A stretch of DNA of 43,796 nt, from IMG/VR virus record IMGVR_UViG_3300021437_000034, positions 1 to 43,796 of that record. One strand, given 5' to 3'. Shown piece after piece: positions 1-43,796 of the stretch. Source of the DNA: a virus. The translations under genes were made by a program, and so were the position numbers. Under the pieces are notes generated by a model. That model worked only from the letters and a program-made list of their open reading frames with translations. It ran no database searches and was not told the DNA's origin. Within the stretch, counting starts at the first letter, position 1. Every line of letters starts with the position of its first letter.

Positions 1-1
1 C

Positions 2-790
2 AGTGCATCTACGGATACTCATTCCGGTTGGAACTCTGGCTCTAGTTATTTTGTTGTTCCTGTTCCAGGTAAATATAAAATTATTGCTGTGGCGACTGTT
101 TATCAAAATACTTCTGGAGGAAATGCTTTAGAGCAAATTTTTATCAACGGCGTCAACGTAACTCAGATTTATTCAGCAACAATTTCTGCTGGTATAGCCA
201 TGCCACTAACGGTAGTCCATGAATACGACGCAAAAGCTGGTGACCAGATTCAAGTTAAGTTGTCAAATTCATCTGGCAACATGCAGCTTCTTGGTTCCAC
301 AGTTGGGGCAACTCATACTTTAACAATTACTAGAGAAGGCGGGTCTCAGCAAATTGCAGCTAGTGACTCTGTCAGCGCAAGATACACAGACGTATCTGGG
401 GGAACACTTGCCACTACTGCCACCGTGTTCAAGTACCAAACAAAGGTTTGGGATAATACTTCTGAGTATTCAACTACCACAGGTTCATTCACTTGTCCCG
501 CACCAGGTAAGATGGAAGTAAAAGCATCTTTGAGAAGCGGTGTTGGAACACTGACAACCTCTCAAGGATTCCTACTTTATGCGTACAAAAACGGATCTTT
601 GTATGCCCCAATTGCCACGGCTCTTGGAACGGGAGCAGCAAACTTCTATCACGCAGTAGGGTCAACTTTAGTCGATTGTTTAGCGGGAGACACAATTGCT
701 GTTTACGCACTTTGGGGTGGGGCTACCGCTCCAGCCGCAGATACTACAGCGACTTTCAACTGGGTAACATTTAATAGAGTGAGTAACTAG
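2..790 (+). CDS. Tail appendage protein, C-terminal part (5' end lies outside the window)
   Basis: The frame is open from base 2, so this is the C-terminal part of a longer gene; the GTG at 89 is only an internal codon. The product is rich in Ser, Thr, Gly and Ala. It contains two similar stretches of the pattern 'aromatic-x2-P-x-PGK-hydrophobic' (FVVPVPGKYKI near the left edge and FTCPAPGKMEV around base 490), each followed by alternating beta-strand-like residues. This resembles C1q/TNF-like jelly-roll tips often seen at the ends of phage fibres; that resemblance is inference. The lysis genes start 2 bases downstream. The gene beginning at 42636 is probably its N-terminal half. Role inferred: receptor-facing virion appendage. 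Confidence is good that it is coding and moderate on function. Confidence 0.75.
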   Translation, partial: SASTDTHSGWNSGSSYFVVPVPGKYKIIAVATVYQNTSGGNALEQIFINGVNVTQIYSATISAGIAMPLTVVHEYDAKAGDQIQVKLSNSSGNMQLLGSTVGATHTLTITREGGSQQIAASDSVSARYTDVSGGTLATTATVFKYQTKVWDNTSEYSTTTGSFTCPAPGKMEVKASLRSGVGTLTTSQGFLLYAYKNGSLYAPIATALGTGAANFYHAVGSTLVDCLAGDTIAVYALWGGATAPAADTTATFNWVTFNRVSN

Positions 791-792
791 GC

Positions 793-1119
793 ATGGGGGT
801 AACAGGGGTGGAGCTTACGGCCAAAGATTTATTCCAGATTGCTGGATTAGTAATTGGCTTCATCTCCACCTTTGCAGTTATTCGGTACAAAGTGGATGAA
901 CTTGCTAAAGACATCAATGGACTTGGGGCAAAAATAGGGTCGATAGACAAAAAAATAGACTCTTTTAGGATTGAGGTCATTAGCAACATGAGCGAGGCCA
1001 AAGTAGAGATGGCCGAGGCTTTAAAAAATCTAGAGATAGATATGATTAGATCTACCTCCACTATGAGTGCAGAGTTGGGTCAGTATAGAAAGAGTAATGA
1101 CAATGAAGCACGAAAATAA
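793..1119 (+). CDS. Small membrane protein with coiled coil, holin-like candidate
   Basis: A 108-residue protein with one hydrophobic segment near residues 12-30 (LFQIAGLVIGFISTFAVI). A long charged, heptad-like region follows (residues 35-100) that should form a coiled coil. It starts 2 bases after the tail gene and overlaps the start of the endolysin gene. One N-terminal membrane anchor plus a helical tail, placed directly before an endolysin, resembles XhlA-type haemolysin/holin proteins and some spanin-like proteins. I see no diagnostic motif, so 'holin-like' rests on position and topology. The second membrane protein at 1539 is an equally good holin candidate. Confident as a gene, uncertain as a function. 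Confidence 0.6.
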   Translation: MGVTGVELTAKDLFQIAGLVIGFISTFAVIRYKVDELAKDINGLGAKIGSIDKKIDSFRIEVISNMSEAKVEMAEALKNLEIDMIRSTSTMSAELGQYRKSNDNEARK

Positions 1120-1522
1120 TGGTAAATGTCAGAAGTGCCTAGGAATCTTTGGAACCTATCCAGGATTCCATCAAGGTCTACTAGACTGGTTTACCAATTT
1201 TCAAGCGACACATCCAGAGGCACACATTTCTTGTGCTGGTCGGGGGAAAATAGAGCAAGAGAGGGACTTTTTCAAAGGGGCTTCCAAAGCTCATTATGGA
1301 CAAAGCGCCCACAATTATAACTGCGCAATTGATGTTTTTGCCATGCTACCTGGTGAAAACACTATTTATCCACTTGCGTGGTTTCACAATATCCTTTCCC
1401 CACAAATACCAGACTGGTTAGACTGGGGATGGCACTGGACTAGATTCCCTGAAATGCCACATCTGGAAGTGGCGGGATGGGAAGAGTTACGAGATAATGG
1501 GCATGTACATTTAGTAGAATAA
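1103..1522 (+). CDS. Endolysin, M15-family peptidase (D-Ala-D-Ala carboxypeptidase / L-Ala-D-Glu endopeptidase type)
   Basis: About 139 residues. The zinc-binding pattern of M15 peptidases is visible: SAHNYNCAID (counting from this start, His70 and Asp77) corresponds to the family's S-x-H-x2-G-x-A-x-D, and MPHLEV (His120, Glu122) corresponds to the P-H-[FL]-E ligand box. The usual Gly of the first box is Cys here, which is unusual but not disabling by itself. There is no signal peptide, so release would need a holin. The start at 1103 is chosen because the purine run AGAAAGAG lies about 8 bases upstream; the in-frame ATG at 1097 and a further one at 1067 are alternatives. It sits between two small membrane proteins, which makes a lysis cassette. 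The expected role is cutting peptide stems of peptidoglycan at the end of infection. Confidence 0.82.
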   Translation: MKHENNGKCQKCLGIFGTYPGFHQGLLDWFTNFQATHPEAHISCAGRGKIEQERDFFKGASKAHYGQSAHNYNCAIDVFAMLPGENTIYPLAWFHNILSPQIPDWLDWGWHWTRFPEMPHLEVAGWEELRDNGHVHLVE

Positions 1523-1538
1523 ACTTCAAGGAGGAGTT

Positions 1539-1994
1539 ATGCGAATAAAATTGTTTATCATGGTTGTCAGCATCGTAGGATGCATTTCTTTTTTAGCAAA
1601 CGCAGAAGTGGCGACAGCGTCACCAACCCCAGTGGTTGCGGCGTCTCCAGCCCCCATCGCGTCACCAACCCCAGTGGTGGTACCCCAACAAAGCGCCACA
1701 GAAGCAATCAACAAAGTCCAACCACCACCAGATTGGCTCGCTAGAGCAATCTCTATTGGCACCTCTTTACCTCTTGTTGGCCCCTACCTTATTGAAGCAA
1801 TGAAGATTCTAGGAGTTATTTCTAGCATTCTTACTCTTCTTGTCTCTTTTTTGATTGCAGCAATGAAGGTACTTGTACCAGTTCTCAAGATTGCAAAGAT
1901 GGATTCACTTGCGGCTTTTATGGAAGCATTTGGTTCATCTAATGTCATGTACTGGTTGAAATTCTTCTCCATGTACAACGCGAAAAAAGAATAG
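1539..1994 (+). CDS. Exported Pro-rich membrane protein, possible second holin
   Basis: A 151-residue protein with a clear Sec-type signal peptide (residues 1-22, ending FLANA). A Pro/Ala/Val-rich linker (about 27-50) with two SPTPVV repeats follows, and then a hydrophobic region (about 74-116) that can form one or two membrane spans. The gene has a strong AAGGAGGAG ribosome site just upstream and follows the endolysin by 16 bases. Position suggests a lysis role (holin, antiholin or spanin-like), but the signal peptide and Pro-rich linker are not typical of any holin class I know. The region after residue 116 contains a short amphipathic tail. Function is therefore inferred only from neighbourhood and topology. 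Confidence 0.6.
   Translation: MRIKLFIMVVSIVGCISFLANAEVATASPTPVVAASPAPIASPTPVVVPQQSATEAINKVQPPPDWLARAISIGTSLPLVGPYLIEAMKILGVISSILTLLVSFLIAAMKVLVPVLKIAKMDSLAAFMEAFGSSNVMYWLKFFSMYNAKKE
1617..1678 (+). repeat. 20-bp direct repeat in the Pro-rich linker
   Basis: The 20-base unit at 1617-1636 recurs exactly at 1659-1678, a period of 42 bases (14 codons), so the repeat keeps frame. It encodes the two SPTPVV blocks of the exported protein. It probably arose by slippage or unequal recombination and can change linker length without breaking the gene. Confidence 0.85.
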
Positions 1995-2009
1995 TTCTTC
2001 GGGGGGTCT

Positions 2010-2387
2010 ATGCAAACATTAACTTACGGTTATATTAAGCCTCAAAGCGGGGACAGGGGTTCGGCCTTATTCAATGCCCTTGAGAGTAATATCCAAAAGG
2101 TCAACGACCATAAGCATGATGGATTAGACTCCTCTCCAATTAGCACAAAAAGTATTCTCGCAGAAACTCAGGCACTCAGCTCTTCAAACTGGGTGGCCTA
2201 CGGAGCTGCGGGATTTTTCAGACAGCTTGTTACTTTACCAACGGGCTTTCTATTTGACAGTATCCAGATGGGTTTTCGAGTAGGTGGAAACGTGGCTTTT
2301 CTTGATGTGGAAAGAGTGGACAATTTCTCTTACTACGTATACTCGAATGATAGTACAATCTCTCCAACGGTTCTCTATGGTGGTTGA
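2010..2387 (+). CDS. Small virion protein, probable tail/fibre-associated
   Basis: A 125-residue protein preceded by a G-rich ribosome site (GGGGGG, 6 bases before the ATG). It contains the short motif DHKHDG near residues 32-37, a His/Asp cluster that recurs in phage fibre and baseplate proteins, and a beta-rich C-terminal half. It lies immediately before the nozzle-like gene, with the stop overlapping the next start (TGATG). It is probably a minor tail or fibre-attachment component; I cannot name a family. Gene call is firm and function weak. Confidence 0.6.
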   Translation: MQTLTYGYIKPQSGDRGSALFNALESNIQKVNDHKHDGLDSSPISTKSILAETQALSSSNWVAYGAAGFFRQLVTLPTGFLFDSIQMGFRVGGNVAFLDVERVDNFSYYVYSNDSTISPTVLYGG

Positions 2388-4663
2388 TGGAATTAAGCGA
2401 TTACAAAAACCCCCTGGAGGTCGTTGATTTTTCAGGGGGTATCACAGACAATGTCTACTGGCAGGACCCGCGAAGAGCTAAAACTCTTGATAATCTTCTT
2501 ATTAAATCTGATCGTTCTGTGGATAACCGTCCAGGATCCGTTGTTGATGATCTTACGCATCCTTTGATCCCCGCTGGAAATCAGAAGATAAACACCCTGA
2601 TAAACTACGCAAATTCAGATAAACTCTTTGTCCATTCTGCAAGAAAGATCTACTACAGAAACCCATCCAGCTACCAGACGCTACTAGGGCCTACTGGAAA
2701 TGATGTTTTAAGTGCTGGAAGTACGTCAAATTTTCTATCTTTTGCGCAAAGTAACGGACATATTTTCCTCACAAGTGATGCTTACCCCTCTCCTCAAAAA
2801 ATATACAAAGATCAACTAGGAGCGTACCAAGTAAGAAGTGCAGGTCTCCCAGCTTTGGCAGCAAGTCCAAATGTGACAGCGGGAATTGCAGGAGTAAATG
2901 ATTACGTCTACTCTTTTGCCTATGATTATCTCTACCAAGTAGGTACCCCTACTGGGATTACCAAATTTGAAGATATTGGTCCGGTCACTCAGTTTAGATT
3001 AGTTGGTTCTGGTGATCCTTCGGCAAGTGCAAATAGCATCACGGGTATCCCTGTTTTAGCAAATGGTGCAACAAACAATTGGGACACTTCCAACATAAAA
3101 GTTTTCATCTATAGAACCCTCTCTGGTGGGACTGTTTCCTATAAAGTGGGTGAAGTAACAAATGGAACTACCACTTTTCTAGACTCAGTTTCAGATGCAG
3201 TTCTTCAATTAAATGATACTTTGTATATTGATGACGGCACCCTAGATTTTGACCCCCCACCCATGTCCAGATACATCCACATTGTAAACAACACTGGATA
3301 CTACGCTTCTTTATATGAGGGTGGTGAGGAGAAGAGGACAACCATTCGTCAATCTATACCTGGAGCCCCAGATAAAGTTCCAACCGCTTTTGAGGTGGTG
3401 GTTGAGGATAGGCTTACGGGTATGAGTTCTGCCAGATCTAATCCGATAGCTCTTTGCGAGAAGTACATCTACCGAATAGAGCAGTCTTTCGATAATGCGG
3501 GAAGAGGAGCACCAAACGCTATCCGTTTATCAGACACGGCTGGATGTGTTTCCCACAATTCCATTGTCCAGGCTGAGAATGGTATTTTTTGGTTTGGCAA
3601 TGACGGGGTTTATTACTGCGACTCTTACCAGACAATGAAGGTATCAGATGGAAACAATGAAAGGTATAAAACCCTTCTCTCCACCATCTCAGACCCCAGG
3701 AAAATCACTGGAAGATTTGATGAAAAAGAAAGACGCATTTACTGGACCATCCAGACAAACTCTACCTCTTTGGACATAGACTCTCTTCTTACACTTGAGT
3801 TGAGATGGGGTATTTCCAATGATATGCCGTTTGAGACTGCAAGTGGTGCTTCCTTTAGACCCTCTGCTATTGAAATCTTTAATAAAAAACTCTATCGTGG
3901 CGACACTCGTGGGTATGTTTTTATCCATGACCCAAGCTACACGACAGACCCAAAAGTGGACACTTTAAGTGCTGCAAGTACCTGGGCCAAAGAGACAATA
4001 ATTTGGACGTATGAGTCCATCAATTACAACTTTGGGTCTACGCATTTGCGAAAATATGTGACTAAGATGCTTCTCACAGCACAGAACAAAGACAACACCT
4101 CTATCCAGATTACCGCCATAAATGATGATGGCCGGACTACAAGAGCGTTAAAGCCAATTAGATGGAGACGTAACTTTGTTTGGGGAGATAATGAGTTTCT
4201 ATGGGGAAATACGGACTGTGTATGGAATGCAGTAGGGATCATTGAGCAGTTTCGGCGAATGCCAGCAAAAGGTATTCGGTTGTCTTATCTGCGGCTTATG
4301 GTTTCAAATGCATTTAGTATAGTTTTAAATTCAGACATGGCTGGTCTTGCTCATTTCAACCCTAGCTTAAAAACAGCCACGCTTTTAAATTCTTCTCAAA
4401 CATGGCCTGTGGACTCTGTAGATTATGTCATCACCACAGAAGTGGACGGGTATCAGAAGCAATTTCCTGTGACTTATGTGGGAACGGACACCATCCAAGT
4501 CCTAGACCCAGGTGGACAGCTTCCTTTGGGAAATTATAAATGGGAACTTTGGGGTTATAGGAAGGGTGAGCCTTTGAACCTTCTTTCCTACAATCTTGTT
4601 TGGGATCACGCAAGCCAGACCCAACTCACTTACCACGCTGGACAGGATGGCAGCAATACTTGA
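2387..4663 (+). CDS. Tail nozzle / stabilisation-like protein (T7 gp12 or P22 gp10 type)
   Basis: About 758 residues. It opens with the pattern typical of podovirus nozzle proteins: a short lead, then DFSGGITDN and a DNLLIKSDRSVDNRPG stretch. Repeated beta-rich blades follow, with motifs such as GIFWFGNDGVYY that fit a beta-propeller. Length matches the T7 gp12 class better than the shorter P22 gp10. The ATG at 2387 overlaps the previous stop; an in-frame TTG one codon earlier is less likely. The next gene is the adaptor candidate, the same pairing found in T7-like (gp11/gp12) and P22-like (gp4/gp10) tails. Expected role: the lower tail tube and channel for DNA exit. Family assignment is by pattern recognition, not by search. 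Confidence 0.7.
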   Translation: MELSDYKNPLEVVDFSGGITDNVYWQDPRRAKTLDNLLIKSDRSVDNRPGSVVDDLTHPLIPAGNQKINTLINYANSDKLFVHSARKIYYRNPSSYQTLLGPTGNDVLSAGSTSNFLSFAQSNGHIFLTSDAYPSPQKIYKDQLGAYQVRSAGLPALAASPNVTAGIAGVNDYVYSFAYDYLYQVGTPTGITKFEDIGPVTQFRLVGSGDPSASANSITGIPVLANGATNNWDTSNIKVFIYRTLSGGTVSYKVGEVTNGTTTFLDSVSDAVLQLNDTLYIDDGTLDFDPPPMSRYIHIVNNTGYYASLYEGGEEKRTTIRQSIPGAPDKVPTAFEVVVEDRLTGMSSARSNPIALCEKYIYRIEQSFDNAGRGAPNAIRLSDTAGCVSHNSIVQAENGIFWFGNDGVYYCDSYQTMKVSDGNNERYKTLLSTISDPRKITGRFDEKERRIYWTIQTNSTSLDIDSLLTLELRWGISNDMPFETASGASFRPSAIEIFNKKLYRGDTRGYVFIHDPSYTTDPKVDTLSAASTWAKETIIWTYESINYNFGSTHLRKYVTKMLLTAQNKDNTSIQITAINDDGRTTRALKPIRWRRNFVWGDNEFLWGNTDCVWNAVGIIEQFRRMPAKGIRLSYLRLMVSNAFSIVLNSDMAGLAHFNPSLKTATLLNSSQTWPVDSVDYVITTEVDGYQKQFPVTYVGTDTIQVLDPGGQLPLGNYKWELWGYRKGEPLNLLSYNLVWDHASQTQLTYHAGQDGSNT

Positions 4664-4678
4664 TACTAGGAGGTGTCT

Positions 4679-5380
4679 ATGCCTTTTAAAACACTACTTG
4701 ATTTACGTACAAAGATTGAGCGAGATCTCGACCTAGAGGCCGAGGAGTTTGTACAGCCACAAGAGATGATTGAATACATCAATGATGCTATCGCTATCTC
4801 TGAGGCAGAAATTGTAAAGCTTGGACTTCGAGATAAGTACTTTTTAACCAGGTACACTTTTAGTGTGGTAAAAGATCAAGAGGACTACACTCTTCCTGCC
4901 AACGTATACGCAAACAAAATTCTTAAACTTGTTTATCAGAATGGAGCTACTCTCTACACTCTTCGTCCAATGGACTCAAAAGATATGTTTGAGGACATCC
5001 AGTTTCTAAATAAATATGTTACCACTGAGTTCTATAGATATTTAATTCGCCATGATCTCCCTGGTGAAGAGAGAATTCAGATTGTGCCTAAAGGACGCTT
5101 GTCCGTGGCAAATGCAATAACTGTTTGGTACTACCGAGATGCAAACAAACTGTCTGTGGATACGGATGTGTGTGATTTGCCTGAAATATGCTATCAGTTT
5201 ATTTACCAATCTGTTCGAACTCGTGTGTATGAGAAGGAGAAGGGTACTGCATGGCGTGAGGCTATGAATGACCTTTTGACTGTTCGAAACCTTATGGTGG
5301 AGACTCTAACACAGCAAATCGTTGATGCAGATTTAACTGAAGTAGAAAAAGACATGAATGTCTACTGGGAGCACAGCTAA
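4679..5380 (+). CDS. Head-tail adaptor protein (T7 gp11 / P22 gp4-like)
   Basis: A 233-residue, largely helical protein. The N-terminal part (LLDLRTKIERDLD...MIEYINDAI) and the central region with DYTLPAN and ITVWYYRDA resemble adaptor/tail-tube A proteins that dock below the portal. The ATG at 4679 is chosen because the Shine-Dalgarno AGGAGGT (4668-4674) lies just upstream and overlaps the earlier in-frame GTG at 4673, which rules that one out. Located between the nozzle-like and ejection genes. Expected role: a dodecameric ring connecting portal and nozzle. The alternative is a different minor tail-completion protein. Confidence 0.68.
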   Translation: MPFKTLLDLRTKIERDLDLEAEEFVQPQEMIEYINDAIAISEAEIVKLGLRDKYFLTRYTFSVVKDQEDYTLPANVYANKILKLVYQNGATLYTLRPMDSKDMFEDIQFLNKYVTTEFYRYLIRHDLPGEERIQIVPKGRLSVANAITVWYYRDANKLSVDTDVCDLPEICYQFIYQSVRTRVYEKEKGTAWREAMNDLLTVRNLMVETLTQQIVDADLTEVEKDMNVYWEHS

Positions 5381-6090
5381 TGGGATATAGTGGAACTAAC
5401 GCATGGGACATGCCTCCAATAATGGCTGCATCAAAACAACCAACAAAAATGATTGGCGAGCAAAAGATAACTCTCGATCCCCCTCCAGATGATCGAACTC
5501 CGTATGAGAAAGCAGCGGGAGTCAACCCACCCACTTTTCTCAGCACCACAGATCCTACTGGAAATCTAAAAGATCAATTCAAGTTAGATCCGTATAGTGG
5601 GGAAGCTCTCCAAGCCCTAAAATCGCAAGCGTTTGCTCAAGGGGATTCACCCTGGGCACAAATGCAAAAGACTCAGCAGCAATTGGAGCAACAAGGCGCC
5701 TCGGATACAGCGACAAAAAGGGCCATGCAAGCATCCAGCGGAGCACTCTCAAACCTTGCCAGAACTGGCGGGGCCACAGGAGGAGCAGCGGCACTTATGG
5801 CAAGACAAGGTGCTAGGGATGCACTGGGAGCACAGCAGGATATCTCCAGGCAAGGAGTTATGCAGCGGCTTGGTATTAACCAGCAAGATTTGGATAGGAA
5901 AAATTCTTTGCTTGGTAAATTTGGTGATATGGAAAACCAGGCAAATCAAACAAATATCAACCAAGCATCAAACTCAATGACTCTCCAAAATGCTTTCAAC
6001 ACAAACAGATACAATCAGCAGATGGCGGCGTGGGGAGCAAAAGAGACAGCAAACGGAATGCGCTCAAGTGGTGGGGGCGGGAAGAAGTGA
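5380..6090 (+). CDS. Internal virion / ejection protein candidate
   Basis: A 236-residue protein, low in hydrophobic residues and rich in Gln, Ala, Asn and Gly. The central part (about residues 85-215) is Ala/Gln-rich and probably helical; the C terminus ends in a Gly/Lys tail. Its start overlaps the adaptor stop (TAATG) and its stop overlaps the next GTG start. Composition and place between adaptor and the large ejection proteins match internal core or DNA-ejection proteins of podoviruses, which diverge too fast for motif naming. No enzyme motif was seen. Confidence 0.6.
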   Translation: MGYSGTNAWDMPPIMAASKQPTKMIGEQKITLDPPPDDRTPYEKAAGVNPPTFLSTTDPTGNLKDQFKLDPYSGEALQALKSQAFAQGDSPWAQMQKTQQQLEQQGASDTATKRAMQASSGALSNLARTGGATGGAAALMARQGARDALGAQQDISRQGVMQRLGINQQDLDRKNSLLGKFGDMENQANQTNINQASNSMTLQNAFNTNRYNQQMAAWGAKETANGMRSSGGGGKK

Positions 6091-6506
6091 ATCTTCATGT
6101 TGTCGGTCTAGAAGAGTGGAAGGTGATGAGCGCAAATGCTCACAAGGTTTGTTTCACAGATGAACAATCACCAGACATTCTTACTTGTTCCTACGCTCTT
6201 TTAGTTACAGACAAAAATAACGACTCCCCACTTGGGTATGCAACGCTTGTGGAGATGAACAAATCTTGTGTGTACATGCAACACGGTGGCAGTATGCCGA
6301 ACATCCGTGGAACAATTCATGTGATGGCAGCCTATAGACTTATCTTAGAGTTTCTTAAAAAGAAGTACACACGAATTACTACTAGAATTAAAAACACAAA
6401 TATTCCCATGCTAAAAATAGCAATTGCCCAAGGTCTCTTGGTGACTGGAATAGATGTGGTAGAGAATGAAACTTTTCTTCAACTTTCTTGGAGCGTAGGA
6501 GGATAG
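6087..6506 (+). CDS. GNAT-like small virion protein (T7 gp13-like candidate)
   Basis: About 139 residues from a GTG at 6087 whose bases overlap the upstream stop (GTGA), the most economical start; an ATG at 6030 would force a 61-base overlap. The fold pattern LLVTDKNNDSPLGYATLVEM, followed by IRGTIHVMAAYRLILEFL and then KNTNIPMLKIAIAQGL, is reminiscent of the GNAT acetyltransferase scaffold, with the N-x-x-x-L-K-I-A element near the end. T7-like phages carry a GNAT-like internal virion protein at the same place among ejection genes, so this may be structural and not an active enzyme. The acetyl-CoA pyrophosphate loop is not clear. Moderate confidence. Confidence 0.5.
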   Translation: MNLHVVGLEEWKVMSANAHKVCFTDEQSPDILTCSYALLVTDKNNDSPLGYATLVEMNKSCVYMQHGGSMPNIRGTIHVMAAYRLILEFLKKKYTRITTRIKNTNIPMLKIAIAQGLLVTGIDVVENETFLQLSWSVGG

Positions 6507-6510
6507 ATAT

Positions 6511-6837
6511 ATGGACCCGATTACCCTTGGTTTAATTATGGGTGGAACTGGCCTTGTTTCTGGCTGGATGAATGCACAGGCGCAAAAAAGGGCCAATGAA
6601 CAGCAAACAAAAATGGCAGCAGCTCAGGCTGAATTTTCTCCATGGACAAATATGCGTCCAGAAACTCCCCAGATAAAACCAGCTGACCCAGTTGGTGGAG
6701 CTTTGGCGGGAGGTCTGCAAGGTGGACTTTCTGGGGTAATGGCGGCTCAAGGTAAAAAAGAAGTTCCTCAAGCTAAACCCACATATTATGGAGACTCTAA
6801 CGAAGATTCTCTGAAATGGTTTAGCAGACAATCTTAA
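6511..6837 (+). CDS. Small ejection-type virion protein
   Basis: A 108-residue protein. Residues 4-20 are hydrophobic and Gly-rich (ITLGLIMGGTGLVSG); an Ala/Gln-rich helix follows, and a second Gly-rich segment lies around residues 60-80 (GGALAGGLQGGLSG). Two glycine-zipper-like stretches fit a small protein that inserts in the cell envelope during DNA ejection, comparable in style to T7 gp14 or P22 gp7. It lies 4 bases after the GNAT-like gene and 13 bases before the next ejection gene. Role inferred from composition and position only. Confidence 0.55.
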   Translation: MDPITLGLIMGGTGLVSGWMNAQAQKRANEQQTKMAAAQAEFSPWTNMRPETPQIKPADPVGGALAGGLQGGLSGVMAAQGKKEVPQAKPTYYGDSNEDSLKWFSRQS

Positions 6838-6850
6838 TTGGGAGGGTAAA

Positions 6851-7936
6851 ATGCCTGTGTATAATAATCTTTTAGGAAATGAAATAGACCCAGAAAATAA
6901 CCCAGATCTGACACAATTTGGATCAAGTATGTCCATGGGGGGGTCTCTAAGCGGAGCCGCACTTCCATCTGATCTATTTGCACAGCACACAGCAGATCTT
7001 GCACAGAAGTTTAAATACTACCAAGGTCAGCATGAAGATGCCTTGACCAAGCTAAAAGATTACATGCAACAATACGAATCAAATCAACACGGTGGTGTAG
7101 ACTATCGGCCACTTGCTGCTTTTATTGGAGGACTTCCTCAACACCAGAACCCACAATTATCTCAAATGGCTCAGTCTATTGAGGAAGAAAAAGCACAAAA
7201 AGCTAAGGGTCTCATGGATACTCAGACCAATATTGCCAAACAGTATGAGGCACTAGCTAAAGAAGCAGAGAAAGATAAAAACTTATCTGGAATGATGGGC
7301 GCTATGTATAGGCAAAACCGCATGGGACAGATAGACGCAAAAGAGGCTAGGACGACCATGAATAATGATAGCCTACTTAAACAATATAACCCAAGGCTCG
7401 AAGGTGCTGCAAAAATTGGAGAGTTAATTACAGATGCTTTATCTGGTAAGCCAGACAAGGTTGTCTCCAATCAAGCCTTACTTGGTCAGGTAAATGCCGA
7501 GATTGCAAGGCTGGAAACTGGTGCAAATAACCCAGGACTTCATGCCGCAGAGAAAACAGAGCTTATGGATAAAGGGGCACAGCTTTATGCTCTAAGAGAT
7601 TCTATCACTGGTAACCCAAAAGATGCGGTTGATCCAAGAGTATTAGTTTCAGCTCAAAAGCTGGTATCGGAGCTGCAAAAATCATACATGAAAGGCATTG
7701 ATGCACGTATGGCATACCTCACAGCAGGTATGACTCCCGCGCAAAAGAAAATTGCAATGGATAAGCAGCACACTCTGAGAACCACATACGCTCCACGTTT
7801 TAAAAAAGGATGGGAAGGCCTAAACTCTAAAGAGACAAACGAGCCAAATCCAGCCACAATGTCAGAAGAAGATCTGCACAAACTGTCAGACAAAGAACTC
7901 CAAGATTTATACAATAAGCATGTTGGAGGTAAATAA
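6851..7936 (+). CDS. Internal virion protein, helical (ejection complex candidate)
   Basis: A 361-residue, predominantly helical and charged protein with GGGAGG-type ribosome site 4-6 bases upstream of the ATG. The middle (about 50-250) is rich in Lys, Gln, Glu and Ala with heptad-like spacing; no membrane segment or enzymatic motif is visible. The stop overlaps the next gene's start (TAATG), so translation is probably coupled to the 783-residue neighbour. This is the usual arrangement for ejection proteins of podoviruses. I cannot tie it to a named family. Confidence 0.6.
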   Translation: MPVYNNLLGNEIDPENNPDLTQFGSSMSMGGSLSGAALPSDLFAQHTADLAQKFKYYQGQHEDALTKLKDYMQQYESNQHGGVDYRPLAAFIGGLPQHQNPQLSQMAQSIEEEKAQKAKGLMDTQTNIAKQYEALAKEAEKDKNLSGMMGAMYRQNRMGQIDAKEARTTMNNDSLLKQYNPRLEGAAKIGELITDALSGKPDKVVSNQALLGQVNAEIARLETGANNPGLHAAEKTELMDKGAQLYALRDSITGNPKDAVDPRVLVSAQKLVSELQKSYMKGIDARMAYLTAGMTPAQKKIAMDKQHTLRTTYAPRFKKGWEGLNSKETNEPNPATMSEEDLHKLSDKELQDLYNKHVGGK

Positions 7937-10287
7937 TGCCTACTCGTGAAGAGATGATAGCTGCTTTGGCGCAAAGTCAAAGAAAGGCTCCATCTAGAGA
8001 AGAAATGATTGCAGCTCTGTCTGGAGCGAAAAAAGAAGCACAATCAACTGAGGATGTTCCTCCAACACAGTGGGATCCTTGGGAAGAAAAGACTTTTGAG
8101 TACTTAAAGCCAAAGCTTCAGGCTGTAGCTCCCTACATTTCTCCAGTAATGAAAGTTGTAGATTATCCTTTTGGTCTTTTGCGCTCTGGTACTGCTATGG
8201 GGCTAGGAGCTGTAAAAAATTTATCAGAAGGTAAAAGCCCTTTATCCGCAAACTATGTTACCGAAGAAGATGCTAAAAATACTCTTCTTGGAAGTGCTCC
8301 TTCAATGGGGGAATATTTTAAAAAATTAGGGGTGCCTACTGGTGGTGTTACAAGACTGCCATTACTTGGAAATGTGTCTACTCGTGGAGCCGCTGGACTA
8401 GCTGCTGACATAGCCCTTAGCCCGACAGGTGTTTGGGAAGATATGGGAAATGCGGCAATGAGAGGAAGCAGAAAGCTTCTAAGCGCAACTTCTGGAGTTC
8501 CAGCCGCAGCTACAGAAAACTTTTTAGAAAACTACCCAAGACTTAATCAGATGATAAATGATAAGTCTGTTACTAATTATGTGGAAAATCTCCAGCAAGG
8601 AGCACAGGGAGTAGTTAATCAATCTCAAAACAATGCGCTAAAGTCTTTACAAAACATCTATCCAACCTTGGATAAAAATGTTGCAACCACTACTGCACAA
8701 GAAGCAACCCAAAAAGCTAATAAACTACTTCAACAAGCACAGAATATTGCAGAGAACAAACTAAGCGGTGCCCAAAAAGCTATGGAGTCATCTGCAAAAG
8801 AATCTTATGTAAAAGCTCTCACAGAGCATTTTGGTACACCAAACTTAGAAGAAGGCGTAAACCAAAGAATGGAGGACATTGTAAAAAACCTCCAAGAGTC
8901 CTATGTTCAAAAAAAGCTAGATCTGGGTAGACAATTTGAAGAAGCACTTCCAGCAGGAGAAGGAACGGCAAAATCTACAGACGTTCTTGAACCATTATTT
9001 AGCACAGTTAGAAAACTGGAGAGTTCTCCACTTGCACAAACACCACATGTTCAATCTGAAATATCTGCGTTAAAAGAACAGATCATTGGTATTGGAACAA
9101 ATCTGCCAGAAGATCTAACTGCTCAAGGACTTTTTGACTTACAAGATATCCTAAAAGCAAATGCTAACTACACAAATACCACCTTTCAGAAAGGTGGGTC
9201 TGGATTATCCAGAGCAGACAAATTGTGGCAAAATGCAAACAAACAGGCATACTCTAAAGTAAATACTGAGCTTGAAAGACTCGCTGGTCTTAGCGGATTG
9301 AAGTCTGAATATTCAGACCTACTAAAGCATGGGGATTTTTTAGAGACGCATTTCTCTGACCCACAAAAGACTTTTTCTACCCTTAAAAAAATATCTTCTT
9401 CAGACCCAGGAAGTATGTTTATTAGAAAAGATGCTCAAGGTATTTCTGGGCTTACTTCTTTTGATTTAGCAAAAGAAGCAAATGCGGTTAAAAACTATGA
9501 CACTTTGGTTAAGACACCAGAGAAGATTATTGACCAAAAAGCATTTGATTCACTATCTCAAGCAAAGCAAGCTGCACAGAAAAATATCCAGTCTAAGCAA
9601 GACCTTCTATCCTCCACTCTTGGAGACAGTACAAATTTGGATAAACAAATAGGTATGTCCCCAGATAAATGGAGTTCAAAGCAAAGACAAGCCGCTGATA
9701 TGGTGAAGAATCTTAGCGGCACAGATATTTCCAATCTCAGCACACAAGTGGGTAATGCCCCACTACTAGAGGATTTGGGGAATGAGGCGCTCAAGGGAAT
9801 TACTCCAGAGGTGAACAAGTACCAAGAGTTGAATCAGATGTTTAATCGGTATTTATCTTCTCCAGAAAAAGCATACAAATCTTTATCTGGTATCGAAGCC
9901 CCTAGTAAGGTATTTCAGAAAAAAGAAATTCTTGATTTAAAAAACTCTGGGATAGACCTAGGACAAGCCGCAAAGGACCTTGAATCCTACAGATATTTTG
10001 AAAATCCAGGATTAGCCCCATATTCTACTGGAGGATCTACTTCTACAAGTAGAACTCTTATTGGTACTGGTGTGGGGGGAATGCTTGGGTCCTTTTTTGG
10101 TCCTCAAGGATCTGCTTTGGGAACAGGTATGGGATATGCAGCAACAAGTCCACTAGCTTTAAAAAAAGTCGTAGGGGCACAACATGCCATTACGCCATAC
10201 GCGCAAAAGTTTTCAGAAGAATATCTTCCAACCATTTTAAATGTAAAAAACCCTTGGATCGAATTAAATAAGGAGAAAAAACCATGA
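7936..10287 (+). CDS. Large ejection protein with N-terminal tandem motif
   Basis: A 783-residue protein. It begins with two copies of a 17-residue unit (PTREEMIAAL... then PSREEMIAAL...), a motif style that I associate with the N termini of large phage ejection proteins. A hydrophobic region follows around residues 55-85, a long helical middle part (200-690) rich in Gln, Ala and Lys, and a Gly-rich hydrophobic segment near residues 705-740 (TGVGGMLGSFFGPQGSALG) that could cross a membrane. I see no lysozyme or transglycosylase motif. It overlaps the previous gene by TAATG and the next by ATGA. Expected role: DNA channel across the envelope. Confidence 0.62.
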   Translation: MPTREEMIAALAQSQRKAPSREEMIAALSGAKKEAQSTEDVPPTQWDPWEEKTFEYLKPKLQAVAPYISPVMKVVDYPFGLLRSGTAMGLGAVKNLSEGKSPLSANYVTEEDAKNTLLGSAPSMGEYFKKLGVPTGGVTRLPLLGNVSTRGAAGLAADIALSPTGVWEDMGNAAMRGSRKLLSATSGVPAAATENFLENYPRLNQMINDKSVTNYVENLQQGAQGVVNQSQNNALKSLQNIYPTLDKNVATTTAQEATQKANKLLQQAQNIAENKLSGAQKAMESSAKESYVKALTEHFGTPNLEEGVNQRMEDIVKNLQESYVQKKLDLGRQFEEALPAGEGTAKSTDVLEPLFSTVRKLESSPLAQTPHVQSEISALKEQIIGIGTNLPEDLTAQGLFDLQDILKANANYTNTTFQKGGSGLSRADKLWQNANKQAYSKVNTELERLAGLSGLKSEYSDLLKHGDFLETHFSDPQKTFSTLKKISSSDPGSMFIRKDAQGISGLTSFDLAKEANAVKNYDTLVKTPEKIIDQKAFDSLSQAKQAAQKNIQSKQDLLSSTLGDSTNLDKQIGMSPDKWSSKQRQAADMVKNLSGTDISNLSTQVGNAPLLEDLGNEALKGITPEVNKYQELNQMFNRYLSSPEKAYKSLSGIEAPSKVFQKKEILDLKNSGIDLGQAAKDLESYRYFENPGLAPYSTGGSTSTSRTLIGTGVGGMLGSFFGPQGSALGTGMGYAATSPLALKKVVGAQHAITPYAQKFSEEYLPTILNVKNPWIELNKEKKP

Positions 10288-10544
10288 AAGTAGCTATTCA
10301 CGCAGAACCAATTGGCGAAGGAAAAGATAAAGAAGATGCAGCAGATAAAAAGCTAGATGCGTGGGAGATTCAAAACCATGTAGACACTCTTCATAGGGCC
10401 GAAAAAATCAAAGGGGATGAAAAGCTTATGAAGCAACTCCATCCCCACATCAAAGCCCACCAAGAGGCAGCACACAAAATTACGTCAATTAAACAGCTGA
10501 AAGAGGTTGCTCGGAAGAAACTCTCTGAGCAGGAAGAGGCTTAG
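10284..10544 (+). CDS. Small charged protein closing the late operon
   Basis: An 86-residue protein, very rich in Lys, Glu, Asp and His, probably all helical, with no membrane segment. The start overlaps the preceding stop (ATGA) and a good AAGGAG lies upstream. Its last 56 bases overlap the 3' end of the - strand gene ending at 10489, so the early and late transcription units collide here. Function unknown; it could be a small virion or assembly protein. Confidence 0.6.
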   Translation: MKVAIHAEPIGEGKDKEDAADKKLDAWEIQNHVDTLHRAEKIKGDEKLMKQLHPHIKAHQEAAHKITSIKQLKEVARKKLSEQEEA

Positions 10545-10932
10545 TCAAACCACCATGCAACAAAGGTTCAATTGCTAGTAATTCATTCACTGACAGTTCG
10601 AACCTTTGGAACATGACCTTGTCAAACTTCTCGATCTTTGAATCAAAATCTAGCTGCATACAAGCACTAAATCTTTCATTCGCTACCGTCTCATGCTCTT
10701 TCTTAATTGCTCTGTGGGAAGGCTTACCCTCCTCCACTATTTCCTCACCAAGTTCTTCAAAGATTTTATCAATCATCACCTGGGCATAGGTTCGGTGATT
10801 GTTCACTTCTTGCACGAGCATAAGAAGTTTCTGAGTCACTGGAAAAGGCAACCTTGCAGGGATAAGCCTGTTCAAAACCCCAATAAATACATCATTTCTG
10901 ATATCCGCATACTTAAGTCTAATAGTTTCCAC
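10489..10932 (-). CDS. Unknown helical protein ending the early operon
   Basis: A 147-residue protein starting with GTG and preceded by AAGGAG at the correct distance. It has a predominantly helical pattern with acidic stretches (EELGEEIVEEGK) and no recognisable motif. It overlaps the 3' end of the nuclease gene by 14 bases and the convergent + strand gene by 56 bases. Its place at the end of the replication operon suggests an accessory role in DNA metabolism or host takeover, but nothing in the sequence proves it. Confidence 0.55.
   Translation of the reverse strand: METIRLKYADIRNDVFIGVLNRLIPARLPFPVTQKLLMLVQEVNNHRTYAQVMIDKIFEELGEEIVEEGKPSHRAIKKEHETVANERFSACMQLDFDSKIEKFDKVMFQRFELSVNELLAIEPLLHGGLTKPLPAQRVSSEQPLSAV
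10561..10608. repeat. 9-bp inverted repeat at the convergent gene junction
   Basis: CAAAGGTTC at 10561-10569 and its exact reverse complement at 10600-10608, separated by 30 bases, 16 bases past the stop of the + strand late operon and inside the - strand gene. There is no T-run, so it is not a classic terminator. It might slow or terminate late transcription, or be chance. Confidence 0.35.
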
Positions 10933-11272
10933 TTGATTCTCCTTTACTAATTCTTAACAATTGAATTTGTACCCACTCCCAGTTCTCTGGAAAAACAAAC
11001 GATGCAAAACCACCAGACTCATGGATCTTGTTTAAAATATGAGCCTGAAGTGTCCCCTTCATTTGCTCTTTCACAGATCTTTTAAGCTCCAAGGCAACAA
11101 AATGACCATTAACACAACAAAGAAGATCAGGTATGCCACGAATACTCCTCTCCTGGGTTTTAACAGACCAGGTGTTGGGTAAATCCGCTAGAAACTTTTG
11201 CACCTTGGCCTGAAGTTCTCTCTCCAATGGCGGCTTCGATTTCTTCAATACTTTTCGCTTCAATTCCGTCAT
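10919..11272 (-). CDS. VRR-NUC-type nuclease (PD-(D/E)XK fold)
   Basis: A 117-residue protein with the VRR-NUC core: an N-terminal helix (LERELQAKVQKFL), then RGIPDLLCCVNGHFVALELK, which holds the Asp of PD and the E-x-K catalytic pair. In the family this domain cuts branched or flapped DNA and acts in repair or phage DNA maturation. The gene lies downstream of the polymerase gene and its 5' part is read within the polymerase C-terminal codons in another frame (113-base overlap). I see no good ribosome site before the ATG at 11272; internal TTG or GTG starts would shorten the overlap but not remove it. Inferred partner of the replication machinery. Confidence 0.8.
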   Translation of the reverse strand: MTELKRKVLKKSKPPLERELQAKVQKFLADLPNTWSVKTQERSIRGIPDLLCCVNGHFVALELKRSVKEQMKGTLQAHILNKIHESGGFASFVFPENWEWVQIQLLRISKGESSGNY

Positions 11273-13109
11273 GGAAAGATTCTAGCGAGTAACTAAGCCC
11301 CACTGTCAAAGGTAAATGATTATATTTGTAAACACCCTCCATTGTATCTTTGATGAATCTAAGCCCACCAAGATTTGCCAAAGGAACCTCAAAAAGTAAC
11401 TCATCATGTACTTGCATAATTATGCGTGACCCGCACATTCTCTTATCCCCATGAAGAAGGGTCATGACTTCTTTAACCACATCCGCACATCCACCCTGGA
11501 TAATCCCGTTGATGGCTTTGTATGCAAAATTTGGGTTTTTGAAATCAAGTTTTCTTCCCGCCCAAGTATAAACAAAACCACGCTCTTTTGCGATGTCTGA
11601 GGCCTGATAGATAAGTGCTTTTACTCTGGGTAGTGCACCAAAATATTGGTACTTAAAAGCCTTTGCTTCGTCGTAGGAAATTCCCAAAGCATTAGCTAGT
11701 TTTTGGATTCCCATACCATAGAGGAGTCCGAAGTTCAGCGTCTTAGCAGCTTTGCGGCTAAGTCCAGTCATATCCGCTGTAGCTTGGTGAGGATCATGTC
11801 CTTCCAGGATCTTATTGATGAGACCAAGTTCCCCAGCATAATCAAGCATCATTCGAAATTCCATTTGGTTATAGTCTGGCATAAAGAAAAAATACCCAGG
11901 ACTTGGAACCAAGGCTCTACGTATTGGATAATCTGAGTCATCCTCTGCGGGTACGTTTTGGAGATTAGGGTCTGCAAAGGAGAACCGTCCAGTCCTTGTT
12001 CCACTCTGCTTCATGTCTGGATGAAGAAATCCGTCTGCTTGAGATAAAGTCAGAAAGCTTTGAAAGTAAGTATCCTTCCTCTTTGCCGCTTCCCTATGGG
12101 CCAGGATCTTTTGTGGAAGCTCCTCTTTTGAGGAAGCAAGAACTGTTTCTGCTATAGACTCATTCCCCTTCTCAGTGCTTCCCGTCTCCACATCTATTTC
12201 TTTTAATTTTGGGGCTAGAACCTGTATAGAATCCACAAACTCTTCATTGTACTTTAGCTCAAACCATCTTTCGATTGCGGTTTGTTTTGCCGCTTCATGC
12301 TCTAGTCCTTGCTGTACAAATTGACGGTTAATAAGAACTCCACGCTCCTCAACCTCAGCGCAAACATTTAACAGCTTGCACTCAGTAGCAGATAGAGAAC
12401 GAAGCTTTGGACCAAAGCGAGAATTCCTTTCTTCCTCCATTTGCATCCTGGATAGCTGACTCTGGTACAGTCTTTCTGTAATATCTACGTCCATAGCTGC
12501 ATATGGAGCTACTACACTGAAAGGAACTAAATGGTAAAATTTCTCTATAAAGGGCTTTTTCTTACCAAAAACTGTCGTCGTGCGAAAAAGATTATGCTTT
12601 TCTATGTACTTTTCAACACCATCATCCTTCTCATATCCTGGCAGATTTCTCTTCACACAGGAATCGAGATTGTACCGCATTTCATCATTGGAGAGCAGTC
12701 TTTCAATGACCATCGTGTCCCAGAGTTCCCCTTTCAGTTTTACTCCGAAAGTATGGTAGATCATGTGCCAGTCAAATTTTAAATTGTGGCCAATCCATCT
12801 CGTATCCATCTCCAAAATGGGAAGGACTTTTGAGAACTCTCTGTGGGTAAAATCCTCTGATATAGACTCGATTGTAGAATAGTCTTTAAAATTAAAATAG
12901 TAGATGTGCCCATCTACCTTTATCCCGAAGGAAAAGACTTTATGAAGGAAGTAGTTTAGCCCTGTGGTCTCTGTATCAATAACAATTGGGGACTTTGACG
13001 CTAAGATTTTTTCGATAATCTGGGGAGTTTCTGCATACGGTACCCACTCCCCTAAAAAAGTCTCCCAAACCCTATTTACACCGACAATGCTAAAAGAAAC
13101 TTCCTCCAT
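11160..13109 (-). CDS. DNA polymerase, family A, with 3'-5' proofreading exonuclease
   Basis: A 649-residue protein of T7 gp5-like size. The exonuclease domain shows Exo I IDTETTG (Asp45, Glu47), Exo II IGHNLKFD (Asp113) and Exo III YAAMD (Tyr203, Asp207). The polymerase domain shows RTGRFSFADPNLQNVP (about 372-387), motif A PDYNQMEFRM (Asp412), motif B with Arg452, Lys456 and Phe460 before GLLYG, and motif C QVHDELLFE (His568, Asp569, Glu570). No 5'-3' exonuclease domain is present. Phe at position 460, where T7 has Tyr, predicts discrimination against dideoxynucleotides. GAGGAG precedes the ATG, which lies 20 bases inside the upstream gene. Central replicative polymerase. Confidence 0.96.
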   Translation of the reverse strand: MEEVSFSIVGVNRVWETFLGEWVPYAETPQIIEKILASKSPIVIDTETTGLNYFLHKVFSFGIKVDGHIYYFNFKDYSTIESISEDFTHREFSKVLPILEMDTRWIGHNLKFDWHMIYHTFGVKLKGELWDTMVIERLLSNDEMRYNLDSCVKRNLPGYEKDDGVEKYIEKHNLFRTTTVFGKKKPFIEKFYHLVPFSVVAPYAAMDVDITERLYQSQLSRMQMEEERNSRFGPKLRSLSATECKLLNVCAEVEERGVLINRQFVQQGLEHEAAKQTAIERWFELKYNEEFVDSIQVLAPKLKEIDVETGSTEKGNESIAETVLASSKEELPQKILAHREAAKRKDTYFQSFLTLSQADGFLHPDMKQSGTRTGRFSFADPNLQNVPAEDDSDYPIRRALVPSPGYFFFMPDYNQMEFRMMLDYAGELGLINKILEGHDPHQATADMTGLSRKAAKTLNFGLLYGMGIQKLANALGISYDEAKAFKYQYFGALPRVKALIYQASDIAKERGFVYTWAGRKLDFKNPNFAYKAINGIIQGGCADVVKEVMTLLHGDKRMCGSRIIMQVHDELLFEVPLANLGGLRFIKDTMEGVYKYNHLPLTVGLSYSLESFHDGIEAKSIEEIEAAIGERTSGQGAKVSSGFTQHLVC

Positions 13110-13311
13110 TATCAGACTCCTCTTTCTTTATCTTTTTCATATTGATCCACGGAGAAGTCTTGGGGCTTTTGGTTTTTGACGAATCCTTTTCAGGCAAGAC
13201 CATCCCCGTGGATGCTTTATCATATTCTTGAATTGTTTTTTGACTAATACCTGCCTTTTTCGCTCCAGCAGAGTGAAAAAAGCGTCTCTGAGATTCTGAT
13301 TTGTAGGGCAT
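13090..13311 (-). CDS. Small basic phage protein (KSESQRRFF type)
   Basis: A 73-residue protein, strongly basic, starting MPYKSESQRRFFHSAGAKKAG. This opening is a recurrent signature of small phage proteins of unknown role (K-S-x-x-Q-R-R-x-F/M). The C-terminal half is Lys/Ser-rich. AGGAGG lies just upstream of the ATG, and its end overlaps the polymerase start by 20 bases, so the two are probably coupled. Possibly nucleic-acid binding because of charge; function not known. Confidence 0.65.
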   Translation of the reverse strand: MPYKSESQRRFFHSAGAKKAGISQKTIQEYDKASTGMVLPEKDSSKTKSPKTSPWINMKKIKKEESDNGGSFF

Positions 13312-13337
13312 AAAAGATTCCTCCTATGCCCTTTAGT

Positions 13338-14117
13338 TTAAAACGCTAGGTCTGAATCGGCTACTGGTTTTTGATGAGAGTCCTCAACGTCCTGAGCAAG
13401 ATCATCCGCAGTCTGGTCCAGTTTACCATGCTTCTGCATTTCAAACATGGTGGAGGCCCATTTTCGAAGAGTATCAAAATGCTTCTCCGCTGCCTTAGTT
13501 TGACCAGTTTTGTCTACGACTGGATCCACTTTTAGCACGAACCAAGCACCCTTTTTAGACTGCTCAGTGTAAAGAGTAAATTTACAAAGCCATGGCTCAA
13601 TCTTGTTTCGCTTAAGCTCTGCATATCTATTCATTAGTGGAAGTGCCGCTGCTGTAAAATTAGTGGAAGATAAAACAACCTGGTGAGGGGTTGGTACTGC
13701 ACTATCTAGGTCTTTATCCAAAACAACAAAAAAAGTGGCAGTCTGGAAATTCTGCTCAATAGTCCCATCTGGGGTTTGCTTCTTCCACTCGAACTGAGAA
13801 GCCGATTTCCATTCAGTAACCCCCATTGGTACAGGCTTTTGATCCTGTGGAGTCTTTTTGTTGTGGTACCATGAAAGCTTGTACGTGATAGGGTAAAACA
13901 CTACTTTTTCTCCAAGTGCTGCAAGCTTTGTCAGCTCTGGAGTAAGAAACAAATCACCGAGCATTCCCTGTCTCCCAATTGTTGTCGCTTGGTGAATTTT
14001 TACTTTAGGCAAACGCAAATGTTCTTGCGCAAGCTCAGGTGCACTACCTAAAAGGTCCATCGCTGGAGAATAAGCACCTACTTCATTTTTTCCCTTTGTC
14101 GCTACTTCTTTTTGCAT
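13338..14117 (-). CDS. Single-stranded DNA-binding-like protein with acidic C-terminal tail
   Basis: A 259-residue protein. The central region (about 65-215) is beta-rich with alternating aromatic residues (VVFYPITYKLSWYHN, KFTLYTEQ, GAWFVLKVDPV). The C terminus is acidic and ends VADSDLAF, an acidic stretch closed by an aromatic residue. This is the shape of the protein-interaction tail of E. coli SSB (ends in DDIPF) and T7 gp2.5. With polymerase directly downstream and a helicase upstream, an ssDNA-binding role is likely. I did not recognise a classic OB-fold motif, so this remains inference. It starts one base after the previous gene ends, behind GAGAGGAAG. Confidence 0.55.
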   Translation of the reverse strand: MQKEVATKGKNEVGAYSPAMDLLGSAPELAQEHLRLPKVKIHQATTIGRQGMLGDLFLTPELTKLAALGEKVVFYPITYKLSWYHNKKTPQDQKPVPMGVTEWKSASQFEWKKQTPDGTIEQNFQTATFFVVLDKDLDSAVPTPHQVVLSSTNFTAAALPLMNRYAELKRNKIEPWLCKFTLYTEQSKKGAWFVLKVDPVVDKTGQTKAAEKHFDTLRKWASTMFEMQKHGKLDQTADDLAQDVEDSHQKPVADSDLAF

Positions 14118-14118
14118 A

Positions 14119-14526
14119 CTATCTTCCTCTCTTTAAATATTTTTGTTCTTTTGGTAAACCTAAACCTGGAGCAACAAAAAGAGGATTCTCCTCTACTTTT
14201 TGCTTAAACCATGAATTGAGACTCGCATGGTGTACTGTCGCCATCGCATCCCATTCCCCAATCTCTTTCATGAACTCGACAAAGGTAAACTTGTCATCCC
14301 CTTTAGGCATGTCCACTTTTTTGTCCACAACGAGGTGGAGGGTGCCTTTGGAAGAAGAAAATTTCTTCAGCTGATTTGTCTCCAAAAGAGAAATCAGTTT
14401 TCCTTGTATTGTTGCTAGTTCAGAATTGAGGGGCTTGATTTGAACTTCTTCGATCTCTTCAATCTTTGATTTGATCTCTAAGAAGCGTTCGGTAAGAGAA
14501 TTTACCTCTGATAAACTTGCATCCAT
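14119..14526 (-). CDS. Unknown coiled-coil protein in the replication operon
   Basis: A 135-residue protein with residues 5-50 forming a clear coiled-coil helix (SLTERFLEIKSKIEEIEE...). A short beta segment follows (KGTLHLVVDKKVDMP), then a C-terminal helix and the tail GLGLPKEQ. The layout resembles phage nuclease-inhibitor or Gp157-type proteins, but I cannot support a family name. A GGGGGAAAA ribosome site lies just before the ATG, and the SSB-like gene follows after one base. Confidence 0.5.
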   Translation of the reverse strand: MDASLSEVNSLTERFLEIKSKIEEIEEVQIKPLNSELATIQGKLISLLETNQLKKFSSSKGTLHLVVDKKVDMPKGDDKFTFVEFMKEIGEWDAMATVHHASLNSWFKQKVEENPLFVAPGLGLPKEQKYLKRGR

Positions 14527-14549
14527 TTTTCCCCCTAAACTATTTCACA

Positions 14550-14565
14550 ATCCATTTTGATGGAT
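14550..14565. other. Short perfect hairpin with upstream promoter-like boxes (- strand)
   Basis: ATCCAT at 14550-14555 pairs with ATGGAT at 14560-14565 across a 4-base loop, in the only gap of the SSB-side operon. On the - strand it is preceded by TTGACT and, 17 bases later, AATAGT, a weak promoter-like pair. It may mark an internal promoter feeding the SSB-like and polymerase genes; weak evidence. Confidence 0.3.
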
Positions 14566-14596
14566 AAAAGAACTATTCGCTAAACCTTTTACAAAG

Positions 14597-14827
14597 TCAA
14601 TTTGCTACCATGTCCTTGGACCTTGCGTTAGGAACATTCCCAACAAACTGACCATTCAAAGTATTCTTTAACCACAAGTCCATTGTGGCAACCATGTATG
14701 CACCCTCAAACATATTGCATGACATGGCCATCTTTGCGAGCCCACTTTTATCCACTGTCACTAACATATAGGCATTTACTTCTTTTAAATTATTTACTTC
14801 TTTACTTAACTGCTCATGCTTTTTCAT
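14597..14827 (-). CDS. Small unknown protein coupled to the SNF2 helicase
   Basis: A 76-residue protein whose ATG overlaps the helicase stop (ATGA), so its translation is probably coupled. Residues 1-18 are charged and helical; the rest is mixed with several Met residues (AKMAMSCNMF). No motif was recognised. It is the last gene before a 70-base gap that may contain a promoter. Function unknown. Confidence 0.5.
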   Translation of the reverse strand: MKKHEQLSKEVNNLKEVNAYMLVTVDKSGLAKMAMSCNMFEGAYMVATMDLWLKNTLNGQFVGNVPNARSKDMVAN

Positions 14828-16203
14828 ATAACCATTTTCTTTAAAACTTCATTGCTAATAGCTTGCTTGGACTCCAAAGCCTCTAAAACTTTTTCGTCAA
14901 TTGTACCTTTGGCCACTAAGTCGATTCTGGTGATTTTAAGGTGAAGCTCGCTTCCACCCCTATAATTCCTTGCTTCTGATTGAACATCGTGTTCAAGACT
15001 AAATGACCTTGAGTAGTAGATTGCGTAACTAGCTGCTGTAAGGTTGACGCCAATACCTCCTGCTCCTTGGTTGCCAATAAGGACTCGTATGGCGCTGTCA
15101 GATTGAAAAGATGTGATAGCACCTTCACGATCTTTTGTCTCTCCGTGGAGTTCAACGAACTCAAGTCCAAGTTTCTTACAGATCTCTCGAATGGTCTCAT
15201 AATCCTCCTTAAAACACGCCCACACTATTACTTTGTGATGAGGTGCGATTTCTTCCAGTATCTCTTTTAACGCTTCAGCCTTTGGACTGTCATCAAATCT
15301 TGTTACTCCGTCCTCTGTAGTCAAAAATCCATAAACTATTTGCATGAGACGCAATCCCATGGTTAAGGCAATCTGAGCTGTCGCAGTCTCTCCATTTACA
15401 GTGGTGATGAATAAATTCTCCATCTCTTGGTAGGCCTTTTTCTGCTTGGAAGAGAGTTCAACAAAAATCTTTTGCTTTAACAGGGGTGGAAGATCCAAAC
15501 AATCTGCCTTATCTGCATAACTTGCTTTTCTGTAGATCTTCTCATTTACTTGATTTACAGCCCCAGGACGAACCCTCCAATCAGCCCACTTTATATGGGC
15601 TGGAGCATTGGCGTTTGCATCGTAGAAATATAAATTTTTAAAAGCTAAAAAATTTCTCCCAAATGTCTCCCCACCATCTAAAAAACGAAACTGAGAATAA
15701 AAATCCATGAGTGACTTAAGCACTGGAGTCCCTGTCAGAATATACCTATAGGTACAATACTCCGCTAACTGGATAGCGGCTTTAGTCGTTTTAGCACTAG
15801 GGGTCTTTAATCTGTGAGACTCATCCGCAACAATAACCTCAAGACCCCAATCCATCAAAGCCCCTACCACGGTAGGCATAAGCAAAGTCTGGTAATTGCA
15901 AATGAGAATAGAGTATTTATTAGCTTTTACCGTTCCTGCTCTGGAAATGCCGGACCCCTCTAGGACAGCAATTTGATCCTTTGGAACTTTGGAGAACTTC
16001 TCCCATTCTCTCTTCCAGTTATCACAAACTACCGTAGGACATAAGATAAGAGTTCGAAGAGCCCTACCATGCTTTTGATATTTTTGTCTGAGGATATTGA
16101 TAAGTGTTGCTGATTTCCCAGTTCCAGGCTGAAAAAGCAAAGCATAATTGTTTAGATTTTGCGCACGTTCAATCGCATCCCTTTGGTGTTTCCAAAGTTC
16201 CAT
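14824..16203 (-). CDS. SNF2/SWI2-type superfamily 2 helicase
   Basis: A 459-residue protein with the full motif set: I QPGTGKSA (residues 25-32), Ia LILCPTVVCDNW (52-63), II ADESHR (126-131, DESH box), III LTGTP (156-160), IV KVIVWACF (324-331), V LIGNQGAGGIGVNL (375-388) and VI QSEARNYRGG (408-417). The DESH box and spacing are typical of SNF2-like translocases. It lacks any fused nuclease or zinc domain, which fits the compact phage versions. Expected role: ATP-driven DNA remodelling or unwinding in replication or recombination. Preceded by GGAGGGGGAAAG; a small gene is coupled to its end. Confidence 0.93.
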   Translation of the reverse strand: MELWKHQRDAIERAQNLNNYALLFQPGTGKSATLINILRQKYQKHGRALRTLILCPTVVCDNWKREWEKFSKVPKDQIAVLEGSGISRAGTVKANKYSILICNYQTLLMPTVVGALMDWGLEVIVADESHRLKTPSAKTTKAAIQLAEYCTYRYILTGTPVLKSLMDFYSQFRFLDGGETFGRNFLAFKNLYFYDANANAPAHIKWADWRVRPGAVNQVNEKIYRKASYADKADCLDLPPLLKQKIFVELSSKQKKAYQEMENLFITTVNGETATAQIALTMGLRLMQIVYGFLTTEDGVTRFDDSPKAEALKEILEEIAPHHKVIVWACFKEDYETIREICKKLGLEFVELHGETKDREGAITSFQSDSAIRVLIGNQGAGGIGVNLTAASYAIYYSRSFSLEHDVQSEARNYRGGSELHLKITRIDLVAKGTIDEKVLEALESKQAISNEVLKKMVI

Positions 16204-16228
16204 TCTTTCCCCCTCCCCAGAAGGACTT

Positions 16229-16777
16229 TTAAATTAAGCTAATTGTTGCAATTATGTTGTTTGAAAGGTCTGACTCGTCTCTCCATCCACACCAGTAATA
16301 TGAAATAGATTTGTTCCAGTCCTTGTTCATTCTCTTCCACAAGCGCACGTATTCGGGACCTGCCACCATCATCATACAGATCAACTGGTTGGATTCAGAC
16401 AATGGTTTACACTTGGCATGAAATAAAATATCAGCCCGTAACCACATGTTGTGGTACCAACTTGCCTGTTTACCTTGGCAGCGAAGAAAATGTCCTTGAA
16501 CTGAAGGGGAAAAAATATCTTTTCCTGTCACAAAATCTTTATTAACTAAACTAAAGAGACCCTTCTTCCACAAACCTGCAATTAAACAAATGGCCTGGTC
16601 CCTGGAAAAGTCATACTTGATTTCTTTTGGATGCCTTACGTACACACCATTATCCACATATTTTTCCACTGGAATATCCGCAACGCCAAACAATGTCAGC
16701 ATTCCAGCAAACATTGCGCTATCCTGAAGATCTGAGGACCCTTCTATTTGTGGAAGGCCTAAATAATCTATTTTCAT
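16229..16777 (-). CDS. Unknown protein of the early operon
   Basis: About 182 residues from the ATG at 16777, which has GGAG six to seven bases upstream; the TTG at 16789 would overlap that site. The ATG overlaps the stop of a 27-residue membrane peptide (ATGA). The product is rich in Trp, Met and Cys (ASWYHNMWLRADILFHAK, YYWCGWRD) with conserved-looking SRDQAICLIAGLW. It has no signal or clear membrane segment, and I do not recognise it. The Trp/His/Cys clusters might indicate a metal or nucleic acid site, but this is speculative. Confidence 0.55.
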   Translation of the reverse strand: MKIDYLGLPQIEGSSDLQDSAMFAGMLTLFGVADIPVEKYVDNGVYVRHPKEIKYDFSRDQAICLIAGLWKKGLFSLVNKDFVTGKDIFSPSVQGHFLRCQGKQASWYHNMWLRADILFHAKCKPLSESNQLICMMMVAGPEYVRLWKRMNKDWNKSISYYWCGWRDESDLSNNIIATISLI

Positions 16778-16857
16778 TTTCTGCTCCAAAGAACCATAAA
16801 AACTATAATTATCAACATCATTGCCAGCATGGTAAAACCCATTGTTTGCTCACTCAT
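16774..16857 (-). CDS. 27-residue single-pass membrane peptide (short gene)
   Basis: This gene of 28 codons with stop is easily missed. It begins MSEQTMGF and then forms one uninterrupted hydrophobic helix (LAMMLIIIVFMVLW), ending in a short basic tail WSRK. A GGGGGAAG ribosome site sits directly upstream, 3 bases before the ATG. The stop overlaps the ATG of the next gene (ATGA), and the lipoprotein gene ends 10 bases upstream. Tight spacing, a good ribosome site and coherent membrane topology support a real gene. It could modify a host envelope protein or work with the neighbouring lipoprotein; no homologue is recognised. Confidence 0.6.
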   Translation of the reverse strand: MSEQTMGFTMLAMMLIIIVFMVLWSRK

Positions 16858-16867
16858 ACGCTTCCCC

Positions 16868-17056
16868 CTATTCATCTACTTGATTAAAATACACAGCCCC
16901 ATCTTTACAATAAATTAAGTGACTTGATTTCTCCATAGTACCACCATGATCCATACAAAGATCAATCTCAGCAGAGCTACAACTAGAAAAAAGTGTGAGC
17001 AAAAAAAGTATTAAGCAAATAACCGCAACATCGGTAAGTATTTTTGTTTCTGTCAT
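16868..17056 (-). CDS. Small lipoprotein
   Basis: A 62-residue protein with a hydrophobic signal (AVICLILFLLTLF) directly followed by the lipobox-like LFSSC, so Cys would be lipidated near residue 26. The remaining mature part (about 37 residues) has two more Cys and the stretch DHGGTM. The start overlaps the preceding gene's stop (ATGA). Phage lipoproteins of this size include Rz1 spanins and superinfection-exclusion proteins such as T5 Llp. The early operon position, far from the lysis cassette, favours the second class. That is inference. Confidence 0.65.
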   Translation of the reverse strand: MTETKILTDVAVICLILFLLTLFSSCSSAEIDLCMDHGGTMEKSSHLIYCKDGAVYFNQVDE

Positions 17057-17358
17057 TCTGCACCCACTTTTTTTCTGAGGTCTGCGAGTGCTAAGGTTAT
17101 CTTTTTTCTAGCGCAATGACATTCATCGCTTCTGTAGTAACCACAAGCTGGATGATGAAAAGCTCCCATTTCTACACCGTCCATCAAAGGCAGCATCAGC
17201 TCGATTGCTTGGTTGAAGCCTGCTTTGTAATTATTTTCAGTTTCAGTTCCACTGTAGCAACATTCATAACCTCTACATCTGTGAGTAGTGGAAAGCTCGT
17301 GCTCATCAGACATCTTCTCGCCATACGCTTGCAGGGCTTTTTGTAGTTCTTTATTCAT
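17053..17358 (-). CDS. Cys/His-rich small protein
   Basis: A 101-residue protein with two Cys-rich clusters, HRCRGYECCYSG and HHPACGYYRSDECHCARK, which could bind zinc. The remaining sequence is helical. It overlaps the 72-residue gene upstream by 8 bases and the lipoprotein gene downstream by 4. No family recognised; a regulatory or host-takeover role is possible given the early operon. Confidence 0.5.
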   Translation of the reverse strand: MNKELQKALQAYGEKMSDEHELSTTHRCRGYECCYSGTETENNYKAGFNQAIELMLPLMDGVEMGAFHHPACGYYRSDECHCARKKITLALADLRKKVGAE

Positions 17359-17569
17359 TGATAACCTGCATGACTTTTTTTAAAACATCGTCTGGATGAA
17401 TTTTATTAACATAAATCTTTCTTCCATTTTTGAGTGTTATCACCGAGCCGCTAAAGTTAGATGAAACATACCCGCCGCTTGGGGTGTCATAAGAACTGTT
17501 TTCGTATTCACAACTTGTGAAATCTTCTACATTAAAGAATATTTTTTCATTTATTTTAACTATTTTCAT
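17351..17569 (-). CDS. Small unknown protein
   Basis: A 72-residue, beta-rich protein (INEKIFFNVEDFTSCEYENS, then ITLKNGRKIYVNKI) ending in a helix (DDVLKKVMQVI). The pattern 'expression of a small beta hairpin, then a NG-R-K-I-Y-V strand' is seen in many small phage proteins without assigned function. Ribosome site GAGGGG abuts the start, with AAGGGAG a little farther upstream. Function unknown. Confidence 0.5.
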   Translation of the reverse strand: MKIVKINEKIFFNVEDFTSCEYENSSYDTPSGGYVSSNFSGSVITLKNGRKIYVNKIHPDDVLKKVMQVINE

Positions 17570-17573
17570 CCCC

Positions 17574-17915
17574 TCATTCTCCCTTCATAATTTTGTCTGC
17601 TGATTCGAGTGCTTCTTTGGCTATATGGTATGATGTCCCCGTAGTGGCTCCGACTCTATCCCATCTTGCTATTATATTATCCAATCCACCCCGCAGCACT
17701 TCATTCGCAGCGCGGAGTTTTTGGTTTTCATCATATTGATTCACCACCAATGGATTCAAAGCCAATGTTCTCAGGTGCTTATTCTCAACCTCAAGCTGCT
17801 CGATTCTCTTAAGGACAAGTGAGAGCAACACATTGGTTCTTGCCACAATCGCGTCCAACAACACATCGTTTTCTGGGTATATTAAATGCTCAAAATCTTC
17901 TTTTTTGAATGTCAT
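17574..17915 (-). CDS. Small coiled-coil phage protein
   Basis: A 113-residue helical protein with leucine/heptad periodicity over about residues 25-80 (LLSLVLKRIEQLEVENKHL, then ENQKLRAANEVLRGGL). Small Asn/Leu-rich coiled-coil proteins of this type are common in early phage operons and remain uncharacterised. GAGAGGG lies upstream of the ATG, which overlaps the stop of the zinc-ribbon gene (ATGA). Confidence 0.5.
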   Translation of the reverse strand: MTFKKEDFEHLIYPENDVLLDAIVARTNVLLSLVLKRIEQLEVENKHLRTLALNPLVVNQYDENQKLRAANEVLRGGLDNIIARWDRVGATTGTSYHIAKEALESADKIMKGE

Positions 17916-18151
17916 TTACCCTCTCGCTTCCACAAAAGAGTACTCCCACAATAGGAACATTTATCCATGTCCATATCCGCAGTACGAAACACCCTGGGAA
18001 GAACTACCCTTTGCTTTTTCCCTTTTCTAAATATCTCTCGCTCACAACACTTCACCGAAGTGCAATACCCAAAATGCTTTGGCCTACTAGCCGAAGCTAA
18101 AACACCAATGTCCTCTGTATCTGCATTGTATATTCTGAGATCTCTGCGCAC
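17912..18151 (-). CDS. Small zinc-ribbon-like protein
   Basis: A 79-residue protein starting with GTG behind GAGGGGGAAAA. It has two Cys pairs: CTSVKC around residues 30-35 and CSYC around residues 66-69, spaced as in a zinc ribbon whose knuckles are separated by about 30 residues. Basic overall (FRKGKKQRVV). Likely a nucleic-acid or protein-binding regulator. It is one of three Cys-cluster proteins in a row in this operon. Confidence 0.55.
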   Translation of the reverse strand: MRRDLRIYNADTEDIGVLASASRPKHFGYCTSVKCCEREIFRKGKKQRVVLPRVFRTADMDMDKCSYCGSTLLWKREGK

Positions 18152-18202
18152 CTTTTCCCCCTCGTAAAAAGTGCCCCGTTATTCAACCCACGGGACCACG
18201 GA

Positions 18203-18379
18203 TTAAAATGGCCAAAACAAAAGCGGATACTGGTAAAGAACCATCCTACTTGGAAGGATCTCGTGCTTTACCTCTACTTCTTTCTCTTTAGGTTTTTTCT
18301 TTGCCTCACATACCGGACACTTGTCGTGGATGGTGCTGAACAAAGATCTACATTCTTTACACTTAGTAAGCTGATCCAC
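18203..18379 (-). CDS. 58-residue zinc-ribbon protein (short gene, GTG start)
   Basis: A short gene starting with GTG at 18379, with AAGGA 6 bases upstream, and ending TAA at 18203. The product starts MDQLTKCKECRSLF and continues with DKCPVCEAKK: a classic C-x2-C ... C-x2-C zinc ribbon within 20 residues. A Lys/Glu-rich spacer and a hydrophobic end (VLYQYPLLFWPF) follow. The XRE regulator ends only 2 bases upstream, so it is in the same transcript. It probably binds zinc and works as a small regulatory or adaptor protein; the target is unknown. Confidence 0.65.
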   Translation of the reverse strand: MDQLTKCKECRSLFSTIHDKCPVCEAKKKPKEKEVEVKHEILPSRMVLYQYPLLFWPF

Positions 18380-18381
18380 TT

Positions 18382-18627
18382 TTAGTCCTTAAAAAGATTG
18401 TCAAAGTGAACTCGGCAATCATCCAAGTAATACTCTCGCAACTCAGATTTTTTTATCTTCAATAATTCGCAAAGCTTTGGCAGATCTTTGTCGGACCATG
18501 TGCCTAAACCCCGTTCTATATTAGACACGTTTTGACCCATGAACCACCCAAACTCTTTGGCAATTTGTCGCTGAGTCATTCCCCGCAAAACCCTCTGGTA
18601 CTTTATAAACTTTGCAACATTTGTCAT
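18382..18627 (-). CDS. XRE-family helix-turn-helix regulator
   Basis: An 81-residue protein with a Cro/CI-type HTH: VLRGMTQRQIAKEFGW, then QNVSNIERG (recognition helix), then DLPKLCELLKIKKSELREYYL. It consists almost only of the DNA-binding domain, so it resembles Cro-like or plasmid-copy regulators more than a cleavable CI repressor. GAGAGGTAGT lies ahead of the ATG. It is the second gene of the leftward unit next to the divergent region at 19.10-19.29 kb, which it most likely controls. Confidence 0.82.
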   Translation of the reverse strand: MTNVAKFIKYQRVLRGMTQRQIAKEFGWFMGQNVSNIERGLGTWSDKDLPKLCELLKIKKSELREYYLDDCRVHFDNLFKD

Positions 18628-18630
18628 AGA

Positions 18631-19101
18631 CTACCTCTCTAGTGTTTTTAGCTTTTTCTTAACTTCTGCAATCTCTACACCACTTGCGGACACTGGAGCA
18701 AAGTGAGGAACTTTATACTTACCCCCTGTGTAAGAAATAACCTCTAATAAAATTTTGGATTCATTGGGAAGAACTGCGCGTCTTGCCTCTCCAACTTTGA
18801 TTGAATGAGCTAAAGCGTCTGCACCTTCTGCCTTACGTTTTACCTCTTCATACCTCTCTAGAAGAACTTGATGAGACTTGTTTAAAAGAAGCATGTCCTT
18901 TTTTATCTCTGCAATTTGATTATTGAAAGCTAAACTAGAACTTGTTTGTTCTTGCTTAATTTGTGCAATTTCCCCTAGCAAATTACGAATTTTATCAACC
19001 TGCATTTGGTTTAAATTGCTGTCCTTCTTCAACATAAAAAAAGTAAAAGCACAAACCCCAACGACAATTGCAGAACCAACACCAACTTCTAGTGCGTCCA
19101 T
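18631..19101 (-). CDS. Membrane-anchored coiled-coil protein
   Basis: A 156-residue protein with an N-terminal membrane helix at residues 6-24 (VGVGSAIVVGVCAFTFFML). A long coiled coil (about 30-92) and a C-terminal domain with repeated Lys/Val/Glu follow. The predicted topology places the coiled coil in the cytoplasm (Lys after the helix). A GGGGGG run lies 5 bases before the ATG. It is the first gene of the leftward early unit. Possible roles are membrane attachment of the replication complex or a lysis/exclusion accessory; not determined. Confidence 0.55.
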   Translation of the reverse strand: MDALEVGVGSAIVVGVCAFTFFMLKKDSNLNQMQVDKIRNLLGEIAQIKQEQTSSSLAFNNQIAEIKKDMLLLNKSHQVLLERYEEVKRKAEGADALAHSIKVGEARRAVLPNESKILLEVISYTGGKYKVPHFAPVSASGVEIAEVKKKLKTLER

Positions 19102-19286
19102 AAAGACCCCCCATTTATAAAGAAGTTATACCGCTATCATAGGACTTTTACATGTCAAACCATTTTACTAGAAAATTATCTAACGCCTACGGCCATCTAA
19201 ATACCTTTTGACTTATTTACAAGGAACTCTGGAAAAATGGAACTTCGTTCAACATATATCCACTAAAGGTAAGGTAGGGGGAATCA
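19102..19286. promoter_or_regulatory. Divergent control region between early units
   Basis: 185 bases without a gene between the leftward early operon and the rightward primase-helicase gene. It holds an exact TTGACA on the - strand (reverse complement at 19153-19158) and TTGACT on the + strand (19208-19213). No convincing -10 box sits at the ideal distance for either, so promoter positions are uncertain. A TTTTAC element occurs twice (about 19146 and 19166). It is the most likely operator region for the XRE regulator. Confidence 0.5.
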
Positions 19287-21776
19287 ATGTACCTAGAGCA
19301 AATCAAGGGATTCGTTCATTCGTTTGGCTTCACAGTTTCAGAGTTTATCCAAGATAATTCCTGGCACGATGTTGCTTGTGAAGTGACGGGGACAAAACTT
19401 CATTACGCTTTTCTCACAAATAAAAAAGGACAAGTCGTTTTTAAATTTGGTGCTTACATCTGGGGGACCAGAGAACTCAAAACATGGACCAGTCATGAAA
19501 ATATCTCAATCCTCTCCACAGAGGAAAAAGCAGAAGCTAAAAGGCAAAAAGCCGAAAGAGAAAAGCTTCTCGCCCATACCGCTGAATTAGTGTTTAAAGA
19601 GTCGTGTGTAGAGAACCCAACTGGGACTACTTACCTTAGTCGCAAGTGGCCTCTACACGCGATTCCTCATTTCCTCTATTCCTGGGAAAAAGACATCAAC
19701 CATTCTTACATGATGAAAGTCCCCATGACAGATCTAGATGGGAAAATCTGGAATGTTCAACACATCCAAACCGATGGCACAAAAAGAAACCTTGGAGGAA
19801 GAACTAAGGGGTTGATTTGTTCTGTGGAAGCAAGCGAAGGGAAGTCTAGGGAAACTTTGTACCTTTGTGAGGGTTTAGCTACTGCGATGACTGTCGCTGA
19901 AGCTATGCGAGCAGAGGCCTGGTGTGTCTTTGGCACTGGGGGGTTTGACCATGTACTCTCAGAGCTAAAAAAGAGAAAACGAAAAGATGTTGTTTGTGTT
20001 TTAGATAATGACTGGGACAAGTCCCCCAATGCTGGAAGTGAAGCACTTAAACAGCTGCAAAGTAAATATGTAGGAGTCAGCTTTGTTCAACCAAGGACTG
20101 GCCTCTTAGGTCCTGGAATGAGTGATTACAATGATGTCCTTGTGGCCATGTGGAACTGTGACCCCCTTACTCTTATCTACAATGACATTGAATCTCAGCT
20201 CCTATCTCCACCTAAAAACGAGGAACCTATGCAACAAGAATTCACCGAACCCCATGCAACCCAAGAAACCCCATCTTCTGGAATAGGTATTGTTAAAACT
20301 TTCGTCAATCCGTACAGAAATGGCGTAGATATTCTCCCACCAAAGTACTCCGCTTCTGGAAAGCTCATCCCACACGAAGATCTGGAAGTCGCCCACCACA
20401 TCATGACCTACTGGGAAGGGGAACTTTGTAAATGTGAAGGATCTTTATTTCAATACAACGGCTCTCACTGGGAAGAAATCTCCAAGGAAGATGAATCCAT
20501 TTTTTACCGACAAGCCGCAGTCGCCATGAACGGTCTCGGTGGAGATAAAAAATTCTCAGCCATCCTTCGAGTACTAAAAAACCTGGTCCCCACCGCACCT
20601 AAAAACATGCTCACCCCAAACCCCTATATGATTAACCTCAAAAATGGCACACTCCATATACTCAAAAATGACAACGGAAAATGGTGCCTCGACTTCCGAC
20701 CAAAAAACCCCCTCGACTATTGTATCAACACCATCCCCATCGACTATGACCAAACCAGATCCACCACAAATACAAAGTTCAATGAAATGATCTCCAATAT
20801 CCTTGGAGATGACCAAGAACAAATCCGCATCGTGAAACAAATGTACGGAGCTTGCCTAGCCCCCATCTTCCCTAGACTGTTCATGCTCCTTGGACGCAAA
20901 GGAAGTGGGAAATCCTCATTGATTAAAGGCGCTATGGCACTTGTGAGCCCTGGAAACTACTCCTCTGTGCAACCCCGTGACTTCAAAGACCCCTACATGG
21001 AAACCATGGTCGGTAAAATTGTAAATGTAGTCACTGATATTGACGAAGAAACACCCATCCAAGACTCCGTGGTGAAACAAATCGAAGATCGAGTCCCCAT
21101 ACTCACCAATAGAAAATACAAAAAAGCCGTCTCCGTTCCACTACCAGCCGTCCACTTATTTGGAGGCAACTCTATGCCACCCGCTAGAAACGGTAGAACC
21201 ATGGCCCATACAAGACGCTGGAGCTTTCTTAAAATTGAAAAGTTCGACTCCGAAGGAGCAGATAAAGACATTGATGTGAAAGATTTTGCCAATATCGCGG
21301 TGGCGCATTGCCCCTCAGGAGTCCTTAACTTCGCTTTGGAAGGTCTGGAAGATCTTTTGAATAGTGGAGGGAAGTACTTTGCCGGATATGCCTCTATAAA
21401 AATAGTGAATGCTTGGCAGACTGAAAGCTCTCCTTTTCATTTATTCTTGGAAGCTTGTAGGGATAATGAAACGGGTCAACGCCTTGTGTTAAGAGAGGAC
21501 GGGCGCGCCTTAAAAACGGAAATTTGGAGCACTTTTGTGCACTGGTTTAAAGACGCTTATCAAGCCAATCCGAAGGTCAAAAAAATGCTGTTTTTTAGTT
21601 GGTTGGATGGGGCAAAATTTGAGGGGCAAACTTTTATTTCGGTCAAAATTCGGGGAGAAAGATACATAAAAGGCTTCTATGTTGCGAAAAATTTGGAAGA
21701 TGCAGAAAATTTAAAAAATGAAAAAAGTGCTCGGGGGGCAGAAAATGTGGGGCACTTGGGGCAGGAATTATTTTGA
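19287..21776 (+). CDS. Primase-helicase: TOPRIM domain fused to SF3/D5-like helicase
   Basis: An 829-residue protein. N-terminal domain 1-180 of unknown structure; TOPRIM domain with LYLCEG (Glu195) and VLDNDWD (238-244); linker 290-350; D5-like N-terminal helicase region (about 370-500); helicase core with Walker A GRKGSGKSS (536-544), Walker B VVTDIDEE (581-588) and a GGNSMPPA / RRW segment (about 630-660) like sensor and arginine-finger positions. No zinc-binding primase domain is seen. This build is that of P4 alpha-like and D5-like primase-helicases, which load at origins; in P4 the protein also binds ori repeats. AGGTAGGGGG precedes the ATG. The last third of the gene is G-rich and carries GGGGCA motifs. 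Confidence 0.9.
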   Translation: MYLEQIKGFVHSFGFTVSEFIQDNSWHDVACEVTGTKLHYAFLTNKKGQVVFKFGAYIWGTRELKTWTSHENISILSTEEKAEAKRQKAEREKLLAHTAELVFKESCVENPTGTTYLSRKWPLHAIPHFLYSWEKDINHSYMMKVPMTDLDGKIWNVQHIQTDGTKRNLGGRTKGLICSVEASEGKSRETLYLCEGLATAMTVAEAMRAEAWCVFGTGGFDHVLSELKKRKRKDVVCVLDNDWDKSPNAGSEALKQLQSKYVGVSFVQPRTGLLGPGMSDYNDVLVAMWNCDPLTLIYNDIESQLLSPPKNEEPMQQEFTEPHATQETPSSGIGIVKTFVNPYRNGVDILPPKYSASGKLIPHEDLEVAHHIMTYWEGELCKCEGSLFQYNGSHWEEISKEDESIFYRQAAVAMNGLGGDKKFSAILRVLKNLVPTAPKNMLTPNPYMINLKNGTLHILKNDNGKWCLDFRPKNPLDYCINTIPIDYDQTRSTTNTKFNEMISNILGDDQEQIRIVKQMYGACLAPIFPRLFMLLGRKGSGKSSLIKGAMALVSPGNYSSVQPRDFKDPYMETMVGKIVNVVTDIDEETPIQDSVVKQIEDRVPILTNRKYKKAVSVPLPAVHLFGGNSMPPARNGRTMAHTRRWSFLKIEKFDSEGADKDIDVKDFANIAVAHCPSGVLNFALEGLEDLLNSGGKYFAGYASIKIVNAWQTESSPFHLFLEACRDNETGQRLVLREDGRALKTEIWSTFVHWFKDAYQANPKVKKMLFFSWLDGAKFEGQTFISVKIRGERYIKGFYVAKNLEDAENLKNEKSARGAENVGHLGQELF

Positions 21777-21960
21777 TGCTGCCCCCACCTAACATATTAA
21801 TTTTCTTTTGGAAAGTACCTAAAGGGGGCAAAGGGGCAATAATATAAAATCTTTATCCTTACGGAAAAGTGTTGTTTTTGTGTTATTTTGCCCAGTATTT
21901 AAGCATTGGTATATTTTGTAAATGCATATGTAAAAAAAAGATTTTGTTTGGTTTTGCCCC
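21609..21960. repeat. GGGGCA iteron-like cluster, candidate replication origin
   Basis: Seven GGGGCA on the + strand (21609, 21623, 21735, 21749, 21758, 21825, 21833) and three TGCCC(C) in inverse orientation (21780, 21889, 21955) within 352 bases. The first five lie in the end of the primase-helicase gene and the rest in the 217-base gap after it, which carries no gene. Elsewhere the motif appears only now and then. The gap is A+T-rich between the motifs. The cluster resembles initiator-binding iterons plus an unwinding region; not proven. Confidence 0.5.
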
Positions 21961-21993
21961 CCCTCAAAAATTAACGAAAAAAAGGTGTAAAAA

Positions 21994-22338
21994 ATGAAAA
22001 GAGAACGACCCCCAGATTATAGAAATTTAAAAGAATTTGATGCGCAGCGTGAAGAAATTATGAAGTGGTGTGTTAAATATTTCAAAAAGACAAAAACAGA
22101 GCGCCCACAATTTAACACCTACCAATTTAAACACATGGTCGAGAAATCTCTAGGGTTCTATGTTCCAGAAATTCTTTTCATCCACGCATTTGAGGATGCG
22201 GGGTTTGAGCTTGGTAGATACGGGATGCCCAAGGCAAGTTTCCTAAAGTATGATTACAATAAAGATTTCCCCAATAACTACCACTTTGCGGATTGGCGTA
22301 TAGTGAAGAATAAATGGAACACTAAAGAAAAAACCTAA
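21994..22338 (+). CDS. Unknown protein downstream of the candidate origin
   Basis: A 114-residue basic protein with the fragments NLKEFDAQREEIMKWC, FNTYQFKHMVEKSLG and YHFADWRI. It looks like a compact helical protein with a possible winged-helix-like layout (helix, short loop, helix, then an aromatic beta end). AAGGTG precedes the ATG. It ends 15 bases before the convergent recombinase gene's stop. It may be DNA-binding and act at the repeats just upstream; this is speculation based on place and charge. Confidence 0.5.
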   Translation: MKRERPPDYRNLKEFDAQREEIMKWCVKYFKKTKTERPQFNTYQFKHMVEKSLGFYVPEILFIHAFEDAGFELGRYGMPKASFLKYDYNKDFPNNYHFADWRIVKNKWNTKEKT

Positions 22339-22374
22339 AAAGCGGGTGTTTCATTAAGCCCCCACCGCGTTTTT
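22337..22374. terminator. Bidirectional terminator candidate
   Basis: AAAAAGCGG (22337-22345) and CCGCGTTTTT (22365-22374) can form a short G+C stem flanked by A and T runs, with one bulged base, so it would work in both directions. It lies exactly between the two convergent genes ending at 22338 and 22354, overlapping the last codons of the recombinase gene. The stem is only four G+C pairs, so strength is uncertain. Confidence 0.4.
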
Positions 22375-22848
22375 GAGCTGTTTGTCTGTAAAGGCAGCTT
22401 CCAGGTAAACCGTGGTGCTGGATAGGCTGCGGTGTCCCATAATATGCTTCACCAAGTTGATGTCCTTGGTCCGGTTGTAGGCAGACATGGCAAAGGTATG
22501 CCTGAGCGCGTGGAAGGGCAGCTTGGAAGGCCGCCAGGCTGTCCAAATTTGGTGGAGCCTAGGGTAACTGATAGGGAAGATGCGATCTCCTCGCCTTGAG
22601 GCGATTAGGAGGTTTGCGAGCTTGCGGGAAATCGGGATCTCGCGGTTCTTCCCACCCTTCAAGGTCTTGATCTTGAGGCTCGGCTTGGCAAGGTCGAGGT
22701 CTTGGTAGGTCAGATTCAGAAGCTCGCGGGCGCGCGTACCAGTCGCAAGCGCTGTCAAAATAATGGCGGCATCGCGCGGGCGCGTGGAAGCCCTCGACCA
22801 GCAAAACGCTTCCAGGCTTTCCTTTTCCGAAAGGTCTAGGTACTTCAT
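22354..22848 (-). CDS. Minimal tyrosine recombinase / integrase (catalytic domain only)
   Basis: A 164-residue protein with the full catalytic set of the family: Arg39 (ATGTRARELL), Lys64 (LKGGKNREIP), His113 and Arg116 (HALRH), His139 (MGHR) and Tyr148 (STTVYLE), at the proper distances. The usual N-terminal core-binding domain is absent, leaving a bare catalytic domain half the length of lambda Int or XerC/D. G+C is clearly higher than in most of the window. Its start overlaps the preceding stop (ATGA), and it is the last gene in a run of four coupled genes. It may act in integration, dimer resolution or inversion. Confidence 0.85.
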   Translation of the reverse strand: MKYLDLSEKESLEAFCWSRASTRPRDAAIILTALATGTRARELLNLTYQDLDLAKPSLKIKTLKGGKNREIPISRKLANLLIASRRGDRIFPISYPRLHQIWTAWRPSKLPFHALRHTFAMSAYNRTKDINLVKHIMGHRSLSSTTVYLEAAFTDKQLKNAVGA

Positions 22849-23114
22849 ACATCCCCCAAGCCGCGATCTGTCGCGTATTGTCTAAAAATCTCCTCGATGC
22901 GCTCTTGCGCGTCCGGTTGGTCCAAGAGGTCACGCATGGCGCCGAGATCCCTATAGTGCTCAATGGCGGGTTTTGTTCGATGCGGGATGTATTCAATCAG
23001 GCCTGCGCGTTGAAGCGCATCGGCGGCATGTTGCGCGTTTAGGATGGCATCGGCGCAACTTCCTTCAATGAAGCGAAAATAAAGATCTCGTATTGATTTA
23101 ATCGGGTAGCTCAT
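22845..23114 (-). CDS. Unknown protein of the recombinase cassette (89 aa)
   Basis: An 89-residue helical protein (CADAILNAQHAADALQRAGL, then MRDLLDQPDAQERIEEIF). It is coupled through ATGA both to the gene before and to the recombinase after. It is G+C-rich, like its neighbours. It might supply a DNA-binding or directionality function to a recombinase that lacks an N-terminal domain, but nothing in the sequence shows a known helix-turn-helix clearly. Confidence 0.55.
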   Translation of the reverse strand: MSYPIKSIRDLYFRFIEGSCADAILNAQHAADALQRAGLIEYIPHRTKPAIEHYRDLGAMRDLLDQPDAQERIEEIFRQYATDRGLGDV

Positions 23115-23323
23115 TTTGAGACTCCTTCGTTCAAAAGACCATGCGCCCGCGCGTACTCGATGAGTGAGCCCTTCCAGTCTTTTGGGTTTAGTATTCCAAG
23201 ATCAACTAAGTCTCTGAGATCTTCATCCCATGCTTCGACAATGGTCTCATCCGTCTCCGAGTCTCGAAGCTCCACATGTGCCCTATCTCGCTCAAACCAA
23301 GTATGTACTTCCAATTGTCTCAT
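23111..23323 (-). CDS. Unknown acidic protein of the recombinase cassette (70 aa)
   Basis: A 70-residue acidic protein: an N-terminal beta strand pair (LEVHTWFERDRAHVELRDS), then EAWDEDLRDLVDLGIL and the end DWKGSLIEYARAHGLL. The latter pattern, an acidic helix followed by D-W-[KH]-G-S-L-x-E-Y-A, is familiar to me from small proteins of mobile elements in proteobacteria. I cannot name a function. It is joined to its neighbours by ATGA overlaps on both sides. Confidence 0.55.
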   Translation of the reverse strand: MRQLEVHTWFERDRAHVELRDSETDETIVEAWDEDLRDLVDLGILNPKDWKGSLIEYARAHGLLNEGVSK

Positions 23324-23424
23324 TTTGATTCTCCGTGTTTAGTTTTAAAAAATTCAGTGCATTGTTTTTCAAGTTTCTCCAATATGCCCCGCGCGACCAT
23401 GGCCGCGCGAAAGTCTGAGTTCAA
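23320..23424 (-). CDS. 34-residue protein heading the recombinase cassette (short gene)
   Basis: Below usual size cut-offs. TTG start at 23424 preceded at 5 bases by AAAGGAT; an alternative ATG lies 8 codons in. The product begins MNSDFRAAMVARG and continues as a basic amphipathic helix to the end (EFFKTKHGESK). Its stop overlaps the ATG of the next gene (ATGA), exactly like the other junctions in this cassette. That consistency is the main reason to call it a gene. The start region contains the palindrome-like CGCGCG...CGCGCG. Function unknown. Confidence 0.5.
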   Translation of the reverse strand: MNSDFRAAMVARGILEKLEKQCTEFFKTKHGESK

Positions 23425-23445
23425 GTGTTATCCTTTCCAGTCAAT

Positions 23446-24321
23446 TTATTTCACTCCAAGTTTAGAGATTAAGTTGAATTCTTTTTGTAATTGTTTCGCT
23501 TGTTTCAACTGCTCTGGTCGAATGCTGAGATTTTCTGAATGATCGTAGTATCCAGCCGTTTCAATATTAAGTTTAGACAAGCGTAGAAGCTTTATTTCAG
23601 ACTTTTTAAAAATGACTTCCAATGTAGAAGGTAAAGAGCAGTATGTAGATATGTTTTTTATTGCAATTTTGAATCCCTTTTTTGAAGTCTTTACGCCTTG
23701 GAAACCATGCATTTTGAAGGCATGGGTGAAAGGAATTGCATCTAAACAATGACAACCAAATCTTGCAAGTAAAGCGCCCAAGTCTTTACTTATTTGTCCC
23801 CTTTCAAGTAAAGTCATTTCACTGTAAAGCTCTTTTCGTACAGTTTTTTCAATGTACTTTACATAGCGTCTCTTTACGTCCCAAGACTTTCCATTGAGTT
23901 TTTCAGCGCATGATTTTTCAATATCAAGCAGTCTGTAAGGAAGATCTTTTAAAAAATCCTCAAAATCCCACGTTCGATACAGAGTGATTGAGTCTTTTTT
24001 TCCTTTATTATTTTTGTATACAAAAAGGACTTGTTTTTTTGATCCGAAGCCGTGATTTTCAGCGCAACCCGCATTTACATAGAGTGTTGGAGTCCATTTA
24101 GTTCCAGTCAACCAATACGCGGAAGAGCACTGAATCACTTTTTCAATAACTTGGACCACTGAAGAGACATTGTTTCGCCTACCATCCATTATGTCGATGT
24201 GTTCAAAAGATTTTATTTTTACAAGTATTTCCCTATTTTCCCTCGTGTCGTCATTCAAAAAAGAGTTAAACTTATTATTAATTTTTCGTAAATTGTTTCC
24301 GTTTAAAAATTGGTTTTTCAT
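23446..24321 (-). CDS. Unknown A+T-rich accessory protein (291 aa)
   Basis: A 291-residue, Lys/Asn-rich protein with AGGAG nine bases before the ATG. The fragments AYWLTGTKWTPTLYVNAGCAENHG and FGCHCLDAIPFTHAFKMHGFQGVKTSKKGF look like conserved cores with His and Cys residues. No membrane segment, no signal peptide, no motif I recognise. Its base composition is strongly A+T-rich, unlike the recombinase cassette next to it, which argues for separate acquisition. Position in the accessory block suggests a host-interaction or anti-phage role, but that is not demonstrated. Confidence 0.55.
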   Translation of the reverse strand: MKNQFLNGNNLRKINNKFNSFLNDDTRENREILVKIKSFEHIDIMDGRRNNVSSVVQVIEKVIQCSSAYWLTGTKWTPTLYVNAGCAENHGFGSKKQVLFVYKNNKGKKDSITLYRTWDFEDFLKDLPYRLLDIEKSCAEKLNGKSWDVKRRYVKYIEKTVRKELYSEMTLLERGQISKDLGALLARFGCHCLDAIPFTHAFKMHGFQGVKTSKKGFKIAIKNISTYCSLPSTLEVIFKKSEIKLLRLSKLNIETAGYYDHSENLSIRPEQLKQAKQLQKEFNLISKLGVK

Positions 24322-24363
24322 TTTTTTCTTCTCCTGTTTAGATGTGTTGGTTTCACTTCATAT

Positions 24364-24738
24364 TTAATTACGCGGAATATTTTTAAAAAGTAGTTCTTCT
24401 TCCAAGTTTATTTGGGTTTCAATTACTTTTGAAATGACAATGCTGATTGTTTCGATAAAAGGGATTTGTTCTTTTTTTGGAGTCCTATAGTCATGCTCAC
24501 CTTGGTATGAAATTTCAATGCGGTTATCATATATTTGAACGTCTGCCCCCACTGGTTTTTCCAGATTGAAGTAGTTTTTTTCAATAATTGATTTCAACTC
24601 TGGAAGTGTACTTGCCTTGAAGGATTGAATTTCACCGTGAAACTGAAAGGAATCAGGATCACATCCCTCATATTCATTTGTTTTTTCATTCAACCAGAGA
24701 TTTTCCGTGGCCATTGAGACACTTGCTTTATAATACAT
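24364..24738 (-). CDS. Unknown A+T-rich accessory protein (124 aa)
   Basis: A 124-residue protein starting at the ATG at 24738, behind a perfect AAAGGAG with 7-base spacing; the longer frame back to 24864 has no such site and is basic leader. The product starts MYYKASVSMATENLW and has the acidic-aromatic part DPDSFQFHGEIQSFKAS, with a beta pattern in the second half (VQIYDNRIEISYQGEHD). It is the first gene of the leftward accessory pair. No family recognised. Confidence 0.55.
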   Translation of the reverse strand: MYYKASVSMATENLWLNEKTNEYEGCDPDSFQFHGEIQSFKASTLPELKSIIEKNYFNLEKPVGADVQIYDNRIEISYQGEHDYRTPKKEQIPFIETISIVISKVIETQINLEEELLFKNIPRN

Positions 24739-24864
24739 ATTTTTTCTCCTTTGTTTTGAGTCCTTGGTCGGACTGTTAAATAATCTTCTCACAATACTCA
24801 TCGGAAGTAAAGAAAAAAACTTTACAAATATTTTCACTTTATTTTTCGTATCGGATCGGTACAC

Positions 24865-25250
24865 GCGCTCGAACTAATCAAAAAACTGTTTAGGCTCTGA
24901 GATCCTTTCTCAGCGCGGTTAAGCGACCATGCGAGCCCGCGCCCTAGAGCTTTTGAGAAACTCTATAGTATTAAGTATTGAAAAATTAATATGATTTAGG
25001 TCTAGTCCTTTCATTGAATGACTAAATATGATCTATAGAATATAAATCAATGATAGGGGGGATAGGGGGTAAGGTGGTTTCGGTGACGAATCCTATCGTT
25101 AGAGAAATTTAAAATTTTAAAAAAATTTTTTTAAAAAATGGCGTAGCAACCAAGGTCCAAAGGTCCCTCCCCACAAAGCCGCTCCGCATTCCAGTCAATA
25201 ACATAAATCTTTTGACTCTCCACAACATTACCAGTTCTAATCACCCTACT
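24865..25250. other. Non-coding region with inverted repeats and G-runs before the packaging genes
   Basis: A gap of nearly 390 bases without a supportable gene. It contains a perfect hairpin CTGAGA/TCTCAG (24897-24902 with 24908-24913), the pair GCGCGG (24913-24918) and CCGCGC (24937-24942), a G-rich run around 25056-25070, and a long A/T tract at 25108-25139. Position between the accessory genes and the terminase makes it a candidate for the packaging site, the attachment site or both. I see no tRNA-like segment that would fix an attachment core. Confidence 0.45.
25212..25241 (+). promoter_or_regulatory. Candidate promoter at the terminase start
   Basis: TTGACT (25212-25217), an 18-base spacer and TCTAAT (25236-25241) match the bacterial -35 and -10 consensus in five of six positions each. 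Transcription would begin about 7 bases later, at or next to the ATG at 25251. This makes a leaderless or nearly leaderless message likely if the promoter is used. Confidence 0.45.
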
Positions 25251-25847
25251 ATGCAACAAGTTCCATTGGTCGGTAGTCAAAACATAAATGCGAATCGAGA
25301 GTTAGCTTTAGGACTTTTGTCTGAGAAGATAAATGAGGTTTATTCCCAGGTTCCGGATGAGATAAAGGGGATGGATGAGCTTACATTACTAGAGCATTTT
25401 CGTGCAACCCCCAGTGATTACTTCTTGCGTCGAAGGCTTTGGGATTTGGTACCCACAGGTGTGCCGATAGATGTTACGGTACTTTGCGGCACTGAGTGTA
25501 CGAAGCAGAATTTTTATGCTTCCATTTTAACGAACCATTATCGGTTTGTGTGGATATTGACTCCGTGGAAGATGCACTCGATTCGGATTGAGGAAGCGTA
25601 TGAGGCTATGTTTGCCAAGATCCGCAACTATATTGCGACTGTGAAGATCAATGATGACAATGTGGGTGCGGTGGTGAAGCTTTACAATATGCTTGCGGAT
25701 AGGCATTTGGGTCCAGTGGTTAAGAATGTGAATGTGCGGGCGCATGTTCATAATACATCGGATGTTCCACAGAATCCTCTCCAGTTAGAGGAGGAGTTAA
25801 AGCGTCTTAAGCAAGCGGGTCCAGTGATAGATGTGAAGGCAGATTAG
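25251..25847 (+). CDS. Small terminase subunit candidate
   Basis: About 198 residues from the ATG at 25251. The middle part is helical (ELALGLLSEKINEVYSQV, then SDYFLRRRLWDLV), and the end is acidic with a Pro-rich step (DVPQNPLQLEEELKRLK). It lies directly before the large terminase (1 base between), which is the strongest argument for the small subunit; no clear HTH motif can be read. The ATG has no Shine-Dalgarno; a TTG at 25212 would add 13 residues but also lacks one. Expected role: recognition of the packaging site. Confidence 0.55.
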   Translation: MQQVPLVGSQNINANRELALGLLSEKINEVYSQVPDEIKGMDELTLLEHFRATPSDYFLRRRLWDLVPTGVPIDVTVLCGTECTKQNFYASILTNHYRFVWILTPWKMHSIRIEEAYEAMFAKIRNYIATVKINDDNVGAVVKLYNMLADRHLGPVVKNVNVRAHVHNTSDVPQNPLQLEEELKRLKQAGPVIDVKAD

Positions 25848-25848
25848 C

Positions 25849-27366
25849 GTGGAAAAAAATAGGAGTATGCAGATTCTCCAGGAGCGGCACAGGATCAAGG
25901 TGCTGGAAGCGGAGATTGCTTTAGAGAAGGCCAAGCAGAAGCTCCCCCACCTTTATCGGTATCCGTTTTACAAATGGTCGAGGGAGGTATTTGATTCTTC
26001 CAATCCCGAGATATTTTTAGTTGCTGCCAATCAGTTGGGGAAGAGCACCACGGCTATTCGGAAGAACATTCATTGGGCGACAGAGAAGGATTTGTGGCCG
26101 AAGCTTTGGCCAGGTCGGACGCCGAATTTATTTTGGTATTTTTATCCTAATTTTAACTTGGCCACTTCGGAGTTTGAGACGAAGTGGATGGAGTTTTTAC
26201 CGAAGGAGAGGGATTGTCCGAAGTATGGGTGGAAGGAGCAGTACACGAAGGGCTGGATAGACAAGATTGTGTTTAACTCAGGTGTGATCCTCCAGTTCAA
26301 GGCGTATTCGCAAAAGCTGATAGATATTCAGGCGGCCTCTGTGTATTCGTTGACTGCGGATGAGGAAATGCCTGTGAACCTTTTGCCGGAGTTAAAGGCG
26401 AGGCTGAATGCTACGGATGGGTACTTTATGATGGTGTTTACTGCGACTCTTGGTCAGCAGTACTGGAAGGACACCATGGAGCCTTCTAAGGGTGTGAAAG
26501 AGAATCATCCGACAGCTTTGAAGAAGTGTGTGAGCCTTTATGATTCCCAGGAGTATGAGGACGGGACGCCTAGCCCTTGGACTTTGGCAAAGATAAAAAG
26601 AGCGACAGACAATTGTCCAACACCAGCCGAGGTGCAGAGAAGGATCTTTGGCCGTTTTGTTCGGTCAGAGGGTTTAGCCTATGAGAGTTTCTCTGAGGAG
26701 AGGAACATGGTCGATCCGCATGAGCACTACAATGGGTGGAGTTATTATGGTGGTGTGGATCCAGGAAGTGGAGGTAAGTCTGGGCATCCAGCCGCGATGT
26801 TGCTTGTGGCTGTGAACAAAGACAACACTCAAGGTCGGGTGGTCAAAGCGTGGAGAGGAGACGGCATCCCCACCACTTCCCAGGACATTTTGGACAGGTA
26901 TCGGATAATGAAGCTTGGGAGAAATGTGCAGACGCAAGTGTATGACTATGCGGCCAAGGACTTTTTCATGGTGGCAAGTAGGCAGGGGGAGAACTTTATT
27001 CCCGCAGATAAGGCCAAAGATTCAGGGATTGCGCTGCTAAACACTTTGTTCAAAACGGGGATGTTAAAGATCCATAAAGGGGATTCGGAGCTAGATAAAC
27101 TTGTTTCAGAGCTAAACTCACTGTCTGCCTCCACAGATAAGCGCGAAGCCAAGGATGATCTTATTGACGCGCTTCGCTATGTTGTGAAATCTATACCGTG
27201 GGACTTTTCCAGTGTGGAGTTGCCGGAAGAATTGCAGTTGCCACCGAAGGAGATACCAAAAGCTCGTCCAGGGGATGAGAGGCGGGCGTTTTTCTTTGAG
27301 CGGGATGAGGTGGAGAACTCTGTCCAGGCTGAGATGGATGAGTGGAACGAGTTGATAGGGGGATGA
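25849..27366 (+). CDS. Terminase large subunit
   Basis: A 505-residue protein. ATPase: Walker A AANQLGKST (59-67), Walker B VYSLTADEE (165-173, Asp171 and Glu172), coupling motif VFTAT (196-200). Nuclease: VDPGSGG (Asp304), YDYAAKD (Asp366) and DDLIDALRYV (Asp436, Asp437, Asp440), the RNase-H-like acidic triad. It begins with GTG at 25849, with GAAGG 9 bases upstream; the ATG at 25867 has AGGAG only 1 base away and is less likely. Expected role: motor and nuclease of headful or site-specific packaging. The order TerL then portal two genes later is like P22-type phages. Confidence 0.95.
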   Translation: MEKNRSMQILQERHRIKVLEAEIALEKAKQKLPHLYRYPFYKWSREVFDSSNPEIFLVAANQLGKSTTAIRKNIHWATEKDLWPKLWPGRTPNLFWYFYPNFNLATSEFETKWMEFLPKERDCPKYGWKEQYTKGWIDKIVFNSGVILQFKAYSQKLIDIQAASVYSLTADEEMPVNLLPELKARLNATDGYFMMVFTATLGQQYWKDTMEPSKGVKENHPTALKKCVSLYDSQEYEDGTPSPWTLAKIKRATDNCPTPAEVQRRIFGRFVRSEGLAYESFSEERNMVDPHEHYNGWSYYGGVDPGSGGKSGHPAAMLLVAVNKDNTQGRVVKAWRGDGIPTTSQDILDRYRIMKLGRNVQTQVYDYAAKDFFMVASRQGENFIPADKAKDSGIALLNTLFKTGMLKIHKGDSELDKLVSELNSLSASTDKREAKDDLIDALRYVVKSIPWDFSSVELPEELQLPPKEIPKARPGDERRAFFFERDEVENSVQAEMDEWNELIGG

Positions 27367-27367
27367 T

Positions 27368-27703
27368 GTGGATAAAGCTGTAGAAAAGTCGCGGGAGATG
27401 AAAAACCTTGAGATTTTGTTCAAATTGTGCCGAAAATATGGAGTAATTGAGTTAAAACATGGCGATGTTCATGTCAATTTTGGGGAGGACCAGCCAGCAC
27501 TCCAAAAGCCTCGCAAGGCCGTGATTCGCGCGCAGGAGAAGGATGCCGAGCATACTTTTTTCCAAGAACAAGCAGACAGGGTACGGGATGAAATAGAAGT
27601 CTCCCACATTGAGGACCCTCTTGCTTATGAGGAAGCGATAGCGAAAGGGCTACTCACGGATGAGCAATCAGAACCAGAAGCAAACGACGAAACTGACAAT
27701 TGA
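27368..27703 (+). CDS. Small protein between terminase and portal
   Basis: A 111-residue charged protein starting with GTG right after the terminase stop. The N-terminal part NLEILFKLCRKYGVIELKHGDVHVNFG is a helix followed by two strands, a layout I associate with small proteins at this place in several podoviruses. The C-terminal half is acidic and probably disordered. Its 3' end overlaps the portal start by 44 bases. Function unknown; packaging accessory possible. Confidence 0.55.
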   Translation: MDKAVEKSREMKNLEILFKLCRKYGVIELKHGDVHVNFGEDQPALQKPRKAVIRAQEKDAEHTFFQEQADRVRDEIEVSHIEDPLAYEEAIAKGLLTDEQSEPEANDETDN

Positions 27704-29837
27704 GGATCTCAACAAGCTCTACAAAGAAGCAGACGCTATCGACAAAGAAGTGTTTGCAGATCAGAGATCCAATCTCCAGCTAGTCTCTGGTGAGCATTAC
27801 AACCGAAGAAACTCCATGTACTGGGATCGGGTGAGGGAATCAAAGAACCTGACCAATGACCAGAAAATGCGTCTGACAAAGAACCACATTTACAAAATCT
27901 CCAAAGTTCGAAAGAATATTATTCTCTCCCATGCCTCTGGTGTTCGCGTTCAGCCGAACAAAGATTCTGAGCTTCAGCATCAAAAAGCAGCAGAGTTAAA
28001 TCAAGCTGTGTGGGAATACGGAAAACTCAGGCAGAATATTCGTCGTAGAACCCATGAGTGGGTATCTGAGTATTTTGATGTGGGTGAGGTTTGTTGCAAG
28101 CTCTACTTTGACCCGAATGCGGGTAAATTTGTTGGGTATGAGCAAGCGGTGGATGAGCAGGGTCAGCCGATGGTTGATCCTCAGACTGGCCAACCTGCGG
28201 CTGGTGAGAAGGGTGTCTTTTCAGGGGACATCATCATAGAAAAAGTTTACGGGTTTAATTTATTACGTCATCCATCAGCAAAAACAATGGATGAGAGTCC
28301 GGTATTGATTATTAGAAAAACGGTGATTGTAGATGAACTCTCCAAATTAGTTGGAGAGGATGAAGAGAAGAAAAAGTTCATCGAAGCAACAAAAGATGAC
28401 ACCTATGTGATCTTTGATGCGCAGAAACAGAGCTATGACAGGGAGAAGGGTTTAGTTACTCTTCGTGAATATTACTACAAGCCCTGTCCAGAGTATCCAC
28501 AAGGGTACTTTTATATCACAACGGAGTCAGGTGTTTTGTGGCAAGGGGAGCTTCCGTTTGGAATTTTCCCAATTGTGTACGAAGGGCATGATGAAGTACC
28601 CACATCTCCAAGGCACAAATCTCCAATTAAGCAATTGCGACCCTACCAGATCGAGATAAATCGCGCAGCTAGTAAAGTAGCAGAGCACCACGTAACTTTG
28701 GGTGACGACAAGCTTGTTTTAATTAACGGATCAAAGGTTACCAAAGGGTCTGATTTCCCAGGTGTGCGCACGATGACAGTCACGGGCCAGGCACCAGTGG
28801 TGGTTCAAGGTCGAAGTGGTGAGCAGTATTTTCCATACATTGCCCAGCAGATTACAGAACTTTATCAAGTGGCCGATGTACCAGAGGAGCTGGAAGAGAA
28901 GCAGAACGGAGATCCTTGGGCTGAGTTGTTTAAAGCAGCAAGGCACAAGAAGAAGTTTATCATTGATTCGGAGAGGTTTGAGTTTTTCTTAAAGAAGGTG
29001 TGCGAGACGTACCTTGAGCTTGCAAAGAATTATTTTGATGAGTCGATGCTCATAAACGCAGTAGGTAAGTCAGAAATGATAAACATTGCTGAGTTTAAGA
29101 ACACAAAATCTTCAGAGATTACGATAAAAGTTGAGCCAATGAATGATGACATGGAGACGGTTATGGGGAAGCAGCTTATGCTGAATCACATTCTCCAGTA
29201 TTCTTCTGGTCAGCTTCAGCGTGAAGATATTGGTAAGCTAATTAGAATGATGCCTTATGCAAATTTGGAAAAATCTTTTGATGATTTCACTTTAGATTAT
29301 GACCGAGGGACCAATATGATTTTGGCTCTTGATCGAGGTGAGGCACCTGTTCCATACAAGTATGACAACGGTCCTTACATGATAAAGCGACTCACTCATA
29401 GAATGAGTCAGGGGGATTTCCTCCAGCTTCCACCAGAGATTCAGGCAAACTATGAGCAGACTGTGAGTTTATATGAGCAGCTCGAAGCGGAAAAGCAACG
29501 CCAACTACAGGCAGCCGAAGCCGATTTCATCCCTACAGGTGGGGCAAATATCAAAGTTGCCTGGTATGTCAAAGACCAAACTAATCCAGCTCGTTCTATC
29601 CAGGCAACCTTACCAGCTCAGGCTATTGAGTGGTTGGTGCAACGGCTTGAGGACCAGGGTTCTTCTCAGCAGACATTACTTGGAATAGGAAATGAGGGCG
29701 CTCTTTCAGAAATTGCGCAGAAGTTTAACCAAATGCAAGGACAACAAACCCAAGCAGGGATGCAGGGGAATCAACAATATATGCCTATGAGTCGGCAAGG
29801 AGCTGACCCTAGAATTACCGCAGGGGGAATCCAATGA
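27660..29837 (+). CDS. Portal protein, P22-like
   Basis: A 725-residue protein, the same size class as P22 portal. Typical parts: an N-terminal helical stem with NHIYKISKVRKNIILSHASG, wing residues around FVGYEQAVDEQGQ, the clip/stem region with PIKQLRPYQIEINRAASK, and a helical C-terminal barrel ending in a Gln/Gly-rich tail. The gene follows the terminase and precedes a scaffold-like gene with ATGA overlap. Expected role: dodecameric ring at the capsid vertex. Start at 27660 is the first ATG giving the full length. Confidence 0.86.
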   Translation: MSNQNQKQTTKLTIEDLNKLYKEADAIDKEVFADQRSNLQLVSGEHYNRRNSMYWDRVRESKNLTNDQKMRLTKNHIYKISKVRKNIILSHASGVRVQPNKDSELQHQKAAELNQAVWEYGKLRQNIRRRTHEWVSEYFDVGEVCCKLYFDPNAGKFVGYEQAVDEQGQPMVDPQTGQPAAGEKGVFSGDIIIEKVYGFNLLRHPSAKTMDESPVLIIRKTVIVDELSKLVGEDEEKKKFIEATKDDTYVIFDAQKQSYDREKGLVTLREYYYKPCPEYPQGYFYITTESGVLWQGELPFGIFPIVYEGHDEVPTSPRHKSPIKQLRPYQIEINRAASKVAEHHVTLGDDKLVLINGSKVTKGSDFPGVRTMTVTGQAPVVVQGRSGEQYFPYIAQQITELYQVADVPEELEEKQNGDPWAELFKAARHKKKFIIDSERFEFFLKKVCETYLELAKNYFDESMLINAVGKSEMINIAEFKNTKSSEITIKVEPMNDDMETVMGKQLMLNHILQYSSGQLQREDIGKLIRMMPYANLEKSFDDFTLDYDRGTNMILALDRGEAPVPYKYDNGPYMIKRLTHRMSQGDFLQLPPEIQANYEQTVSLYEQLEAEKQRQLQAAEADFIPTGGANIKVAWYVKDQTNPARSIQATLPAQAIEWLVQRLEDQGSSQQTLLGIGNEGALSEIAQKFNQMQGQQTQAGMQGNQQYMPMSRQGADPRITAGGIQ

Positions 29838-30889
29838 GTGAGGAATCAACTCAGAGTACCGCTTCGACTGGTAGCGAGAGTGCCGCAAGCACGTCTGCAA
29901 GTGTCGATACAAGTTCAACAACATCCAGTGCAGCAAGTACAATTACTGCACCAGCAAAAGCGGATGCAGCAATAGCAGCGCAAGCTAAAGTGGAAGGTGT
30001 GCAATCAGCCGTCACTCCTCCAGTGGTTCCAGCCACGAATGCGTACACACCGAACTTTAAGTACAAAGCGGTTGGTATAGAAAAAGAAATTGATCCTTTC
30101 TTCCATGCTCTTATTAAAGACGCAGACAGTGAGAAGAAAATTAAGGATGTGTTTTCTAAGGTAGATGCTTTTGATTTTGTCAAAGGTAAACTAGACACCA
30201 AAGAGAAGGACTTTTTATCTCTACAGAATGATTTCAACACTCAAGCTAAGATGGTAGAAAATGTCAGACAAGCTTACAGGAATAAGGATTTTGATTCTAT
30301 TTTCCGTACTGTAGGATTGAGTGACCATGAGATTATCCAATGGGCGGCGAAGAAAGTAGACTATCTTCAAATGCTCAATCAGCTTCCTCCAGAGCAGCAG
30401 CAAGCAATTAAGGCTCAGGAGCAAGCAGCAATTCAGAATCAGACGTATCAGGACCAACTTGCAACCATGCAACGGGAGCTTCAAGAGCAGAAGGTTCAAG
30501 CACGAACTTTTCAGCTAGAGCAGTCACTATCTCGCAAAGATGTGGCTTCGGCTGTTAGCTTTTGGGACACTCAAATGGGCAAGGAGGGTGCTTTTAAGGA
30601 TATGGTGATTGAGGAAGCGCAGCGCGAATGGTACTTGAACCAAGTTGATCTAACTCCAGAAGAAGCCATTTCTAGAGTTATGCAGAAGTTTGGTAAGTTC
30701 ATTGGTGCTCAGACCCAAGGCCCGCAAGGTGAGGGTATTGTGCCTCCAGCTCCAAATCAAACGGCACCGCAAATGCCGTCACAAAAGCCCGTGATACCTG
30801 TAGTCCCAGGCTCAAGCAAGACGCCTATTAAAAAGCAGTACAAGAGTATTGCTGACTTAAAGGCTCGTGCAAAAGAGCTTGAAGCATAA
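29834..30889 (+). CDS. Scaffolding protein candidate
   Basis: A 351-residue protein. The first 50 residues are almost only Ser, Thr and Ala (disordered). A helical middle follows (DSEKKIKDVFSKVDAFDF, then a long Gln/Glu coiled coil around 180-235), with a Pro-rich linker and a basic end (KKQYKSIADLKARAKELEA). Helical core with a short basic C terminus is the hallmark of P22-type scaffolds, where the basic end binds coat protein. Position directly before the capsid gene supports it. It overlaps the portal stop by ATGA. Confidence 0.75.
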   Translation: MSEESTQSTASTGSESAASTSASVDTSSTTSSAASTITAPAKADAAIAAQAKVEGVQSAVTPPVVPATNAYTPNFKYKAVGIEKEIDPFFHALIKDADSEKKIKDVFSKVDAFDFVKGKLDTKEKDFLSLQNDFNTQAKMVENVRQAYRNKDFDSIFRTVGLSDHEIIQWAAKKVDYLQMLNQLPPEQQQAIKAQEQAAIQNQTYQDQLATMQRELQEQKVQARTFQLEQSLSRKDVASAVSFWDTQMGKEGAFKDMVIEEAQREWYLNQVDLTPEEAISRVMQKFGKFIGAQTQGPQGEGIVPPAPNQTAPQMPSQKPVIPVVPGSSKTPIKKQYKSIADLKARAKELEA

Positions 30890-30916
30890 ACAACAAACTA
30901 AAAAAGGATTTTTACG

Positions 30917-32200
30917 ATGAGTACAAATAGAGATTTTCAAAACATGCTAAATGAGTATTTAGCGGTTGATTTGCTCAAAACTGAGCTAAAGCAACAAGAC
31001 TACGTTCTTTCTAAAGCAGAAATGGACGAAGGCGCTAAAGGGGGAACAATTCCTGTTCCATTCGAAGGTCAGTATGCTTCTTCTGTAGAGTTCGGACAAC
31101 TTGCAGATGACACTGACATTTCAAAATATAAATATGTCCGTGGAACACTTGCTCCTACTGTAGAAGCATGGGGTTCAATCATCTTCAACCATAGAGATTT
31201 GATGGAGCATGATGGAAAAGTGAATGAGAAATCATTCCTTAAGATCCTTCCAGGCCAAATCACTGACTTCGTTTCACACATGAAAATGCAGTTGTCTGTA
31301 AACATGTTGAACGGTCAGGCATTTGCAGCATTGACTGTGGATGGAAATGCTTCTGGTCAAATGGAAGTAAACCGTGTTGAGCGTTTTGCTTTGGACCAAA
31401 AGATTGTGTTGATGGATGGTAACACAGCAGCAGCTACATATTATGTAATTGGTGTTGATGTGAATGGTGGTACTTTGAAGAAAGGTCTAGTGACTGTATC
31501 TGCTACTCGTGGTGGTGCTGCTGCTGACATTTCTGCATATTCTGTAGCACAAGCTGCTAAAGTATATGCTCCAGGTGCAACTACTTCTTCTTTCACTTCT
31601 ATCAAGTCTCAGATTTTGTCTGCGGTAAACGGTGGACCTTCCACTTTGTTCGGACAAACTAAGACTGCATATCCTTATTTGCAATCAGTGCAAATTGACG
31701 GAAGTGCTGTAAGTGCAACAAACATCCTCCAAAAGATCTTCGACGGTGCGGCTCGTAGACAGCAGCTCGGTCGTGGTTCTGGCAACATGGAAGTAGTCAT
31801 GAGCTACAAGCACATGGGTACTGTCCTTGCATTGTTAGAGGTCGGTGGTGGATCTTTTGGTCAACCATACAAAGGTGCTTACAACGTGGTTCCTGGATCA
31901 CGCAAAGTTAGCCCTTACGGTTGGCAAACAGTTGAGATCGGTTCACCAAACGGTGACGTTCTCAAACTTGTTGCTATCCTTGATATGGATGACGACTGGA
32001 TGTGGTACGCTGATTGGGATTCTGTTAAGATTTTCTCAAACGGTGGATTGCAACGAAGAACTGCACCAGATGGTCTTCAGTTCTACCAAAAACGTGCGAC
32101 TTCAGGTTTTGTTTACATCCTGGATCACGTTCTTATCGGAGACATCGCTGTTCTTGCTCCATGGAAACATGGTATCATGCACAGCATTCCAAACTACTAA
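30917..32200 (+). CDS. Major capsid protein
   Basis: A 427-residue protein preceded by AAAAAGGA and followed at once by a strong terminator. Helical spine-like region around 95-130 (KILPGQITDFVSHMKMQL), P-domain and A-domain beta patterns, and a C-terminal segment (GFVYILDHVLIGDIAVLAPWKHG) fit an HK97-fold coat protein. The order portal, scaffold, capsid is the same as in P22-like phages. It differs from P22 coat in length but is within the usual range. Codon usage is even, as expected of the most abundant protein. No enzyme motif. Confidence 0.82.
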   Translation: MSTNRDFQNMLNEYLAVDLLKTELKQQDYVLSKAEMDEGAKGGTIPVPFEGQYASSVEFGQLADDTDISKYKYVRGTLAPTVEAWGSIIFNHRDLMEHDGKVNEKSFLKILPGQITDFVSHMKMQLSVNMLNGQAFAALTVDGNASGQMEVNRVERFALDQKIVLMDGNTAAATYYVIGVDVNGGTLKKGLVTVSATRGGAAADISAYSVAQAAKVYAPGATTSSFTSIKSQILSAVNGGPSTLFGQTKTAYPYLQSVQIDGSAVSATNILQKIFDGAARRQQLGRGSGNMEVVMSYKHMGTVLALLEVGGGSFGQPYKGAYNVVPGSRKVSPYGWQTVEIGSPNGDVLKLVAILDMDDDWMWYADWDSVKIFSNGGLQRRTAPDGLQFYQKRATSGFVYILDHVLIGDIAVLAPWKHGIMHSIPNY

Positions 32201-32210
32201 GAGTGGTTTT

Positions 32211-32240
32211 AGAGGGCGCGGGTTTTCCCGCGCTCTTTTT
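32211..32240 (+). terminator. Rho-independent terminator after the capsid gene
   Basis: A 12-base arm AGAGGGCGCGGG (32211-32222), loop TTTT and arm CCCGCGCTCTTT (32227-32238), with ten Watson-Crick and two G-U pairs, directly followed by T residues. It lies 11 bases after the capsid stop. It would set high head-gene and lower fibre-gene transcription. Confidence 0.88.
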
Positions 32241-32252
32241 GCGTGAGGGTTG

Positions 32253-33107
32253 ATGTCGCAAATAAATTTAATATTAAAAGACATTTCAGACATCTATACC
32301 CGCGAAAACTTTAAGCGGATTACTAGCTTTTTAAATGACCAGGTTTTATTTGATGGGGATTTTGAGTTTTTTGAAATAGATATCCCCCAAGCTGCCACTA
32401 AATTTCCAATAAAACATGGTCTTACATTTATCCCCTCAGACATCATTTCTTTATCTATCCAGGGGAATCAGAATGTTTATTTTAATTATGACTCGTTTGA
32501 CAGATTGAATATTTATGCAACGACTGCTGGACCATGTGTTTTAAGATTTTTAGCTGGGCGCTTAAGTAATGGTGCAAAGTCTCCGATAAAGGGAAAGTAT
32601 CCAGCAGTCCCCCCAAGTGCTGGGGGTGGTAGCGGTTCCATCTCCAGCATTACATCTTTGTCACCAGGACTTATTGTCCATAATCCTTCTGGCCCTACTG
32701 TTTCTTTAGAGCTTAGTTCTTCTTTGACTGCGGCTTCGGCAACATCCCTTGTTGTTACCAGGACTGCAATCGAAGATATTCTTGCAGGGGAGCCTGTGTA
32801 CTCTGCAAGTGCAACACAGGTTGGTCTTGCTACAGCAAATGACATTGTGGGGAAGGCTAAAGTACTGGGTGTGGCAAAAAACTCTGCTTTAGCTGGTAGT
32901 TCTGTAGTGGTTATTTTGTTTGGTACTGTGATTGATACTGCATACTCAATATTTTCATTGAATGATTCAATTTTCTTAGCAAACGGTGGAAGTTTACAAA
33001 ACACAAGACCTAGCCTTCCATCTAATTCGTATTTAACAGAGATTGGAAATTATCTAGGAAGTAATACAATATTTGTGTCCCCCAGGACACCAGTAAAATT
33101 AGTGTGA
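32253..33107 (+). CDS. Virion protein, probable fibre or head decoration
   Basis: About 284 residues from the ATG at 32253 (TTG at 32250 less likely). The N-terminal 120 residues contain a beta-rich domain with FFEIDIPQAATKFPIKHGLTFIPSDIIS. A Gly/Ser hinge follows, then a C-terminal beta domain with repeated VVxxT and IEDILAGEPVYSAS patterns, similar to trimeric fibre or capsid-decoration folds. First gene after the capsid terminator. Function is inferred from composition and place. Confidence 0.6.
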   Translation: MSQINLILKDISDIYTRENFKRITSFLNDQVLFDGDFEFFEIDIPQAATKFPIKHGLTFIPSDIISLSIQGNQNVYFNYDSFDRLNIYATTAGPCVLRFLAGRLSNGAKSPIKGKYPAVPPSAGGGSGSISSITSLSPGLIVHNPSGPTVSLELSSSLTAASATSLVVTRTAIEDILAGEPVYSASATQVGLATANDIVGKAKVLGVAKNSALAGSSVVVILFGTVIDTAYSIFSLNDSIFLANGGSLQNTRPSLPSNSYLTEIGNYLGSNTIFVSPRTPVKLV

Positions 33108-33114
33108 GGGTAAA

Positions 33115-33513
33115 ATGGCAGAGACAAAGAAGCGTAGAGTAGTAAGAGAAGAGAAACCAGTTCCAGAAGTGGTGGAGGCACCAAAAAAGGAAGTAGAGGA
33201 AAAAGCAGATGCAAAGTTTCTTTCTTCTGGGGATCTTCTTAAATGTGAAACTTTGTCTCGTGATGTGGAAAACTCTAAACTTCTTATGTTTGTAGAGGAG
33301 CAAGCTCTTCGAAACTTAATTTTAGAGTATAAATTGTTAGAGAATAAGATTCAAAAGCAAAAGGAATTGCTAGGACAAAAGGCTAATGAACATGATTTAG
33401 TCAAAAAGCGGTACAATCAATATATGAGTTCCATGTGGACTCAATACGGGATTGATACAGCCGATAAGTCTTTGGGATATAATCCTGAGACTGGCGAAAT
33501 TGTGAAAAGTTAG
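33115..33513 (+). CDS. Small coiled-coil virion-cluster protein
   Basis: A 132-residue, Lys/Glu-rich protein with a disordered N terminus (KKRRVVREEKPVPEVV), a coiled coil around residues 55-100 (FVEEQALRNLILEYKLLENKI) and the C-terminal motif YGIDTADKSLGYNPETGEIV. The final motif resembles a pattern at the end of small phage proteins with a coiled coil. It sits between the two fibre-like genes. No family named. Confidence 0.5.
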   Translation: MAETKKRRVVREEKPVPEVVEAPKKEVEEKADAKFLSSGDLLKCETLSRDVENSKLLMFVEEQALRNLILEYKLLENKIQKQKELLGQKANEHDLVKKRYNQYMSSMWTQYGIDTADKSLGYNPETGEIVKS

Positions 33514-33542
33514 TCTCCATATAAACACCCATAGGAGGGACA

Positions 33543-35021
33543 ATGGCACAAGTTAAGTTAATTTATAAAGACGCAGACGGCTACGATGCAGAGCACTCGG
33601 AAGCCACAGATAGCGTTAAGATGTCGTCATTTTCGACGGCAAACTACACGTTAGATGATACGGCATTGGGGCATTTAGTTGGTGGTGGTGACGCATCTTC
33701 TGTGCATAACCATGACTCGCTTTATTTTAGAAAAACAGAGTTTATCACCACTTCTGCTGGTGTTGCGGATGCTAGTAAGCCTGTAGAAACGGGTGCAGCG
33801 GGTAAATTGGACAATTCACTTTTAGATTTGTCTGCAATTAACTCTGCTCTTTCTCATAGTGCTTTGACAAATTTGTCAGCAGATGACCACACTCAGTATA
33901 TCTTGGTGGCTGGTACTCGTGCTTTCTCTGGTAACCAGTCGATGGGTGGTTTCAAGCTCACAAACTTGGCTGATCCAGTGGCGGGAACAGATGCAGTAAA
34001 CTTGCAGACATTGCAAGCTCACGAGCAAGGTCTTAAGCCTAAAGAAGCAGCACGTGTTGCAACGACAGCAAACATCAATCTTTCTTCTCCAGGCGGCACT
34101 ATTGACGGAATCACTCTTTCTGTAGGTGACCGTGTGCTTGTTAAGAACCAAACTTTTCCAGCGACAAATGGTATTTACATTTTCCAAGGTGCTTCTAGTG
34201 CGATGACTAGATCTGTGGACATGGATGCTGCGACTGAAGTGAATGGCGCACTTGTTGGTGTTCAAGAGGGTACTGCAAACGGTGGAAAGACTTTTGTTGA
34301 GCAAGGTACTGTGACTGTTCTTGGAACAGATGCAATGAACTTTGTGTTCTTCAACTCTGCTGACTCAATCACAGCATCTACTGGTTTGACTCGTGTTGTG
34401 AATGACATTCAACTTGCATCTAGCTCTGCTGGTGCGGGTCTTTCTTTCACTTCTGGTGTTTTGGATGTGAATGTTGACGGTTCTTCTTTAGAGATCAACT
34501 CTGACACTCTTCGTGTTAAAGCTCTTGGGATCAAAGACAGCATGATTGACTTTGGAACTGGTGCTAACCAAGTTTCTGGTGTGGATATCCCAATAGCGGA
34601 TGCAGGAAACTATTTTGCTACTGACAACGTAGAGGCAGCTCTCCAGCAGTTAGCAAATAGCGTTCAAGATCAAGGTGTCACTTACCTTGCTGACACAGCA
34701 GGTGTTTCTAAAGGTGATCCCGTCTATATTAGCGACTATGATAAGGTTTCTAAGTACTCAAGCTTGCTTTCTGCTGCTTATGTAGAAGGTATTGCATTAG
34801 CAAATGCAGCTTCAGGCGCTTCAGTGAAGGTACTTGCTAACGACACAGTACTTTCTGGTGTCTTGACTGGTGCAGTAGCGGGAGCTTCTGTTTACTGGGA
34901 TGGATCAGCATACTCTTACTCAATCCCCACTGGTGCTGGAAAGCACGTTTGGAGATTGGGACATGCTAAGAATGCGACAGACCTACATGTTTGCATTGAG
35001 CTAATTAAGAAGAACTCTTAA
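33543..35021 (+). CDS. Tail fibre / appendage protein
   Basis: A 492-residue protein with a strong GGAGGG site. It contains several typical phage-fibre motifs: SVHNHDSLYF, SADDHTQYILVAGTRAFSG, KLTNLADPVAGTDAVN and the GDRVLVKNQTFPATNGIYIF unit, and the C-terminal DPVYISDYDKV-like part. These recur in fibres of many siphoviruses and podoviruses. Most of it is beta-structured with Ala/Ser-rich repeats, suggesting a homotrimeric shaft. Followed by a GUGA-loop hairpin. Confidence 0.75.
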   Translation: MAQVKLIYKDADGYDAEHSEATDSVKMSSFSTANYTLDDTALGHLVGGGDASSVHNHDSLYFRKTEFITTSAGVADASKPVETGAAGKLDNSLLDLSAINSALSHSALTNLSADDHTQYILVAGTRAFSGNQSMGGFKLTNLADPVAGTDAVNLQTLQAHEQGLKPKEAARVATTANINLSSPGGTIDGITLSVGDRVLVKNQTFPATNGIYIFQGASSAMTRSVDMDAATEVNGALVGVQEGTANGGKTFVEQGTVTVLGTDAMNFVFFNSADSITASTGLTRVVNDIQLASSSAGAGLSFTSGVLDVNVDGSSLEINSDTLRVKALGIKDSMIDFGTGANQVSGVDIPIADAGNYFATDNVEAALQQLANSVQDQGVTYLADTAGVSKGDPVYISDYDKVSKYSSLLSAAYVEGIALANAASGASVKVLANDTVLSGVLTGAVAGASVYWDGSAYSYSIPTGAGKHVWRLGHAKNATDLHVCIELIKKNS

Positions 35022-35031
35022 TTTTTTCTGA

Positions 35032-35059
35032 GTGGGGCAGCGGCGTGAGCCGCCCCCAC
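35032..35059 (+). terminator. Strong hairpin with GUGA loop between fibre genes
   Basis: GTGGGG (35032-35037) pairs with CCCCAC (35054-35059) and GCGGC (35040-35044) with GCCGC (35049-35053), with a CA bulge and a GTGA loop, a GNRA-type tetraloop in RNA. Only a short TTTT follows, so it is a weak terminator or an RNA-stabilising element. Confidence 0.6.
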
Positions 35060-35075
35060 CATTTTCGGGGAGTAT

Positions 35076-35279
35076 ATGACATCATTTAAAGTAGCGATTC
35101 TTGAGAAAGATGGGGTTGAATACGACCTTTCTACCGAATATGATTTGTATACAGCTTTAGTTCAGTTAGGATTTTCCACTTCAGGCGGAGGTGGTTCTTT
35201 CGATGAAAATACTATTGCGGTTGACTACAATTTTGATGTTGCGGTTGAGTACAACGGTAACGTGACAAGGAAGTTCTAG
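35076..35279 (+). CDS. Small virion-cluster protein
   Basis: A 67-residue, acidic protein with a GGGGAG ribosome site. Sequence features: beta strands around FKVAILEKDGVEYD, a Gly-rich hinge (TSGGGGSFD) and a C-terminal part with alternating Asp/Asn/Tyr. It ends one base before the large fibre gene. Possibly a small fibre connector; function not known. Confidence 0.5.
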   Translation: MTSFKVAILEKDGVEYDLSTEYDLYTALVQLGFSTSGGGGSFDENTIAVDYNFDVAVEYNGNVTRKF

Positions 35280-35280
35280 C

Positions 35281-38200
35281 ATGGCTCAAATGTGGTTTAT
35301 TGGAAGTGGTGCACCTAGTACGCCTGGGACAGTCTATGGCCAGGAATATCAAGATACGGTAACTGGGACAATATATAAATGGACACCCTCAGGGTGGTCT
35401 CCACTTGCAAGCTCGACTTCTTCTGTAACCTCATTTAATTCCAGAACGGGCGCAGTAACTCCGCAAGCAGGAGATTACACAGCAAGTGATGTGGGAGCAG
35501 ATCCAGCTGGATCAAGTGCTACAGTACAGACGAACCTAAACACTCATACAAGCAACACTTTAAATCCTCATAGTGTTACAAAAGCTCAAGTCGGTCTTGG
35601 TAGTGTTCCCAATGTGGACGCAACAAACCCTGCCAATATTACACAAGATGCGACTCACAGGTTTGTTAGCGACACTGAGAAATCAACTTGGAATGGTAAG
35701 CAGAATGCGCTTGGATACACACCACTAAATGCTGCAAGCAATCTTGGTGATGTGGCAAGTGCGGCCACAGCTCGGACGAATTTAGGTCTTGGGACTGCGG
35801 CGACACAGGCTTCTACTGCATTTGATGCAGCGGGAAGTGCGGCGGCGGCACAAGCGGCCAGCCTCCAAAAATCATCTAATCTTTCAGACCTTGTTAGTGC
35901 ATCTACAGCCAGGACTAATTTAGGTTTAGGAACAGCAGCAACACAGAACTCAACGGCTTTTGACTCTGCTGGTGCTGCCACAAGTGCCGTATCTACGCAT
36001 GAAGCAGCAAGTGATCCGCATACCCAGTACGTAAAAGCAGATGGTACTAGGGCTATGACGGGTCCTCTTCAATTAGGAAGCCACAAGGCTACAGGTGCCG
36101 CACAAGCCACAACATCTGGGGATTTAGTTGAATATTCTCAGTGGCAAGCAGCACTTGCAGGTATTAAGTGGCTCACTCCACTTCAGTGTGCGGCTTTGGT
36201 AAATGACTCTCTTAATACTCCTCCAACTCCTGTCGCAGATGAGTCTTACTTGGTTGGTCCAAGTCCTACGGGGGCTTGGGTAGGTAAGGCTGGTCATTTA
36301 GTGGAGTGGCATCCAGCAACATCCACTTGGGTAAGTCATACTCATTCTCCAATTCAGGTTGGGGATAGGTTTGGTGTAAATTTTGAAAATTTAGCGTCTC
36401 TTGGTGGAAATATGGTTGGGCACCAGAATCAGATTGCGGTGGTTACAAACGCCACTCCTGGGTCTTATGCCTATACGTTTTACACACCAGCAACAAATGA
36501 CTCTGTATATGTGAATGATCCTCTTTGCTTACATTTTGGTGACACATATAATTTCAATGGGACATCTTGGATTGAAATTCCTGGTCCTGTAGCAAAAGCC
36601 GCAGGTGCGGGACTTCAAGATGTAGCTAACACATTCAATGTTTTAACAGATGGGGTGACTACTGAGATAAATCTATCCAATCAAGTTGGGGTTAAAACAG
36701 GAGTGTTTGACTCTGCTGGTGCAGCAGCAGCGGCTCAAGCAGCATCTCTTCAAAAATCTTCTAACCTATCTGATTTGACAAACGCAGCAACGGCTAGGAC
36801 AAATCTAGGTCTTGGAACAGCTGCCACGCAAGCCTCCACTGCATTTGATGCGGCTGGTGCAGCAGCAGCAGCGCAAGCGGCAAGCTTACAAAAGGCATCC
36901 AATCTTTCAGATCTTTCAAGTGCTGCAACCGCAAGGACGAATTTAGGTTTAGGAACAGCTGCCACACAAAACTCTACAGCCTTTGATACGGCTGGTGCAG
37001 CTTCTACAGTTCAAGCAGCAAGCTTGCAAAAATCTGCAAACTTATCTGACCTTGTGAGTGCCGCGACTGCGAGAACAAATCTAGGTCTTGGAACAGCTGC
37101 CACACAAAACTCTACGGCTTTCGAAGCGGCTATTACGGCCACAACAAGTGCAGATTACTACCGTGGGGATAAGACTTTTCAGCCACTAAATAAGGCGGCG
37201 GTAGGTTTACCTAACGTGGACAACACAGCAGACACAGCAAAAGCCATTGCGGGAGATGTGACTGGTACATTGGGTGCTTCTGTTTTGGCAAACACAGCGG
37301 TTACTCCAGGTACCTACACAAGCGCAAATATCACAGTTGACGCCAAAGGAAGGATTACTTCTGCCAGTAATGGTGCAGGGGGTGGCGGGGGTGGTATCTC
37401 ATGGAGTACAAACACAGTTGCAAACTCTACTTTATTACTTACTGCTGCAAGTAATAAAGGACAAATTTTCACTGGTACTGTAGGTGGTCAAGTTGTCAGA
37501 CTTCCAGATGCAACAACACTTTCTATCGGGGACACTTTTTATTTAGTAAATGCTTCCGATCCCCTTATTCGGGTAAATGATTTCTCTGGTACTTTTAAAA
37601 CTTTTTTGATGCCCACTCGGGAACTTAAATTAATTCTGAGGGATAATTCTACAAGTGCTGGTGGTTGGACTCTTACGTCCTATGGCCTAGACAACGACCA
37701 ATTTAGATACCACGACCACTTTTTGTCAGCAGGTACCACATCTGGTGCAATCAGTTCTCTTGGCTGGACCATCACGACAGGGACAGTGGCATACCAAGCA
37801 ATTGCGTCTCCAGCTCAGGGGGTTATTCGTGTCAATACAGGAACAGGAAATAACAACCAAGGTGCTTTAAATCTTGGAGCTACTAATATCTTATTGAATC
37901 GTCCTGTCGTAAATAGATGTAGGTGGTCACTTCCAGCCATAGGAGGAACTGGTGCTGCGGCATTAGCAATGCACTTTGGGCTTCTAAACTCTACAGCAAA
38001 CGTGACTCCTGGAACAAATCCTTTAAATGCTATAGGGTTTGCGTTTTCTGGTGCTGCGGCAACCGCTGCAAATATATTTGCGTTTGCCTCCAACGCCACC
38101 CTAACATCCACCTTGGACACAGGAACTCAGCTGGTAGCAACAACATTTTATGATACTTCTTTTGTAGTAAATGCAGCAGGTACAGTTGCATACTTCTATT

Positions 38201-38343
38201 TTAATAATGCTTTTATTGGAACAATAAATACAAATATGCCTACAAGTATTCCACTTGGGCAAATGTTTAAAATGAGCAGTGGTGCAACCAATGTTGCTGC
38301 AAAAGCGGGTGACGTAGACTTGTGGGATTTCTATTTACTGTAG
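35281..38343 (+). CDS. Large repetitive tail fibre protein
   Basis: A 1020-residue protein, the largest in the window. N-terminal attachment part with SSVTSFNSRTGAVTPQAGDY; shaft with five repeats of the type SNLSDL...TARTNLGLGTAATQ...FD.AGAA; the near-C-terminal unit TPGTYTSANITVDAKGR; and a C-terminal domain after a Gly-rich hinge (about 699-706). All these motifs are common in trimeric fibres with triple-helical or beta-spiral shafts. The tip (residues 800-1020) is beta-rich and probably the receptor-binding head. Starts 1 base after the previous stop. The in-frame repeats make length changes easy. Confidence 0.82.
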   Translation: MAQMWFIGSGAPSTPGTVYGQEYQDTVTGTIYKWTPSGWSPLASSTSSVTSFNSRTGAVTPQAGDYTASDVGADPAGSSATVQTNLNTHTSNTLNPHSVTKAQVGLGSVPNVDATNPANITQDATHRFVSDTEKSTWNGKQNALGYTPLNAASNLGDVASAATARTNLGLGTAATQASTAFDAAGSAAAAQAASLQKSSNLSDLVSASTARTNLGLGTAATQNSTAFDSAGAATSAVSTHEAASDPHTQYVKADGTRAMTGPLQLGSHKATGAAQATTSGDLVEYSQWQAALAGIKWLTPLQCAALVNDSLNTPPTPVADESYLVGPSPTGAWVGKAGHLVEWHPATSTWVSHTHSPIQVGDRFGVNFENLASLGGNMVGHQNQIAVVTNATPGSYAYTFYTPATNDSVYVNDPLCLHFGDTYNFNGTSWIEIPGPVAKAAGAGLQDVANTFNVLTDGVTTEINLSNQVGVKTGVFDSAGAAAAAQAASLQKSSNLSDLTNAATARTNLGLGTAATQASTAFDAAGAAAAAQAASLQKASNLSDLSSAATARTNLGLGTAATQNSTAFDTAGAASTVQAASLQKSANLSDLVSAATARTNLGLGTAATQNSTAFEAAITATTSADYYRGDKTFQPLNKAAVGLPNVDNTADTAKAIAGDVTGTLGASVLANTAVTPGTYTSANITVDAKGRITSASNGAGGGGGGISWSTNTVANSTLLLTAASNKGQIFTGTVGGQVVRLPDATTLSIGDTFYLVNASDPLIRVNDFSGTFKTFLMPTRELKLILRDNSTSAGGWTLTSYGLDNDQFRYHDHFLSAGTTSGAISSLGWTITTGTVAYQAIASPAQGVIRVNTGTGNNNQGALNLGATNILLNRPVVNRCRWSLPAIGGTGAAALAMHFGLLNSTANVTPGTNPLNAIGFAFSGAAATAANIFAFASNATLTSTLDTGTQLVATTFYDTSFVVNAAGTVAYFYFNNAFIGTINTNMPTSIPLGQMFKMSSGATNVAAKAGDVDLWDFYLL
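35728..36003 (+). repeat. Fibre-shaft repeats, block A (2 copies)
   Basis: Two tandem units of about 46 residues, each with TARTNLGLGTAATQ and an FD-x-AG-A-rich end, at residues 150-240 of the large fibre. Copies differ by synonymous and conservative changes, so the repeat is old enough to have drifted at DNA level. Confidence 0.8.
36706..37128 (+). repeat. Fibre-shaft repeats, block B (3 copies)
   Basis: Three tandem units with TARTNLGLGTAATQ preceded by an extra FDSAGAAAAAQAASLQ half unit, separated from block A by a unique domain of about 235 residues. The two blocks share long near-identical segments, so recombination between them could delete the unique domain in frame. Confidence 0.8.
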
Positions 38344-38354
38344 GGGGTAATTAA

Positions 38355-38759
38355 ATGATTTATCATTTAATTTTTGAAAATTCAGACCTACAGTTTAGCA
38401 CAAAAGAAGAAGCTACGGCATACGCTTCTTCAAATGAAATATCTGAATATGTATGTATTTCTGACGTAGAACTAAAGGAAAGATTACTTGCTAAAAAAAA
38501 GCGAGAGTATGGTCTTTACATTTCCAATGAAATGATTGAACTCCTCGGCGCTAGAAACAAGATTCTTGGTTTAACAGGGGCACAGGTTACATCCATGCTT
38601 TCACAGCTTGCGGGAGTTAGGCAGCTTCTTGAGACAGGGGCCTTGGGGACTGCAAGGACCTATATTATTCAGTTTCAACAATCCTTCCCAAACCATGCAG
38701 ATATATTCCAGGACGCAATCAATGATGTAAATTACTTTGAGCAGGAGTTTGGCTTATGA
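38355..38759 (+). CDS. Small protein following the large fibre gene
   Basis: A 134-residue protein with GGGG-type site. N-terminal part IYHLIFENSDLQFSTKEEATAYA, then a helical C-terminal part (VTSMLSQLAGVRQLLETGAL). Its place behind a fibre gene fits a fibre-assembly chaperone, but no assembly motif can be read. The stop overlaps the next ATG (ATGA). Confidence 0.55.
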   Translation: MIYHLIFENSDLQFSTKEEATAYASSNEISEYVCISDVELKERLLAKKKREYGLYISNEMIELLGARNKILGLTGAQVTSMLSQLAGVRQLLETGALGTARTYIIQFQQSFPNHADIFQDAINDVNYFEQEFGL

Positions 38760-39247
38760 GGAAAATATCAATAGTGGCAAGTAGACCAAGAGAAAACCAC
38801 ATTGGGTCTGCTTTAATTATGTACTTTCTTAAGACAAACTACTCTCATGTGTCTTGGGTATTTTGGTCAAAAGATGAGAAAAAACCATTTTACTATGAGT
38901 CTGTATTGTCTGGTGGAGTTAAGTTTACTGGACAAATGTACTGGGAGCATAGAAACCTAAATGTCTTTAACGCTGATTTTTGGGTAGAGGATTCTGTCTT
39001 TGATAGTTTTTTAACCCTAGCAATGGACAGGTGTGGGGAAGAGTATGGTCTCCTCCAAAACATAGGGATTCAAGTTTCCAGATGGTTTAAGATTGCTAGG
39101 AATGTTTTTTCGAATGGGGATGACAAATCAAACTGTTCTGAGCTTATTTTCATTTTTAGAGATCTAGTGGGGCTAAAGATCCAGGTAGAACAAGATTTAG
39201 TTACACCAAAAGATTGTGTTGAGGCTTGTTTAGGGATTAGTGCATAG
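38756..39247 (+). CDS. Papain-like hydrolase of the permuted (YiiX/NlpC-P60-like) type
   Basis: A 163-residue protein. Order of active-site-like residues: His31 in YSHVSWVF, Glu48 in FYYESV, Cys127 in SNCSELIF. The final C-S-E-L-[IV] box with an upstream H-V and a Tyr-Glu is the signature of circularly permuted papain-like amidases (YiiX/YebB-type). These act on cell-wall peptides or lipid-linked amides. In a fibre cluster it may be a virion-bound amidase that helps penetration, or a host-modifying enzyme. Coupled to the previous gene by ATGA. Family reading is by motif only. Confidence 0.6.
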   Translation: MRKISIVASRPRENHIGSALIMYFLKTNYSHVSWVFWSKDEKKPFYYESVLSGGVKFTGQMYWEHRNLNVFNADFWVEDSVFDSFLTLAMDRCGEEYGLLQNIGIQVSRWFKIARNVFSNGDDKSNCSELIFIFRDLVGLKIQVEQDLVTPKDCVEACLGISA

Positions 39248-39261
39248 CTCTAGCAGGACTT

Positions 39262-39281
39262 GTCAGCACTATTGTGTTGAC
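39262..39281. other. Perfect short hairpin between virion genes
   Basis: GTCAGCAC (39262-39269) and GTGTTGAC (39274-39281) pair over eight bases with one G-U pair and a 4-base loop, in the 73-base gap after the hydrolase gene. No T-run follows. It may be a transcript-processing or stabilising element. Confidence 0.45.
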
Positions 39282-39320
39282 GGAAATTGAGTAGATATCC
39301 AGAATTATACGGAGGGAAAA

Positions 39321-39551
39321 ATGTCAGACAATAAGGTAAGAGATTTCATTACCGCCATTCGGAATGAACCCGTAAAAGTGTTTCGTGTATACGATGGAAG
39401 CAATCGAGTCTCTATACAGTATGAAGCAATTACTCACGCCTTGAATGGTGATCCCTGTATGAAAACAGAATATATGTATGATGGAACGACTCAGCGAGTT
39501 TTAAAGATGAAGGAGTCTGTAGACACTTGGCTTTCTTCTTTTGATATGTGA
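39321..39551 (+). CDS. Small unknown protein in the fibre cluster
   Basis: A 76-residue protein with GGAGGG 5 bases before the ATG. It has the fragments VRDFITAIRNEPVKVFRVYDG and YMYDGTTQRVLKMKES, a mixed alpha/beta layout without motif. Located between the hydrolase and the next fibre gene. Function unknown; could be a connector or chaperone. Confidence 0.5.
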   Translation: MSDNKVRDFITAIRNEPVKVFRVYDGSNRVSIQYEAITHALNGDPCMKTEYMYDGTTQRVLKMKESVDTWLSSFDM

Positions 39552-39559
39552 GGTAGTGC

Positions 39560-41695
39560 GTGAGTTTAACAGATAGATCCCCCAGAGGAAATATTGCAAC
39601 ACCTCTGATTTCTACAAATGTCGATTTATCCACATTGTACTTTTCCAATCCCAGACTTCCACTAGCTTTTAACGGGGATGCGCAGAAAGCTCTAGACTAT
39701 ATTTTTGCAGCACTTTATCCAAACTGGAAGTCTACGGTTGCCACTCCCGCTGATCTCCCTCTTGTGGGAAACTCTCCAAATGATTACTACATTGTTTCAA
39801 ATGATGGAGATGGTAAATCTGCTGGGTATGTTTGGGTGGTTGCTGACAATGGTGGTGCGTGGGCTAAAAAGTATGATGTAGACTGGAGCTATGAGGGGAT
39901 TTACGCTGAGACCTTAAATCGCGCAAACTATGTATATGTCTCCAAGCTTGGAATGACAGATAAGGACAATAGTGGTGCAGAGATTACTGGCCTTTACGCT
40001 GGTCAAACAGTGTATGGCGGTGACAAGACCCTCCAGAACCTAACATTTAACGCAAATTCTGCGGATTCTTCTGGTTTTGTACAAACAGACAATACTTTCA
40101 GGCCTACATCAAATAATACTTTAGATTTGGGCACAACTGCGTTTAAATGGAAGAACATATATGCTCAAAGTGCCGTTGTGGTTGATACCCTGAGCATATC
40201 AAGTGGCACAATCACGGATTCAAGCGGCACTATCTCTTTTGGTTCTACCATTCTTTTAACTCTTGGGGATATCACAGGAAATGTAGTCAGGGGTACTTCT
40301 CTTGTTGCGGATAACAGCACATATCTTGCCACAATTGTACCTGGTAGCTATACAGACACATCTGGTGCAGTTTCTTTTGGATCAGCAAATCTTAGCACTA
40401 CAGGAACTCTTGGTGCTGGGGTAACAACTCTTACGTCATCCGCTGAGACGCTGGTATTCAATCCAAATGTTGGTGGTGGAAATGCTTCCATTATTTCCAG
40501 TTTGGGAGTTATTTCTTTTGGAACATCTGACCTTTCTACTGGTGGAGCATTTAGTGCTGGAAGTATTAGCTCCTCCACTGTGACTGGTGGAAATATTTCC
40601 ATTTCTGCGAACACAATTAGTGCTCAGAACACAAATGGTTCTGTAGCTCTTTTAGCTAATGGTACTGGGGTTATTAACCTTCAAAGTGCTGCTACTACTT
40701 TAGGCATTGCGGCCACGGGAAATATATCTGCGACAGGGTTTGTCTCTGGTGGAAATTTAAAACTTTCCTCCAATACTTTCTCTTCTATCTCTGGGGATAT
40801 AGTTATTGCTCCATTTTCGGAGATTTCTTTTTCTTCTGTGGTTAAGCCAGGCCTAGATGCCACTTATGACATAGGGAAATCTGCTCTTAGGTTTAAGGAT
40901 ATTTATTTATCTGGGGCAATCTCAGATGGTACAACTTCAGTTTCTCAATCCGTTCTCCAGTCTTTACGTGGCATCAACATTGGTGTCACTACTGGAATGT
41001 CTCTCTTCTGGAATGGTACTCAGTGGACTCCAAGTATTCCAGACACAGAGATCACCCATAACACGCTCTCAGGTCTTACTACGGGTGATGCAGGTCATAC
41101 TCAATTTGTAATGCTTGCGGGACGCTCTGGAGGGCAAACGGTTCAAGGAGGAACCTCCGCAAGCGAAAGTCTTGTGTTTGAGTCAACCTCCAATGCGACA
41201 AAGGGGTTTGTAAAAACGAAAGACTCTTTTGTTCCTTTCACAAATGCTTCTTTCTCTGGAACTTGGGCGGGTACGGATTTAGGTGCAAGCACAAATTATT
41301 TTAAAGACGTATTTACCAAGGGTCAGCACTTTGGTTTTCGTTTTGAGAATGTATCTGCTCTTCCTGCAAACTCGGCTCAAAATATTGGACGCTCAGTTTT
41401 CAATACGACTGCTGGAAAAGTATATGTTGATACTGGTACTGCCTGGGTTGCGGCTGGAAGTTCTGTAGAGAAATATTCTTCAGACACGACTTGGGATGGA
41501 GTTACCACTACGCAGACAATTGATGTGTCAGCAAGTATCTCAGATGCAAGAACGGCTTTGTGGCAGTTTTGCGATAATTCAAACAATTATGAGAGAATTT
41601 ACACTAAGATAGAAGCAATTAGTGCCTCACAGGTACGGATTACAGTGAGCCCAGCACTATCTGCGGGTTCATACAGATTACTGGGAGTTAATTAA
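39560..41695 (+). CDS. Tail fibre / appendage protein with Ser-Thr-rich beta shaft
   Basis: A 711-residue protein starting with GTG, with GAGGT 7 bases upstream. N-terminal attachment part, then repeated beta elements of the type TTFxPxxNNTLDLGTxAFKWKNIY (at about 190 and near 460), and strands such as SGTITDSSGTISFGS and SGAVSFGSANLS. C-terminal part with SGGQTVQGGTSA and TGKVYVDTGTAWV, both common in phage fibres. The DLG-x-x-x-x-KW/F-K-D-x-Y units resemble beta-helix/tailspike-type repeats. It probably forms a trimeric fibre whose distal end carries the next proteins. Confidence 0.75.
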   Translation: MSLTDRSPRGNIATPLISTNVDLSTLYFSNPRLPLAFNGDAQKALDYIFAALYPNWKSTVATPADLPLVGNSPNDYYIVSNDGDGKSAGYVWVVADNGGAWAKKYDVDWSYEGIYAETLNRANYVYVSKLGMTDKDNSGAEITGLYAGQTVYGGDKTLQNLTFNANSADSSGFVQTDNTFRPTSNNTLDLGTTAFKWKNIYAQSAVVVDTLSISSGTITDSSGTISFGSTILLTLGDITGNVVRGTSLVADNSTYLATIVPGSYTDTSGAVSFGSANLSTTGTLGAGVTTLTSSAETLVFNPNVGGGNASIISSLGVISFGTSDLSTGGAFSAGSISSSTVTGGNISISANTISAQNTNGSVALLANGTGVINLQSAATTLGIAATGNISATGFVSGGNLKLSSNTFSSISGDIVIAPFSEISFSSVVKPGLDATYDIGKSALRFKDIYLSGAISDGTTSVSQSVLQSLRGINIGVTTGMSLFWNGTQWTPSIPDTEITHNTLSGLTTGDAGHTQFVMLAGRSGGQTVQGGTSASESLVFESTSNATKGFVKTKDSFVPFTNASFSGTWAGTDLGASTNYFKDVFTKGQHFGFRFENVSALPANSAQNIGRSVFNTTAGKVYVDTGTAWVAAGSSVEKYSSDTTWDGVTTTQTIDVSASISDARTALWQFCDNSNNYERIYTKIEAISASQVRITVSPALSAGSYRLLGVN

Positions 41696-41727
41696 TAGCG
41701 GGGCTACCGTTAAATAGGGAGGTTTAA

Positions 41728-42639
41728 ATGCGCGTATATGGAGATTTAAAAGCAGCAGCGTTTGAGTCACTTTCAAGTGACCCATCGGCTGGAGTAGCGG
41801 GAAGATTTTTTCTAAACTCTACTTCTAGTCTTTTCAAGATAGATGATGGCACAAGTATTCGTGCATTTCTTCGAAACGACCAAAAAATTATCATTGGAAA
41901 CAGTGGAACTGCTTCTACAAATGTTCGGTTTAACCGAGCTGGAACATCACTCCTCCAGTTGGTTTTGGGAAGTGATACGACTGCTGAGGGCTCATTATCC
42001 ACCTCTCTTGCTCAGTTGTCATCTAGGGTAGAAAATTATACGGACGCGACTAAACCTGCGGCTGGAAATGCTGGTCGAGTTATCTTTTTATCTGACCTTG
42101 GTGTTTTCATGGGTGATAATGGTACCAGTTTCGCTTCTCTGGGCGGGGGTGGAGCAGGGGGCTCACTCAAATGGGTGGAATCCACGGGAGTGGCCCCTTT
42201 ACTTGCAAATGAAGGAAATGTTGAAGTCTACAAGTATTCTTTAGCGGATGCTGGGACTCAAGCTCTTTATGCAGCGGTAAAAGTACCAACTTCGTATGTT
42301 TCTGGCAGACAAATATCCATGAAGCTTCCAGTGTACTCCGTTGATGCAAGTGGAACTTTCTTAATTCAAGCAGTCTCCACTCTTATTCGAATTGGTGTGG
42401 ATGCGTACACTTCTACGACAAATCAAAGAACGACAACAAATGCAGCAATTACGGCTTCGGGCGCAAATCAGAACATTCCGCAGTCCGTATCGCTTGATCT
42501 AACTGATTCGACAGGTAAGATAAATGGCGTAGCTGTTTCTGGTGGGGATATGATTATCGTTAAACTTATTCGAGGTTCTGACACAGCGGCATCTGAGGTT
42601 AGAGCTTTAACATTCGCTTCGGAGGTAACACTGTCATGA
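41728..42639 (+). CDS. Virion appendage protein
   Basis: A 303-residue protein with GGGAGG before the ATG. N-terminal beta-rich half with SSLFKIDDGTSIRAFL and IGNSGTASTNVRFNRAG, then a Gly-rich hinge (GGGGAGGS) and a C-terminal domain (residues 150-303) resembling a small globular beta fold. The last bases overlap the ATG of the next gene (ATGA). Its N-terminal unit resembles that of fibre proteins; it may be the cap or base of the neighbour appendage. Confidence 0.65.
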   Translation: MRVYGDLKAAAFESLSSDPSAGVAGRFFLNSTSSLFKIDDGTSIRAFLRNDQKIIIGNSGTASTNVRFNRAGTSLLQLVLGSDTTAEGSLSTSLAQLSSRVENYTDATKPAAGNAGRVIFLSDLGVFMGDNGTSFASLGGGGAGGSLKWVESTGVAPLLANEGNVEVYKYSLADAGTQALYAAVKVPTSYVSGRQISMKLPVYSVDASGTFLIQAVSTLIRIGVDAYTSTTNQRTTTNAAITASGANQNIPQSVSLDLTDSTGKINGVAVSGGDMIIVKLIRGSDTAASEVRALTFASEVTLS

Positions 42640-43796
42640 GAAATTTATTAACTCTGCTCGCACTTTTGTTCTCATTTAGCGCAATTGCGCAAGTGAGCAC
42701 AACAACTCTCAACCAGACCTTAGATAAAAACTATCTAACCAATGGTGGGTTTGAGAATGGAAAAATAGGATATGCAACATACAAGAATACAGCGCAAGCT
42801 TTGCCTGTTTCTGGTACTGGTGGAAGTCCATCGGTTACACTTACCGTATCCACAAGTTCTCCTATTGCGGATAAAGCAAGTGGTATTTTAACCAAGGGTG
42901 CTTCGAACCTTCAGGGTGAGGGTATTTCCTATAATTTTAGCGTGGAACCTGCGGCAAAAGGCAGCCAGCTTACTATTTCAGGTCTTTACCAGATTGTTTC
43001 TGGTACATACTCTGGTGGAACAAGCACTACTGATTCAGATGTTGAAGTATATGTGTACGATGTGGACGCAGGTCAGTTGATTCAACCTTCTGGGTACAAG
43101 CTAGACGGTGGGGTGACAGGACTTAGCTTCCCATACAAAATAAACGCAACCTTCCAGTCTAGTTCTTCTTCCACAAACTATCGGTTAATTCTTCATGTGG
43201 CCACGACCTCAACTGCTGCATATTCTTTGCGTCTTGACCAGATCAAAGTGTCCATGCAGTCCAAGAGTCAGGGACCGCCCATTGGGGATCTTAAATCATA
43301 CACGCCTACATTTAGTTCCCCTTTTGGTTCACCAACAAACATTAACTTTACATATCGACGAATAGGAGATTCTCTTCATGTGATGGGGGTGTTCACTCCT
43401 GGGTCAATTACTATTGCCGCTCCTGGCAGTATTTCTCTACCTTCTGGTCTTTCAATTGATACCACAAAAATCACAGTAACAAATACGACTGCTTCTGCTG
43501 GTATGGAGGTTGGTTCCTGGTTTAATAATGCCGCTGCAAATAACGCTGGTGCAATTGTCGTGGCCCCAGGCACAAGTTCAAGTCTTGTGTATTTTGGTGT
43601 CAACACAAACTCTTCTGGGATGTTGATTGCTGGAAACGTAAATACCTTTATGACTGGTGGGGGTGTTGTTTCCGTAGATTTTACAGTTCCCATAGCGGGT
43701 TGGTCTGCCAACACCCTAATGTCCGACTCAGCTGACACCCGACCAGTTGTTTTTCACGGTCAGTCAACGGCAAATACTGTATTCACAGCCACAACG
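42636..43796 (+). CDS. Appendage protein with Sec signal peptide, N-terminal part (3' end outside the window)
   Basis: 387 codons are visible; the frame is open at the right edge. It starts with a clear signal peptide (NLLTLLALLFSFSAIA, cleavage predicted near Ala19-Gln20), followed by NYLTNGGFENGKIGY, a carbohydrate-binding-module-like opening. A beta domain to about 210, then a second beta region (250-387), follow. The last visible residues and the first residues of the left-edge frame align well with the pattern of the next repeat in the left-edge part, which suggests the two pieces form one gene of about 650 codons. A signal peptide on a virion-cluster protein is unusual. Confidence 0.7.
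   Translation, partial: MRNLLTLLALLFSFSAIAQVSTTTLNQTLDKNYLTNGGFENGKIGYATYKNTAQALPVSGTGGSPSVTLTVSTSSPIADKASGILTKGASNLQGEGISYNFSVEPAAKGSQLTISGLYQIVSGTYSGGTSTTDSDVEVYVYDVDAGQLIQPSGYKLDGGVTGLSFPYKINATFQSSSSSTNYRLILHVATTSTAAYSLRLDQIKVSMQSKSQGPPIGDLKSYTPTFSSPFGSPTNINFTYRRIGDSLHVMGVFTPGSITIAAPGSISLPSGLSIDTTKITVTNTTASAGMEVGSWFNNAAANNAGAIVVAPGTSSSLVYFGVNTNSSGMLIAGNVNTFMTGGGVVSVDFTVPIAGWSANTLMSDSADTRPVVFHGQSTANTVFTATT

Follow-up and report, generated by a model that had tools for sequence, protein, structure and literature searches.

The origins of PICIs occupy the stretch directly 3' of rep, where two sets of iterons always flank an AT-rich region that is a possible melting site, and a PICI rep-ori segment supports plasmid replication (PMC6092414). 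SaPI Rep and Cch2 read their iterons with the C-terminal domain (PMC6092414, PMC7581432). In phage P4, a second cis-required element, crr, is located directly 3' of the alpha gene; its short iterons run in both directions, and two direct copies are spaced by 9 bp. Work cited in PMC4234260 reports that alpha contacts the repeats of the P4 origin through a winged-helix domain.

Here, we describe a locus of similar organization in IMG/VR virus record IMGVR_UViG_3300021437_000034, which was analyzed as a whole (43.8 kb; 43,796 nt) and is called the window below. The region at about 21600-21965 is very probably a phage replication origin, and the best reading, we infer, is an iteron origin of the P4-crr or SaPI-PICI kind that works independently of DnaA. 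Few metagenomic phages have a known origin; this candidate was placed within about 350 bp from sequence. The kind of origin is already known; what is notable is its putative presence in autonomous PolA phages, which bears on the source of the replication module of satellites, and the apparent exchange of helicase and origin as a cassette.

The repeat cluster at the end of the primase-helicase gene

The record encodes a large terminase, structural genes, a PolA-type polymerase, and an SF2 helicase, and no terminal repeats were detected at its ends. It also encodes a primase-helicase, which was 22% identical to P4 alpha over 515 columns in a BLASTP comparison (E 2e-12 for a single pair) and, judged by this similarity, is a remote relative of P4 alpha. 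The gene is present in five related phages (G001, G002, G003, G005, and G006). The features of the locus are as follows.

19287-21776, plus strand: primase-helicase, 829 aa, P4-alpha-like, the proposed initiator (Pfam Toprim_3 3e-7, D5_N 7e-8, DUF5906 3e-9)
21387-21773, plus strand: C-terminal domain of the initiator, winged-helix-like, the proposed iteron binder (AF2 model, Foldseek)
21609-21628, plus strand: coding pair of GGGGCA iterons, 14 bp apart, encoding GAKFEGQ; absent from synonymous recodings, with two GGTGCA copies at the equivalent protein position in G006
21735-21763, plus strand: three coding GGGGCA iterons, spaced 14 and 9 bp; absent from synonymous recodings
21780-21785, minus strand: inverted iteron right behind the stop codon, with possible pairing to GGGGGCAG at 21734-21741 (inverted repeat scan; no terminator call)
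21825-21838, plus strand: direct iteron pair, 8 bp apart, adjoining the AT-rich block (motif scan)
about 21839-21950, no strand: AT-rich block, the proposed melting (unwinding) element; AT-richest 50-mer 3' of a gene end among 30 genes tested
21889-21893, minus strand: partial inverted iteron TTTTGCCC within the AT block (motif scan)
21955-21960, minus strand: inverted iteron TTTTGCCCC at the far edge of the AT block, with counterpart inverted copies in G001, G003, G005, and G006
21994-22338, plus strand: 114-aa protein, phrog_9576-like (E 1.3e-5), downstream of the candidate origin

Exact GGGGCA copies were located at 21609, 21623, 21735, 21749, 21758, 21825, and 21833 on the plus strand and at 21780 and 21955 on the minus strand, and a partial inverse TGCCC was located at 21889. 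The initial annotation had reported seven direct and three inverse motifs in 352 bases, with spacings of 14, 14, 9, and 8. The spacings were correct, and the count corresponded to nine exact copies (7 direct and 2 inverted) plus one TGCCC in positions 21609-21960. The cluster was also said to start in the coding end of the primase-helicase and to continue into a gene-free gap; indeed, the first five copies were within the last 56 codons of the ORF, and the remainder were in the 217-bp gap before the ORF at 21994.

The unusual motif density that had been proposed withstood comparison with shuffled sequence and with other parts of the window. GGGGCA formed the most significant cluster among all hexamers of the window (9 in 352 bp). 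None of 2000 local dinucleotide shuffles reached 9 copies (mean 0.5, maximum 4), and whole-window shuffles never contained more than 4 per 352 bp. The 15 copies outside the cluster reached a maximum of 2 per 352 bp, and no second GGGGCA cluster was found in the window.

Glycine codons and base composition might have produced such a cluster by chance, given that five of the nine copies are coding and that two of these are in a protein stretch partly conserved among the relatives. The last 60 codons were recoded synonymously, using codons sampled from the gene itself and leaving the protein unchanged. None of 20000 recodings gave five GGGGCA copies (mean 0.23), and the remaining 2310 bp of the gene contained one copy. 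The coding end of G006 was likewise enriched for its own motif under recoding (P 0.00025), and the coding copies of G005 and G001 were by themselves non-significant in this test. The coding GGGGCA copies of the window are under DNA-level constraint. A chance origin of the cluster through codon or composition bias is contradicted by the recoding, by the shuffles, and by the gene-end ranking described below, and it leaves aside the four non-coding copies; we regard it as extremely unlikely.

The order 3' of the primase stop was an inverted copy, the direct pair at 21825 and 21833, the AT block (48 of 60 positions AT at its richest point), and the inverted copy at 21955. The AT-rich block between facing copies, which was absent from the initial annotation, is the key point for interpretation. 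In the mechanism that we propose, the D5-type helicase would bind the GGGGCA repeats on both sides of the AT block via its C-terminal winged-helix domain, would assemble into rings at the repeats on both sides, and the rings would then melt the AT-rich block. The Toprim part of the initiator would prime synthesis, and the phage's own PolA-type polymerase would extend the primed DNA.

The same sequences might instead act as RNA or structured DNA, namely, as a stem-loop terminator or a G-rich structure where the primase transcript ends. Pairing of GGGGGCAG with CTGCCCCC is possible, G-runs are frequent, and pRN1-type replicons have a stem-loop 3' of the gene (PMC4234260). In contrast, the folding energy of the region was ordinary (z -0.81), no terminator-like site was called in the region, an Rfam scan of the region returned no match, and the iteron of G001 (GAACAAGAG) lacks G-runs, all of which make a structural role very unlikely. 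A tRNA explanation was also tested and dropped.

Unlike a DnaA-dependent origin, which contains DnaA boxes, the stretch at 21600-22000 had none, and the nine boxes (TTWTNCACA) in the window as a whole corresponded to chance level. No lambda O-like protein was found among the proteins scanned in the window. The cumulative GC-skew minimum of the record was located at 21211, 0.7 kb from the AT block; such a minimum was near the candidate origin in only three of six phages (the window, G001, and G005).

The equivalent site in related phages

When the 114-aa protein or the full-length primase served as the query, searches of IMG/VR, GTDB genomes, and GenBank phages yielded no relatives above about 25% identity. 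The relatives were retrieved via SF2 helicase and PolA searches and later via a helicase profile, which found none in GTDB genomes. The comparison comprised six phages, and no relative was near-identical to the window.

To compare gene ends, we took every ORF of 150 aa or longer and, with no preset motif, scored the interval reaching from 250 bp upstream of its stop to 400 bp downstream. Among the 23 to 32 gene ends of each phage, the primase end ranked first for hexamer clustering in the window, G001, and G002, second in G006, third in G005, and fourth in G003. For the AT-richest 50-mer after the stop, it ranked first in the window, G001, G002, G005, and G006 and second in G003. The primase end also contained the AT-richest 60 bp of the entire record in three phages (G001, G002, and G005).

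For G005, the motif GGGGCA was set in advance from the window, and four of the 12 copies in the genome were in the 650-bp primase-end stretch (p 2.7e-5). The motifs of G006 (GGTGCA, eight copies), G003 (GGGGAA, seven copies), and G001 (GAACAAGAG, seven copies with one mismatch allowed) were picked after viewing their sequences. All five relatives had an AT-rich block and repeats at the equivalent place, and four had the layout of the window; that is, the AT block was preceded by direct copies and followed by inverted ones in five of the six phages (the window, G001, G003, G005, and G006). Measured across the AT block, the distance between the last direct copy and the first full inverted one was 122 bp in the window, 114 bp in G001, 97 bp in G003, 94 bp in G005, and 122 bp in G006. 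In G002, the AT block was present, and the repeat (ATTGGG) was weaker and differently spaced, with one direct and four inverted copies. Several natural alleles of one layout are available in this set.

Two further elements were observed near these sites. About 0.7 kb past the primase stop, G002 contained four tandem units of ~26 bp with the inverted repeat TGTCTCAAAACGAGACA (L018:6500-6598). A small conserved lipoprotein was encoded on the opposite strand just past the candidate origin in G005 (L025:3343-3609), G002 (L018:6603-6878), and G006 (L027:6102-6362); these proteins were 57-59% identical, and no match was found in the record of the window.

When the same scan was applied to phage P4, the annotated crr directly behind alpha was ranked first via its GGTGAA(CA) iterons. 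The scan gave no signal behind the D5-type primases of six distant phages (0 of 6; 9NA, Yara, Seuss, Henu15, Lumi, and RS10pmA). Thus, the scan detects a known site, and the layout is no by-product of any primase end. Because the six distant phages were all negative, membership in the protein family is not sufficient to argue for the layout, and the idea that it is general to all D5-primase phages was rejected. The proposal in the initial annotation that the cluster is an origin or a target of the encoded helicase is supported, as a candidate, by the five related phages, the P4 positive control, and the published rep-adjacent origins.

The repeats could also be an operator without any origin role, bound by the helicase or another phage protein to repress or switch transcription of the downstream genes and of the primase end. 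The sites overlap the gene end and closely precede the next gene, a single weak promoter-like match was located at 21888-21915, and initiators of the iteron-origin kind can autoregulate too. On the other side, the AT block between facing iterons is kept while the downstream gene varies among the phages, and promoter-like matches in the region were at chance level (4 versus a mean of 2.3). Moreover, it is rare for an operator to occupy 170 bp of the 3' end of the preceding gene. Taking these points together, we consider a purely regulatory role unlikely.

Relationship between the repeats and the helicase subfamily

The nearest phage to the window was G001 (TerL, 76%; SF2 helicase, 73%), and G005 was distant (TerL, 52%; SF2 helicase, 49%). 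The primases of the window and G001 were 48% identical in the Toprim half and 21% identical in the helicase half. The helicase half of the window was 38-39% identical to that of G005, and the corresponding values for G005, G003, and G006 together were 38-41%. The helicase halves of G001 and G002 formed a separate subfamily and were 52% identical to each other. G005, with a helicase of the window's subfamily, had the same GGGGCA repeat, and G001, with another D5 helicase half, had another repeat (GAACAAGAG). Because the distant G005 shares both the helicase subfamily and GGGGCA and the close G001 differs in both, the repeats appear to follow the helicase and not the phage, as judged from few genomes (n = 6). 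Such a match would be predicted for a helicase-iteron pair and not from shared regional ancestry alone.

The initial annotation had named loss of the repeats in close relatives that keep the helicase as evidence against its proposal. The GGGGCA letters are lost in the closest relative, G001, but its helicase half has been replaced, and a different iteron is present in the same layout. Loss in spite of a kept helicase was not what we found, as phages with the same helicase subfamily retain GGGGCA or a closely similar motif.

The cluster could also be a site for packaging (pac/cos), partition (parS), or recombination (arm sites of the neighbouring recombinase). A tyrosine recombinase (22354-22848) is only 0.4 kb from the cluster, and integrase arm sites are short repeats. 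This reading is opposed by G005 and G006, which keep the repeats without a detectable recombinase homologue, by the position of the terminase about 4 kb away, and by the variation of the motif with the helicase and not with the terminase or recombinase; it is exceedingly improbable. The recombinase itself was 164 aa long, consisted of the catalytic domain alone, and was encoded 0.6 kb past the primase stop. Its counterparts were 53% identical in G001 and 38-41% identical in G003 and G002, where they were kilobases from the repeats.

With the origin reading preferred, the change of the iterons in step with the helicase suggests that the origin and the initiator protein were exchanged together; they appear to have been swapped as one cassette. 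We see about an even chance that, in the PolA phages studied here, the helicase half and the origin behind it form one exchangeable replication cassette. Recombination between Toprim and D5 parts would then swap initiator specificity and origin together, which may set replication compatibility among co-infecting phages, prophages, and satellites. If so, iterons inside the initiator's own coding end would help to hold the helicase-origin pair together. Because each helicase half comes with its matching iteron (GGGGCA, GGTGCA, GGGGAA, or GAACAAGAG), initiator specificity is open to direct test through swaps.

The predicted iteron-binding domain

The last 129 residues of the primase-helicase were modelled in AF2 with three relatives (pLDDT 69 overall and about 74-88 in the core); a model of the entire helicase half was discarded (pLDDT 44). 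The core of the C-terminal model was a helix-helix-beta-hairpin. In Foldseek, the best viral matches were D5/primase-helicase proteins (best E 2e-4), and the PDB matches, which included RFX DBD and ORC, were weak and below significance. The C-termini of G001 and G002 matched Pox_D5 and RFX_DNA_binding. This moderate-confidence model and its weak matches suggest a winged-helix-like domain, which would be the part of the helicase that binds the iterons. The 114-aa downstream protein, which the initial annotation had named as another possible binder, was rejected: among the five related phages, a homologue was found in G001 only, and G003, G005, and G006 keep the repeats without a detectable one.

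Comparison with described origins

The locus matched the PICI and P4 kind in place, layout, and protein type and differed in its autonomous PolA phages, its single site, and the location of half of the iterons inside the initiator gene. As in SaPIs and PICIs (SaPIbov1, SaPI1, and EcCICFT073), the candidate origin adjoins the 3' end of the rep/helicase gene. The cluster straddles the stop at 21776 and occupies the gap up to 21994, and it is in the same place in the five relatives. The window also has iterons flanking an AT block (the direct pair, a block ranked 1 of 30 gene ends, and the inverted copy at 21955). Iteron reading by the C-terminal domain of Rep is published for SaPI and is proposed here for the window. 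SaPIs and PICIs are satellites, whereas the window phage itself encodes a terminase and a PolA, and a 43.8-kb record that also has structural genes and an SF2 helicase does not correspond to a phage satellite. The origin would therefore be PICI-like, yet the element is not a PICI. In addition, the primase part of the window protein is Toprim, whereas the SaPIbov1 and SaPI5 primases are AEP-type (PMC7581432), and the window iterons run about 170 bp into the initiator gene, unlike those of SaPIs and PICIs.

P4 alpha and the window protein both combine a Toprim primase, a D5/SF3 helicase, and a C-terminal winged helix (in the window, a moderate-confidence model) in one protein, and crr resembles the window cluster in its position and in its short iterons of both directions. 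The P4 iteron is GGTGAACA at two separate sites (ori and crr), whereas the window has GGGGCA and one cluster was found. The type 1 octamer GGTGAACA of P4 occurred once in the window, at 9810, which is chance level.

SCCmec Cch2, a self-loading helicase of the D5 type, resembles the window in that short direct repeats closely follow its gene and are bound by its C-terminal domain (PMC7581432). Cch2 differs in having a separate primase (CCPol-MP) and three AAGTG iterons, and the cited passages describe no AT block between facing copies. In the pRN1 ORF904 and phage BIP-1 replicons (PMC4234260), the putative origin is 3' of a primase-helicase-winged-helix gene, as in the window, but it is a proposed long stem-loop without iterons, and the primase is of the AEP type. 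In the lambda-O type, the iterons are within the initiator coding sequence; in the window, five of the nine exact copies are in the initiator 3' end, and the facing copies, like the AT block, are located beyond the gene.

Other repeats and genes of the record

Among the hexamer clusters of the window, the one next in strength to GGGGCA was at 23631-23877, where eight CTTTAC/GTAAAG copies were present in 247 bp inside a minus-strand ORF (23446-24321). Two overlapping small genes at 38355-39247 are a possible toxin-antitoxin pair; the first had a sub-threshold match to a CopG antitoxin (E 0.0036), and PADLOC gave no match for the pair. Finally, GCAGCA-rich repeats were observed at 36713-37020 within a 1020-aa ORF (35281-38343), and a similar AGCAGC repeat in G005 (28593-28740) was among the strongest clusters of that phage.
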